Notes under the pieces: generated by a model
The model's input: only the letters and a program-made list of their open reading frames with translations
Told to the model about the DNA's origin: nothing
Database searches by the model: none
Shown: positions 1 to 39,289 of the stretch, piece by piece
Layout: each line of letters opens with the position of its first letter
How positions within the stretch are numbered: position 1 is the stretch's first letter
Virus record (IMG/VR): IMGVR_UViG_3300037041_000717
Coordinates: 1-39,289 of that record
DNA length: 39,289 bases
Strand: one strand, 5' to 3'
Source of the DNA: a virus
Program-made: the position numbers and the translations under genes

Positions 1-127
1 GCTTGATCGACTGCGACATGTTGATCTCCTCGTAGCCGAGGACGCCCTCTCCCATCATGCCGTTCTTGAACTGGCGGGAGATCGTGTCAACGGGGTTGAA
101 GAGGCCCTTCATGCCTTCGACCAGACC
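1..127. repeat. Left copy of 127-bp terminal direct repeat
   Basis: Bases 1-127 are identical to 39163-39289. The length equals a common assembler k-mer and the coat gene reads straight across the join, so this is best read as the overlap left when a circular contig is opened. The unique genome would then be 39162 bp. Confidence 0.95.
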
Positions 128-640
128 CGCGTTGGCCGCCGGGTTCACCGTGGCGTAGCGGTTCGGCATCATGGCAGCGTACTCGTTCAGCTTCTGCTGG
201 GCCTGAAGCAGGACAAGCGAAGTGGCCGGGGTCGTGCCGGGGGTGCCGACGGACGAGAAGATCGACTTGTAGGCGTTGGCAACGTCAGCGTCGATGGAAG
301 ACGCAAGCTGCGAGATACGCGGCTTGAGCACGCGCTCGGCGAAGTCGTCGAGCTGCATGGTCAGTTCGGCCGACGTGAAGTTGACGCCGATGTGCTTCTG
401 GTTGGAGACGGTGAGCGTGGTGAACTGCTCGTTGTCATCCTGCACCTGAAGGGCAGCGCCGTCGGTCACCAGCGCACGGTCGGGCAGACGGATGCGGAGG
501 GTCGAACCGATCTTGGCACCTTCGACGGCGAAGCTGTCGTCGTAGGCGCGGTTGACGTTGCGGGTGATCACCAGGTTGTTCTCAAGAATTTCGAGAGCCT
601 TCCGGGTGATCATGTCGATAGTAAGAATGCTGTTAGCCAT
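1..640 (-). CDS. Major capsid (coat) protein, P22 gp5-like, N-terminal part
   Basis: The frame starts at ATG 640, preceded by the ribosome site AAGGAAAAGACA, and is open to base 1. It continues in frame at 39162 and ends at 38594, giving 402 residues in total; P22 gp5 has 430. The N-terminus begins MANSILTIDMITRKALEILE and the next part resembles the P22 coat N-arm region, as far as I recall the family. The gene follows the scaffold gene by 15 bases, the P22 order. This part carries residues 1-213. The protein forms the procapsid shell on the scaffold. The identification rests on family resemblance plus gene order. Confidence 0.85.
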   Translation of the reverse strand, partial: MANSILTIDMITRKALEILENNLVITRNVNRAYDDSFAVEGAKIGSTLRIRLPDRALVTDGAALQVQDDNEQFTTLTVSNQKHIGVNFTSAELTMQLDDFAERVLKPRISQLASSIDADVANAYKSIFSSVGTPGTTPATSLVLLQAQQKLNEYAAMMPNRYATVNPAANAGLVEGMKGLFNPVDTISRQFKNGMMGEGVLGYEEINMSQSIK

Positions 641-655
641 TGTCTTTTCCTTGGC

Positions 656-1432
656 TTAACGTTTACGTTGTGCCTCGTACTTCTTCGTCTGGCGAAGCCG
701 TTCCTGCTCAATCCATTCCGACGTTGACATGCTCTTGATGGAGCGCGGGTCGGTAGTGTCGTAAGCAGGCGCACCAGAGGTGCGGGCCGTGACCGGAGCG
801 ATAGGAGCCGGGGCGGTTGTGGTCTTTTTGGCCGGTGGAGATGAAGCCAGTCTGGCCTCAATCTTTCCGATTTCCCGTGCCTGCAAGAGCGGGCTGAGAC
901 GTGCAATCCGTTCAGCTTCCTTCGGGTTCGAGCCCAGATGATAGATTACATCAGGGCCGATGTCGGAAGCCTGAATGGTCTGCGCCATCGTTTCCGTGAC
1001 GGGGAGCTTCGGGTTGTAGGCGACCTGTTCAAAGTCGTCGTACTTGCCGCGGGCTTCCTCTTCACGGTCCTGATAGGCTTCGAGCGTTGCCGTGCGTTCC
1101 GCCTCGGCTTCCCGCTGGGCCAGCATTTCTGCTGCTTTGCGTTCCGCCATGGCTTCTGCATAGACTTGCGCGTTGGCGTAGTCGTCGGGCCTCAGCGGTT
1201 CCGGCGGGGGTGCCAGAGGCTGGGCCGTCTGCTTCCGCGCTTGCTCGCGCTCCCATTTCCGTTGCTCTCTTGCGAGACGTTTGCCGACGATGGCGTCCAG
1301 TTCTTCCTGTGAGAAGGTCTTGGGCGCATCCGTAGGCGTCGGTTCCGGCGAAGAATTGTCTGTTTCGGGCTCAGGTGCCGCCGTGGGGGCCTGTTCCGGC
1401 GCGGTCGCAACCGCTAGTTCGTTCTCGGTCAT
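656..1432 (-). CDS. Capsid scaffolding protein
   Basis: The protein has 258 residues, charged and predicted mostly helical. It has an acidic, Pro/Thr-rich N-terminus, then a segment around residues 41-65 containing FSQEELDAIVGKRLAREQ. This helix recurs in many phage scaffolds. A Glu/Ala-rich coiled-coil region follows, and the C-terminus is basic and Lys/Arg-rich (QTKKYEAQRKR). In P22 gp8 a basic C-terminal helix-turn-helix binds coat. The start at ATG 1432 has AAAGGTAAGTGA upstream. It lies immediately before the coat gene in the late operon. The inferred job is to guide coat assembly and then leave the procapsid. Confidence 0.8.
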   Translation of the reverse strand: MTENELAVATAPEQAPTAAPEPETDNSSPEPTPTDAPKTFSQEELDAIVGKRLAREQRKWEREQARKQTAQPLAPPPEPLRPDDYANAQVYAEAMAERKAAEMLAQREAEAERTATLEAYQDREEEARGKYDDFEQVAYNPKLPVTETMAQTIQASDIGPDVIYHLGSNPKEAERIARLSPLLQAREIGKIEARLASSPPAKKTTTAPAPIAPVTARTSGAPAYDTTDPRSIKSMSTSEWIEQERLRQTKKYEAQRKR

Positions 1433-1468
1433 TCACTTACCTTTCGGTTCCTGGCGTACCCTGCCAGT

Positions 1469-1514
1469 AGGGTTAGGCTTTGTGTAACACGATTTGTTAC
1501 GGGTTAGCAACCCT
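1469..1514 (-). other. Nested inverted repeats between tailspike and scaffold genes
   Basis: An inner stem GTAACA/TGTTAC (1484-1500, loop CGATT) sits inside an outer 6-bp stem AGGGTT/AACCCT (1469-1474 and 1509-1514). It fills the 88-base gap between the tailspike stop and the scaffold start. There is no T-run, so it is more likely an mRNA processing or pause structure than an intrinsic terminator. Confidence 0.35.
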
Positions 1515-1520
1515 AACGTT

Positions 1521-3650
1521 TTATCTGAACGACCCGTCATATTGGACGCAGTTAATAAATCTGATAGTCCCGCTTCCAGATCCGGTAGCAAACAAACTGT
1601 TTGCGTTGTTCGTTCCTGAGTTTCTAGCAACAGCATTTGTTACGACTACGTTTGTGCAGTTATTGAGGTATATGCCGTAAGTGGACGGATGGTTGCTGTC
1701 GTTGTAACAAACAGACCGAACTTCGCCGTACAAAAGTCCGTTTACCTCAACAGCCCGGGATGCGTTGAAGCCGCAATTCCTGATAAAGTCCCGCCCAAGC
1801 GAAACACCGTAAGACCCGGCTGCAACAAGACCTTGCAATGGAAACCCGACAACAGTGTTACCATCGGTCCTTACAAAGTTTGATGTTGAAACATTTATGC
1901 CGCGCTGCGTTGTTGTTACTCCGTTACCGGTAACACTGTTGTCTTTTACAACCAAATCATAAGTATAGTTTGCGTTGATGCCTGTGGTAGGCGCCCGAAT
2001 GATATTACCTTCGACCAGAACACGCGCGCTTGTCCCCATATTAATCGCACCCTGTCCACTGGGGTTGTCGTGGACAAAGTTGTTTCTGACAATGATGTTG
2101 TCGTTGTTACCTTCGCGGCCATACACAGCCCAACTACGAGCGGAAAGGACTGGGTTAAGACTTAGCGTTCCAGAGCCTGCATCTGGAAACGAGGATAGTT
2201 CTTGCCACCCAAAAGCAGTGCCAATTTTAATTTTTGACTGCGTAGCGTCAATATCAACAATCTGATAGCGTGTTTCGGTAATATTTGCAGGCCATACAGC
2301 ACCAGTTGCTGTCTGCCTTACCATCCACATGCCAATATTGATCCCGAGATCATCGGTCAACTTATCGACGCCAGCGGTGCCGCTTGTTACAGTCATGAAG
2401 CCTGTCGCAAGATCAAAGTTGGAAATCCCCAGCCTATCCCCTGTGCGGTATACGGTATCTTCAAACTGAGTGCCGCCCGCATTCGATGCAATGCCCCCGG
2501 CTGCGTTGCCGTAAATTTCGTTCTCTTCAATAATTACATCGCTACCAAAAATGACGATAATGCCTGCGTTGTCATTACCGTATACGCGATTGCGCCTAAT
2601 AACACACTGCGAAATTGCCGATTGGCCGTTTGCCATATAGCGGTTTGCTTCAACGTCAATACCAGCTTGAGGCGCATTAGTAACGGCCCCAGAAAGATCG
2701 CAACCCTCAATCAAACATCCCTGCACGGCGACCACTGAGATCACGTTACGACCCGGGTTAGTACCCTTGCAATCTATGATGCTAATGTTCTTTGCAACAT
2801 TGTTGTTGGCTGGATCACCACCAATGTAGAAACAATCATCGCCGCCCCCGCCAGATCTATCCGCCCACAACCCGCGAACGGAACACCGGTCAGCACCCTG
2901 CAAGAAGTAAATGTTGTGGCTGCTTTGGGAGCCGTCCATTGTGGTTTTTGCGCCATAACCCCAGATATTAACGTCAGGCTGTTGAATTTGAAAACAGCGA
3001 GAGCCGCCGCTAATCGCAACAATTTCCGTGCCTGGCTCAAGAAAAATAAACGTGTCGGCGTTTGGAATAATCCGGTCTGTTAGGTAAGTGCCTTTGGGAA
3101 AATACAAGGTTTTTCCTGCGGCAGCAGCAACAGCAGCATAAATAGCCGTCGTGTCAATCGTAATGCCGTCTCCAATAGCACCAAAGTCTTTCACCGATAT
3201 AATATCGCGCATTTTATCTTGGGCGGATCGTGCAACTGCACCCGCGCCAGAAGATAAGAAACCGATCCAGTCAGATCCATCTGCATCCGCCAGATCTTCA
3301 ACATTACCGGTTTGGTTGTTAAACCCGGTAAAGGTAATTTGAGATGCGGGTGGGGGTGCGGGAACAGAAACGTTGTCGTATGTACCCAACAAAACAGACG
3401 TAGCAGTATTAATAACAAACTTGTAGTCTGAACCCTCAGTCAACCAAATCTGGCCGCCTGGCACACGCCCCGCACTGTCTAACACAATGGGGTTAGTGTG
3501 TGGCGTGCCGCCCGTTACAGAAGTGTATGTAGTTTGCGGCGTGGTCGTACCAGCCGCGTAGGTATAAATTTTACCTCCGGACAACGGTTGACCGTTGTTG
3601 TCAAAAAATTGACTTGCATAACCGCCAATAGGCGAGGGATTAACTGACAT
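1521..3650 (-). CDS. Tailspike with head-binding domain and right-handed beta-helix
   Basis: The protein has 709 residues. Residues 1-95 (SVNPSPIGGYASQFFDNNG, LSGGKIYTYAAGTTTPQ, then NPIVLDSAGRVPGGQIW) resemble the head-binding domain of P22-type tailspikes. Residues from about 150 (VKDFGAIGDGITIDTTAI, then LYFPKGTYL) are the start of a pectate-lyase-3 type beta-helix. Repeated short strands such as VIIEENEIYGN and VRNNFVHDNP match parallel beta-helix coils. It is probably a trimeric receptor-binding depolymerase for a host surface glycan; the substrate is unknown. The start at ATG 3650 follows GAGGGTATAAGA. The gene sits between portal and scaffold, whereas P22 keeps its tailspike gene at the far end of the late genes. 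Confidence 0.8.
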   Translation of the reverse strand: MSVNPSPIGGYASQFFDNNGQPLSGGKIYTYAAGTTTPQTTYTSVTGGTPHTNPIVLDSAGRVPGGQIWLTEGSDYKFVINTATSVLLGTYDNVSVPAPPPASQITFTGFNNQTGNVEDLADADGSDWIGFLSSGAGAVARSAQDKMRDIISVKDFGAIGDGITIDTTAIYAAVAAAAGKTLYFPKGTYLTDRIIPNADTFIFLEPGTEIVAISGGSRCFQIQQPDVNIWGYGAKTTMDGSQSSHNIYFLQGADRCSVRGLWADRSGGGGDDCFYIGGDPANNNVAKNISIIDCKGTNPGRNVISVVAVQGCLIEGCDLSGAVTNAPQAGIDVEANRYMANGQSAISQCVIRRNRVYGNDNAGIIVIFGSDVIIEENEIYGNAAGGIASNAGGTQFEDTVYRTGDRLGISNFDLATGFMTVTSGTAGVDKLTDDLGINIGMWMVRQTATGAVWPANITETRYQIVDIDATQSKIKIGTAFGWQELSSFPDAGSGTLSLNPVLSARSWAVYGREGNNDNIIVRNNFVHDNPSGQGAINMGTSARVLVEGNIIRAPTTGINANYTYDLVVKDNSVTGNGVTTTQRGINVSTSNFVRTDGNTVVGFPLQGLVAAGSYGVSLGRDFIRNCGFNASRAVEVNGLLYGEVRSVCYNDSNHPSTYGIYLNNCTNVVVTNAVARNSGTNNANSLFATGSGSGTIRFINCVQYDGSFR

Positions 3651-3719
3651 TCTTATACCCTCAATATATCCGTTAACAAAAACGTGTGTGCGACAGTCAT
3701 GACGAACAACCTAAACATG

Positions 3720-4865
3720 TCAGTACGCTTTCGTCACACCGTTAACCCAAGCATTAGTAGCGGCAATCGTCGAGGTCGGCAAGTTTGCGCCGAAGCGGAC
3801 AATCAGGCTGTAGATTTTGCCGTTGAGAAATCCGGTAGCAGTAGCCTGCCTTCCGACATATAATATCTGCGAACCAAAACTTGTAAGGCCGCTATCCGTA
3901 GCGGAGCCAACGGCTGTAACAACACCATTTTCTCTAAGGGAAATCTCACTAGCCCCCGTTACTGCGGCGTCATACAGAGTTGAGAATACAGCTGTATACG
4001 GAACAACTTTTGTAACTGCCGATGTTTGATTAGCTCCTGATCCAAATAACATGGCGCGGTAAGCGTCCGTCGAACCTGAACCAGTAAGAATACGCATCAT
4101 GGCATCGGTCGCCGTAGTAGTCGTATCGCCAAACTGCCATACAGGACTATTGTTTGACCTTGGAGTTTCTGCTCTGACCCCAGCAAACATCTGTGCTTTA
4201 ACTCCAACGCCGGGGTTGATAGTTCCCGTGGCGAGAAAGTCGTTTGATCCATCAAAACGCAGGTACAGCGGGAAGCCCGTGGTGTCGTAGTCGGTGCTGG
4301 TAGTAACGCGTTGGTAGGCGGGGAGACCGACGCCGGTATTAGTGACGCGAAGGTCCGCAGACGTTACTGACCCAGATACCGTTAGAGTTAACGTACCTGC
4401 CGTGCATACCAGCGAGTTTGACCCTGCGCTATATACGCCGACATTTGTCCCTGATGTCGTGATTGTACCGGCACCGCTAAAAGCAAGCGTGTATGTTGCT
4501 GCGGCTGTCGTAACGTTTTGCGTAGCCAATACCGCAGTATCTAAAAGCAAATTTACTCTGGCACTCAGCATGGGGCGCGAGGCGGCTGTAGCTTGCGTGG
4601 CGTTATTTCCCCGCCCCGATTGGTCAAGGATAAGGCCCACCGACTGCTCAACCGCAGTGACGGGCGTGGTCCCTGCGCTGTCTTGAAACATCGTAGATAG
4701 GTTGCTCGGGTCGTACCATGCGCCCTGTTCGCCCGCTGCAAACAGCGAGGAGGGAGAAAACGCTTGGCCCACCGATAGCATCGTCACGCCGTAACTGGGC
4801 TGGTAATAGTTCAGATACCGCTTGATGCGGTCGCCGCCATCAAAACCAGCCGGAAAACGGATCAT
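3720..4865 (-). CDS. Tail fibre-like protein with probable concanavalin/LamG-like fold
   Basis: The protein has 381 residues. After a 40-residue N-terminus it carries the segment AWYDPSNLSTMFQDSAGTTP and then GLILDQSGRGNNATQ. This signature recurs in alphaproteobacterial phage tail proteins, where it precedes a jelly-roll domain. The middle is Thr/Ser/Gly-rich. The C-terminal half (LYLRFDGSNDFLATG, ending IYSLIVRFGANLP) fits a LamG or concanavalin-like sandwich. Its start overlaps the stop of the 91-residue gene by ATGA, so the two are probably translated together. The role in host contact is inferred; no catalytic residues are evident. Confidence 0.6.
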   Translation of the reverse strand: MIRFPAGFDGGDRIKRYLNYYQPSYGVTMLSVGQAFSPSSLFAAGEQGAWYDPSNLSTMFQDSAGTTPVTAVEQSVGLILDQSGRGNNATQATAASRPMLSARVNLLLDTAVLATQNVTTAAATYTLAFSGAGTITTSGTNVGVYSAGSNSLVCTAGTLTLTVSGSVTSADLRVTNTGVGLPAYQRVTTSTDYDTTGFPLYLRFDGSNDFLATGTINPGVGVKAQMFAGVRAETPRSNNSPVWQFGDTTTTATDAMMRILTGSGSTDAYRAMLFGSGANQTSAVTKVVPYTAVFSTLYDAAVTGASEISLRENGVVTAVGSATDSGLTSFGSQILYVGRQATATGFLNGKIYSLIVRFGANLPTSTIAATNAWVNGVTKAY

Positions 4866-5137
4866 GCGTAATAGGACACGTTAAGCGTTGCAGAAGCCGT
4901 CTGCTGGATGAAACGGACAGCCTTGAGATCGCCGTCGTAAGACAGAGACACGCCGGTCGCCAGCGGCATTCCAACAGAAGCTGTTGGCGCCGTGCCGTCA
5001 TCGCGCCAGCGAACATCCTGCGTTTCAGCCACGATCAGCGCCAGAGTAGCCCCGACCGGAACGGTCAGCGCGGTGGAAGCCGAAAGGCTGGTAATCTGCT
5101 GGTAGCCAAGGCACTGCGTTGTGGTTTTAAGGCCCAT
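4862..5137 (-). CDS. Small beta-rich virion-associated protein, unknown
   Basis: The protein has 91 residues and is predicted mostly beta (ITSLSASTALTVPVGATLAL, VRWRDDGTAPTASVG). I recall similar small proteins beside tail fibre genes in alphaproteobacterial phages, without an assigned function. ATG 5137 has a perfect AAGGAGG. The stop overlaps the next tail gene by four bases (ATGA), so the two products may form a complex. A role as an accessory or decoration protein of the tail is only an inference. Confidence 0.6.
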   Translation of the reverse strand: MGLKTTTQCLGYQQITSLSASTALTVPVGATLALIVAETQDVRWRDDGTAPTASVGMPLATGVSLSYDGDLKAVRFIQQTASATLNVSYYA

Positions 5138-5147
5138 GATAGCCTCC

Positions 5148-5510
5148 TTATGCGAGGAACTTGAGTTTGTAAATCGTAGTATAGTACAACCCTACGATCT
5201 CGTCGATAACGTTCTGAAGCGGCGTACATTCCTTATCTACGACTTTATACCGAATGTCTTCAATTTCTGTCGCCTGCCGCTCAAGAAATTCCAGCACGTT
5301 GTTCGACTTGTCAGCCGACATCAGCATGACCGGCCCGATCAAGCCGTACTTGCCTTGGTACATCTCCGCGAACTTGTCGGCCAAGTCGATGATTTCGTCG
5401 TAGAACCCGCCAAGCGCCTGGTGCTTGGCGAACGACCGCGTGTTGAGGTGCGCCGAATGCGTAATGTCGCGCGCAAGGAACAGCATACCGATAAACTTGT
5501 CGCAGCTCAT
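5148..5510 (-). CDS. Ferritin/Dps-like helical protein (DUF5856-like)
   Basis: The protein has 120 residues and is predicted to be all helical. The segment LFLARDITHSAHLNTRSFA then KHQALGGFYDEIIDLADKF has the His/Asp/Glu spacing of four-helix ferritin-like proteins. It resembles a phage family I recall as DUF5856, sometimes annotated Dps-like. If so it could bind metal or DNA. The start ATG 5510 overlaps the portal stop (ATGA), so it is co-translated with the portal protein and may be virion-associated. The assignment is family recall without a search; a purely structural helical protein remains possible. Confidence 0.5.
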   Translation of the reverse strand: MSCDKFIGMLFLARDITHSAHLNTRSFAKHQALGGFYDEIIDLADKFAEMYQGKYGLIGPVMLMSADKSNNVLEFLERQATEIEDIRYKVVDKECTPLQNVIDEIVGLYYTTIYKLKFLA

Positions 5511-7669
5511 ACAAGGGCTCCTTGAGGCGGCATTTCAGGCGGCATTTCAGGTGGCAGCGGCATCTGGCGTTCGGACGGCTGCGGCATCGTCGGGCGTCCG
5601 TTCGAGATGTCGCCCGTCTCAATGGCCGCCGCGATAGTGCCCATGACAATGTCTTGGATCTGGTCGGGCGTCATGGCGTTCTGGACCGCCGAAATGCGCT
5701 TTGTCTCGGCGTCATACGCCTTGATCTGCATCTCCTGCGCTTCCATCGAGTTCTGGATGTTGTCGATCAGGCCCATGGTCTGGTTCAACTGCTGGGTCAG
5801 CGCCTCGATCATCTGCTGGGCCGATTGCAGTTCCGGCGACTTGTCGTCCTCGGCCAGCACCTTCGGGTCAAGGATCTTGCGGAAGCGATCCGACATCTCC
5901 TGCGCGCCCGGCCAGTCCATGTTCTTGATGAACAGGTCGCCCGCCACCTGCCACAACTGCGGGCTGGTCTGGAGGATGTTGGCCATGGCCTCGACGGCCT
6001 CCTGGCGCTTGGTCAGGTAGCTTGGGCCGGTCGTAATGACGACATCGTAGATGCCGACCGTCGGGTTGTAGATTTTCTCGATGACGTTGCCAGCAGCGTC
6101 CTGAATGGCCCGCACGGCCTCGGGCTGCTGCGGGTTGATCTTGGCCATGCCGACCTCGCCGTCAACGCCGATGATGCGCGCGATGCGCTCGGTGTCGTAG
6201 ACCTTCGGGATCAGATCGACAAGCTGGCGCGTGATGTGGCGGATGGCGCGGCCCAGATTGTCAACGTAGTGGTAGGTGCCGGTGTCGCCCTCCTGCACGC
6301 GCGCAAGGATGGCCTTGCCAGAGCGTTCGTTGCCCTGCTGGCCAAGGCTGGCGTTGTACTGGCCGGTTGTGGACTTGATGTCCTCGGCAGCGCCCATCTT
6401 GGCTTGGATGAGGCCCGTCTGCGCCATTGGCGGCTGAGAACGCTGCGGGAGAGGCAGGACATTTCCCGCGCCGTCGGTCACATCCGGGTTCACTTCGAGG
6501 TACGGCCAGTTCGTCGTGTTGGCCGTCTTCCACTGCATCTCGTAGCCTTCGAACTGGCCGCCATAGGCAACGAAGGGTGCCTTGGGCGCCAAGGCCAGCA
6601 TCTCGGCCTCCTGGCTGGTCCAGTAGTTGTACATGCGCTGCGCGTCCTTCGCGTTGCGCACAAGGCCGGACACGAAGAGCCGTCCGTCCACCTCAAACTC
6701 GTTGCCGACGACCCGCACGACCGGGATGTACTTACCCAGCCACTCGCGCTCGTCCAGCACCTCGTAGCCGTTGGTCTTGACCCACATGACCTTGCGGCGG
6801 TCAACGACGCGGGTGCGCACCGGCTTCTCGAACATGGCCTTGAGTTGCGCGTCTTGCGGCGAACCTTTGAAGGCCGTGACGTTGCCGGGGTAGAGGTTCA
6901 GCGTAGCCTTCTGGTGGTCGAGGTAGAAATACTCCGCAATGCGGACGGTGTTCTCGCTGATCCACTGGCTCATGGACTGGTCGCCAATGCCCGTCGCCAT
7001 GATCGAACTGATCGGCTGGGCGTCGGGGAACATCCGTTCGTACTCGGCCTTCAGCAGGTCTTCGGTGATGAAGCACCACTGCGCGTCGGACCCGCACGGG
7101 TCCTGGATGGTCGGGTCCATATAGACGCTGAACGAGTTCCGCACGCGCCCGATGCGCAGATCCTGATCGAAGCTGTCCTCGCGGGCGTACTCGGTCAAAA
7201 GGCGGATGTAGCCTTCGCCGTAAGTGACCTGGTTGTCGCACGCAGTGTCATAGGCCACGTCAGCGTCCGACATGTACTCAATGTGGCGGATGATGCCGTC
7301 GAAGACCTCGGCCACCGCCACGTCGGCGTTGTCGTCAGCCGGGATGACCTTGCCGCTGGGCCGGTTCTGGCGCTGCTGGTTGGTCACCTGCCGAACGTGC
7401 TGCGGCAGCTTGTTGATGGTCAGGCAAGGCCGCGCGTTGATGGTCTGGCCCTGCACCGAGCCGCGAGTTGCCAGCACGTCGGCTGGCCACTGCCACTGGT
7501 TGTCGGGCGAGCCCGCCATAAAGCGCAGGTCGTCCAGTTCGTCCTCGCGGCTCTCGCTGTACGCCGAAATGGCCATCGTAAAGCGCGACCGCATGGTCGA
7601 GAGCATGTCGCTCTTGTCCGTGCCGCCGTTGGCGACCTTGGCCGCGCCTTTCAGACCGTCATCAATCAT
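5507..7669 (-). CDS. Portal protein, P22 gp1-like
   Basis: The protein has 720 residues; P22 gp1 has 725. The N-terminal region (SAYSESREDELDDLRFMAGS, QWQWPADV, then RPCLTINKLPQHVRQVTNQQ) and the segment NSFSVYMDPTIQDP are hallmarks of P22-type portal proteins as I know them. The protein forms the dodecameric ring at one capsid vertex through which DNA enters and leaves. The C-terminal 80 residues are helical and end in a Pro/Met-rich tail (MPLPPEMPPEMPPQGALV) with a short PPEM repeat. It lies downstream of terminase and small basic genes. The start follows the previous stop directly (TAA-ATG). Confidence 0.92.
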   Translation of the reverse strand: MIDDGLKGAAKVANGGTDKSDMLSTMRSRFTMAISAYSESREDELDDLRFMAGSPDNQWQWPADVLATRGSVQGQTINARPCLTINKLPQHVRQVTNQQRQNRPSGKVIPADDNADVAVAEVFDGIIRHIEYMSDADVAYDTACDNQVTYGEGYIRLLTEYAREDSFDQDLRIGRVRNSFSVYMDPTIQDPCGSDAQWCFITEDLLKAEYERMFPDAQPISSIMATGIGDQSMSQWISENTVRIAEYFYLDHQKATLNLYPGNVTAFKGSPQDAQLKAMFEKPVRTRVVDRRKVMWVKTNGYEVLDEREWLGKYIPVVRVVGNEFEVDGRLFVSGLVRNAKDAQRMYNYWTSQEAEMLALAPKAPFVAYGGQFEGYEMQWKTANTTNWPYLEVNPDVTDGAGNVLPLPQRSQPPMAQTGLIQAKMGAAEDIKSTTGQYNASLGQQGNERSGKAILARVQEGDTGTYHYVDNLGRAIRHITRQLVDLIPKVYDTERIARIIGVDGEVGMAKINPQQPEAVRAIQDAAGNVIEKIYNPTVGIYDVVITTGPSYLTKRQEAVEAMANILQTSPQLWQVAGDLFIKNMDWPGAQEMSDRFRKILDPKVLAEDDKSPELQSAQQMIEALTQQLNQTMGLIDNIQNSMEAQEMQIKAYDAETKRISAVQNAMTPDQIQDIVMGTIAAAIETGDISNGRPTMPQPSERQMPLPPEMPPEMPPQGALV

Positions 7670-8269
7670 TTATTTACCGGGAAACCTAGAGTTGGTTGAG
7701 CGACTTGCGTTAGACGTAGCTGTCCGATTACCCGTCATGCTTGACACGTTGCGGCCGCTGCTGTCCTTGCGCGGGCCAGCCACGCCGCTTTTTTCCATCG
7801 CGTTACGCTGCATTTGTTGGTAGGCTGTACCCCCAGTTTTTGTCGCAACGCCCGCCTTGGTAACGGTTGAGCCAGTCGTCTTACCGCTGGTAAAGCCCGT
7901 TGTGTTGCCCGTTGCGCGATTGACCGCCATGCGGGCGGGCGCGGTGGCTTTTGCACTGACAGGCGTAACGCGCTCAGAAACGGTCGTGCGAATAACCTGC
8001 GCGGTCTTGGGCTTGGCTTTAGGCTTGGGTGCAACTTGTGCAGCACGCTGTTTCATCTGAGCCAACTGCTGCCTGCTATACTCGTCCATGCGCAGGCCAA
8101 CGGGCTTTACGGGTCCAATCGGTTTGCTGTACTTTATGCCAAAGGGGCCAAAACCGCCCGACAATTTGCTCTTCGGCTGCGTGCTTCCCTGAAAGTCGCC
8201 TTTGCGGGCGCCGGTGTTGGGAATTTGACCGCGGTCCGATTTATATGCGACAGTACGTTTCTCAGCCAT
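7670..8269 (-). CDS. Basic low-complexity protein, unknown
   Basis: The protein has 199 residues, rich in Lys, Arg, Ser, Thr and Ala and strongly basic. It begins MAEKRTVAYKSDRGQIPNTG and has a long disordered Ala/Thr/Lys region (PKPKAKPKTAQVIRT, then TTGFTSGKTTGSTVTKAG). No domain was recognised. It is the largest of a run of basic proteins between terminase and portal. It may be an internal head or DNA-associated protein, but nothing in the sequence proves this. Confidence 0.55.
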   Translation of the reverse strand: MAEKRTVAYKSDRGQIPNTGARKGDFQGSTQPKSKLSGGFGPFGIKYSKPIGPVKPVGLRMDEYSRQQLAQMKQRAAQVAPKPKAKPKTAQVIRTTVSERVTPVSAKATAPARMAVNRATGNTTGFTSGKTTGSTVTKAGVATKTGGTAYQQMQRNAMEKSGVAGPRKDSSGRNVSSMTGNRTATSNASRSTNSRFPGK

Positions 8270-8270
8270 C

Positions 8271-8411
8271 CTATTTGCCCTTCTTGCCCTGCGCCTTGCG
8301 CTTCATCGCGTAAGCGATGGCCACAGACTGCTTCTGCGGCTTGCCTGCGGCCATTTCGGTCTTGATGTTCTTGCGGAACGCGCCCTTGGAGGCAGATTTC
8401 ACGAGAGGCAT
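8271..8411 (-). CDS. 46-residue basic phage protein
   Basis: ATG 8411 to TAG 8271 encodes 46 residues, starting MPLVKSASKGAFRKNIKTEM and ending with six Lys or Gly residues after RKAQ. I recall small proteins with the pattern KSAFRKNIxxExxAGKPxKQ and AIAYxxKR in many phages, with no known function. It lies one base before the stop of the next gene downstream and one base after the previous gene, so it belongs to the same transcript. Confidence 0.7.
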   Translation of the reverse strand: MPLVKSASKGAFRKNIKTEMAAGKPQKQSVAIAYAMKRKAQGKKGK

Positions 8412-8412
8412 G

Positions 8413-8625
8413 TCACTTGTCCTTTCTGGAGCCCTTGACGCGCTTCATGCCGGGCAGTCCGCCGTAGCTGGACAGTGACCGCTGTGCGGTTTTGGCTGAT
8501 TTCTTGAAGTCGGCGGCAGTCGGAGCGCCTTTTGCACCGACTTTCCGCATCTTTTCGCCAGATCCGGCGGCGATACGAGCGCGTTTGGCGTTGATGTTGG
8601 CGTAAAGTCCGGGTTTCTTGGCCAT
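8413..8625 (-). CDS. 70-residue basic phage protein
   Basis: The start is ATG 8625 with GGAAG five to nine bases upstream. An earlier in-frame start at 8685 would overlap the neighbouring gene and lacks support. The protein begins MAKKPGLYANINAKRARIAA then GSGEKMRKVGAKGAPTAADF. This pattern is very common in phage genomes, usually annotated hypothetical. It is strongly basic (many Lys and Arg), soluble and without Cys. Its job is unknown. Its position beside terminase suggests a head-assembly or packaging-stage role. Confidence 0.7.
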   Translation of the reverse strand: MAKKPGLYANINAKRARIAAGSGEKMRKVGAKGAPTAADFKKSAKTAQRSLSSYGGLPGMKRVKGSRKDK

Positions 8626-8626
8626 T

Positions 8627-8884
8627 TCAGCACTTCCAACGTCGCATTGAGGCTTTTGCCCGTTCAGCGTTCTTCGATTTGGCAACTACACCGCCCATTC
8701 TTGCGCAGAAACTGGCCTTCCGGCCCTTGTCCGCCGCCGTCTTGGGGGTGGGCGCGGGCGGCTTGAGCTTGGAGCCCGTCGCCCGGTTGTACTTGGCACG
8801 TCCCTTGGCCGTCAGCCCAGCGCCCTTGGCAACGGAAAGCTTTTCGCCCCGTCCTACCGACAGCGATACGCCTGTGCGTGCCAT
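8627..8884 (-). CDS. 85-residue basic protein, DUF6321-like
   Basis: The chosen start is ATG 8884, which overlaps the terminase stop by one base (TGATG). A TTG five codons earlier is less likely. The central pattern GLTAKGRAKYNRATGSKLKP followed by KTAADKGRKASFCARMGG is one I recall from small phage proteins called DUF6321. It includes one conserved FCARM cysteine and a C-terminal Trp-Lys-Cys. The protein is very basic. Function is unknown; its conserved place next to the large terminase suggests a packaging or head role. Confidence 0.7.
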   Translation of the reverse strand: MARTGVSLSVGRGEKLSVAKGAGLTAKGRAKYNRATGSKLKPPAPTPKTAADKGRKASFCARMGGVVAKSKNAERAKASMRRWKC

Positions 8885-10410
8885 CACGATCCTAGCCAAG
8901 AAGTTGAAACACTTGACTGACCATAAGCCTTGCGCGGCGTCCTGTCAACGCGCTCGCTTCTGGAGGCCACGGGGAACGCGAATGTAACGGCTATCGCGTC
9001 CGCGGCGTCGGGGCTTGCGAGCCCACGGGCTTTCATCTCCTTCTTGCCTTCGAGGAAGATCGTGCCCTTGCTGTCCGGCTTCATCAGCGGCGAGATCAGG
9101 TCGGTCTTCAGCACCCGGTCGGGTGGGATTGACGCGGTTTTCAGCCATTCGCGCATGGCTCCCCACATCTCAGCCCGCTTGTTGCCGTACATGACCGGCT
9201 TGGATGACTTGGACCCAAAGTTGACCCCCTTGACCTTGTACCGCTGCTCCTTCAGGCGGTCCACGACGCCCGCCCCCAGCCCGCCCTCGTCGATCACGAC
9301 CATGGTGGGCGTAAACTCCTCGATGGCCTCAATGACGCGGCCTACGACTTCCATGGTGTCGTCACCGCGGTAGCGGCGGATTGCGACAATGTCTCTGCCT
9401 TGCCGTACCGCGATAACTGTAGCATCGGCACCGAAGCGTGCCGGGTCCACGCCGAGGATAACCGGAGCAGAGGTGTCCTTATGGCGGGGTCGCTCCATGG
9501 CGTCGTCGACGAGATGGATCGGGATGAACTGGTCATCTCCAGCCGAGGGAAACTCACCGTAGACCTCAACATGCGCTTGAACGCTGTCTGGCCCGTACTC
9601 AAGGATGATCTGCTCATAGACGGCCTTGTCTGTTCCTTCGACCGTGCGGGCGTCCACGGTCTTGTTGCGCCAGAAGTCCCGCTTGGCGTTGAACGCCTCG
9701 TAGAAGTAGCCCGTGTTGCGGCGGGGGTTGGAGAACGCCATCCAGAAGCGGTTTGGCGTGTTCTCGGTGAAGAAGCCCGCTGCCACCTGCCAGATGCTGT
9801 CGGAGATACCGCTGGATTCGTCGAACACCAGCAGCACGCCATCAAAGTTGTGAACGCCTGCGTAGGCGTCCGGGTTCTCTTCCGACCACAACCGCCCCTC
9901 AACGCCCCAGTAGCGCGTGCCCTTCTTCAGGTCGCGCTCGACCAGTTCGGCCAGCCACTTGGCGGGCATGACACGGGTGGCCGAGACCTCAAACCAGTGT
10001 GAGTTGAGTGATAGTGCCAGCCACTTGGTGATCTCGGCCCAGGTGATCGACCGAAGCTGCGTCTCGGAGTTGGCTGACACGATGGTGCTGGACCCGATCC
10101 GGGTGGACAACATCCAGATGACAAGCCAACTGACCAGCGCCGACTTGCCGATGCCGCGACCGGAGCTAACGGCCATGCGGAACACCTCGAAGTCGATCTT
10201 GCCGCCGTTTGCGCGGATGTGGTCGGCCAGGTCGCGCAGCACCTCGCGCTGCCACTTGCGCGGGCCAGAGAAGTTCTCCAACGGCGTGCCGGGCTGCCCC
10301 CACGGGAACAGGTACAGAACGAACTTCAGCGGATCGTCCTTGAGGCTGGGCGACCATAACGTCGCCATCAGCGACTGTTCGTCTTCAGCGGTGTAGACGG
10401 GCGTCTGCAA
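8884..10410 (-). CDS. terL: Terminase large subunit (ATPase and nuclease)
   Basis: The protein has 508 residues. Walker A is SSGRGIGKSA (82-91), Walker B LLVFDE (193-198). The C-terminal RNase H-like nuclease shows VILGVDPARFG (Asp322), VVIDEGG (Asp374, Glu375) and SPDAADA near 468, the expected three acidic clusters. It cuts concatemeric DNA and pumps it through the portal. The first start in the frame is TTG 10410, with GAGGA about 12 bases upstream and a 26-base overlap with the small subunit gene. ATG 10368 (residue 15) is an alternative start. Confidence 0.93.
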   Translation of the reverse strand: MQTPVYTAEDEQSLMATLWSPSLKDDPLKFVLYLFPWGQPGTPLENFSGPRKWQREVLRDLADHIRANGGKIDFEVFRMAVSSGRGIGKSALVSWLVIWMLSTRIGSSTIVSANSETQLRSITWAEITKWLALSLNSHWFEVSATRVMPAKWLAELVERDLKKGTRYWGVEGRLWSEENPDAYAGVHNFDGVLLVFDESSGISDSIWQVAAGFFTENTPNRFWMAFSNPRRNTGYFYEAFNAKRDFWRNKTVDARTVEGTDKAVYEQIILEYGPDSVQAHVEVYGEFPSAGDDQFIPIHLVDDAMERPRHKDTSAPVILGVDPARFGADATVIAVRQGRDIVAIRRYRGDDTMEVVGRVIEAIEEFTPTMVVIDEGGLGAGVVDRLKEQRYKVKGVNFGSKSSKPVMYGNKRAEMWGAMREWLKTASIPPDRVLKTDLISPLMKPDSKGTIFLEGKKEMKARGLASPDAADAIAVTFAFPVASRSERVDRTPRKAYGQSSVSTSWLGS

Positions 10411-10831
10411 TGGCCGGGGTGTCCTCTGCGGTCATGTCTGTAGCGATGAGGGTAATCACGCGCCGTTGCGCCTCCTCCAGCGCTGCGGTGATGCTGATCT
10501 TCTGCTCGATGTTGACCTCGACGGCCTGCTTGGCCACCCAGCCGTGGGCGTACCTCAGCATCTCAGTCGCCGCCTTGGTGTCGCCCGCTGCGGCCGCATC
10601 ATACAGGGTGGTGGCCATGACGCGCTCGCCGTCGGCGCGGCCCTTCTGTTCGGCGTACTCCGCGATGGGGTCAGCCTGGCACAGGCGGCGGTACTCTTGT
10701 GGGGTCATGCCCGCAGCCAGTGCCAGACTGTCGCCCTTCAGCCCCAGTTTTGCCGCCGCATAGATAGCCTCCAGACGCGCCTCGGTGGCGGTCAGTGCGC
10801 GCGGCTCGTAGGGAAGGGAGTGGAAGGTCAC
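10385..10831 (-). CDS. terS: Probable terminase small subunit
   Basis: The protein has 148 residues. A helix-turn-helix-like N-terminal half (LEAIYAAAKLGLKGDSLALA then AGMTPQEYRRL) is followed by GDTKAATEMLRYAHGW. I associate that segment with phage small terminases. The remaining part is helical. The GTG start at 10831 overlaps the previous stop as GTGA, and the gene overlaps terL by 26 bases, which fits a terS-terL pair. It would recognise the packaging site, possibly in the repeat-rich DNA just upstream (11107-11760). Confidence 0.75.
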   Translation of the reverse strand: MTFHSLPYEPRALTATEARLEAIYAAAKLGLKGDSLALAAGMTPQEYRRLCQADPIAEYAEQKGRADGERVMATTLYDAAAAGDTKAATEMLRYAHGWVAKQAVEVNIEQKISITAALEEAQRRVITLIATDMTAEDTPAIADARLHR

Positions 10832-11106
10832 TTCTTTTTAGCGGGCTTCTGCGCAGCGCGCTGCTTAAGTGATTTTACGGGGTTTCTCGTAACACGGGGT
10901 ATGGGGCCTGTACCCGGGTCGGCGCGGACGCCGCGCGCGGTAGCACGTTCGCGGTCTGCGGTTTCAGAATAGGCTTCGCGCGACATGTTTTTAAAGCGCG
11001 CGCGCAACTCCGCTTTAGTGCGCAACGGCAACTGTTGCCCGGCCCAAGTTTTAGCTGAAACCAAAGGTTTCTTGGTGCCGGGATTGCGAATGGAACCTTT
11101 AGGCAT
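10828..11106 (-). CDS. Small basic protein, first gene of the late operon
   Basis: The start is ATG 11106 with GGAGAA upstream. A longer frame to 11397 runs into repeats and is not credible. The 92 residues begin MPKGSIRNPGTKKPLVSAKT and end KQRAAQKPAKKK. A helical segment KAELRARFKNMSREAYSETA lies in the middle. The protein is highly basic. It resembles the other small basic proteins downstream in composition but not clearly in sequence. It overlaps terS by GTGA, so it is co-translated with terminase. Function unknown. Confidence 0.65.
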   Translation of the reverse strand: MPKGSIRNPGTKKPLVSAKTWAGQQLPLRTKAELRARFKNMSREAYSETADRERATARGVRADPGTGPIPRVTRNPVKSLKQRAAQKPAKKK

Positions 11107-11162
11107 GGCGAGTTCTCCGGTGAGTTCCGCGCAGCATAGCGCGATTGTACGGCTACGGCAAG

Positions 11163-11181
11163 TGCAACAAGTTGTGTTGCA
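11163..11181. repeat. Inverted repeat TGCAACA-5-TGTTGCA upstream of the late operon
   Basis: Stems TGCAACA (11163-11169) and TGTTGCA (11175-11181) flank AGTTG. It lies 57 bases upstream of the first late gene on the minus strand. It could be an operator or a hairpin in the late mRNA leader. Confidence 0.5.
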
Positions 11182-11192
11182 GTTTGGCTTTG

Positions 11193-11224
11193 AAAAAAAT
11201 TTGTCTGCAAAAAAATTTGTCTGC
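11193..11224. repeat. Perfect 16-bp tandem duplication, A7TTTGTCTGC
   Basis: The unit AAAAAAATTTGTCTGC occurs twice back to back (11193-11208, 11209-11224). Two phased A-tracts 16 bases apart could bend the DNA. It lies 87-118 bases upstream of the first late start codon, where promoter or regulator sites are expected. Confidence 0.85.
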
Positions 11225-11309
11225 GGACGCTGGCTACAGCAGCAGCGCGGCGCTCGGCCCTGTCCCCCCCCCTCCCTTCGCACTCGCAGCAAAATGCTGC
11301 ACTGCACAC

Positions 11310-11355
11310 TGAATGAACGTTCAGTCAACTTCGTATTGAATGAACGTTCAGTCAA
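11310..11355. promoter_or_regulatory. Two 19-bp operator-like repeats around TGAACGTTCA
   Basis: TGAATGAACGTTCAGTCAA occurs at 11310-11328 and 11337-11355, offset by 27 bp. Each contains the perfect palindrome TGAACGTTCA inside an 18-bp imperfect dyad that matches at 8 of 9 pairs. The form resembles operators of TetR-family repressors as I know them. No TetR-like protein is encoded in the window, so a host regulator may bind. Confidence 0.6.
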
Positions 11356-11398
11356 TAGCGCGGCGGCAAGCGCCTGGCGGCCGCGTGCCGTGGCCAAT

Positions 11399-11443
11399 GG
11401 GCGATCGACAGCCGGGCGATCGACAGCCGGGCGATCGACAGCC
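11399..11443. repeat. Three perfect 15-bp tandem repeats (iteron-like)
   Basis: GGGCGATCGACAGCC is repeated three times without interruption (11399-11413, 11414-11428, 11429-11443). Each copy holds the palindrome CGATCG with a GATC site. The arrangement is iteron-like and would suit an initiator, a small-terminase binding array or methylation-sensitive control. Confidence 0.85.
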
Positions 11444-11481
11444 AGAGCGGATAACTTGCCGTCACGTAACTGTGGGGTAAT

Positions 11482-11675
11482 ATGGGCAATTCGCGTTTTC
11501 AGCGCCGCCCTAATGATATCAATGGGTTAGCTAGTTTATGGGCAAGATGGGCAATTTGGGCAGTCACTTTTTAATCGGTCCGGCTCTAACTAAGGCAGCC
11601 ATTTCCAGACTAGTACTATATTCCTAATTTTATAGTTCATCTGGTATATAGGAAATGATAACCCATACTGCCCAT
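11482..11675. repeat. Cluster of ATGGGCA-type motifs around AT-rich DNA
   Basis: ATGGGCAA/T occurs at 11482-11490, 11538-11546 and 11547-11555. TTGGGCAG occurs at 11556-11563, and ATGGGCAGT occurs inverted at 11667-11675. The intervening 11600-11660 is the most AT-rich part of the region. Repeated motifs flanking AT-rich DNA are typical of replication origins. The binding protein is unknown. Confidence 0.55.
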
Positions 11676-11714
11676 ATGCCGATGGTATAAGGGTTTTAGG
11701 CCCGGCGACAACCG

Positions 11715-11752
11715 CCCCAAACGCTACCCCAACGCTGCCCCAACGCTGCCCC
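11715..11752. repeat. Short tandem repeats of CCCCAACGCTG
   Basis: Two perfect copies of CCCCAACGCTG (11727-11737, 11738-11748) follow one imperfect copy (CCCCAAACGCTA, 11715-11726), then a partial copy. They abut the terminator at 11760. This is a third repeat family inside the same intergenic region. Confidence 0.7.
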
Positions 11753-11753
11753 A

Positions 11754-11785
11754 AAACGAAAACGCCGGGCAATCGCCCGGCGTTT
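11754..11785 (-). terminator. Intrinsic terminator after the Cys-rich gene, minus strand
   Basis: A perfect 11-bp stem AAACGCCGGGC/GCCCGGCGTTT (11760-11785) has the loop AATC. Read on the minus strand it is followed by TTTTCGTTTTGG. It lies 42 bases after the stop at 11827 and separates that gene from the late-operon leader region. Confidence 0.85.
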
Positions 11786-11789
11786 CAAA

Positions 11790-11807
11790 CTACGGCTATA
11801 GCCGTAG
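11790..11807. repeat. Perfect 18-bp palindrome CTACGGCTATAGCCGTAG
   Basis: The palindrome has no spacer and sits between the stop of the 11827-12603 gene and the terminator. It may stabilise the mRNA 3' end or act as a protein-binding site. Confidence 0.7.
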
Positions 11808-11826
11808 CACGTCCTATGCCAGCACG

Positions 11827-12603
11827 TCAAGCCGCCGTGGCGAAGCGCTTTGCCGTTGTGCCATGCGCCATGATGACAATCGACGCGCGCGCGCGTGCCG
11901 ACGTTCCGCCGCAAGCGCGGCAATCGCTGCAGGTCGTCCGTTTGCCAGCTTCCTCCGACGCCGGGCACACTACTTCGGCGCCCGTCATGACGGGCGCGGC
12001 CGCAGCACGCACGCGGAAAGTCCGCCAGCCGCTCGAGCGCGCTTCGGTCGCTTGTGCCTCACTATCGACACTAGCCATGCACAGCGCCGCGAATTGCGGG
12101 AAGTCACGCCATTGGTGAGTGTAGCCATTGCGGGCCCGCACGAGCTGAGTGGCATGCTGCCAAACGCGGAACGGCGCCGCGGCCGGATCGCCATAGGATC
12201 CAAGCCGGAAAATGCTATCGGCGAAAAGATCCGGAAGCAGGCTAACGTCATAATCGACGTGAGGCTGGGCGTAACGGCCGCGCTTGTATGCGCCGAACAC
12301 GGATTCGACGGAACGGCCGATATTGACGTAACAGCTTCCGGCATTGCTAGGGCGATGGGGACAATGGCCACAAATGCTGAAATCATAACCAAGCCGCGCG
12401 GCATCCAGCGGCCGCATGTCTTGACGCAGGATGAACGTCTGCACCATTGCGCCCGTTTTGACGTTGTCACTGTCCGAAACAATCCGATTTGCAATCACAA
12501 CAATGGGCGCGCCATCAATCAATGATGGCCCTTGGTACAGAATAACTCCGCAATAGGTGCCGCGCTTTAGCGCGCGGATCATGTCGTTAGCTGTCTTAAT
12601 CAT
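11827..12603 (-). CDS. Cys-rich conserved phage protein (DUF7227-like), unknown function
   Basis: The protein has 258 residues. Two cysteine clusters are visible: C-x2-C-x9-C in ICGHCPHRPSNAGSCYV and C-x11-C-x2-C-x2-C in VVCPASEEAGKRTTCSDC then RACGG. Between them lie RLGSYGDPAA, GYTHQWR, MASVDSE and GWRTFRVRA. I recall this set from an uncharacterised phage and plasmid family (DUF7227). Two metal sites are inferred. The gene starts at ATG 12603 behind GAGGGAAACGACACT, diverges from the gene at 12741 and ends at a strong terminator, so it is a single-gene early unit. A role in early takeover or replication control is possible but unproven. Confidence 0.65.
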   Translation of the reverse strand: MIKTANDMIRALKRGTYCGVILYQGPSLIDGAPIVVIANRIVSDSDNVKTGAMVQTFILRQDMRPLDAARLGYDFSICGHCPHRPSNAGSCYVNIGRSVESVFGAYKRGRYAQPHVDYDVSLLPDLFADSIFRLGSYGDPAAAPFRVWQHATQLVRARNGYTHQWRDFPQFAALCMASVDSEAQATEARSSGWRTFRVRAAAAPVMTGAEVVCPASEEAGKRTTCSDCRACGGTSARARASIVIMAHGTTAKRFATAA

Positions 12604-12740
12604 AGTGTCGTTTCCCTCACATTAGTGTTTCAATGTGAACAAGTATTGCATAGGCCAAACATCATTGCAATATATTTCTTTACAGCCTACCGCATGACGT
12701 GATAGTGTCCACATTGTCAACCAAACGTGAGGAAACGACA
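12604..12740. promoter_or_regulatory. Divergent early promoter region
   Basis: On the plus strand, TTTACA (12679-12684) and GATAGT (12701-12706) are 16 bases apart. On the minus strand, TTGCAA (12670-12665) and AATACT (12647-12642) are 17 apart. The two ends carry an inverted repeat because both genes share the leader GTGAGG(G)AAACGACA before their start codons. A consensus-like TTGACA also occurs on the minus strand at 12720-12715 but lacks a good -10. Confidence 0.45.
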
Positions 12741-13010
12741 ATGGCAATCGATAAGGAAACACTACGCCGCGAATATATCGCCTTGATAGGTTATGATCCG
12801 TTCGAGGATGACCCGACAATGACGGCCGACGAAGTCGGGGAAATCATTGCGGATTACAAGCACAATGTCGCGCTGTACGGCGACGTTACCGACGGCGGTT
12901 TCGGTCCTTATGTGCCCGACCGGGCGCAAACGCGCGCCGACATCGATTGCGAGCCCGATGCGTATCCCGGCTGGCATAGCATGCAATCGGCCGCACGCGA
13001 CAGCTGGTAA
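12741..13010 (+). CDS. Small acidic early protein, unknown
   Basis: The start is ATG 12741 behind GAGGAAACGACA. The frame could open at 12699, but that lies in the promoter. The 89 residues begin MAIDKETLRREYIALIGYDP and are rich in Asp and Glu (FEDDPTMTADEVGEIIADY). No domain was recognised. The small size, acidity and early promoter are typical of phage early proteins that inhibit host factors, but that is inference. A strong terminator follows at 13031, so the gene is transcribed largely alone. Confidence 0.65.
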   Translation: MAIDKETLRREYIALIGYDPFEDDPTMTADEVGEIIADYKHNVALYGDVTDGGFGPYVPDRAQTRADIDCEPDAYPGWHSMQSAARDSW

Positions 13011-13030
13011 CGGTATAACAACGGTCTACC

Positions 13031-13063
13031 GATTGCCGCGCCAAAAGCGCGGCGATCTTTTTT
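13031..13063 (+). terminator. Strong intrinsic terminator
   Basis: An 11-bp stem with one G-T pair, GATTGCCGCGC/GCGCGGCGATC, and the loop CAAAA is followed directly by six T residues (13058-13063). It ends the transcript of the preceding 89-residue gene. Confidence 0.9.
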
Positions 13064-13084
13064 CATGCACGCTGTAAAATAATG

Positions 13085-13113
13085 TTTGACACTGCCCTAC
13101 AAATCGTTCATAA
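13085..13113 (+). promoter_or_regulatory. Sigma-70-type promoter
   Basis: A consensus -35 TTGACA (13085-13090), a 17-base spacer and a -10 CATAAC (4 of 6, 13108-13113). It lies just downstream of a strong terminator and 29 bases before the next start codon, so it restarts transcription of the early plus-strand genes. Confidence 0.55.
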
Positions 13114-13141
13114 CTATTCACGTCAACAAGGGAACACGGAA

Positions 13142-13285
13142 ATGGAAACGACGATCACGACACGGGCCGGACAAAAAATCACCGGAATCTTCACCTCCTA
13201 CACAGCCGAAACGGACACGGTCCAAGTGACCAAGGGCAAGTGGAAGGGAAAGCACCTCCTGATCAAGAAAGCGGACAGGGAATAG
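13142..13285 (+). CDS. 47-residue beta-rich protein, unknown
   Basis: ATG 13142 follows AAGGGAAC. A start at 13082 would lie inside the promoter. The peptide METTITTRAGQKITGIFTSY continues with alternating strands and a basic C-terminus (KGKWKGKHLLIKKADRE), resembling a small beta-barrel. No family was recognised. Confidence 0.55.
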   Translation: METTITTRAGQKITGIFTSYTAETDTVQVTKGKWKGKHLLIKKADRE

Positions 13286-13288
13286 AGA

Positions 13289-13306
13289 GAGGGGCCCCGG
13301 CCCCTC
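13289..13306 (+). terminator. GC-rich hairpin without T-run
   Basis: GAGGGGCC/GGCCCCTC, separated by two C residues, lies three bases after the stop of the 47-residue gene. The fold probably leaves a four-base loop. With no T-run it may only pause or protect the mRNA. Confidence 0.3.
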
Positions 13307-13332
13307 CACCTATCAATTAAGAGGAAACGACA

Positions 13333-13434
13333 ATGCTAAACGATACACTGTACCTTGCCGCGCAGCTTGCCAAAGTAGCGGCGCTTGTGCTCACCGGTTA
13401 TGCGTTTGCTTATGCCGGTATGCTGCTAGGCTAG
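13333..13434 (+). CDS. 33-residue single-span membrane peptide
   Basis: ATG 13333 sits directly behind GAGGAAACGACA, the same leader as the 89-residue early gene. The peptide MLNDTLYLAAQLAKVAALVL plus TGYAFAYAGMLLG is almost entirely hydrophobic with one Lys, and is predicted to span the membrane once. Its TAG stop is part of the 46-bp palindrome that follows. Function unknown. The strong leader supports translation. Confidence 0.6.
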   Translation: MLNDTLYLAAQLAKVAALVLTGYAFAYAGMLLG

Positions 13435-13477
13435 GATCTAGCAGGCCGGTGAAATTTCACCGGCCTGCTAGATCCTA
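13432..13477. repeat. 46-bp perfect palindrome with GGTGAAATTTCACC at its centre
   Basis: Bases 13432-13454 are the exact reverse complement of 13455-13477. Transcribed, it would form a hairpin of about 21 bp with an AATT loop and no T-run. The central 14-mer GGTGAAATTTCACC (13448-13461) recurs at 16510 and 17306 inside the primase-helicase gene. It may serve as a terminator, an operator or both. Confidence 0.9.
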
Positions 13478-13503
13478 AACCCTAAACGAAAGGACACTAG
13501 CCT

Positions 13504-14082
13504 ATGCTACTCGCAACTGACCTGCTCAAGGCCGCCCTTGTGTGCGCTTCCAATGAAGAAAGCCGTTACTATCTCCGCGGCGTCCACCTGACCACGTCCG
13601 GTCACATGGTGACCACGGACGGGCACCGGATGTTTGTCGCGCGCTTGGCTGAACGGCCGACGGCCGACGTGATCGTACCCTATGACGCGGTTGCCGCGGC
13701 GCTCAAGATGGCGGGCGCGCGCTGTAAAGAGATCGAAATTGACCTGGCCGCCAATCGGATTGGTCAGATACAGTTCACGCCGGTGGATGGCACGTTCCCC
13801 GATTGGCGCCGCGTGGTGCCGACGGGCGAGGAAACACCCTCGACCAAGCCAGAGCTGAACGACGGGCCGGAGCATGTCCATTTCAATCACGCCTATATCG
13901 GCGACTTTGCAAAGATGGGTAAGCTGCTAGGCGGCCCGTCCATGCTGCACCCGGTCAGCGCAAGCCATCCCGCCCTCGTGACGTTTGGCGAGCGCGCCGA
14001 TTGTTTCGGCGTCCTCATACCCATGCGCCGCACGGTTGACCGTTCCGCCGTGCTCACACGCAACATTGTGATGGCGGGCTGA
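13504..14082 (+). CDS. DNA polymerase sliding clamp-like protein (DnaN-related)
   Basis: The protein has 192 residues. The segment RYYLRGVHLTTSGHMVTTDG then HRMFVARL matches the beta-clamp signature in which a strand is followed by ATDGHRL. GTFPDWRRVVP is also a beta-clamp pattern (FPDYxxxIP), and a C-terminal strand VLIPMRR resembles the clamp end. The bacterial clamp has three such domains in about 370 residues; this protein has room for fewer. It may form a higher oligomer, act as a clamp decoy or bind the phage polymerase. The start ATG 13504 follows AAAGGA. Confidence 0.6.
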   Translation: MLLATDLLKAALVCASNEESRYYLRGVHLTTSGHMVTTDGHRMFVARLAERPTADVIVPYDAVAAALKMAGARCKEIEIDLAANRIGQIQFTPVDGTFPDWRRVVPTGEETPSTKPELNDGPEHVHFNHAYIGDFAKMGKLLGGPSMLHPVSASHPALVTFGERADCFGVLIPMRRTVDRSAVLTRNIVMAG

Positions 14083-14096
14083 CAAACAATCCCTTG

Positions 14097-14118
14097 ACGG
14101 GCGGCCAATGCCGCCCGT
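14097..14118 (+). terminator. Weak terminator-like hairpin
   Basis: A perfect 9-bp stem ACGGGCGGC/GCCGCCCGT with loop CAAT lies 14 bases after the clamp-like gene. There is no T-run, so partial termination or mRNA protection is more likely. Confidence 0.4.
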
Positions 14119-14152
14119 AATCTATCCACGTTAAGCAACAAAAGAGGAAAAC

Positions 14153-14467
14153 ATGTCTTACTGCTACATCCCCGTGACCATCACCATCTGGAAAGGCGAC
14201 GTGTGCTTGTTCGAAGCCGATTGTGAGGCCAAGTGCGAGTACAGTCTGCCGGACGGCCCGGGCGGCCCCGTCGATTGGGACGTGACGGCGTTTCATTTTG
14301 CGGACAAGCGCGCGGACGGCTCGCACGTCTACGCGGAAATACACCGGACTGAGCCGCTATTCGGCGTCCTGTATGCTGACATTGACCGCGAATGGATCGA
14401 CACCCAGTTGCGTGAGGCGCTCGCGCAGGACGGTATCTGTAACCTCTACATGGACCCGGACCTATGA
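14153..14467 (+). CDS. 104-residue early protein, unknown
   Basis: ATG 14153 follows AAAGAGGAAAAC, a leader also seen before the primase gene and the gene at 15090. The protein MSYCYIPVTITIWKGDVCLF has a beta-rich N-terminal half with four Cys (positions 4, 18, 24, 28) and an acidic helical C-terminus (DIDREWIDTQLREALAQ). The cysteines are not in a clear zinc pattern. It overlaps the next gene by ATGA. No family was recognised. Confidence 0.6.
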   Translation: MSYCYIPVTITIWKGDVCLFEADCEAKCEYSLPDGPGGPVDWDVTAFHFADKRADGSHVYAEIHRTEPLFGVLYADIDREWIDTQLREALAQDGICNLYMDPDL

Positions 14468-14643
14468 CGCGGCCACTGTACGACGCCCGCGGCATGGTGC
14501 CGGACCCGCAACGCCTGGACGACGCGCGGCACGTCACGCGCGACCCCGTGACCGATGAAGTATCGTGGCCGCCGACGCGCATGGCGGCCATCCTGCGTGA
14601 ACTCAAGCTGATAGATGAAAAGGACCTCGACCATGACACATGA
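14464..14643 (+). CDS. 59-residue protein, unknown
   Basis: ATG 14464 overlaps the previous stop (ATGA), and the frame ends at TGA 14643 inside the next gene. The product begins MTRPLYDARGMVPDPQRLDD and ends with a helix MAAILRELKLIDEKDLDHD. It is charged and soluble. The tight overlaps on both sides are the main evidence for translation. Confidence 0.5.
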   Translation: MTRPLYDARGMVPDPQRLDDARHVTRDPVTDEVSWPPTRMAAILRELKLIDEKDLDHDT

Positions 14644-14884
14644 TTTCACCTACCTGAACCAACTGCCGGTGCAGGATCTTATCGACCGCGCCGCGCGCGG
14701 CAACTGGACCGGCCCTGAGGCGCACATGATCCGCGCGCTTGTAGACCGTTTGGAGGAGCACATTGACGCCGCCGCCGAATATGACCGGCTGAACGACGAA
14801 TTGATAGACGCGAACCAGCGCGCGGAATCCTGGCGGGAGGAAGCGCAAGCGGTTCAGCGCCAGCTTGACCGGGTGCGCGGTTGA
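14633..14884 (+). CDS. 83-residue coiled-coil protein, unknown
   Basis: ATG 14633 has AAGGA upstream. The product is MTHDFTYLNQLPVQDLIDRA followed by a long charged helix (RLEEHIDAAAEYDRLNDELI and onwards) with heptad-like Leu and Ala spacing. It probably dimerises. It overlaps both neighbours by a few bases, which fits a translationally coupled early operon. Confidence 0.6.
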   Translation: MTHDFTYLNQLPVQDLIDRAARGNWTGPEAHMIRALVDRLEEHIDAAAEYDRLNDELIDANQRAESWREEAQAVQRQLDRVRG

Positions 14885-15093
14885 ACGCAGATCCAGCCTA
14901 TTGGGCCGCCAACGTCGCGCCACTCGACGACGCAACGCTGTTGCGCTTCATTGACGCGGTGGAGGCCCGCCGCGACAAGTACCAAGTCGCCCTTGCGGCC
15001 GCACTGGCGGAAGGCCGCCGCCGCAACTTGATACCAAACGAAAAAGACCCGGCAGTTATGCCGGGTCCAGTCACAGGGAGGAGGAAAACGTGA
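14881..15093 (+). CDS. 70-residue helical protein with TTG start
   Basis: The frame starts at TTG 14881, overlapping the previous stop as TTGA, and ends at 15093 just after the GTG of the next gene. The product, MNADPAYWAANVAPLDDATL then RFIDAVEARRDKYQVALAAA, is helical with a basic tail. Its last third spans a terminator that works on the other strand (15041-15067), so its C-terminus may be constrained by that element. No family was recognised. Confidence 0.45.
   Translation: MNADPAYWAANVAPLDDATLLRFIDAVEARRDKYQVALAAALAEGRRRNLIPNEKDPAVMPGPVTGRRKT
15041..15067 (-). terminator. Minus-strand terminator of the replication operon, inside plus-strand genes
   Basis: A perfect 9-bp stem GACCCGGCA/TGCCGGGTC (15046-15067, loop GTTA) is preceded on the plus strand by AAAAA (15041-15045). 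On the minus strand it therefore reads stem then TTTTT. It would stop replication-operon transcripts about 490 bases after the primase stop at 15534, after they run antisense to three plus-strand genes. Confidence 0.8.
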
Positions 15094-15476
15094 GAACCAT
15101 ACGCCGCAATTCGGTAGACGTAAAGGCCCATATTGAGCACCTATGGGAGGACCGGTGCGCCTACGTCGCCGCTCAGATCCGCCGCTATCCAATCGCCGCG
15201 GTGCTGGCCGCCGTCGCCAATGCCCACGGCTACGGCGTCACGGCGCTACGGTCCAAGGCCCGCACGCGGCACCTGGCAATGGCCCGGCACCACGCCGTGT
15301 GGGAGCTTCGGCGCCGACGGCTCGATATGTCCTTCCAGCAGATCGCCGCGGAGCTGGACCGGATCAATCACGCGACGGCGCTGCACTCATGGCAGACCTT
15401 TTGCGAGATGGTGCGGCGCGGCGAGTATGTTGCGGCCCGCGCGGCCGTGGCAACAGAACTGGGCGACGAGGCATGA
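15090..15476 (+). CDS. DnaA domain IV-like DNA-binding protein
   Basis: The protein has 128 residues with a GTG start behind GGGAGGAGGAAAAC. Residues about 35-100 match the C-terminal DNA-binding domain of DnaA. The region GYGVTALRSKARTRHLAMAR corresponds to the DnaA basic loop and helix ahead of the helix-turn-helix. SFQQIAAELDRINHATALHS corresponds to the segment ending DHTTVLHA, with the His and one Thr kept and Asp changed to Asn. It has no AAA+ ATPase. It could mark the phage origin, compete for host DnaA boxes or regulate early genes. Its target may be one of the repeats at 11399-11760. That link is inference. Confidence 0.65.
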   Translation: MRTIRRNSVDVKAHIEHLWEDRCAYVAAQIRRYPIAAVLAAVANAHGYGVTALRSKARTRHLAMARHHAVWELRRRRLDMSFQQIAAELDRINHATALHSWQTFCEMVRRGEYVAARAAVATELGDEA

Positions 15477-15532
15477 TCTACGTCGCCGCCCTTGTGCTTG
15501 CGGCCCTAGTCGCCGCCTGGCTCGATCTGTAG
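15473..15532 (+). CDS. 19-residue hydrophobic micropeptide
   Basis: ATG 15473 overlaps the previous stop (ATGA), and TAG 15532 lies one base before the primase stop on the other strand. The peptide MIYVAALVLAALVAAWLDL is a single predicted membrane segment. It is a candidate only: the frame is short enough to arise by chance, but the coupled start and purely hydrophobic content are suggestive. Confidence 0.35.
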   Translation: MIYVAALVLAALVAAWLDL

Positions 15533-15533
15533 C

Positions 15534-17843
15534 CTACTTGACCAGCTTCAATCCCGGCTCCGGCGGCTGTTCCAGCATCCGCCGGATTTCACTTTTGGTG
15601 TACAGCTTCAGCATGTCGGGCCGCGCCCAGATGTTCTTCTTGGTCTGGTACTCAGCCGACTTGACCGCGCCCAGATCCTCCCAGCCCGCCTCTTTCAGTG
15701 CGTGCAGGATCGCCGCCGTCGGGATCTTGACGTTACCTGGCGAGCCTAGCTGCAACGTGTTGGCCAGCTTATGCCACGGCCCAGCGACATAGCCCGCCGC
15801 GAACTCGGGCGATGGCCGCTCGATCTGCTCGACAATGTAGCTTTCGGCCATGCTGCGGCCGTTCTCGATCAGGCGCGTGCGGTAGTCTGTCCACGGCGGC
15901 ATGGCGGCCGGGTTGAACGCCGACACGTCACGCTCTTTCAGCCATCGCGCGATGGCCACAAGGCCGCCCTCTTTCTTGTACCAGTCCCAAAGCCGTTTCG
16001 CTTCCGGCTTGGTCATGCGCGGCGCGTGCGACCAGAGACAGAACCAGCGCCGGTCCTGCGTCGGCAGCGTGATCGGCACCGGGTCATTGGTGAACGCCAG
16101 CACCATGAGCCGGTTGACCATGTCGTATGGATGCAGGCCCTTGCGCTCGATAGGTAATGTGTCGGGCGGGGCCGCGATGATCGGTTTGAGCTTATTGGAC
16201 AGTGACCGGCGCTGCGACGCTTCCGGTTCCTTCAACTCGTTCAGGATCAGGATTTCGCTTTCCAGCGCATAGCCCCAGCGCGAATTGATGCCGTCGGCGT
16301 CAACAAGGCCGCGGTTGCGCAGGTCCGGCCCGCAGACGGACCAGATGAAGGGGAACCAGAGCGTGTCCTTGCCGCAGCCCTCGTCGCCGCCGTGCAGGAC
16401 CGCATGGTTGATCTTGACCTCGGGATGCTGAAGCTTGAACGCCATCACGTCGAAGACGTGCTCCCGCTCGACCGGATCAGGGATCAGCAACTCGGCATGG
16501 GCCAGCCACGGTGAAATTTCACTGGCCGCAGGACCGGACAGGTCGGGCCGCGCGTTCACCCAGCGGTTGCCGTACACGTCGCCGTTCTTGGCAACCAGCA
16601 CGCTCTCGCCCGCCGCATAGGTCATGCCGCGCAGCACGCGGCTCCCAGCGCCTTGGCGGTTCTCGTCAAAGCATATCGACGCCTCGACGCGGCGCGCAGT
16701 GTGGACCGACTTGCACTCGACGTGCCGGAATATGGCGTTGAACGACGACCGCGACAGTTCCTGCCGGTCGATCATGTCGAAATAGCTGTCATCCTCAACG
16801 ACATAGGCAAAGCGGCCGAACCAGTCCCGCTTGGTCAACCGCCCCAGTTCCTTGCGTTCGACCTCAGCCACGACCGTTGCCGCGGTGTCTGGAAACGTCT
16901 GCGTGGGCCGGATCGTATCGGCCACCATGGCCATGCGCTCGGCCACCAACTCCTCGCGGAAACCCGGCGTGACCTTCGGGCCGCCCTGCTCGGCCACCCA
17001 AGAGAGGAATGCGCTGCTGTCGAGGTGCTCGCAATGGCCATGATAGCAGCAGAACGCCCGGTTGACCGGCGAGTAGCGGCCCTCGATCTGGCCGTCCGTG
17101 TGCTCGTGATTGTTAGGGCAGACGACGCCGCACCAGCCCTCGGCGTTGACGTTGGAGAGCACCAGCCCGGCGTCCGAGAGCCAACGCAGCACGCTGTCGC
17201 TGCCGGTGTCGCGGATCTTGATGGTCAGCAGCCCCGCACCTTCCGCCTCGCCCGGCGTGACGCCCAGCGCCTCGCAGATGGCGGGCAGCGTGAACTCGCG
17301 GCCCGGGTGAAATTTCACCAGCCGCGCCTTGAACCCGTCTGCACCCGGCTTCTGGTTGACCGCGCCCGGCAGGCGGCAGTTGCGCACGGCGTTGGTGGCA
17401 CCTGGGTCCGTGTAGCCTGCGGCCGCAATGGCCGTGATGGCCGCGACGTACTCGCCCTTGGTCGGCTGCTCGCGGAACGCATAGCCCCACTGGTAGTTGC
17501 CGGGCGATGTCTCGACGATCCACGTCGGCTCTAGCGGCGGCTCCTTGGACTTCGTGCCGATGTCGTCCAGCATCATGAACAGGACGTACTCGCAGTTGGC
17601 GTTGGACGCCGACACCCTGCCGTCCTTGAAACGGTCGAGAATGAACGCGCCCGTGTTGATGAACCAACTCTGCCCGTCCTTGATGCGCGCGATGTCCGGC
17701 AGGAACGCGGGCCAAGTGTACTTGGGCGTGCCGTCCTTGTGTGTCGCCTGCTGGCCGTCATACATCACGGCCTTCTGGCGCACGATCAGCGCCGTCTCGC
17801 CGTCCGGTGCTAGGCCGGTCAGGTAGTCCAGAAATTCCGACAT
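15534..17843 (-). CDS. Primase-helicase (RepB/AEP-like primase plus DUF5906 P-loop helicase)
   Basis: The protein has 769 residues. The N-terminal part resembles a primase of the RepB/AEP type: FMMLDDIG (Asp93, Asp94), SPGNYQWG (113-120) and RNCRLPGAVNQK (154-165). A Cys/His cluster at 238-273 (Cys238, Cys242, His246, Cys265, Cys266, His268, Cys271) suggests zinc. The C-terminal helicase has Walker A GGDEGCGKDT (485-494), Walker B-like ILILNE (531-536) and VLAFTNDPVPI then QDRRWFCLW, as in DUF5906. It would prime and unwind the phage genome for the family A polymerase. The leader is AGAGGAAAAC. It is the last gene of the operon and carries two copies of the GGTGAAATTTCACC motif. Confidence 0.85.
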   Translation of the reverse strand: MSEFLDYLTGLAPDGETALIVRQKAVMYDGQQATHKDGTPKYTWPAFLPDIARIKDGQSWFINTGAFILDRFKDGRVSASNANCEYVLFMMLDDIGTKSKEPPLEPTWIVETSPGNYQWGYAFREQPTKGEYVAAITAIAAAGYTDPGATNAVRNCRLPGAVNQKPGADGFKARLVKFHPGREFTLPAICEALGVTPGEAEGAGLLTIKIRDTGSDSVLRWLSDAGLVLSNVNAEGWCGVVCPNNHEHTDGQIEGRYSPVNRAFCCYHGHCEHLDSSAFLSWVAEQGGPKVTPGFREELVAERMAMVADTIRPTQTFPDTAATVVAEVERKELGRLTKRDWFGRFAYVVEDDSYFDMIDRQELSRSSFNAIFRHVECKSVHTARRVEASICFDENRQGAGSRVLRGMTYAAGESVLVAKNGDVYGNRWVNARPDLSGPAASEISPWLAHAELLIPDPVEREHVFDVMAFKLQHPEVKINHAVLHGGDEGCGKDTLWFPFIWSVCGPDLRNRGLVDADGINSRWGYALESEILILNELKEPEASQRRSLSNKLKPIIAAPPDTLPIERKGLHPYDMVNRLMVLAFTNDPVPITLPTQDRRWFCLWSHAPRMTKPEAKRLWDWYKKEGGLVAIARWLKERDVSAFNPAAMPPWTDYRTRLIENGRSMAESYIVEQIERPSPEFAAGYVAGPWHKLANTLQLGSPGNVKIPTAAILHALKEAGWEDLGAVKSAEYQTKKNIWARPDMLKLYTKSEIRRMLEQPPEPGLKLVK
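16510..16523. promoter_or_regulatory. Copy 2 of the GGTGAAATTTCACC motif, inside the primase gene
   Basis: The sequence GGTGAAATTTCACT matches 13 of 14 bases of the palindrome at 13448. The local protein sequence is SEISP, different from that at copy 3 (KFHP), so the similarity does not come from a repeated peptide. Confidence 0.5.
17306..17319. promoter_or_regulatory. Copy 3 of the GGTGAAATTTCACC motif, inside the primase gene
   Basis: The sequence is a perfect 14 of 14 match to the palindrome centre at 13448. It is read in a different codon phase from copy 2. It lies about 540 bases inside the 5' part of the primase-helicase gene. Confidence 0.55.
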
Positions 17844-17862
17844 GTTTTCCTCTTTCTTGTCG

Positions 17863-18216
17863 CTATTTCAGTGTGCGGAATGCGATGGCGTTTCTCACGG
17901 TTCTCACACGCGCTCGCACGCGGTTGCCGTCGTTGCCACTCTTGACGACCCATCCCTTGGCCGTTCTTCCTACGATCACGCCAACGTGATTACGCCAAAC
18001 GACGATGGCGCCGATCCGCGCCCGCGTTGGACGGCCAATCTTGGCCCAGTTCCGCGCCCGCCACAGATCCTTGCGGTGCGGCATTCCGAAATAGTGGGCC
18101 AGATAGCAGCCGCACCAGCGTGACGGGCAGCCCCTCGGCTGACCAGGCTCGCGGGCCTCGACGTTGCCAGCGGAGATCAACAGCGCGGCCAGCGCCGCAA
18201 GCAGAACGTTCTTCAT
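17863..18216 (-). CDS. Secreted CHAP/NlpC-like cysteine hydrolase
   Basis: The protein has 117 residues. A signal peptide is clear: MKNVLLAALAALLISAG, with probable cleavage after VEA at about 21. The mature part has Cys35 and Cys37 in RWCGCYLAHYF, then RIGAIVVWRNHVGVIVGR with His77, then KSGNDGNRV. The Cys and His order fits CHAP/NlpC-type peptidoglycan hydrolases. I recall similar proteins in rhizobial genomes. The start ATG 18216 follows GAGGTGA. It sits between polymerase and primase-helicase in the replication operon, an odd place for a cell-wall enzyme; a separate endolysin is present at 27766. Confidence 0.6.
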   Translation of the reverse strand: MKNVLLAALAALLISAGNVEAREPGQPRGCPSRWCGCYLAHYFGMPHRKDLWRARNWAKIGRPTRARIGAIVVWRNHVGVIVGRTAKGWVVKSGNDGNRVRARVRTVRNAIAFRTLK

Positions 18217-18224
18217 GGATCACC

Positions 18225-20189
18225 TCACTTGCCGTATCGTTGCATCACCTTGCCGCTGGCCCCTAGAGGGAGGCCGTCAGCCCAAGCGGGAGGAGTGACC
18301 ATAACAGCCCGCATCGCGGCTGCCAATTCTTCTGATTTATCTGTATCAATCTCGGCTACAATTTCGTCATGGACGTGCAGCACGACTTCGACGCCCGCGG
18401 CGTCCAGTTCACGCAGCGCCTCGCGCAGGATGTCGTTGGCGGTGGCCTGCACGATGTTCTCGCACGCCAGCCCTTTCCAGAGCCGCGCACGCGGCCACTC
18501 CTTCGCGTCCGCTGCGGGCTTCCACGACGCCTTGGCGTAGGACACGCCGTCTTCCTCGAAGCGCGCGTAGGGGTAACAGAGCACGCGACCTGACGGCAGC
18601 GCATACCAGAGATGCTCGCCCTGCATCATGTACTGGACGCGGCCCGCCTTGAACACCTCGCCGGGCCGCCGGATGGCGCGCGTATAGGCGTGCTCCAGAT
18701 CCGACCAGAACGGCACGGCCCACGGGTTGGCGCGACGCCACAGATCGACCGTGCGCCTCGCCTCGCTCTCGGGCATATGGACGCCGTAGACGCGGCCCAT
18801 GGCGCTGAACGCGCCCACGCCGCCGCCGAACCCGCAAGCGAGAACTGCAACTTTCCCGAGCTGGCGCTGCTCGTCGGTGACGGCGGCCTCGTCCACGTTG
18901 AACATGCGCGAGGCCACGGCGACGTAGATGTCGCGGCCTTCGCGGAACACGTCCAGCGTCTCCTCGCCGTGCATTGACAGCCACGGCGTGACGCGGGCCT
19001 CGATCTGGGCGTAGTCGAACACGGCGAAGGACTTGCCTTCGGCAGGGATCAGCGCCGGGCGCAGCATCGACTTGAGCACGTCGGTGACGCGCTTGCCGAA
19101 CTCAGGCACGATCTGGTGCCCGCGCACCAGCGCCTGGCGGGCTAGTTCAGGATCTCGGGCGCACTTTCGAGGGAAGTTGTGAACCTGCAATCCGTAGCTT
19201 GACGCTCGGCCTGTAGCTGAACCGCCCGCGAATACAAAAGCACCCCTGACGCGACTGTCGAGATCATCTGAGAGCGATGCAGCTCGCTCAAACTTCGCCA
19301 CGGACGATGCCCAGAGATCGTCCGCGCACTGCACCACTTCAGCGACTTCCGGGGGTACTTCATCAGGGTTCTCCATTGCCAAGAGGTTACCGCGCACGGT
19401 CTTGTCGATGCTAGCCTTTTGCACGCCGTCCTTCCAGACCATCATCATGGCCTTGGCCTGCGGCCCGACGCGCTCCAGCACCCACTCGCGCATACGGGGG
19501 CTGCGCACGCTGGTGAGCCCGGTGATCTCGCGGAAGATCGTCTCGATCTCGTCCTGCTCGGCAGCGGCGTACTTGACGGCGGCTTGGGCCAGCGGACGGT
19601 CGAGGCGCACGCCCCGGTCGTTGATGCGCTCGTTGACGTGATAGTCGAGCAACTCCTCATCCGTCAGGCCGCGCATGGCCTTGGAGAAGGCCCGCATGGC
19701 CCGCACGTCCTGCTCGCAATACTCAATCATCTCCTGCATCAGCCCGGCGTCCTCGCGGAACGCGCCGTTGCCCTGCGGGATCGACAGCGCCCGCACCAGC
19801 GCCGCACCGCGGTGATCCTTCTTCATGCCGACCCCTGCGAAGCGGCCCACGTCCTCTAGGCTGCCCGGCGCGCAGTTGGCGCGGGCCTGAGCCGCAGTGC
19901 AGTAGAACCGCTCTAGAGCGGGCTCCGGTACGCCAAAGTCAGGACAGATGACGTACCAGAAGATCAGCCGTTCAAAGGCGGCGTTGTGCGCGCGGATCTG
20001 CACGCCAGAAAGAATTGCCGCCGAAACTTTCTGCGGAAAGGACTGGTCGGGCGTCCACGTCTGCACGTCCTCGTCGTCGAAGGCGTAGGACATGCAGAGC
20101 ACTTGTGTGGAGGGGTCTTGGGCGTAGTTGTACACGCCCCGGCTCGGCAGGTCGCAGCGCGAGCGGGTTTCAAAATCGCAATAGAGCAT
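18225..20189 (-). CDS. DNA polymerase, family A, with 3'-5' exonuclease domain
   Basis: The protein has 654 residues. The N-terminal exonuclease shows CDFETRS (Asp5, Glu7), AHNAAFER (67-74) and YCEQD (157-161). The polymerase has motif A FDYAQIEAR (391-399), motif B RQLGKVAVLACGFGGG (442-457) and motif C HVHDEI (605-610). It lacks a 5' nuclease domain, as in T7 and similar phages. It copies the phage genome with the primase-helicase in the same operon. The start at ATG 20189 lacks a Shine-Dalgarno sequence and lies ten bases after a large hairpin, which suggests special translation control. Confidence 0.93.
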   Translation of the reverse strand: MLYCDFETRSRCDLPSRGVYNYAQDPSTQVLCMSYAFDDEDVQTWTPDQSFPQKVSAAILSGVQIRAHNAAFERLIFWYVICPDFGVPEPALERFYCTAAQARANCAPGSLEDVGRFAGVGMKKDHRGAALVRALSIPQGNGAFREDAGLMQEMIEYCEQDVRAMRAFSKAMRGLTDEELLDYHVNERINDRGVRLDRPLAQAAVKYAAAEQDEIETIFREITGLTSVRSPRMREWVLERVGPQAKAMMMVWKDGVQKASIDKTVRGNLLAMENPDEVPPEVAEVVQCADDLWASSVAKFERAASLSDDLDSRVRGAFVFAGGSATGRASSYGLQVHNFPRKCARDPELARQALVRGHQIVPEFGKRVTDVLKSMLRPALIPAEGKSFAVFDYAQIEARVTPWLSMHGEETLDVFREGRDIYVAVASRMFNVDEAAVTDEQRQLGKVAVLACGFGGGVGAFSAMGRVYGVHMPESEARRTVDLWRRANPWAVPFWSDLEHAYTRAIRRPGEVFKAGRVQYMMQGEHLWYALPSGRVLCYPYARFEEDGVSYAKASWKPAADAKEWPRARLWKGLACENIVQATANDILREALRELDAAGVEVVLHVHDEIVAEIDTDKSEELAAAMRAVMVTPPAWADGLPLGASGKVMQRYGK

Positions 20190-20198
20190 GGTGTGAAC

Positions 20199-20234
20199 GC
20201 GGCGGGCTGCCGGGTGGGTTAAGCAGCCCGCCGC
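20199..20234 (-). other. 12-bp perfect hairpin just upstream of the polymerase start
   Basis: The stem GCGGCGGGCTGC/GCAGCCCGCCGC has a 12-base loop. It fills the gap between the stop at 20241 and the polymerase ATG at 20189. No T-run follows on either strand. It could attenuate transcription, protect an mRNA end or control polymerase translation. Confidence 0.75.
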
Positions 20235-20240
20235 TCTCCC

Positions 20241-20888
20241 TTAGCCCGCGCGACGACGACGCGTCGGCGCGGCTTCGGTGGCCGGGACGGCGTCAGCAGG
20301 AGGGGCATCGTCCTGCTTGCCGTCCAGACCCAACCAGCCCACGATGTCGAACACGGGCGTGAAGATACGGCCGTATGACTTGTGGGTATAGTGGTCCTTC
20401 TTCAGCTTCACCGTCGGCACCGGCTTGGCCTGATCGGCCTCGACCTGCGCGGCGATGTCAAGGGCCAGCTTCTGCACGGCACGCTTGCCGCCGACGCTGG
20501 TCACGCTGTAGCGCACCTCAAGCCCTTCGTCCTCGCCGGACAGGCACTTGAGGCCCATGCCGACCTGAAGCTCCCAGCCGCGCTTGGCCTGCGGCGGCGC
20601 CGGATCGACTTCCGGCAGCGGCTCGTTGACCGGCACCATCTTCTCGGCCAGCACCTCGCCATCGCCCCAGGCGATGTAGCCGTGCACGAACGAGAACGGG
20701 TTGACGGCCCAGGTGCTGCCGTCCTCGACCTCGGTCTGGTCAGCGCCGAACACCCAGTGCCCGGTCTTGTCCATCTTGAGGATCGCCACGCCGTCGGAAC
20801 CGCCGACGCTCGCATCGAGCGAGCGCAGCGCCTGCGACAGGTTCTGGACGGAGGGAAGGTTGGCCTTAGAAAACACGATAGCGTTCAT
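20241..20888 (-). CDS. Replication-operon protein, possibly single-strand DNA binding
   Basis: The start is ATG 20888 with AAAGGA upstream. The frame could extend to 20990 but would overlap the nuclease gene. The 215 residues include a beta-rich centre (HWVFGADQTEVEDGSTWAVN, then FSFVHGYIAWGDGEVLAEKM) and a segment KKDHYTHKSYGRIFTPVFDI. The C-terminus is disordered and ends in four Arg residues. Proteins of this kind lie beside DUF2800 nucleases and PolA in phages I know. There the slot often holds an SSB-like protein (DUF2815). The SSB role is inferred from position, not from a visible fold. Confidence 0.5.
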   Translation of the reverse strand: MNAIVFSKANLPSVQNLSQALRSLDASVGGSDGVAILKMDKTGHWVFGADQTEVEDGSTWAVNPFSFVHGYIAWGDGEVLAEKMVPVNEPLPEVDPAPPQAKRGWELQVGMGLKCLSGEDEGLEVRYSVTSVGGKRAVQKLALDIAAQVEADQAKPVPTVKLKKDHYTHKSYGRIFTPVFDIVGWLGLDGKQDDAPPADAVPATEAAPTRRRRAG

Positions 20889-20901
20889 CTTATTGTCCTT
20901 T

Positions 20902-22026
20902 CTAGACAAGTTTACCAAGGGCAGCAGCAAGATGCTTGCCGACCTGCAACGACGCCGGGCGCGGATCATCCGCGGTTGCCAGCGTGTCACCCGATGAGAC
21001 GGCGGTGATGAGCCCTTCCGGCATGGCGATCTTGTGCTTCTTCAGCACCTTTTCGATTTGCGCCGGGCTCTTCAACTCCGTCAATTCCGTAGCACTACAC
21101 CCTGCTTCGGTGAGTGCTGTCAATGCCGTCTGTTCATTCACCCACTGGCGGGTGGCCCGCTTCGGCACCAGCTTCCAGCCCGGCACCTCAACACCCGCCT
21201 CCAGCAGTTCGACCGCCATCTCGCGGGCGTCCCTGATCCAGCCTTCCAGCAGGTCGATGCTGGCCAAGGCCTCCGTCAGCCTGCCCACGTTGACCGCCTT
21301 GATGTTCTCGCGCTTGGCGCGCTCGACGGCACCGTTGACCAGCGGGCAGATCGACTTGGCAGCGCACCAGCGGCAGTGGTCGCCAGAGGCCAGCGGGGCG
21401 TCCGGCTGCTGGGCCGTGCGCACCGCCATGATCAGTTCCGCCTCGAAGCGGCGCACCCGGTCGAGGTCCGTCACCCAGCGGCGCACATGCGGCGGCTGCA
21501 CGATGATCACCTCGACCGTCTCGACCCCCTCGAAGGCCCAGCGTGTCGCCTCGGTGCGAAGGGCGGCAGCCGTGTAGAAGAGCGCCTGCGGGTTCTCTTC
21601 AGCCTCGACAGGCACGCCATCACCAAACTTCCAGTCCAGCAGAATGCCGCGATTGCCAATCCGGCCAACAAGATCGGCGGAACCAAAAACACCAGGGAGA
21701 GCGTCACCAAAGCCCACCACCTGCTCGACCGCGTATTCCAACTGTCCATCAGGGTCGATCTCATCCAGCACCGCCAACGCGGGCAACAGCTTGCGCTCCA
21801 GCCGGTCCTCCGTCAACTCGATGCCGTTGTGCATCGTGCCGAGGAAATCTTCCGGCCGCTTGTTCATCTCCAGAATGGTGGCGATAACGTTGTGCAGCAG
21901 CGTGCCCTCGTCGGCGTAGCTGCTGGACGGCTTGGGCGGCACCTGCTGGACGAGCGCGACGCTGCCGGGGCAGTTGATCACGCGCTTGGCGGTCGAGCCG
22001 CCGACGATGGTTGAGTGTTGAGCCAT
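20902..22026 (-). CDS. Cas4/RecB-like PD-(D/E)XK nuclease (DUF2800)
   Basis: The protein has 374 residues. The nuclease core shows DEGTLLH (39-45), FGSADLVG (Asp118), ILLDWKFG (Asp131, Lys133) and NPQALFY (Gln147, Tyr151), the usual order of RecB-type catalytic residues. Cys19 plus Cys218-x2-Cys221-x5-Cys227 matches the four-Cys iron-sulphur arrangement of Cas4 and AddB nucleases. DUF2800 proteins accompany phage PolA operons. It probably processes DNA ends for recombination-dependent replication or degrades host DNA. No CRISPR array or other cas gene is present. Confidence 0.85.
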   Translation of the reverse strand: MAQHSTIVGGSTAKRVINCPGSVALVQQVPPKPSSSYADEGTLLHNVIATILEMNKRPEDFLGTMHNGIELTEDRLERKLLPALAVLDEIDPDGQLEYAVEQVVGFGDALPGVFGSADLVGRIGNRGILLDWKFGDGVPVEAEENPQALFYTAAALRTEATRWAFEGVETVEVIIVQPPHVRRWVTDLDRVRRFEAELIMAVRTAQQPDAPLASGDHCRWCAAKSICPLVNGAVERAKRENIKAVNVGRLTEALASIDLLEGWIRDAREMAVELLEAGVEVPGWKLVPKRATRQWVNEQTALTALTEAGCSATELTELKSPAQIEKVLKKHKIAMPEGLITAVSSGDTLATADDPRPASLQVGKHLAAALGKLV

Positions 22027-22385
22027 TATTCATCCCCCTTGAGCTTAAGACCAAACGTCAACAAAAGATCCCGGTATTCTTGTACCGTGGCTAGCCCCAC
22101 ATTATGGTGGCGCAAGATTTCCTTCGCCGAGAGTTTGACTAACTCGCCGACGGTATCAATACCCAAATAGCTCATGGCGTCGTTCCGCGCGCGGGTGCTG
22201 AGATTAACCCAACGCAAACGGACGCAGTCTATGTTTACGGGCACCGTGGCAGGCGTAGCGCCCGCTGCGGGGGAGATTTTTTGACTGCGCTTCATTAGTG
22301 CTAAACGGCGCTCGGCTTGCAGTTCTTTAACCCGCGCTTTTGCCTCTGCAATCTGCAAATCAAGGTGGTAGAGATGTTCGTCCAC
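22026..22385 (-). CDS. Coiled-coil protein with an RNA polymerase alpha C-terminal domain-like module
   Basis: The chosen start is GTG 22385 behind GAGAGGAGACGACA, which matches the leader of other early genes; a GTG at 22418 lacks one. The protein has 119 residues. Residues 2-30 form a helix (HLYHLDLQIAEAKARVKELQ). Residues about 57-116 align with bacterial alpha-CTD. RWVNLSTRARNDAMSYLGI fits the segment around E. coli Arg265 and Asn268 (here Arg65 and Asn68). HHNVGLATV fits the NLGKKSL loop with Asn294 and Gly296 kept (Asn95, Gly97). It is first in the replication operon. It may bind UP-element-like DNA or displace host alpha-CTD. Confidence 0.7.
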   Translation of the reverse strand: MDEHLYHLDLQIAEAKARVKELQAERRLALMKRSQKISPAAGATPATVPVNIDCVRLRWVNLSTRARNDAMSYLGIDTVGELVKLSAKEILRHHNVGLATVQEYRDLLLTFGLKLKGDE

Positions 22386-22466
22386 TGTCGTCTCCTCTCG
22401 TGTGTTGAGCCCCAGCACTACAGAATTCTTGTTGACCTGTCAATGATTGTTTGATAGGTGATGGTC
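22386..22466. promoter_or_regulatory. Divergent control region with TTGAC-CT-GTCAA dyad
   Basis: The 12-bp dyad TTGACCTGTCAA (22432-22443) supplies a consensus -35 TTGACA on the minus strand and TTGACC on the plus strand. The -10 matches 17 bases away are weak (TAGTGC minus, TAGGTG plus). The minus and plus operons both start here, so an activator or repressor at the dyad could switch both. Confidence 0.4.
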
Positions 22467-22745
22467 ATGCGCGAAAAAGAAATCGAGACGTACCTCTGCA
22501 AGACCGTCGAGCGGATCGGCGGCCAAGCGTTCAAATTCACCTCGCCCATGAACCGCGGCGTCGCTGACCGGGTGGTGTGCCTGCCCAACGGCACGGTGTG
22601 GTTCATTGAGGTGAAGGCCCCCGACGGCAAGCTGACGGCGTTGCAGGAGCGTTTCGGCAGGCGCATGGCGGACCTCAAACAGAACTATGCAGTGCTCTAC
22701 ACGAAGGAGGAAGTGGACGAATGGTTTCGTACTATAACGAGATAG
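22467..22745 (+). CDS. VRR-NUC domain nuclease
   Basis: The start is taken as ATG 22467; ATG 22461 and GTG 22458 are alternatives. The 92 residues show the VRR-NUC pattern: KFTSPMNRGVADRVVCLPNG with the catalytic Asp in GVADR, then FIEVKAP with Glu and Lys, then a Gln-rich helix LTALQERF. This is a Holliday junction or flap-type nuclease fold common in phages. It is the first gene of the right early operon and overlaps the methyltransferase gene by 25 bases. A role in recombination or host DNA breakdown is inferred. Confidence 0.85.
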   Translation: MREKEIETYLCKTVERIGGQAFKFTSPMNRGVADRVVCLPNGTVWFIEVKAPDGKLTALQERFGRRMADLKQNYAVLYTKEEVDEWFRTITR

Positions 22746-24328
22746 ACCCCTACGCCGCGCAGTGGCTGCGCAACCTGATCGCCAATAAACTGATCGCTGA
22801 CGGAGATGTCGATGAAAGATCCATTCGGGACGTGGCTGCTGCGGACCTCCGCAGTTACACCCAGTGCCACTTCTTCGCCGGTATCGGCGTCTGGTCCTAC
22901 GCCCTCCGTCTTGCCGGATGGCCCGACGACCGGCCCGTCTGGACCGGCTCCTGCCCATGCCAGCCTTTCAGCGCCGCCGGACAAGGCAAGGGGTTCGACG
23001 ACGACCGGCACCTCTGGCCTGCATGGTTCCGACTTATCAACGCATGCAGACCGCCCGTTATCTTCGGGGAACAAGTCGCTAGCGCCGACGTCGTCGGCAA
23101 GGCTTCGAAATCGAGAGGCCGACAGGCGGTACGGGATAGCCTATCGGATGCGGCACAGGGCGCGCGACCTGGTGCGCCACGCCGAGCATCGGGCGAACCG
23201 GAAAGAGATTTCCTTCGATCTGTGGGATCACCTTCCGGCGCTGCAGGCGAGGATCGACGCGGGCAAGTGCGAGGTGACTGGTCTGCCGCTGAATTTGAAA
23301 GGCGGCAGGACATGGGACAGTCCGTCTCTAGATCGCATCGACCCTCAGAGCGGCTACGTCTACTCGAATGTGCGGGTGGTCTGTCATGGCGTGAACAGCG
23401 CGATGGGGGATTGGGGCGAGCAGAAACTGGTCGAGATGGCGAAAGCTATCTTGGACATGCGGAGGCAGAAATCGAACGCCTTCTCGCGGGCTTTGGGCGA
23501 GAGGCTGAAGGCGAGAATACAGGACCGTGGCTCGACGCTGTATTCAATGACTTGGAACGAATTGGCTACGCCGCAGGGGCGCACGTTCTTCCGGCTTGCG
23601 GCATCGGCGCCCCGCACATCCGCCAGCGCCTCTGGTTCGTCGGAGAAAGGTTGGACGACACCGCAAGCGCACGACACGACCGGGCGCTCGCTGGGTCAGA
23701 AGGAGAAGCACGGAACGAAGCACGGCTGCGCTTGTCTGGTGAGGGACGCGGATCTGACGGCTTGGCCGACGCCCAACGCCAACGACTGGAAGGGGGCATA
23801 CCAGGACGTGGAGAAGAACTTGGCGCGAACCGCGGCGGGGCATCAGGTGACAATGCAAGACGCAGCGAGACTGGCGGGCTGGCCGACGCCTGCAACGACG
23901 GACCACAAGGGCGGGTACATGGGGGGGCGCATGAGGAACGGCAAGCTCTCGACGGATCGGCTGGACGTGACGGCGCAGATTGCGGGCTGGAACACGCCAG
24001 CAGCCTCGGACGGGAACGGGGGCAAGCGCCCGCACCCGGACACGACGATGACGGGTCAGCACCCGGAGGGGCGGAAGGTGAACATGGGGCTGGCCTCGCA
24101 GGTTCACATCGGCTTCATCAAGACGGAGCCCGCCCGACTGACGGCCACTGGCGAGATGCTGACTGGCTCTTCTGCCGGGATGGAAAGTGGCGGCCAGTTG
24201 AACCCGGCACATTCCCGCTGGCTCATGGGGCTCCCGCCCGAGTGGGACGCCTGCGCGCCTACGGCAATGCCATCGTCCCGCAAGTCGCGGCAGAAGTGAT
24301 CGGAGCGTACCTCGATGCCCGCCCTTAG
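22721..24328 (+). CDS. DNA cytosine-C5 methyltransferase (frame A of an overprinted locus)
   Basis: The protein has 535 residues; ATG 22721 follows GGAGG. Motif I is FFAGIG (51-56), motif IV CPCQPFS with catalytic Cys80, motif VI GEQVA (116-120), motif VIII HIRQRLWFV (299-307). The C-terminus has motif X-like VGRLRAYGNAIVPQ. Two unusual parts are visible. Residues about 126-268 are a charged, low-complexity insertion. Residues 310-475 are a hypervariable region with repeated GLADA or GLEHAS segments, probably the target-recognition part. Both parts are also read in frame B (22812-24299). The enzyme would methylate phage DNA against host restriction. Confidence 0.85.
   Translation: MVSYYNEIDPYAAQWLRNLIANKLIADGDVDERSIRDVAAADLRSYTQCHFFAGIGVWSYALRLAGWPDDRPVWTGSCPCQPFSAAGQGKGFDDDRHLWPAWFRLINACRPPVIFGEQVASADVVGKASKSRGRQAVRDSLSDAAQGARPGAPRRASGEPERDFLRSVGSPSGAAGEDRRGQVRGDWSAAEFERRQDMGQSVSRSHRPSERLRLLECAGGLSWREQRDGGLGRAETGRDGESYLGHAEAEIERLLAGFGREAEGENTGPWLDAVFNDLERIGYAAGAHVLPACGIGAPHIRQRLWFVGERLDDTASARHDRALAGSEGEARNEARLRLSGEGRGSDGLADAQRQRLEGGIPGRGEELGANRGGASGDNARRSETGGLADACNDGPQGRVHGGAHEERQALDGSAGRDGADCGLEHASSLGRERGQAPAPGHDDDGSAPGGAEGEHGAGLAGSHRLHQDGARPTDGHWRDADWLFCRDGKWRPVEPGTFPLAHGAPARVGRLRAYGNAIVPQVAAEVIGAYLDARP
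22812..24299 (+). CDS. Overprinted protein with HNH-like domain and WxTP repeats (frame B)
   Basis: A 495-residue frame lies inside the methyltransferase gene, shifted by +1. ATG 22812 has GGAG six bases upstream (22802-22805). Residues about 100-215 resemble an HNH endonuclease: GKCEVTGLPLNL, then SPSLDRIDPQSGYVYSN, then VCHGVNSAMGDWGE. The C-terminal half has four repeats of the form [GA]WxTPxxxD (GWTTPQAHD, AWPTPNAND, GWPTPATTD, GWNTPAASD) and ends GQLNPAHSRWLMGLPPEWDA before a basic tail. I recall similar proteins beside phage Dcm genes, usually called hypothetical. The HNH domain makes translation of this frame likely. Confidence 0.65.
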   Translation: MKDPFGTWLLRTSAVTPSATSSPVSASGPTPSVLPDGPTTGPSGPAPAHASLSAPPDKARGSTTTGTSGLHGSDLSTHADRPLSSGNKSLAPTSSARLRNREADRRYGIAYRMRHRARDLVRHAEHRANRKEISFDLWDHLPALQARIDAGKCEVTGLPLNLKGGRTWDSPSLDRIDPQSGYVYSNVRVVCHGVNSAMGDWGEQKLVEMAKAILDMRRQKSNAFSRALGERLKARIQDRGSTLYSMTWNELATPQGRTFFRLAASAPRTSASASGSSEKGWTTPQAHDTTGRSLGQKEKHGTKHGCACLVRDADLTAWPTPNANDWKGAYQDVEKNLARTAAGHQVTMQDAARLAGWPTPATTDHKGGYMGGRMRNGKLSTDRLDVTAQIAGWNTPAASDGNGGKRPHPDTTMTGQHPEGRKVNMGLASQVHIGFIKTEPARLTATGEMLTGSSAGMESGGQLNPAHSRWLMGLPPEWDACAPTAMPSSRKSRQK

Positions 24329-25655
24329 ACCATACCAGAGCCAAGCCGTAGACTTCATCTACGAACGCGACCGCAGCATGGTCCTGGCACCCGTGGGCGC
24401 GGGCAAGACGGCCATCACGCTGACCGCCATGCGCGAGTTCATGGTCAACGGCGTGGTCAAGCGGTGGCTGGTCGTCGCGCCCAAGCGCGTCTGCACCGAC
24501 GTGTGGCCGGTCGAGGCCCCCAAGTGGGCACCCGACCTGACCATCGCCGTGGCGGTCGGCAACGCAGCCAAACGCCGTGCCGCCTTCGCGTCCGACGCCG
24601 CCGCGGTCGTGGTCAACTACGACGTTCTCGACGCCGTGGGCGATGACTTTGGGCGGTTCGACGGCATCGTGTTCGACGAACTGACCCGGCTCAAGAACCC
24701 GTCCGGCAAGCGGTTCAAGGCACTGCACAAGCACCTGGGCCGCTTCAACGTGCGGATCGGCCTCACCGGGTCGTTCACGTCGAACGGGCTGGAGGATGTG
24801 TTCGGGCAGTGCTTCGTGATCGACCAGACGCTGCTGGGCCGCGCCAAGGGCGCGTTCATGCAGCAGTACTTCAACCTGATCAACCGCGAGTTCAACCAGT
24901 GGGAGCCGCGCGCGAACGCGCTGCCGCAGGTCATGGCCCGCATCAAGCCCGCCACCTTCGTGCTGGAGCCGGGCGACTACAAGGACACGCTGCCGCCATG
25001 CCATATCGTCGAGATGCGGACCGACCTTGAGGACCGCAGTCCTTACGAGAAGATGAAGAAGGAGATGCTGATCGAACTGGATGGTCAGGAGATTACCGCG
25101 CTGTCGGCCGCCGCGCTGACGACCAAGCTCCAGCAGTTGGCTGGCGGCTGGGCCTACGCGACGATCCTCTGGCCCGACACGGGCCGCGGGCGCTTGGCGC
25201 AGAAGATCGCGTCATGGTACTCCTGGCACCGCTTCGAGATGCTGGACGAGATCCTCGAAGGCAACCAGCAGGACAACACCATCGTCGTCTACAACTTCGT
25301 CGAAGAACTGACGCAACTCAAGAACCGCTACCCGCACGTCTGGACGCTGGACGACGGCGCCGACGTGATCGAGCGGTGGAACCGCGGCGAGATCCGGCTG
25401 CTGGCCATCCATCCTAAGTCTGCTGGGCACGGAATTAACATACAACTAGGGGGTGCAAAAATGGTCTTTTTGTCCCTACCGTGGTCGCTAGAACTGTACG
25501 AGCAGACCATCGGGCGTATCCACCGCAGCGGCCAGACCCGCGACGTGTGGGTCTACGTCATGCTCACCAACAAGACCATCGACGAGCGCATCTGGGCCGC
25601 GCTTGCCGACAAGCGGTCCATTTCCGATCTGGCCCTTGAGGAGTTGAAAGGATGA
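24315..25655 (+). CDS. SNF2-type superfamily 2 helicase
   Basis: The protein has 446 residues. Motif I is VGAGKT (27-32), motif II FDELTRLKN with DELT at 121-124 in place of DEAH, motif III LTGS (150-153). The C-terminal RecA domain has IHPKSAGHGINIQ and motif VI QTIGRIHRSGQ (397-407), typical of SNF2-like proteins. Phage relatives lie beside VRR-NUC and PolA genes and are thought to remodel or unwind DNA during replication or recombination. The start overlaps the methyltransferase end by 14 bases. Confidence 0.88.
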   Translation: MPALRPYQSQAVDFIYERDRSMVLAPVGAGKTAITLTAMREFMVNGVVKRWLVVAPKRVCTDVWPVEAPKWAPDLTIAVAVGNAAKRRAAFASDAAAVVVNYDVLDAVGDDFGRFDGIVFDELTRLKNPSGKRFKALHKHLGRFNVRIGLTGSFTSNGLEDVFGQCFVIDQTLLGRAKGAFMQQYFNLINREFNQWEPRANALPQVMARIKPATFVLEPGDYKDTLPPCHIVEMRTDLEDRSPYEKMKKEMLIELDGQEITALSAAALTTKLQQLAGGWAYATILWPDTGRGRLAQKIASWYSWHRFEMLDEILEGNQQDNTIVVYNFVEELTQLKNRYPHVWTLDDGADVIERWNRGEIRLLAIHPKSAGHGINIQLGGAKMVFLSLPWSLELYEQTIGRIHRSGQTRDVWVYVMLTNKTIDERIWAALADKRSISDLALEELKG

Positions 25656-25834
25656 ATTGGTTTGAACTCAATGCGGTGCTGCCTCTGCGTGACGAGCGCC
25701 AGGTGCAGAAGATGCTGGAGGACGAGGTGACGAAGCACAAGCGTTCGTCGTTCATCGTCCGGCTGCACCAGCGGTACACGACGCTGCGGGCGCAGCGCGA
25801 GCGGAAGGAACTGCTGGAAAGGGCGGGGCAATGA
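25652..25834 (+). CDS. 60-residue helical protein, unknown
   Basis: ATG 25652 overlaps the helicase stop (ATGA). The product MNWFELNAVLPLRDERQVQK continues as a charged, probably single long helix (HQRYTTLRAQRERKELLERA). It overlaps the next gene by ATGA. It may be a partner of the helicase. No family was recognised. Confidence 0.6.
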   Translation: MNWFELNAVLPLRDERQVQKMLEDEVTKHKRSSFIVRLHQRYTTLRAQRERKELLERAGQ

Positions 25835-26223
25835 GCGACGCAAAGATCGAAACGATGGTCATGATAACGGGTCGAGAATATGAGGCTCTCCGCGCCGAGG
25901 TCGAGCGGCTGAAGTCCGTCGAGGCAGACTACGATGACCACGAGCGGGAGATGATCGACCTTGAGGATGACAATGCCCGCCTCCGCGCCCGCGCGGAGGA
26001 GCTGGAGGATCTTGCATCAAGCTACCTCGCAGCTGCTGCTCAGGTCGGCGGGTGCGTAGATGGTGGATGCGTGGTGCTTCGCCGAACCGGAATGCGCACC
26101 AACGGCGGCTGCCGCTGCACACACAGCATGGACCGGGCGCGAGAGCGTGGCGTCAGCAGGCTATTGATGATGGCCCAGCACATAGCCCTCGCCGCCATCA
26201 CACAGGAGAAGAGAGATGAGTGA
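25831..26223 (+). CDS. Coiled-coil protein with Cys-rich segment
   Basis: The protein has 130 residues. Residues 15-65 are a coiled coil (EALRAEVERLKSVEADYDDH then REMIDLEDDNARLRARAEEL). The segment GGCVDGGCVVLRRTGMRTNG then GCRCTHS contains four Cys that could hold one metal ion. A C-terminal helix follows. The gene is coupled at both ends (ATGA before, overlap with 26216 after). Function unknown. Confidence 0.55.
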   Translation: MSDAKIETMVMITGREYEALRAEVERLKSVEADYDDHEREMIDLEDDNARLRARAEELEDLASSYLAAAAQVGGCVDGGCVVLRRTGMRTNGGCRCTHSMDRARERGVSRLLMMAQHIALAAITQEKRDE

Positions 26224-26710
26224 CGAACCCTCAAAAACACATTGGACAGAACAGGCCCTTCGCGGCGGAATCCGGCCTTGCACATGCCATCCCGAAGATG
26301 CTCCTGTCCCATGCCAGCGCGGCTACGCTCTCTCGCTGTGTCTTAAGCGCGAGATGAACTGCAAGGCCGACATTATCGTCGTACTCAAGGCGGAGGTTTC
26401 AAGCCTCCGCGTCACAGTGCGGCTGCACAAGGAACGGGCCGAAGCCCTCACCGCAGAGAACGCCGCGCACAATCATGCGGCAGTCAAATATCTAGTCGAG
26501 ATCGATGAACTCCGCGCCGAGAACGAGAAGCTGCGCGCCGAGGTTGAAAAGCTGCGAGCGGCGCTTGAGCCGTTTGCAGATATGGGCAGGGCCATGATGG
26601 GCAGGAAGCACCCCAGCGAAGCTGTTGTGCAGTATGCTCTGGCCCTGACCATCAAGGTTTTCCACTTGGTTGCCGCGCATGAAGCCCGCGCCGCACTGGG
26701 GGAGAAATAA
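26216..26710 (+). CDS. Coiled-coil protein with N-terminal Cys/His cluster
   Basis: The protein has 164 residues. The N-terminus has PCTCHPEDAPVPCQRGYALS then LCLKREMNCK, a possible zinc site. A coiled coil follows (IDELRAENEKLRAEVEKLRA). The C-terminal helix FADMGRAMMGRKHPSEAVVQ resembles short proteins that recur in phage early regions. It shares the AExEKLRA type of coil with its upstream neighbour but not an obvious common ancestor. It ends in the TAATG junction with the next gene. Confidence 0.55.
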   Translation: MSDEPSKTHWTEQALRGGIRPCTCHPEDAPVPCQRGYALSLCLKREMNCKADIIVVLKAEVSSLRVTVRLHKERAEALTAENAAHNHAAVKYLVEIDELRAENEKLRAEVEKLRAALEPFADMGRAMMGRKHPSEAVVQYALALTIKVFHLVAAHEARAALGEK

Positions 26711-26925
26711 TGATCATCATCGCAAAGATCGACAAAGAGATTGCAGCCTTGGAGAAGAAGAAGGCCGCGATCCAGAAGAAATGCAGCCATCCGGCCACCA
26801 CTAAGCGGCGTTGGTATCACGAAGGCAACATCCTCACAGGGAGGGACGATAGCTCTGGCGTCGATTACAAATGTGAGTTGTGCGGGGCGAAATGGACAAG
26901 GGAGAACCCCAATGATAAAGGCTGA
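26710..26925 (+). CDS. Small zinc-ribbon protein
   Basis: The protein has 71 residues with a short helix (IDKEIAALEKKKAAIQKK). It is followed by KCSHP and then YKCELCGAKW, giving two Cys/His pairs compatible with one zinc ribbon. The start overlaps the previous stop by one base (TAATG). Such small ribbons often bind nucleic acid or a polymerase. The target here is unknown. Confidence 0.6.
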   Translation: MIIIAKIDKEIAALEKKKAAIQKKCSHPATTKRRWYHEGNILTGRDDSSGVDYKCELCGAKWTRENPNDKG

Positions 26926-27106
26926 ACAGGTGCCGGATGCAGTATGGTCTGCCTTCCATGAAGCGGTTTTGCGATACGGATACAAGCCGCAAGCCATCGC
27001 CGCCGCTATCGATGCGTGGCCGGGGGCTTTTCAGACCACGACGCAGATAAACCGTGACGCGACAGAAGTTCTCATCCTCCCCCTGCCTACGGAGAAGCTG
27101 GAATAA
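26912..27106 (+). CDS. 64-residue protein, unknown
   Basis: ATG 26912 lies behind GGGAGAACCCC and overlaps the previous gene by 14 bases. The product MIKAEQVPDAVWSAFHEAVL then RYGYKPQAIAAAIDAWPGAF has a helical N-terminal half and a beta C-terminus (EVLILPLPTEKLE). It resembles small phage early proteins seen in alphaproteobacterial phages. No function is known to me. Confidence 0.6.
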   Translation: MIKAEQVPDAVWSAFHEAVLRYGYKPQAIAAAIDAWPGAFQTTTQINRDATEVLILPLPTEKLE

Positions 27107-27342
27107 TGAGAAAATTTCGCCGCCTTCGCATACCGCAACGCGCGCACCCGCTGGTGCGGCGGCTGTACGCAGAGATGAACCACCAGCGGATCGGCGTCAC
27201 CGACATGGCCGAACGGACGGGCATCGCACGGAACACGTTCAAGGGTTGGCGAACGCGGCACTGCCCCCGTGTTGCGGAACTGGAGGCATGCTATAACGTT
27301 CTGGGTATGAAACTGACCGTAAAGGTGGTGAGAGATGAATGA
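27106..27342 (+). CDS. Small HTH (XRE-like) DNA-binding protein
   Basis: The protein has 78 residues. The basic N-terminus (MRKFRRLRIPQRAHPLVRRL) is followed by a helix-turn-helix: YAEMNHQRIGVTDMAERTGI then ARNTFKGWRTRHCPRVAELE. The pattern is like Cro/CI-type HTH proteins, without a C-terminal dimer domain. It is the only clear small regulator in the window and may control the early operons. The start overlaps the previous stop (TAATG). Confidence 0.7.
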   Translation: MRKFRRLRIPQRAHPLVRRLYAEMNHQRIGVTDMAERTGIARNTFKGWRTRHCPRVAELEACYNVLGMKLTVKVVRDE

Positions 27343-27607
27343 CATTCTAGACGAACGCGAGAAGACCCACGGCGACTATCATCGGGTGGCCATGATGGCC
27401 CAAGAACTGAAGGACGCCATGCGCCGCGGCAAGAACTGGAGGACGCTTGACGACACCCAGCGCGAGACGCTGGAACTGATCGCCAGCAAGATCGGCCGCA
27501 TCCTGTCAGGCAACCCGCACGAGGTCGATCACTGGCGTGACATCGCGGGCTACGCCACGCTGATCGAGCGGTGGCTCACCCGCGATGGTGAAGCGCCTAC
27601 TTCTTGA
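27335..27607 (+). CDS. DUF6378-like protein
   Basis: The protein has 90 residues. MNDILDEREKTHGDYHRVAM, then QRETLELIASKIGRILSGNP, then DHWRDIAGYATLIERWL match a phage family I recall as DUF6378. Its all-helical form and EKTHGDY and DHWxDIAGY motifs recall MazG-type all-alpha nucleotide enzymes, but I cannot show the active site. It is the last gene of the right early operon. Its end overlaps the holin gene of the opposite strand by 11 bases. Confidence 0.7.
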   Translation: MNDILDEREKTHGDYHRVAMMAQELKDAMRRGKNWRTLDDTQRETLELIASKIGRILSGNPHEVDHWRDIAGYATLIERWLTRDGEAPTS

Positions 27608-27764
27608 GAACGTTGTTGATGCCGTCGCGGATCGTAGCGCCCAGCGCCGCGGTCACGGCGAGCTGCACCGCCGCCTGGAGCGTGATGTCGCCCACAAGGT
27701 AGGACGCAGCGGCGCCGATGACGGTGACGCCTGCGAGAATGTAGGTCTTGTAGCCCTTGAGCAT
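27597..27764 (-). CDS. Probable holin, 55 residues
   Basis: ATG 27764 follows GGGAAGTGAC. The product begins MLKGYKTYILAGVTVIGAAA, then has a Gly/Asp turn (YLVGDITLQ) and a second hydrophobic stretch AAVQLAVTAALGATIRDG with a charged tail NNVLKK. Two membrane helices fit a class II-type holin. It lies directly after the endolysin gene and ends the late operon, so the order is spanin-like, endolysin, holin. It would form the membrane lesion that releases or triggers the endolysin. Confidence 0.75.
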   Translation of the reverse strand: MLKGYKTYILAGVTVIGAAASYLVGDITLQAAVQLAVTAALGATIRDGINNVLKK

Positions 27765-27765
27765 G

Positions 27766-28185
27766 TCACTTCCCTTTCGTTGTGCCGGGATACTGGACCC
27801 ACGGCAGTTGAAAATGTGGCCCGTCCTTGAACGTCTTCCAGTCGCCGCCCCACTCCAGCAGCACGCCTTCCTTCTTGGCTGCCGCCTTCATGGCCTTGGC
27901 CAGACGGTCGTAGAGCGGCCAGTCCCAGCGCACCTTGCCGTCGATGGCCGCGGCCAGATCGACGGCGTGGCTGTAGCCGTTGGCGGCCGGGATGTGACGC
28001 GAGCGCAGCGTCTTGGATGCGCCCTTGGCCTTGAGGATCTTCTGCTCTTCCAGCGTGCGCACGCCGCAGGTGACGATGAACCCGGTGTCGGCGTCCTTCC
28101 AGTCCTCGGCGCAGCGCAGCACGACGCGCACCAGGTCGGGATGGACGCCCTTGAGCTTGGCAACCGACGCCGTGTTCAGCTTCAT
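27766..28185 (-). CDS. Endolysin, M15 family L-Ala-D-Glu peptidase type
   Basis: The protein has 139 residues. The metallopeptidase motifs are SRHIPAANGYSHAVDLAA (His64, His73, Asp76) and WGGDWKTFKDGPHFQLP (His124). They match phage endolysins of the VanY/M15_4 type that cut peptide stems of peptidoglycan. There is no signal peptide, so it needs the holin just downstream. The start overlaps the spanin-like gene's stop (ATGA). Confidence 0.9.
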   Translation of the reverse strand: MKLNTASVAKLKGVHPDLVRVVLRCAEDWKDADTGFIVTCGVRTLEEQKILKAKGASKTLRSRHIPAANGYSHAVDLAAAIDGKVRWDWPLYDRLAKAMKAAAKKEGVLLEWGGDWKTFKDGPHFQLPWVQYPGTTKGK

Positions 28186-28424
28186 TTCCTCAAAGCCTCC
28201 TCGATGCTGTCGAGCTTCTGCATGATCGCGCGGCTCGTCTCGCGGATCTCCTTGATCTCGCGGTCGTGCGCTAGTCGAGCAGTTGCCGTCTCGGCTTGCA
28301 GCACCGCAATGGCCGTCTCATGGGCCTGCTGCTGGCGGTAGATGACCCACACGAACGCAGCCACGGGCGCGATGATCCACTGCATGATGGCGCCAAGCAC
28401 TTTGAAGGTTTGGTCGTCAAGCAC
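28182..28424 (-). CDS. Membrane-anchored coiled-coil protein, spanin-like lysis accessory
   Basis: The protein has 80 residues with a GTG start behind GAGGTGA. One membrane helix (VLGAIMQWIIAPVAAFVWVI) near the N-terminus is followed by a coiled coil (ETAIAVLQAETATARLAHDR and onward). This N-in anchor plus periplasmic coil is the shape of an inner-membrane spanin, though small. DUF2730-like proteins have the same layout. Its place in the lysis cassette supports a lysis role. No outer-membrane lipoprotein partner was found. Confidence 0.55.
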   Translation of the reverse strand: MLDDQTFKVLGAIMQWIIAPVAAFVWVIYRQQQAHETAIAVLQAETATARLAHDREIKEIRETSRAIMQKLDSIEEALRK

Positions 28425-28430
28425 GTTACG

Positions 28431-30620
28431 TCACCTCAATCTGTTGCCCTGCGCGTCATAGGAACGCCCGTAGGCGTCAGTCAAGAAGGCGTTCGGATAG
28501 TTTTCGCGGGCTTGAGCCAGCGTATTTGCAACCGTTCCGGCCGCAGTCAGTCCAGGTTTAGACGGGCGCGGCAATTCGCGCGCGCCCGCGGCGACGGCAC
28601 GGGCAACTTTTGCCGCGCCTTTGACCGGCGCAGGCGCCGCAGGCATACCCGGCATTTGACGAACCGGCGCCGCCTTTAGCTTTGTCTGCATTTCCTTAAG
28701 AGCTTTGGCCGCCAACTTAGGGTCCAACGCTTCTATGGCCATTTCGGCTATGGATTTATCGCTAAGTTTAGCCCCGACAAGCCGTTTGACCATATTGAAC
28801 AGCGTAACAAAACGGTTAAGCATGTTCGGCGTATCGCCTGTGCTGTAGATGTCGCTAACTACGCCTGCCGCCCGCTCGCGGCCAAACGTTTCTAGGTCTT
28901 GCGCCAAGTTCTTGTTAAGGCGCTCTGCGTCAATTGCTTTGATAGCGTTAATGTCGTTTTGGTTAAGCGTATCCTTAAACTTTTTAGTCGTTGACGCCCA
29001 ATTAAGAGCTTTAGCCACGGTTGCAGGTTCATCTTCCAGCAACTTGGCAAACGCATCAAAGTTCATGTCGCTCGTACCGCGCATAGTGGTCGGCGACATA
29101 GCGTCAAAGAATAGCTTGCCTACGTCTTTCCGGTTTATTGGCCTGCTGTACATCTCAAAAAGTTCTTTAGCCGCTTTGCGTTCCGGCGAACGCTGCTGAT
29201 ACCAGGCTTCCAGATCATCAATTGTCTTTTTCAAGATGCGGTTTGACCTAGCATCTGCGGTCGGCATTGTGCGGCGCGTATCGTAGTCCGCTTTAAGCTC
29301 TTCGATAATATCCGAGAGAAATTTTCCGCTGTACGACGCGGTTGTAGCTGGCGTGGTCACATCTTTGTATATGGGCCTAAAATCTTCCGTAACGCCTGCT
29401 TCTACCTGTTTTGTTGTTGACGCGCGCGTTTCGCCCTGCACTGCGGCCCGCCGCTCACTCCGCGCTTTTTCAGATGCTTCACGCGCCGCTGCGGCGATTT
29501 CAGGCCGCCCAAGCAATTCTCGAAGGGTTGCGTCTTCTTTGATAAAAGAACTGTCCGCCGCCTTATAAAACGGGTCTGCCATAGCACTACGCTGTTTGAC
29601 GGCGGCTTCGCGCTGCGCGGGTGTTCCGCGAATGTTTGCTAAGGGCGCTTCAATCGCACGCTTGGTTTTAGCGGCCTGCGCCGCTGCTTCAGTGCCGCCT
29701 CTTTCCGCCAACCGTTGCTGTAGCGCCACATATTCTGACATGCCGGTAGGAGCCGCGGCTTCAGCGGCAGTGCGCGGGAAAACGCTCGGTTTTTCTAGTG
29801 CAGAAATCAGCGCGTTTACGTCGCGGCCTTCCGTAATGTCTGCCAACGCGCGCGCTTTAGGACCAGCCAAAATACGCCGCCCCGTTGTTTCAATCTGCTG
29901 CACAACGCGGGGGAGCATGTTTGCGCCTGCTTGGGCCGCGGCGCCAGCTTGCGAGGGCACCATTCGGTTGACTTGCCGACCGACCGCACTGGCACCTTTA
30001 CCAGCGAGCGTAAGCGGGTCAATAGCCGTCGCTACAGCGCCCGCTTTCCCCCCGACGCCCGCCAAACCCGCAGTACGCGCCGCGCCGCCAACACCAGTTG
30101 CAATGGTGGCAAGATCGCCTAAGAACCCTACCGGATCTTCGCGCAGTGTACGCCGTATCTTTTCCGCGCTGCCCCAACGGTCGGCAATGACGCCGCCAAA
30201 CGCTGCTGCTTTTTCAGACGCTGCTGCAGCGGCTGCCGGATCGCTTAAGCTGTCAAGAAAATCAACGCTGCCTTGCGGCAGCGCCCCATTGCGCTCTGCC
30301 ATTATGGCGGCGTTGCGGATACCGCCAGCACCAATGACAGCCATTGTAGTGACGGTTTCAATAGGGTTGGTCACGGCTTCATAGATGCCGCCTACAAGCT
30401 GCGCCGCGCTTCCAGGTATGTTCGATACTGTTGTGGGAAGATCGGTAACAGCGCCCACAGCCGTTTCTGCGTAAGAAGGCTCCTTAAGCTGCACTTTGGA
30501 TGCAAACTCTTCAAACGGCATGTCAGAGTAAAACTTTGTGTGGAGCTTTTCCGCAAGCTCACGGTCAGTCAGGTCGCTATACTGCGGGTACTTGGTGCGG
30601 ATGTCTGTGATCGTAGCCAT
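28431..30620 (-). CDS. Large internal virion/DNA ejection protein
   Basis: The protein has 729 residues. The N-terminus holds KYPQYSDLTDRELAEKLHTK then FYSDMPFEEFASKV, a short motif common to ejection or internal virion proteins of podoviruses. A Gly/Ala-rich, amphipathic section follows (residues 60-220), then a long helical region. The Ala/Pro/Lys-rich tail ends ENYPNAFLTDAYGRSYDAQG. P22 has gp16, gp20 and gp7 in this part of the map. This is the largest and probably the gp16 counterpart. Length, position and the motif support the call. Confidence 0.7.
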   Translation of the reverse strand: MATITDIRTKYPQYSDLTDRELAEKLHTKFYSDMPFEEFASKVQLKEPSYAETAVGAVTDLPTTVSNIPGSAAQLVGGIYEAVTNPIETVTTMAVIGAGGIRNAAIMAERNGALPQGSVDFLDSLSDPAAAAAASEKAAAFGGVIADRWGSAEKIRRTLREDPVGFLGDLATIATGVGGAARTAGLAGVGGKAGAVATAIDPLTLAGKGASAVGRQVNRMVPSQAGAAAQAGANMLPRVVQQIETTGRRILAGPKARALADITEGRDVNALISALEKPSVFPRTAAEAAAPTGMSEYVALQQRLAERGGTEAAAQAAKTKRAIEAPLANIRGTPAQREAAVKQRSAMADPFYKAADSSFIKEDATLRELLGRPEIAAAAREASEKARSERRAAVQGETRASTTKQVEAGVTEDFRPIYKDVTTPATTASYSGKFLSDIIEELKADYDTRRTMPTADARSNRILKKTIDDLEAWYQQRSPERKAAKELFEMYSRPINRKDVGKLFFDAMSPTTMRGTSDMNFDAFAKLLEDEPATVAKALNWASTTKKFKDTLNQNDINAIKAIDAERLNKNLAQDLETFGRERAAGVVSDIYSTGDTPNMLNRFVTLFNMVKRLVGAKLSDKSIAEMAIEALDPKLAAKALKEMQTKLKAAPVRQMPGMPAAPAPVKGAAKVARAVAAGARELPRPSKPGLTAAGTVANTLAQARENYPNAFLTDAYGRSYDAQGNRLR

Positions 30621-30625
30621 GTTGC

Positions 30626-31822
30626 CTACCGCCGGATATTAAGGGGGTCGTCACTTGCACCTTCTGAGCCGCCCGCCGCACCGCGCTCGCCTAGCGGGCT
30701 ATAGAATTGCGTGCCGCCCCATTCATTTTCATACGCATCGCGGACTTGAGCTTCCAGAGCCATAATATCGTTAGCGATAATGTCTAACTGATTATCAAGA
30801 ACATCAGCATCCATCGTATCAAGATCAAGATTGGCAATGGCGTCCGATACCAACCGCCATTCTTGCACGGCCATGTTGCCTAGTTTGCCCTGAAGTGACG
30901 CCGCCGCGCGGCCCAGTGTAGCTACAGAACCCTTCAAGTTCTTGTATTTAGTTTGGAAATCGTAAGCGCCAGTCGCGCTTGACACGCCCGGAATATTTGG
31001 CAAGTTTGACATAACTACGCCAGTACCCAAGGCTTTCTGAAAACCGGTCGTGTTTTTAAGGTCGGAAACAACACCGTTAACTTTTTCCAGCTCGCGCAAC
31101 GCGTTATTAGCCGCGCCATAATCGGTTGATTGCGTAGACTTCTGCTTGTTGTATGTTTGCGAACCAGGCACGGCCTCAACCCGTTGTTTTTCTGGGTTCC
31201 ACCGCTCACCTTTTTGCAACTGGACCGGAGGCGCTTCGCCAGACGCAACCGCGGCGCTTGCGGCGCGGTCGGCAGCATCCTTTTCGCGCCTATACTCAAT
31301 ATCTGCCGCCTTGTCCGGTGATACCTGCGGCGGTTGATTTGCGGCCGCAGCCTCGCGTGCCGCATTGGCGCGCGACACTTCCAACTGCCCGCGCTGAATG
31401 TCAAAGTTTGCGCGCTGCGAGGCGGTCATCTCCAACTGCCCCAGCAGCGTCCGGCCAGCTTCATCCTGCACCAGCCCCGCACGGATCAAGTCCTTGCGGC
31501 GGTTGGGGTCGGGCAGCGCGCGGATCTGGTCCAACTGTGCCTTGGCCGCGCCTTGGTACTGCGGGGGCACCAGCGCCAACGCGGCGTCCAGCCCTGCGTC
31601 GCTGGGGTCGCTGAAAGCGGCGGCAATAGCTGGAGACAGCGCCTTCATGGCTTCAGCCTCCTGCTCCTTCTGCGCGGTGCGCTGCTGCTCGGCCCGCTGC
31701 TGCTCAATGGCGTAGATGTTCTCCATGCCCGCCGTGCGGGTCTGCATCATGGCGTTGACATCCGGCAGGCGCGGCTGCGCCATCTGGTTGCCAGAGAGAA
31801 TGATATTCGGGTCAGTAACCAT
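30626..31822 (-). CDS. DNA ejection protein, P22 gp20-like position
   Basis: The protein has 398 residues. It is Gln/Ala-rich and helical through residues 35-190 (AIEQQRAEQQRTAQKEQEAE). A Pro-rich linker follows, and then a conserved-looking C-terminal helical domain (YGAANNALRELEKVNGVVSD and QEWRLVSDAIANLDLDTMDA). Composition and place between the gp7-like and gp16-like genes suggest the second of three ejected proteins that form the transenvelope channel. Confidence 0.65.
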   Translation of the reverse strand: MVTDPNIILSGNQMAQPRLPDVNAMMQTRTAGMENIYAIEQQRAEQQRTAQKEQEAEAMKALSPAIAAAFSDPSDAGLDAALALVPPQYQGAAKAQLDQIRALPDPNRRKDLIRAGLVQDEAGRTLLGQLEMTASQRANFDIQRGQLEVSRANAAREAAAANQPPQVSPDKAADIEYRREKDAADRAASAAVASGEAPPVQLQKGERWNPEKQRVEAVPGSQTYNKQKSTQSTDYGAANNALRELEKVNGVVSDLKNTTGFQKALGTGVVMSNLPNIPGVSSATGAYDFQTKYKNLKGSVATLGRAAASLQGKLGNMAVQEWRLVSDAIANLDLDTMDADVLDNQLDIIANDIMALEAQVRDAYENEWGGTQFYSPLGERGAAGGSEGASDDPLNIRR

Positions 31823-31834
31823 GACAGACGTTCC

Positions 31835-32587
31835 TTACGCGCGCTGACCGGGCGAGGCGAAGCCCATGGCGCTATTTGTCGGCGTGATGGACCGCAGATA
31901 GTTCTGGTACGGCTGCGCGGCTTGGTACTGACCGTAGGCGCTTGCAGCGTCGGTCGCCACGCCAGCGATGTTGCCCAGCATGTTGTTGTAGGCATTGGAC
32001 TGGCCCATAATGCCCGCCGAGTTGATGTTGCCGAGCGAGGTCGTCAAGTTGCCGACGTTCGTCGCCGTCGAGCCGACGTTGGCCGCCTGACCCGACGCCG
32101 CTGCCTGACCCAGACCAATCCGGTACTCAAGCGGTTGCAGACGCGCTTGGCGCTCGGTCAGATACCGCTGAAAGGCGTTCTGGTATTCCTGGCTGGCGGC
32201 GTCCTGCCCGAACCGCGTGATGTCCTTGAGCGTCTGGCCCGACTGAAGAATGCCGCGCGAGGCCGCCGACCGCTCCAGCGCCTTCAGGCCCTCTGACATG
32301 CGGAACGAATAGCCGGGGTCGGCCTGGAACTGGTCCATGCCGAACGGCGTGTACTGGGAGGCCGTGCCGTAGTCGGCCAGCGCGTTGACGCCGGTCTGGC
32401 GGAACGGCTCTTGAAGGCCGATCTGGCGCTCCAGCGCCCGCTCCTGCGCGGCGATGGTAGCCTTGGTGGCCTTGGTCTGCGCCTTGGCCGCGTCTTTAGC
32501 AGCCTTGGCTTGCGACCTACCGCCAATCAACGAAGAGGCGGCGCCGACAACCGCCGATCCTGCAATCGCTGCTACTGGTCCCGGCAT
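31835..32587 (-). CDS. DNA ejection protein, P22 gp7-like
   Basis: The protein has 250 residues. A hydrophobic Gly/Ala-rich N-terminus (AAIAGSAVVGAASSLIGG) precedes a helical Ala/Lys/Gln region. The signature ADPGYSFRMSEGLKALERSA then ASRGILQSGQTLK is common in phage injection proteins of the gp7 type. The C-terminal half is Ala/Asn/Gln-rich with repeated short helices. It would be released into the host envelope on infection, possibly after proteolysis as for P22 gp7. Confidence 0.75.
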   Translation of the reverse strand: MPGPVAAIAGSAVVGAASSLIGGRSQAKAAKDAAKAQTKATKATIAAQERALERQIGLQEPFRQTGVNALADYGTASQYTPFGMDQFQADPGYSFRMSEGLKALERSAASRGILQSGQTLKDITRFGQDAASQEYQNAFQRYLTERQARLQPLEYRIGLGQAAASGQAANVGSTATNVGNLTTSLGNINSAGIMGQSNAYNNMLGNIAGVATDAASAYGQYQAAQPYQNYLRSITPTNSAMGFASPGQRA

Positions 32588-33030
32588 GGCGGAAACTCCT
32601 TCAGGTATTCGTGCAATGTTTCACCATACAGGTGCATGACCGTCATGGCGCCCTTCATAGCAGCCGCGTGCCCTTTCGTCAAAAGGACAACTAGCAGGAC
32701 CAAGTCATAGTAGCCCGCCCGCCACATAAACGACCGCGCGTCGGCTTTGCCCGTTCGTTCGGCATCATCCGACGCCTGCCACTTGAGCACCAGCGACGCC
32801 AGCCCAGACTGGAGCGTTTGCACGTTAGCGAGGTAGAACGCGTTGGCGGGCATGGTGACAAGCGCCGCCCAGATGGTGGCGTTGAGGTTATCGCGGCTAA
32901 CAGGGTCGCCGTCCGCAACGTCGTCCAGCGTCTGGATCAACTGCCAGATGTCCAGCAGCCAACCTACCGCCTCGGGCGGCAGGTCCAACGTCTGGAAGTG
33001 AACGGCGAGGGACTGACCAGCCTCGTCCAT
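32572..33030 (-). CDS. Helical late protein with DDxxD motif, unknown
   Basis: The protein has 152 residues and overlaps the gp7-like gene by 16 bases. It is all helical: LPPEAVGWLLDIWQLIQTLD then DVADGDPVSRDNLNA, and a C-terminal AGYYDLVLLVVLLTKGHAAA. The motif DDVAD is a DDxxD sequence in the context LIQTLDDVADG, which recalls isoprenoid synthase folds. I recall similar proteins in podoviral ejection clusters with no assigned function. A catalytic role is not supported by any partner motif. Confidence 0.55.
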   Translation of the reverse strand: MDEAGQSLAVHFQTLDLPPEAVGWLLDIWQLIQTLDDVADGDPVSRDNLNATIWAALVTMPANAFYLANVQTLQSGLASLVLKWQASDDAERTGKADARSFMWRAGYYDLVLLVVLLTKGHAAAMKGAMTVMHLYGETLHEYLKEFPPCRDQ

Positions 33031-33365
33031 TACGTCACCTCGCGGCCGGACACGCGGATGTTGATGGCCGAGGCCGTCCCTGCGATGGTCGAGATAAACC
33101 CGCTGAGGCCCAGCACATGCCCGACCAGTTCGGGAAACGTGTATGTTTCGGACGGCTGCAATGTCTTGGTCTTGACGATCAAGTTGCTATTGCCTGCCGC
33201 ATCAGTCGCCGTCACCAGGTTGACGCTGATCGTCGCCGCCACCGCCGAATAGTTGGTCGCCGTGAACTTGTCGATGATAGCTGTGACCCCTACCGCCGTG
33301 TACTGGGTGGTCTGAGTGTTTTCGGCTGTTTTGGCCGGGACAAGAACTTTAACCGTTACGGTCAT
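33030..33365 (-). CDS. Small beta-rich late protein, unknown
   Basis: The protein has 111 residues and begins MTVTVKVLVPAKTAENTQTT. Alternating strands (ISVNLVTATDAAGNSNLIVK, KTLQPSETYTFPELVGHVL) suggest an immunoglobulin-like or jelly-roll domain. It shares start-stop overlaps with both neighbours, so it belongs to the tail cluster. It may decorate the tail or the head. No family was recognised. Confidence 0.55.
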   Translation of the reverse strand: MTVTVKVLVPAKTAENTQTTQYTAVGVTAIIDKFTATNYSAVAATISVNLVTATDAAGNSNLIVKTKTLQPSETYTFPELVGHVLGLSGFISTIAGTASAINIRVSGREVT

Positions 33366-34240
33366 GTTGCACCTCTGGAACTGATGTTGTCGGTAACCGT
33401 CAGTATGATTGACGGAATGGCAGGATGGACAGCGGTCGCTGGGTCACTAAACAGCGATACCGACGTATCGGACACTTCCCACATAAGCTCAAAATAATCG
33501 TCCGAGTTCAAGGACAGCAGGAAATTCCACGCTGCAACCAACTCGGTGTTGTTGCCTTGAAGGCGCAATGTCGTCGCCGAGTTTGCCACGTCTGTTCCGT
33601 TTTTGCGCAGCCAAATCCAGACGTTATGCGCACCGCCCGCAGCGTTAACCAACTGCGCGGAGAACTGAATGTTATAGAGATTGATGGTATCGACGTAAAC
33701 GCGTGACGTGGGCGAACCGATATACACACCATTGCTGATGTCTGTCGTGTTAAACGTCACGGCGTAAGCCGTGTTGATTGCCGCTGCTGTCTGGTCGGTC
33801 GTATCGTAGAACGATCCATACCGCAATCGAGGCAACTGTGGCGTGTAGGCGGGGGCTACTTCCAGCGCCTGAATGCTGGATTGCAGATTGGTTGGGTCAA
33901 ACGCGGTCTGCTGCGACGCTTCCAGCGCCTGAATGCTGGATTGCAGATTGGTTGGGTCAAACGCGGTCTGCTGTGACGCTTCCAACGCCTGCAACGCCGT
34001 GAGGATCGGCCCCAGATCGGACGGCAGAATACCTGACGAGACCTGCGCGGCCGACAGAATAGCGTTAAGATCTATTGCTTCGGCGGGCGGTCCTTTTTGA
34101 ACGTCATCTAAAGAAACAAGGCTGCTGCCCGTCTGGTTAAACAGGCTGAGTAAGAACAAGTACCATTCGCGCGCAATCAGCCCGGTTTTCGGGTTTGTCA
34201 GCGGCACACGCGGCGGGGTAATGTTGGTGATGTTAGGCAT
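33362..34240 (-). CDS. Tail-associated protein with duplicated 20-residue repeat
   Basis: The protein has 292 residues. The N-terminus (PNITNITPPRVPLTNPKTGL then IAREWYLFLLSLFNQTG) is a short segment I know from phage tail proteins. Residues about 85-125 hold two identical copies of ALEASQQTAFDPTNLQSSIQ and a third degenerate start. The C-terminal 150 residues are beta-rich. The helical repeat is likely a trimeric coiled stalk between a virion-binding N-terminus and a beta domain. In P22 this map position holds gp26, the tail needle. Confidence 0.6.
   Translation of the reverse strand: MPNITNITPPRVPLTNPKTGLIAREWYLFLLSLFNQTGSSLVSLDDVQKGPPAEAIDLNAILSAAQVSSGILPSDLGPILTALQALEASQQTAFDPTNLQSSIQALEASQQTAFDPTNLQSSIQALEVAPAYTPQLPRLRYGSFYDTTDQTAAAINTAYAVTFNTTDISNGVYIGSPTSRVYVDTINLYNIQFSAQLVNAAGGAHNVWIWLRKNGTDVANSATTLRLQGNNTELVAAWNFLLSLNSDDYFELMWEVSDTSVSLFSDPATAVHPAIPSIILTVTDNISSRGAT
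33861..33980. repeat. 60-bp tandem duplication inside a tail gene
   Basis: Bases 33861-33920 and 33921-33980 are identical except at one position (C versus T in the CTGYGAC segment). The repeat encodes the 20-residue unit of the tail protein. Near identity at DNA level points to a recent duplication. A third, diverged partial copy follows. Confidence 0.9.
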
Positions 34241-35864
34241 TGGTGCCGCTTATCTGCAACTCGGCACCCATAATAGCAATCTTGACCGGGTCGGTGCCGC
34301 TAACCTCATACACGCGGTCGCGGATCTTTTCCGTCATGCCGAGGCGGCGCCAGATCGTGCGGTAGCCATATTGGCCGATCTTGCCCATTGAACGCCAGTG
34401 CTCGTTTGACCAAGTGTGGCCGCCGTCGTCAGACCAACGCAACATGACTTCTGGATCGTATCCTGGTGCTGCGGTGTATGCAGTTGTCGTCAAGTACATC
34501 GGCGGGACAAACGGAATGGGGTAGTCTGGCGTATCGACTAAGGTTTCGAATTCGTCGCCAGCTTCCGTGGTAAGCGTATCTCCACTTTCAGTCACAAGGT
34601 CGTTCTGTACATATTCAGCAATAAGAAGGTCGCCGTTTTCCGCCGCCAAATCTTCGGCGTCATAGGCTGGAAACTGCTCCAACCCAACGCCCGTTTCGCA
34701 ATCAAGTTGTAGTGCGTGCTGCGCCGTGCGTCGCAACGTGTTTTCGCCGGTTGGCAGCGCCCGCCACGACCGCAGCCAACGCTGCGTTTCGCCGTTATAG
34801 GCGTATGTGTTTTGGTCGACAGCATAGATATTGCCGTTTTCATAGTCGCCCAGCAGGTTTTCGCTGTTGAAAAAAGCCTGCGCCTGTCCGCGATACCGCG
34901 TCCAGCTATCATCCCAACCCGCGCGTTCGTGCCATGCGCCTGTTGCGGCGTCGTAAACCCATGTCTTTCCAGCAGACGGAAACACAAGCACATAGAATGA
35001 ATGGCCATCCTGCTGGTATGTGTACCCGATGGCGTCCGACAGATTACCATACTGTTGAATTTGCCATTCGACGGCGTGCGTGGAAACGCGCTGACCTTGG
35101 TAGCCATTGGCCACATAGACAATGCCTTGGCCGCGCGGATCTTTACCCAACCAGTAAATTTGGTTGTTCATCTTGGCAACGCTGTAGCGCGCGGCGCAGC
35201 CCAATTCGTTAAACGCGCCTTGAATGCGGGCCAGCGGAAAGTCTGGCAACCCGGCGTTATACCAGACTTCGGTCGAATTGTTGCCAAACAACCAGACTTC
35301 GCGGTGGTCTACAATCATGCTGACGATGTTGTCAGGGTCGCCTTCAGCACTAACAAAATCCAACGGGTCAATGCTGGTGCCGTCCAATAAGGCTGTCACC
35401 CACATACGCTGGCTGTTTGGCTGAATGAAAACAAAGTACCCGTCAAGATAGTCAACGACCGAGGCGCCGGGGAAGTCTTGATCGGTGATCTGCCCAAAGA
35501 CGCCGGTGGAGGTGTTGTAGATGTAGCCCTTTGGACTGGCCGCAATCATGATCTGCGTGCCGTTGTCGGCCATGCTGACCGGTTCCGTGCCATCAACGGT
35601 GCCCTTGGCTGTTGCGGCCCAAGCACTGTTCACTTGGTAGAAGGTATTTGCCGACACGACATAAAGATAGCCGTTGTGTTCCCACATGCCGCGAATTGGG
35701 CCGCTGCCAACAACAGTTTGCAGCACCAAGCCGGGGCACCGTTGAAGAAACGCAGGTTGTTTGCCGCCTTCTGGCACAACTTCAGGAAACAGGTTCACCA
35801 TGCGGCTGTCCGCAGCGTTTACGCTGCGGGTTGTGTACGCTGAACCAAGGATCGGCGTCTGCAT
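34233..35864 (-). CDS. Tail accessory factor, P22 gp10-like packaged DNA stabilisation protein
   Basis: The protein has 543 residues; P22 gp10 has 472. The N-terminus MQTPILGSAYTTRSVNAADS then RMVNLFPEVVPEGGKQPAFL and the blocks IRGMWEHNGYLYVVSANTFY, PGASVVDYLDGYFVFIQPNS and HREVWLFGNNSTEVWYNAG are typical of gp10-family tail hubs. The protein is a beta-propeller-like plug that closes the portal after packaging. A Glu/Thr-rich insert near residue 420 (LTTEAGDEFETL) looks like an extra loop. Confidence 0.85.
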   Translation of the reverse strand: MQTPILGSAYTTRSVNAADSRMVNLFPEVVPEGGKQPAFLQRCPGLVLQTVVGSGPIRGMWEHNGYLYVVSANTFYQVNSAWAATAKGTVDGTEPVSMADNGTQIMIAASPKGYIYNTSTGVFGQITDQDFPGASVVDYLDGYFVFIQPNSQRMWVTALLDGTSIDPLDFVSAEGDPDNIVSMIVDHREVWLFGNNSTEVWYNAGLPDFPLARIQGAFNELGCAARYSVAKMNNQIYWLGKDPRGQGIVYVANGYQGQRVSTHAVEWQIQQYGNLSDAIGYTYQQDGHSFYVLVFPSAGKTWVYDAATGAWHERAGWDDSWTRYRGQAQAFFNSENLLGDYENGNIYAVDQNTYAYNGETQRWLRSWRALPTGENTLRRTAQHALQLDCETGVGLEQFPAYDAEDLAAENGDLLIAEYVQNDLVTESGDTLTTEAGDEFETLVDTPDYPIPFVPPMYLTTTAYTAAPGYDPEVMLRWSDDGGHTWSNEHWRSMGKIGQYGYRTIWRRLGMTEKIRDRVYEVSGTDPVKIAIMGAELQISGTNA

Positions 35865-35867
35865 TGG

Positions 35868-36704
35868 TTAAGCCAATACCGCGCCACGAAGCGCGATCGC
35901 CCACCAATCAGAACCCAAGAACTGTAGAGTGCAAGCGTCTCCTACAGCGTTAAACGTGATAGTCGTGCCTGCGCCGAGGTTAGACGGCGTCAGTACGCCT
36001 GTGTCGCCGCCTGCGGCCTCTGCAACGTAAACAATGGTCTTGGTTTGTCCTTCGACGCCGTCCGCTAGGGTCAAGGCATTACCTGCTGCCGTCGAAGTGA
36101 ACTTAGTGACGGGCTGAGTGATGTTAACCGCGCCGGGGCCAGAAAGCGCCTGCACGGCCCCAATCACAGGCCCGCTAAAAGTCTGACTGCCGGTAAACGT
36201 CTGCGCTGCGTCTGTCCGCGCAATGCTGGCGCTGGTAGACGGAAACGTCATCGTTGTGCTGTCCGCGCCTGCAAGCGTCAGCGAGCTATTGACCGTCAGC
36301 GTCTTGCCGTCCGTGCCTGCAAGTGTCAGCGAGTTACTAGCCGTCAGCGTCTTGCCGTTGGCAATGGTCAACGTGGCGCTCGTTGCGGGCGCGGTGATAG
36401 CAACCTTGTTGATGGACGTAGCTGTTGCAACGCCAAGCGTTGGCGTCACAAGCGTCGGGCTGGTGGATAATACTACCGTGCCTGTGCCTGTGGATGTAGT
36501 GGAGCCCGTCCCGCCGCGCGCAACAGTCAGTGTGCCTGTCGTACCTGCGACAATCGGCAGTCCTGTAGCACTGGCAAGCGACGAGGTGCTGAACAGAAGC
36601 GCGTTGGTCAGCTTTTTGGTAACGCCGCCCTGAACAATCGGTATTTCATCCGCAGCGGTAGCAGATACAGCGGCAGGCAGTTGAGAAATTGCGACGGTAG
36701 TCAT
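35868..36704 (-). CDS. Beta-repeat virion protein, possibly tail fibre
   Basis: The protein has 278 residues and is rich in Thr, Ser, Ala and Gly. A short N-terminal segment (VAISQLPAAVSATAADEIPI) recurs in phage fibre proteins. GTLTVARGGTGSTTSTGTG is a common fibre motif. Three degenerate repeats of the form NGKTLTASNSLTLAGTDGKT follow. The C-terminus is a compact beta domain (TIVYVAEAAGGDTGVLTPSN, ending LQFLGSDWWAIALRG), similar in pattern to proteins 37667 and 38153. It lies between the gp4-like and gp10-like genes. Confidence 0.6.
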   Translation of the reverse strand: MTTVAISQLPAAVSATAADEIPIVQGGVTKKLTNALLFSTSSLASATGLPIVAGTTGTLTVARGGTGSTTSTGTGTVVLSTSPTLVTPTLGVATATSINKVAITAPATSATLTIANGKTLTASNSLTLAGTDGKTLTVNSSLTLAGADSTTMTFPSTSASIARTDAAQTFTGSQTFSGPVIGAVQALSGPGAVNITQPVTKFTSTAAGNALTLADGVEGQTKTIVYVAEAAGGDTGVLTPSNLGAGTTITFNAVGDACTLQFLGSDWWAIALRGAVLA

Positions 36705-36712
36705 GATTTACC

Positions 36713-37423
36713 TCAGTAGTTTCCCGCAAAGATATTGAACCGCTGGCGGGTTGCGACGATGCTGTAGGGCAGCGCCATGATGTCGTCAGGGTTGTTGATA
36801 CGCTTCAGGTTGCGCTTGGATGTCATGGCAATGCGCTGCACCTGCCGCGATGGCTCAACGCCGAACTCTGGCGCCAGTTCACAAGCCAAGTTGTAGCGGA
36901 AGCAGCGCAGGTAGCCTGGCGGAAAGGCCAGATCGGTTGCCAGATTGGCGGGCTGGGTCAGTTCCTCAACCGAGACGACATGGAACTCCAGCACCTTGGT
37001 CGGCACCGGGTAGACGTACATCTCAATGTTGGGGTAGGTCATGTTGACCCACAGCACCTGCGGATATGTGCTGGTGACCGTCTTGACCGCGATGCCGTTG
37101 TACTGCTGCTGGTTGATCAGCTTGAGGCCAAACGAAATGCCGCTGGCCGGGTCGCGGAAATAGGTGCTGTCGTCAATGGCGACAGGCCGGTTGGCGACAA
37201 TGTCGCCGGTCGGCCCGAACGTGCGCGACCGTTGCCCCGGCGGCCAAGTGACGACCTGATCCTGAGTAGAGAACACGGCAAGACGCTCGGTGTTCCACGA
37301 CTGGATCATCTGGTTCATGGCATTAAGCGCGTCTTGCGCCGTCTCGGAAGACGACGTTTCACCTTCGGCCAACTGACCGATAAGCCGCAAGGAACCGTTG
37401 ATGATGTCGCCAGCCGTCGTCAT
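36713..37423 (-). CDS. Tail accessory factor, P22 gp4-like
   Basis: The protein has 236 residues. The helical N-terminus (TTAGDIINGSLRLIGQLAEG then ETAQDALNAMNQMIQSWNTE) is the pattern of the gp4/head-to-tail adaptor family. The later PPGYLRCFRYNLACELAPEF then GVEPSRQVQRIAMTSKRNLK is also typical. It attaches to the portal ring and receives gp10. It sits before the gp10-like gene as in P22. It is longer than P22 gp4 (166 residues), with extra beta-rich sequence in the middle. Confidence 0.78.
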   Translation of the reverse strand: MTTAGDIINGSLRLIGQLAEGETSSSETAQDALNAMNQMIQSWNTERLAVFSTQDQVVTWPPGQRSRTFGPTGDIVANRPVAIDDSTYFRDPASGISFGLKLINQQQYNGIAVKTVTSTYPQVLWVNMTYPNIEMYVYPVPTKVLEFHVVSVEELTQPANLATDLAFPPGYLRCFRYNLACELAPEFGVEPSRQVQRIAMTSKRNLKRINNPDDIMALPYSIVATRQRFNIFAGNY

Positions 37424-37424
37424 G

Positions 37425-37619
37425 TCATTCGTCCTGCGTTAGGCGGGGCCGCCCGCGGCGGCGCGGCTCAGTCATCACATTAACCTCTTCCGGCGCGTCA
37501 GGCAACTGCTCGTCTGGGTCAAACCGCACCCAGCCGTGGCCTTCGTCATACTGCGCTTCCATCTCCATGGAAGCGATCTTCACGCCGTGCTTGGGGTGCA
37601 TAAGGTAGATTACAGCCAT
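37425..37619 (-). CDS. 64-residue acidic/basic small protein with AT-hook-like tail
   Basis: The product starts MAVIYLMHPKHGVKIASMEM and has the acidic centre EEVNVM, then RRRGRPRLTQDE. I recall similar small proteins near coat genes in phages. The GRPR core in a basic stretch resembles an AT-hook, which may bind DNA. Its stop and the next ATG overlap in ACGAATGACATG, so translation is coupled to the gp4-like gene. Confidence 0.6.
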   Translation of the reverse strand: MAVIYLMHPKHGVKIASMEMEAQYDEGHGWVRFDPDEQLPDAPEEVNVMTEPRRRGRPRLTQDE

Positions 37620-37639
37620 TGTTTATCCTCAGGTAAAGA

Positions 37640-37661
37640 CGGGCGGTCCAAAGACCGCCCG
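37640..37661 (-). terminator. Hairpin between late genes (partial terminator)
   Basis: A perfect 9-bp stem CGGGCGGTC/GACCGCCCG with loop CAAA. On the minus strand it is followed by TCTTTACC, a poor T-run. It is probably a partial terminator that reduces expression of downstream tail genes relative to capsid genes. Confidence 0.6.
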
Positions 37662-37666
37662 CTAGG

Positions 37667-38101
37667 TTACGAAGCTACCAGCGGAATGGAGAACCAATCC
37701 GTAGTGTCATAAGCGACAAAAAAGCACGCCGTCTTGGCGGCCATGCTGAACGCGGTAGACCCGGCGACGCCATTGATCTTGGCAGAGTCAGGAGCGTACA
37801 CTTTGAGCGCGGCGTTAGCTGTGTCGTCGTTCTTGATGGCAATAACGCGACCAGCCGTAGGGGCTGGAAGGACGACACCCTTGGTGGCGTCAGCGGCCGT
37901 GACCCAACTGAATGACGCCGTCAGAGCCGTTGCATCAGCGCGGGTAGAACCGGCTGCGGCGGGCTTGGCGACATCAAGGTTGAGCGAGGACACAACCGCG
38001 CCAGAGAGAGTGCCGCCGGAAATGGCGGCGCCAGTGATCGTGGTGCCCGAAACCAGTTCGGGATCGGCGTAAGCAACGCCCACAGGCTTTGTATTCGGCA
38101 T
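37667..38101 (-). CDS. Beta-rich virion protein near coat, possible head decoration
   Basis: The protein has 144 residues. The N-terminal PNTKPVGVAYADPELVSGTT is followed by low-complexity Ala/Ser/Thr sequence. A compact beta domain comes last (KGVVLPAPTAGRVIAIKNDD then KINGVAGSTAFSMAAKTACF). The final domain pattern (VLPAPTAGxxIxIxN, a Gly-rich middle, FFVAYDTTDWFSIPL) also occurs in proteins 38153 and 35868. It lies between two terminator-like hairpins after the coat gene, a place used by abundant head proteins. Function is inferred. Confidence 0.6.
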   Translation of the reverse strand: MPNTKPVGVAYADPELVSGTTITGAAISGGTLSGAVVSSLNLDVAKPAAAGSTRADATALTASFSWVTAADATKGVVLPAPTAGRVIAIKNDDTANAALKVYAPDSAKINGVAGSTAFSMAAKTACFFVAYDTTDWFSIPLVAS

Positions 38102-38121
38102 AGTAGTCTCCTTGATGAGTT

Positions 38122-38147
38122 AAGGCCCCCGCCGAAACGGGGGCCTT
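38122..38147 (-). terminator. Strong GC hairpin between late genes
   Basis: A perfect 10-bp stem AAGGCCCCCG/CGGGGGCCTT with loop CCGAAA. On the minus strand the stem ends CCTTAACTC without a long T-run. Placed between two head-region genes, it may attenuate transcription or protect the upstream coat mRNA from exonucleases. Confidence 0.7.
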
Positions 38148-38152
38148 GTTGC

Positions 38153-38569
38153 TTACGAGATGGCGTAGAGAGCCCAAGAGTTGTCGCCCAGACGACGGGC
38201 GCGGAAGGCGCGAACCGTGCCTGCCGTGGCCGCAACGGTCATCAGACCCTGCGAACCGCTTGAACCAATCGTCCAGCCGGTGTTGGTCGTCACGGTGATG
38301 ACGCCAGAGCCGGTAACATTGATAACGCGGAAGTCGAAGATCGTACCAACCTTGGAGTTGGTCAGCAGCGCATCAAGGTCCGAGGCCAAAGGCAGCGTGT
38401 ACGCTGCCGTGGTCGTCGGAGAACCAAGGATGATGCCGTTGGTGATCTGAGCCGCAGTCAGCGTCGCGCTGTCAACGGCAGTTGTGGGGGCCGCAGCAAC
38501 GGAAACCTTAAGCTCGTTAAGGTTGCCGTCGTTAAACTGATAGCCGCCGCCTACAGAGGGAAGTGCCAT
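38153..38569 (-). CDS. Beta-rich virion protein immediately after coat
   Basis: The protein has 138 residues. It has a short N-terminal segment (MALPSVGGGYQFNDGNLNEL) and a beta domain with SPTTTAAYTLPLASDLDALL, then VGTIFDFRVINVTGSGVITV, and a terminal RRLGDNSWALYAIS. The same strand pattern is found in 37667 and the C-terminus of 35868. Being next to coat, it is a candidate decoration or cement protein. No enzymatic motif is visible. Confidence 0.6.
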   Translation of the reverse strand: MALPSVGGGYQFNDGNLNELKVSVAAAPTTAVDSATLTAAQITNGIILGSPTTTAAYTLPLASDLDALLTNSKVGTIFDFRVINVTGSGVITVTTNTGWTIGSSGSQGLMTVAATAGTVRAFRARRLGDNSWALYAIS

Positions 38570-38593
38570 GTGAGTATCTCCTATCTTTACCTG

Positions 38594-39289
38594 TTAGCCC
38601 CAGATGCGCGCGGCCATCTGCGGACGGATGGTCGAGAAGCCGTACAGCACGTCGATACGGCAGGGGAGCCGGTCGTTGTTGATGTCGTACTGGCGCACGA
38701 TACGCATCGAGATGCCGTTGTGAACCTGGCGGGAAGCCATATCGACACCGCTCGGCATGATCAGATCAGCCGTGGCAAACGAGATGGCGTCCTTGTGGTA
38801 CACAAGGTTCTGCGGGTACTGGGTCGAAGCCGCGCCGACGAAGGTGACGGCCTTGCCGGTGATCGTCAGGGTATTGACGGTCGCCAGAGCGTTTGACGGC
38901 GAGTAGAGCGCCGGGGACACAGCAAGCGTTACCGCGCCGCCAGCGGTTGAGGTGTTGGCGGCAGTTACGACGAACTGCTGGAGCGAACCCGTGCTTTCGC
39001 GGGTCTGCGGGTTGACGGAGAAGCAGTCAGCCACCGTAAACACGTCGCCCACCGCAAAGGTAAGCGCGTTGCCAGCGGAAGCCAGCGTGATGGTTGTGGC
39101 ACCTTCCGAGGCGTTGCCGTTGACCGTGGCGCCCGTCGCCGCACGCGAACCAGTCGTGTGCTGCTTGATCGACTGCGACATGTTGATCTCCTCGTAGCCG
39201 AGGACGCCCTCTCCCATCATGCCGTTCTTGAACTGGCGGGAGATCGTGTCAACGGGGTTGAAGAGGCCCTTCATGCCTTCGACCAGACC
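38594..39289 (-). CDS. Major capsid (coat) protein, P22 gp5-like, C-terminal part
   Basis: This holds residues 172-402 of the coat protein that starts at 640. The window shows the frame from 39289 because of the terminal repeat. A start at 39274 would be an internal Met (residue 177), not the true start. The segment contains MKGLFNPVDTISRQFKNGMM, GDVFTVADCFSVNPQTREST, and near the end MRIVRQYDINNDRLPCRIDV then LYGFSTIRPQMAARIWG. Coat proteins of P22-like phages commonly end in a similar RxDxxYG and ARI segment. Reading across the join gives one intact protein. Confidence 0.85.
   Translation of the reverse strand, partial: GLVEGMKGLFNPVDTISRQFKNGMMGEGVLGYEEINMSQSIKQHTTGSRAATGATVNGNASEGATTITLASAGNALTFAVGDVFTVADCFSVNPQTRESTGSLQQFVVTAANTSTAGGAVTLAVSPALYSPSNALATVNTLTITGKAVTFVGAASTQYPQNLVYHKDAISFATADLIMPSGVDMASRQVHNGISMRIVRQYDINNDRLPCRIDVLYGFSTIRPQMAARIWG
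39163..39289. repeat. Right copy of 127-bp terminal direct repeat
   Basis: This copy is identical to bases 1-127. It lies inside the coat gene, and there is no change of reading frame when one copy is removed. The circular length without it is 39162 bp. Confidence 0.95.

Follow-up and report, generated by a model that had tools for sequence, protein, structure and literature searches.

The first gene of the replication operon in a viral contig encodes a free-standing homologue of the C-terminal domain of the RNA polymerase alpha subunit (alpha-CTD), carried as an optional cassette. The window analysed here is the whole stretch of 39,289 nucleotides of the IMG/VR virus contig IMGVR_UViG_3300037041_000717. 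The encoded protein keeps the core residues by which the alpha-CTD of E. coli contacts DNA, and the acidic surface that faces sigma is replaced. The reading we favour, with a probability of about 0.38, is that the protein would act as a dimeric competitor for the DNA sites of the host alpha-CTD.

The gene and its operon

The coordinates 22026-22385 given by the original prediction, which named no strand, are correct, and the gene lies on the minus strand; the plus-strand frame over the same interval is interrupted by stops. The placement of the gene at the head of the replication operon holds within the window. It is followed by genes for a DUF2800 exonuclease, a nucleotidyltransferase-like protein, DNA polymerase A and a primase/helicase, and its TAA stop shares bases with the exonuclease ATG. 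Divergent from the operon, a VRR-NUC nuclease gene is read from the same intergenic region. Coat, portal, terminase and tail proteins of P22-like and T7-like kinds are encoded in the rest of the window. The features discussed below are collected in Table 1.

Table 1. Positions of the gene, its parts and its surroundings in the window
Feature	Position	Strand	Remarks
Alpha-CTD-like coding sequence (predicted coiled coil, linker, alpha-CTD-like domain)	22385..22026	minus	119 aa, GTG start
Shine-Dalgarno AGGAG	22396-22392	minus	6 nt 5' of GTG; position shared with relatives
Predicted long helix, residues 3-35	22281..22379	minus	AlphaFold helix and heptads
Disordered linker, residues 36-48 (13 aa)	22242..22280	minus	pLDDT < 50
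Alpha-CTD-like domain, residues 50-117	22035..22238	minus	VIA-align and Pfam
Arg65 (E. coli alpha Arg265)	22191..22193	minus	structural alignment and row comparison
Asn68 (E. coli alpha Asn268)	22182..22184	minus	structural alignment and row comparison
Asn95-Val96-Gly97 (E. coli Asn294-Leu295-Gly296)	22095..22103	minus	structural alignment and row comparison
DUF2800 / PD-(D/E)XK exonuclease, next gene	20902..22026	minus	374 aa; empty-site marker in relatives
Palindrome TTGACAGGTCAA	22432..22443		same in relatives with and without the alpha-CTD-like gene
AT-rich ATCAAACAATCA, possible UP-like site	22444..22455	minus	5' of the -35-like box; similar among relatives

Two further observations concern other genes of the window. 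The C5 cytosine methyltransferase gene (22721-24328, plus strand) has about 594 bp extra as compared with Burkholderia phage BcepC6B. Within it, an HNH-like motif (CEVTGLPL..LDRIDP..GYVYSNV) is encoded in a frame other than that of the methyltransferase, with both frames open, and the stretch looks like a homing-type insertion. A 192-aa ORF (13504-14082, plus strand) has matches in two families, one of RusA-like resolvases and one of sliding clamps (DNA_pol3_beta_2 / processivity factor).

Homology to the alpha-CTD

The Pfam family RNA_pol_A_CTD (PF03118) matches residues 60-108 with 29.4 bits and an E value of 6.5e-7, above its curated cut-off of 23.8 bits. It is the sole Pfam match of the protein, and all four family members scanned match it as well. 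A profile of five alleles, built without any cellular sequence, found solved alpha-CTDs in the PDB at E ~1e-12, so that the homology is well beyond chance. In a single-sequence phmmer search of the PDB, every match except the last and weakest was an alpha subunit. The AlphaFold model, computed from a five-row alignment, has a mean pLDDT of 77.7, with about 80-90 in the alpha-CTD-like domain, whose helices span residues 64-74, 79-83, 87-91 and 98-110. Superposition with VIA-align on the B. subtilis alpha-CTD (1z3e_B) gave an rmsd of 1.4 Å over 67 aa and a Z score of 11.6. On residues 250-316 of E. coli alpha the value was 1.6 Å, with model residues 50-117 aligned and one residue inserted after Asn68. 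The best Foldseek matches of the model are alpha subunits throughout. Residues ~50-117 are thus a true homologue of the alpha-CTD, and the fold itself is as good as certain. The original prediction had called for this superposition; it matches, and the fold is not an unrelated helix-hairpin-helix one. As had also been claimed, nothing is present of the rest of alpha. The 119 residues contain no alpha-NTD (the assembly domain), and in the NCBIfam scan the RpoA models cover residues ~49-118 only and stay far under their cut-offs.

The same domain gave weak matches to the BREX type 2 kinase PglW (PADLOC E 2.8e-4; NCBIfam E 0.004), which has a domain structurally similar to the alpha-CTD (PMC12839542). 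The phage protein could then be a counter-defence factor, a decoy of that domain in PglW or in similar defence proteins. We consider this very improbable, since the PglW matches are explained by the shared domain and fall short of those to RpoA, and nothing ties the phage to a BREX host.

DNA-contact residues and protein-contact surfaces

Structural alignment confirms the residue equivalents proposed earlier, with R65, N68, N95 and G97 at the positions of E. coli R265, N268, N294 and G296. The position of Lys298 had been said to differ, and it holds Ala (A99); the second peripheral DNA contact, S299, is changed to T100. The allele L023 retains both Lys298 and Ser299. These two residues vary among members of the RNA_pol_A_CTD domain, and the domain family does not require them. 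In the core, N268, N294 and G296 are kept in 8/8 phage alpha-CTD rows and R265 in 7/8, the exception being the L090/L091 allele with Tyr at this position. The phage proteins compared are only 28-38% identical to E. coli alpha, and at an overall identity of 28% a match at all four core positions would arise by chance with a probability of about 0.005. The conservation of the core may be partly structural; folding may account for the retention of N268, N294 and G296, and their presence is therefore no proof of DNA binding.

The surfaces that contact proteins are different. The acidic positions 259 and 261, through which E. coli alpha contacts sigma region 4, are W59 and N61 in the window protein, and both are acidic in 25/25 properly aligned RpoA rows. 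These rows come from a comparison of 28 from proteobacterial genomes, of which two off-target pieces (L125 and L136) and one protein that is not RpoA (L110) were not counted. The determinant at 287 that serves CRP has also been lost. The protein appears to have kept its DNA side and lost the side facing polymerase and activators, with the reservation that these determinants were defined in E. coli and may not be those of the host.

The N-terminal helix and the linker

The short coiled coil described in the original prediction is supported by a predicted long helix with a heptad pattern. The a and d positions are occupied by L5, L8, I12, A15, V19, L22, R26 and A29. In the alleles tested these positions hold Ile, Leu, Val or Ala, save for one core position with a conserved Arg, and the heptad score against shuffled sequences gave p 0.003-0.03 for four alleles. 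The helix likely forms a parallel dimer coiled coil, and we hold dimerisation through it to be probable. In the dimer of cellular alpha, the linker that carries each CTD is 13 residues or longer (PMC7552054). A dimer helix, a 13-residue linker and a CTD would echo this outer layout of alpha with a different dimer module.

An optional cassette with apparently mosaic alleles

The exonuclease was used to search IMG/VR, which gave 80 loci, and the family alignment then gave further carriers; a single-sequence IMG/VR search with the alpha-CTD-like protein of the window had no match. Eleven contigs, the window included, carry the gene in five alleles, and the other four alleles are 31-49% identical to that of the window. 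Among the 26 closest exonuclease loci the gene is found in 4, an unrelated 80-aa ORF in 2 and nothing in 20. The distance from the palindrome to the exonuclease start is 40-47 bases in the empty loci and 290-407 in the others. In the DNA alignment the cassette fills precisely the interval from the ribosome-binding site to the exonuclease ATG, and the flanks are nearly identical. The loci L021 and L023 encode the same exonuclease protein, and of the two L023 alone has the alpha-CTD-like gene; the carriers are scattered over several places on the exonuclease tree. Whereas the exonuclease has a GC content of 64% in the window and 64-67% in relatives, that of the alpha-CTD-like gene is 53% and 46-49%, respectively. 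Relatives of the exonuclease occur in metagenome bins whose labels include Betaproteobacteria and Rhodoferax. A search of 84,980 genomes of bacteria and archaea with the family alignment gave no match, and PHROGs holds no family for the protein.

Because near-identical relatives do without it, the gene is an optional cassette and no core part of the replication operon. It has no promoter of its own and uses the putative operon promoter common to gene-free relatives; no terminator-like site lies downstream, with one weak match within the gene. Since its own promoter and terminator are absent, the gene is not a classical moron, and in view of its optional presence, precise borders and deviating GC content we call it an accessory cassette. 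As a separate observation, the promoter-proximal slot of L008 (4759-4998, plus strand), and also of L009, is filled by the unrelated 80-aa low-GC ORF, which has a phrog_2201-like C-terminus.

The distribution bears on a possible accessory role in replication or recombination, in which a helix-hairpin-helix DNA-binding dimer would help the exonuclease or the polymerase to grip DNA and would have no part in transcription. The alpha-CTD belongs to the wider helix-hairpin-helix class of DNA binders, and the gene heads the replication operon with its stop overlapping the start of the exonuclease. Such a role is rather unlikely, however, given how many close relatives have the exonuclease and lack the gene. 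Moreover, identity between the exonucleases of carriers and non-carriers reaches 100%, and no co-adaptation is visible.

The alleles themselves appear to be mosaic. In L083 and L084 the CTD halves are nearly the same (98% identity in protein and 99% in DNA) and the N-terminal helices are 74% identical, whereas L023 and L090 share the helix (87%) and not the CTD (38%). The single-sequence model of L090 was poor (pLDDT 63) and was excluded. Because these two pairs share opposite halves, it seems that the N- and C-terminal halves are swapped or have separate evolutionary histories, as judged from few sequences. An apparently swapped module, and a CTD half that varies strongly between alleles with the fold kept, would be expected of a protein decoy whose partner varies. 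Such a decoy would mimic the host alpha-CTD as a partner and titrate activators, anti-phage factors or enzymes acting on the alpha-CTD, not DNA. We regard it as improbable, as the 287 determinant is lost and the DNA-contact core is kept in most alleles.

The promoter-proximal region

The case for an operon promoter is one of conservation, and the promoter scan of the divergent region called nothing. Read on the minus strand, TTGACAGGTCAA offers a good -35-like box (22443-22438), a weak -10-like hexamer TAGTGC lies at 22420-22415, and the candidate UP-like stretch ATCAAACAATCA is directly upstream. These elements could serve a recruiter, a small activator that would bind phage promoter DNA 5' of the -35 box and aid the host RNA polymerase through surfaces other than those of E. 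coli alpha, directed at sigma, host alpha or another subunit. The alpha-CTD fold and the DNA-contact core speak for it. A search of the window for a T7-type RNA polymerase was negative, which is weak evidence as the control genomes likewise gave nothing, and the host polymerase probably transcribes the phage. We nevertheless hold recruitment to be unlikely. The loss of the acidic 259/261 surface argues against its simple form, and the promoter is equally conserved in gene-free relatives, so that the operon does not need the alpha-CTD-like protein. The original prediction of a dimeric, DNA-binding alpha-CTD without the rest of alpha stands in its fold, its contact core, its probable dimerising helix and its lack of other alpha parts; simple recruitment, one of the outcomes it named, is disfavoured by W59 and N61.

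A dedicated target site for the protein was not found; the palindrome is no less conserved in relatives that lack the gene. The idea that TTGACAGGTCAA is an operator through which the protein regulates its own expression is not supported, as every close relative has the palindrome, with or without the gene. It occurs once in the window, about the frequency expected by chance with one mismatch allowed. Lying between divergent operons, it could also be a pair of back-to-back -35 boxes or an operator.

Relation to known proteins

Phage proteins with an alpha-CTD domain are already in public records, among them those of Bacillus phage Goe8, Microbacterium phage Mazun and gut phages. We found no paper on stand-alone phage alpha-CTD proteins in the openly licensed literature. 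What is new here is the form with coiled coil, linker and CTD, the cassette behaviour and the mosaic alleles. The window protein resembles the alpha-CTD of RpoA (PF03118) in fold, detectable sequence homology, the four core DNA-contact residues and a similar linker length. It differs in having a predicted coiled coil in place of the alpha-NTD, in the replaced Lys298 and Ser299, in the lost 259/261 and 287 determinants, and in the one-residue insertion after Asn68.

The Goe8 protein QDP42789.1 ('RNA polymerase subunit alpha', 210 aa) likewise has a C-terminal alpha-CTD with R265, N268, N294 and G296. It differs in its own N-terminal region of ~145 aa, which shows no alpha-NTD similarity in the NCBIfam scan, in coming from the Herelleviridae and in a CTD nearer to cellular RpoA. 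Mazun gp26 and its relatives ('DNA binding protein', 141 aa) are also small, with a C-terminal alpha-CTD and the four core residues, whereas their N-terminus is unrelated in sequence, has no evident coiled coil and stands in another genome context. Their function is given by annotation, and we know of no functional test of gp26. NCBIfam NF005841 (PRK07758, a 95-aa 'hypothetical protein') is a small-protein model that matches the alpha-CTD-like domain at E 8e-7, but the window protein is far under its membership cut-off (29 vs 115 bits) and the coiled coil is not covered.

Two other proteins have an alpha-CTD or a similar domain. The gut phage MT835636 (L092; 3401-4399, plus strand) encodes a protein of 332 aa in which the N-terminus is excisionase/MerR-like, the middle has a weak sigma-like match and an alpha-CTD domain is present. 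A Rhodoferax metagenome-assembled genome (L110, 1318-1716) encodes a small stand-alone alpha-CTD-like protein of 132 aa with Tyr at the N268 position, adjoining a Cro-like ORF.

Discussion

How could an alpha-CTD without polymerase serve the phage? In the competitor reading, the protein would be a free-standing alpha-CTD with two domains held by the N-terminal coiled-coil dimer on flexible linkers. Judged by gene position, it would probably be produced early, from the conserved promoter ahead of the replication operon. We think it fairly likely that the protein binds DNA, and the two domains would do so in AT-rich minor grooves via Arg65, Asn68, Asn95 and Gly97, in the manner of host alpha. 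Lacking the acidic surface that contacts sigma, the protein would occupy UP-element-like sites and give the polymerase no help. Host transcription that depends on the alpha-CTD would be lowered, or phage promoters would be reshaped, in favour of the phage. A low-GC optional gene in a promoter-proximal slot that is elsewhere empty or holds an unrelated ORF is as would be expected of host-directed early genes. Against competition stand the lost Lys298 contact and the L090/L091 allele with its Tyr in place of the core Arg.

Phage action on the alpha-CTD has precedents. T4 Alt and ModA modify Arg265 (PMC2988021), and LUZ19 Rac leads to alpha being cleaved in its linker (PMC7552054). A precedent of another kind is T4 MotB, an early DNA-binding protein that T4 can dispense with but that improves fitness (PMC6070864). 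The proposed end effect is shared with Alt/ModA and Rac, namely that the function of the host alpha-CTD at promoters is altered or lost. Whereas those proteins are enzymes, ADP-ribosylating host alpha in the case of Alt/ModA and acting as an acetyltransferase in that of Rac, the window protein would be a non-enzymatic look-alike. In its widest form, the phage would have rebuilt the outer architecture of alpha without polymerase, as a swappable early cassette that rivals host alpha at UP elements genome-wide, with the CTD swapped between alleles to match hosts; this we offer as possible, if somewhat doubtful.

If the competitor reading is true, these phages would have a non-enzymatic route to alpha-CTD sites, as against the known modification or cleavage. 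A free dimeric alpha-CTD that occupies alpha-CTD DNA sites would be a natural tool to turn down UP-element-dependent transcription. The pairs of loci with and without the gene, with their near-identical neighbours, make its effect directly testable.

Follow-up and report, generated by a model that had tools for sequence, protein, structure and literature searches.

The most probable reading of this phage locus is that one C5-cytosine DNA methyltransferase is encoded as two nested polypeptides, with an HNH-like element inserted in the copy analyzed here; we put the probability of this reading at roughly 0.78. The window, that is, the whole stretch of 39,289 bases of the virus record, also contains phage portal, terminase, DNA polymerase and tail genes. 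Direct support comes from the dual coding itself, frame-wise constraint, a selected start of the nested frame, the obligate co-occurrence of both frames, a motif IX match, an empty-site allele of the insertion and the tract boundaries around it.

The large frame, ORF A (22721..24328, + strand, 535 aa), is predicted to be the large (catalytic) subunit. The second frame, ORF B (22812..24299, + strand), is shifted by +1 relative to A and is the putative nested small subunit, fused here to an HNH-like domain. An earlier note on this DNA had given both frames with these limits and a one-base shift, and had credited B with its own GGAG at the right distance. All of this is correct: the Shine-Dalgarno GGAG lies at 22802..22805 (+ strand), six bases before the ATG at 22812, and 22806 is an alternative in-frame ATG. 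Upstream, a VRR-NUC-like nuclease gene (22458..22745, + strand; phrog_93, E 2e-29; match to PF08774 below the family cut-off) overlaps the start of A by 25 nt, and downstream an SNF2/DEAD-type helicase gene (24315..25655, + strand; phrog_62, E 2e-117) overlaps its end by 14 nt.

ORF A matches PF00145 (E 1e-14) and phrog_363 (E 4e-75), and its profile matches M.HhaI with an E of 3e-16. These matches and the alignment confirmed methyltransferase motifs I, IV, VI, VIII and X, which had been read from the letters alone. Motif I (FFAGIG) is located at 22871..22888 by sequence and family alignment, motif IV (CPCQPFS, with the PCQ core and the catalytic Cys) at 22952..22972 by sequence and HMM alignment to M.HhaI, and motif VI (FGEQVAS) at 23063..23083 by sequence and alignment. 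Motif VIII (IRQRLWFVG, 23618..23644) was identified by alignment and codon-position rates and is dual-coding with the hairpin region of B, and motif X (GNAIV, 24263..24277) by alignment and HMM alignment; all of them are on the + strand. Motif IX is missing from A in the alignment of the A family, and a target recognition domain (TRD) and motif IX are not found together in this one chain, as they are in a single-chain enzyme. We also observed a motif II-like YYNEIDPYAAQWL ahead of motif I at 22730-22888 (A residues 4-56), which is conserved through the family. This motif II/III-like stretch runs as YYNEIDPYAAQWL...GDVDERSI, and the order in A, motif II-like and then motif I, is permuted relative to ordinary C5-methyltransferases.

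ORF B can be divided into several parts. First, an N-terminal tail (22812..23098, + strand) covers motifs I-VI of A; stops are avoided in it and its amino acids are little constrained. Second, the inserted element follows, which is described below. Third, a conserved domain (23499..24296, + strand), defined by alignments, comprises a hairpin (GSTLYxxTW...TPxGR...LRAS), the WxTP modules and a motif IX block. The four WxTP modules of frame B, identified by sequence and by a B-frame-only substitution pattern, begin with WTTPQAHD (23652..23762), WPTPNAND (23763..23879), WPTPATTD (23880..23987) and WNTPAASD (23988..24128), all on the + strand. The putative motif IX, QLNPAHSRWLMGLPPEWD (24195..24251, + strand), was placed by an HMM column match of its LMG Met and lies just 5' of motif X of A on the DNA. 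B ends in GGQLNPAHSRWLMGLPPEWD and a short tail. Thus the four WxTP units, the endonuclease-like segment (phrog_3322/1035) and the conserved C-terminus (phrog_31772, E 3e-39) that had been seen in B are indeed there. The C-terminal half of B matches PHROG families labelled DNA methyltransferase and its middle matches endonuclease families, and B has no match in Pfam or NCBIfam. A profile of B gave only chance hits against PDB sequences and Pfam, and Foldseek found nothing better than E 0.5 in PDB for B of this locus. AlphaFold2 models of B from this locus and from a short relative, L043, had low confidence (pTM of 0.35 and 0.23, respectively), their confident parts being limited to one hairpin and a few helices. 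Such failure of structure prediction and search would not be surprising for a subunit analyzed apart from its partner.

The WxTP units are found every 37 residues (middle half 33-40), and nearly every B contains 1-7 of them. The same unit recurs at 80-88% DNA identity among loci whose A cores are just 59-72% identical, sometimes at other positions in B, and the arrays are mosaic. Scans with B collected 159 loci, 80 of them in known or presumed prophages of bacterial genomes and about 80 in viral contigs. An A sequence in the same relative frame is present in 156 of the 159; of the other three, two are truncated where the contig stops and in one the N-terminus of A is shifted, so a B without A was found nowhere among these loci. 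In L169, L194, L263, L265 and L297, A is apparently interrupted by a stop or frameshift and the B region persists; these appear to be decayed copies or further insertions.

We then used an HMM built from 21 single-chain methyltransferases of proteobacterial genomes. A collinear chain of A (I-VIII), B (repeats and C-terminus) and A (X) outscores A alone in 101 of 107 loci, with a mean gain of 5.3 bits, against 0.4 bits when the B part is shuffled. In all 40 alignments that reach that far, the Met of the B LMG falls on the motif IX column, inside RRLTPRECARLQGFPDDF; LMG was placed on a model column in only these 40 of 109 alignments, and neither the chimera nor the LMG counts are independent because the loci are related. 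In a fixed-window motif IX scan, made with 8 methyltransferases only, other B windows scored as well as the motif IX window. Judged by this sequence match, which is short, the conserved C-terminus of B is the candidate motif IX that A lacks.

These results bear on the best surviving alternative, in which B acts independently, for example as an anti-restriction factor or as a nuclease in a protection/cleavage pair with A. It is unlikely. Its own start and, in this locus, its fusion to an endonuclease-like domain would suit an independent B, but B never occurs without A and supplies the missing motif of A in a collinear position, the HNH is absent from most B proteins, and the HNH fused to B here is without the usual catalytic His. 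The methylation/cleavage pair with B as the nuclease, which the earlier note had offered as speculation, finds no support: most B homologues are without the HNH, and the conserved part of B consists of the WxTP units and motif IX. In the copy on a Klebsiella aerogenes plasmid, no restriction-enzyme neighbour was seen.

The HNH-like part is better described as an inserted element. It occupies 23099..23527 (+ strand), within 3 nt of the 23096-23524 first proposed, lies between motifs VI and VIII, is HNH/endonuclease-VII-like in frame B and is stop-free in A. The close relatives L005, L012 and L024 do not have 23099-23527 in the alignment and represent empty alleles. Overall, the dual coding that had been proposed is borne out, but not the idea of a linked methylation/cleavage system. 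The view of the HNH as a domain of B stands for this locus, with the correction that the conserved domain of B begins only past the insertion. Identity to L005 is 90-100% outside the element and its flanks, and falls to about 65% in the upstream tract (23019..23098) and about 61% in the downstream tract (23528..23607). Such sharp divergent tracts on both sides fit the repair of a homing cut, with co-conversion of the flanks as a possible result; non-homing recombination with a diverged relative is also possible.

The site-1 element is carried by this locus, L011, L018, L041, L062, L023, L089 and L094 in the non-redundant set, and by L029 in addition. Given the HNH protein, the insert of this locus has 0 A-frame stops where 4.8 are expected, and eight site-1 inserts together have 0 against 56 expected, which indicates that A is kept readable through the insert. 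The HNH core itself is constrained in frame B. Searched with HMMs for the HNH fold that had been predicted, the site-1 segment matches phrog_3322 (E 2e-23) and phrog_1035, endonuclease VII (E 3e-12), but has no match to a Pfam HNH family. The domain has SLDR or SLDQ in place of the DH motif, so that Arg or Gln presumably stands where endonuclease VII has its catalytic His; nuclease activity at site 1 is therefore doubtful. L003, L117, L126 and L144 carry a different, canonical HNH (PF01844 in L003, E 4e-6) at a second site, directly ahead of motif X, and three site-2 elements tested have 0 A-frame stops against 16 expected. The C-terminus of the site-2 HNH is a further copy of the last part of B (LPPEWDACAPT...), which looks as though inserting the element had duplicated or restored this sequence. 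With regard to a self-splicing intron or intein, 22000-25000 has no Rfam match, to an intron or otherwise, at E 1, and the site-1 insert encodes a protein of nuclease type in frame B while A stays open.

We also considered that the HNH-B fusion is a functional bifunctional protein, nuclease and specificity subunit in one, and no passenger. The absence of a stop between HNH and B, already described for this locus, extends to 5 loci in all, and together with the conserved HNH core it would favour such a protein. Against this, the HNH ends in a stop of its own in L023, L089, L094 and L029, where an ATG behind it could let B restart, the element is missing from close relatives, and Arg or Gln replaces the catalytic His. 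A bifunctional protein is thus improbable, slightly more so than an independent B.

The double coding was examined in 160 related loci fetched from viral contigs, half of them via B and half via A. The non-redundant set comprised 120 loci with A intact, including this locus and three annotated phages. The null model permuted synonymous codons gene by gene in frame A, leaving the A protein and its codon usage unchanged. As a result, only 18 B-frame stops were observed in the 120 loci where 408 were expected, compared with 1587 observed and 1357 expected in the third frame. In this locus by itself, 4.7 B-frame stops would be expected and 0 are present (P 0.002); for the 56 loci retrieved solely by way of A, the count is 8 against 187. 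By region, there were 0 stops in the repeat region (111 expected), 1 in the motif VIII region (69 expected), 27 in the N-terminal region (161 expected) and 17 in the C-terminus (91 expected). Moreover, a frame-B ATG with a Shine-Dalgarno sequence is present in 74 of the 120 loci, against 24.8 expected from the shuffles (z 11). A Shine-Dalgarno site fixed in position was rejected, as its place varies among loci; the ATG-Shine-Dalgarno pairs are still enriched over the shuffles. The dual coding of A and B is real, as the earlier note had maintained against a GC artefact, and the start of B is selected. In the overlap, we noticed a G run at about 23935-23942 with 7 Gs in this locus, 8 in L024 and 9 in L025; changes in its length swap or break the A and B frames and may reflect phase variation or homopolymer sequencing error.

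We further compared the rates of difference at A codon positions 1/2/3 between loci with a p-distance of 0.1-0.2. Codons 1-28 of A, which do not overlap B, show 0.088/0.051/0.36, as in an ordinary gene constrained in A only, and motifs I-VI show 0.117/0.092/0.287, with A mostly constrained. The pattern is flat in the motif VIII region (0.188/0.11/0.188) and the C-terminus (0.197/0.137/0.172), where both frames are constrained. The WxTP region, in the 70-80% identity class, gives 0.45/0.186/0.11, the pattern of frame B alone. Here B is the better conserved of the two frames in 99% of 1080 ungapped matches; amino-acid identity is 82% for B, as opposed to 51% for A and 53% for the third frame, and the TRD region of A is hardly constrained in frame A. 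Codon-level constraint in both frames, which had been put forward as a check, thus places B under purifying selection, alone in the WxTP region and jointly with A in motif VIII and the C-terminus. That GLADA-type and WPTP-type segments are encoded by the same DNA is also true, but the emphasis has to be reversed: given the B-alone rates, it is WxTP coding in B that produces the GLADA repeats of A as a side effect.

It is very unlikely that programmed +1 and then -1 frameshifting from A yields one fused A-B-A chain. The collinear A-B-A reading does restore a canonical methyltransferase; however, two efficient frameshifts would be needed, the selected ATG and Shine-Dalgarno sequence of B lie far upstream, both frames avoid stops over the whole overlap, with A open even through the HNH inserts, and the nested B annotation in phage K1ind2 assumes an internal start. 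That B is no gene and stays open merely through GC-rich codon usage in A, as the 64% GC of A in this locus and the low complexity of the N-terminal part of B could suggest, has next to no probability and is already refuted by the stop counts in the shuffles, which preserve that usage, and by the evolution of the repeats as a B-frame gene; B is also still open in a 49% GC relative, and the A-frame intein of EBPR siphovirus 2 is full of B-frame stops. The latter is a probable intein in motif IV of A (L328, 3001-5496), between CPC and CQPFS, downstream of which the B domain is open, and it forms a natural control for the B-frame test. The 49% GC relative is Escherichia phage CarlMeissner (L327, 1052-2355), where a putative homing endonuclease gene is annotated directly upstream of the methyltransferase.

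In the split enzyme that we favour, A would provide motifs I-VIII, which make up the catalytic core, as well as motif X. B would be translated in frame +1 from a ribosome-binding site of its own within A, as a small domain of WxTP modules followed by motif IX. Both would be co-translated from one mRNA and assemble into an active enzyme, which may protect phage DNA from host restriction. The WxTP modules would serve for target recognition, as suggested by Bacillus phages that array multiple TRDs in one methyltransferase (PMC12707154), and module swaps in frame B would change the specificity. The HNH-like element, probably of homing type, has inserted at the junction just upstream of the functional domain of B. 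Being in frame with B, it would lead to an HNH-B fusion, and being without a stop in A, it would leave A with a tolerated insert of about 143 residues. On balance, we lean toward a family, widespread in phages and prophages, that keeps its whole specificity half nested, in which interchangeable WxTP cassettes are shuffled and A is just kept stop-free, and in which HNH elements exploit frame boundaries with neither protein broken.

The earlier note knew of no description of such an overlapping pair. This holds only in part, since nested ORFs are annotated in K1ind2 and the split C5-methyltransferase M.EcoHK31I and out-of-frame HNH insertions in phage methylase genes are published. The small-subunit gene of M.EcoHK31I is reportedly also nested in another frame, and its subunits are said to be about 309 and 176 aa, which resembles the short relative L043 (A of 302 aa, conserved B domain of 176 aa). 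According to the published account, this two-polypeptide enzyme (YGGCCR; Lee, Kam and Shaw 1995) has motif IX in the small polypeptide alone, and motifs I-VIII and X, together with the predicted TRD, in the large one (cited in PMC3404938). The likeness lies in motifs I-VIII and X in the large chain A and motif IX in the small chain B, and the difference in the TRD: it is placed in the large subunit there, whereas the VIII-IX region here evolves as frame B only. Also unlike M.EcoHK31I, 1-7 shuffled WxTP modules are nested here, and the locus is phage-borne and carries HNH insertions; the likeness is one of described motif layout. The nested ORFs of E. coli phage K1ind2 (GU196280) are annotated as 'C-specific methylase' and 'Mte8-like protein'. 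They share the nested arrangement, the offset class and the helicase gene downstream of the pair, but are known from annotation only, without a stated function, and have no HNH.

The ShiLan domain is an HNH hidden out of frame within a DNA methylase gene of a mycobacteriophage, and its authors asked how hidden HNH genes get translated (PMC11855218). Both cases have an insertion in a methylase gene, an open methylase frame, the HNH in another frame and uninvaded alleles in relatives. Unlike in ShiLan, the HNH here shares its frame with a nested gene that already exists, and its possible fusion to this gene would offer a route to translation; the methylase family and the site also differ, and another HNH type is found at site 2. 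The start and stop of its own that a ShiLan-type insertion has are not found inside the insertion here, an own stop being present just in the four restart loci named above. SPR and phi3T are multispecific Bacillus phage C5-methyltransferases. As in those enzymes, several modules stand in a row between motifs VIII and IX; they are single chains in one frame with established module specificities, whereas the specificities here are presumed. Multi-TRD phage C5-methyltransferases are known from Bacillus phages (Trautner 1996, cited in PMC12707154).

Split C5-methyltransferases and hidden HNH insertions were thus known already, and what would be new is the placement of recognition modules in a nested frame. 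If this is true, a large set of phage genes that are usually given as a single methyltransferase, in N15, epsilon15, K1 phages and many prophages, become two-gene loci. The specificity determinant would be mostly unannotated, so that predictions or tests of methylation that use only A would fail. The locus is also a rare case in which one can follow, codon by codon through a single gene, which frame is constrained, and it offers a direct test of module swapping by nested genes. Finally, hidden out-of-frame homing endonucleases may be translated by sitting in, or coupling to, an already translated nested frame.
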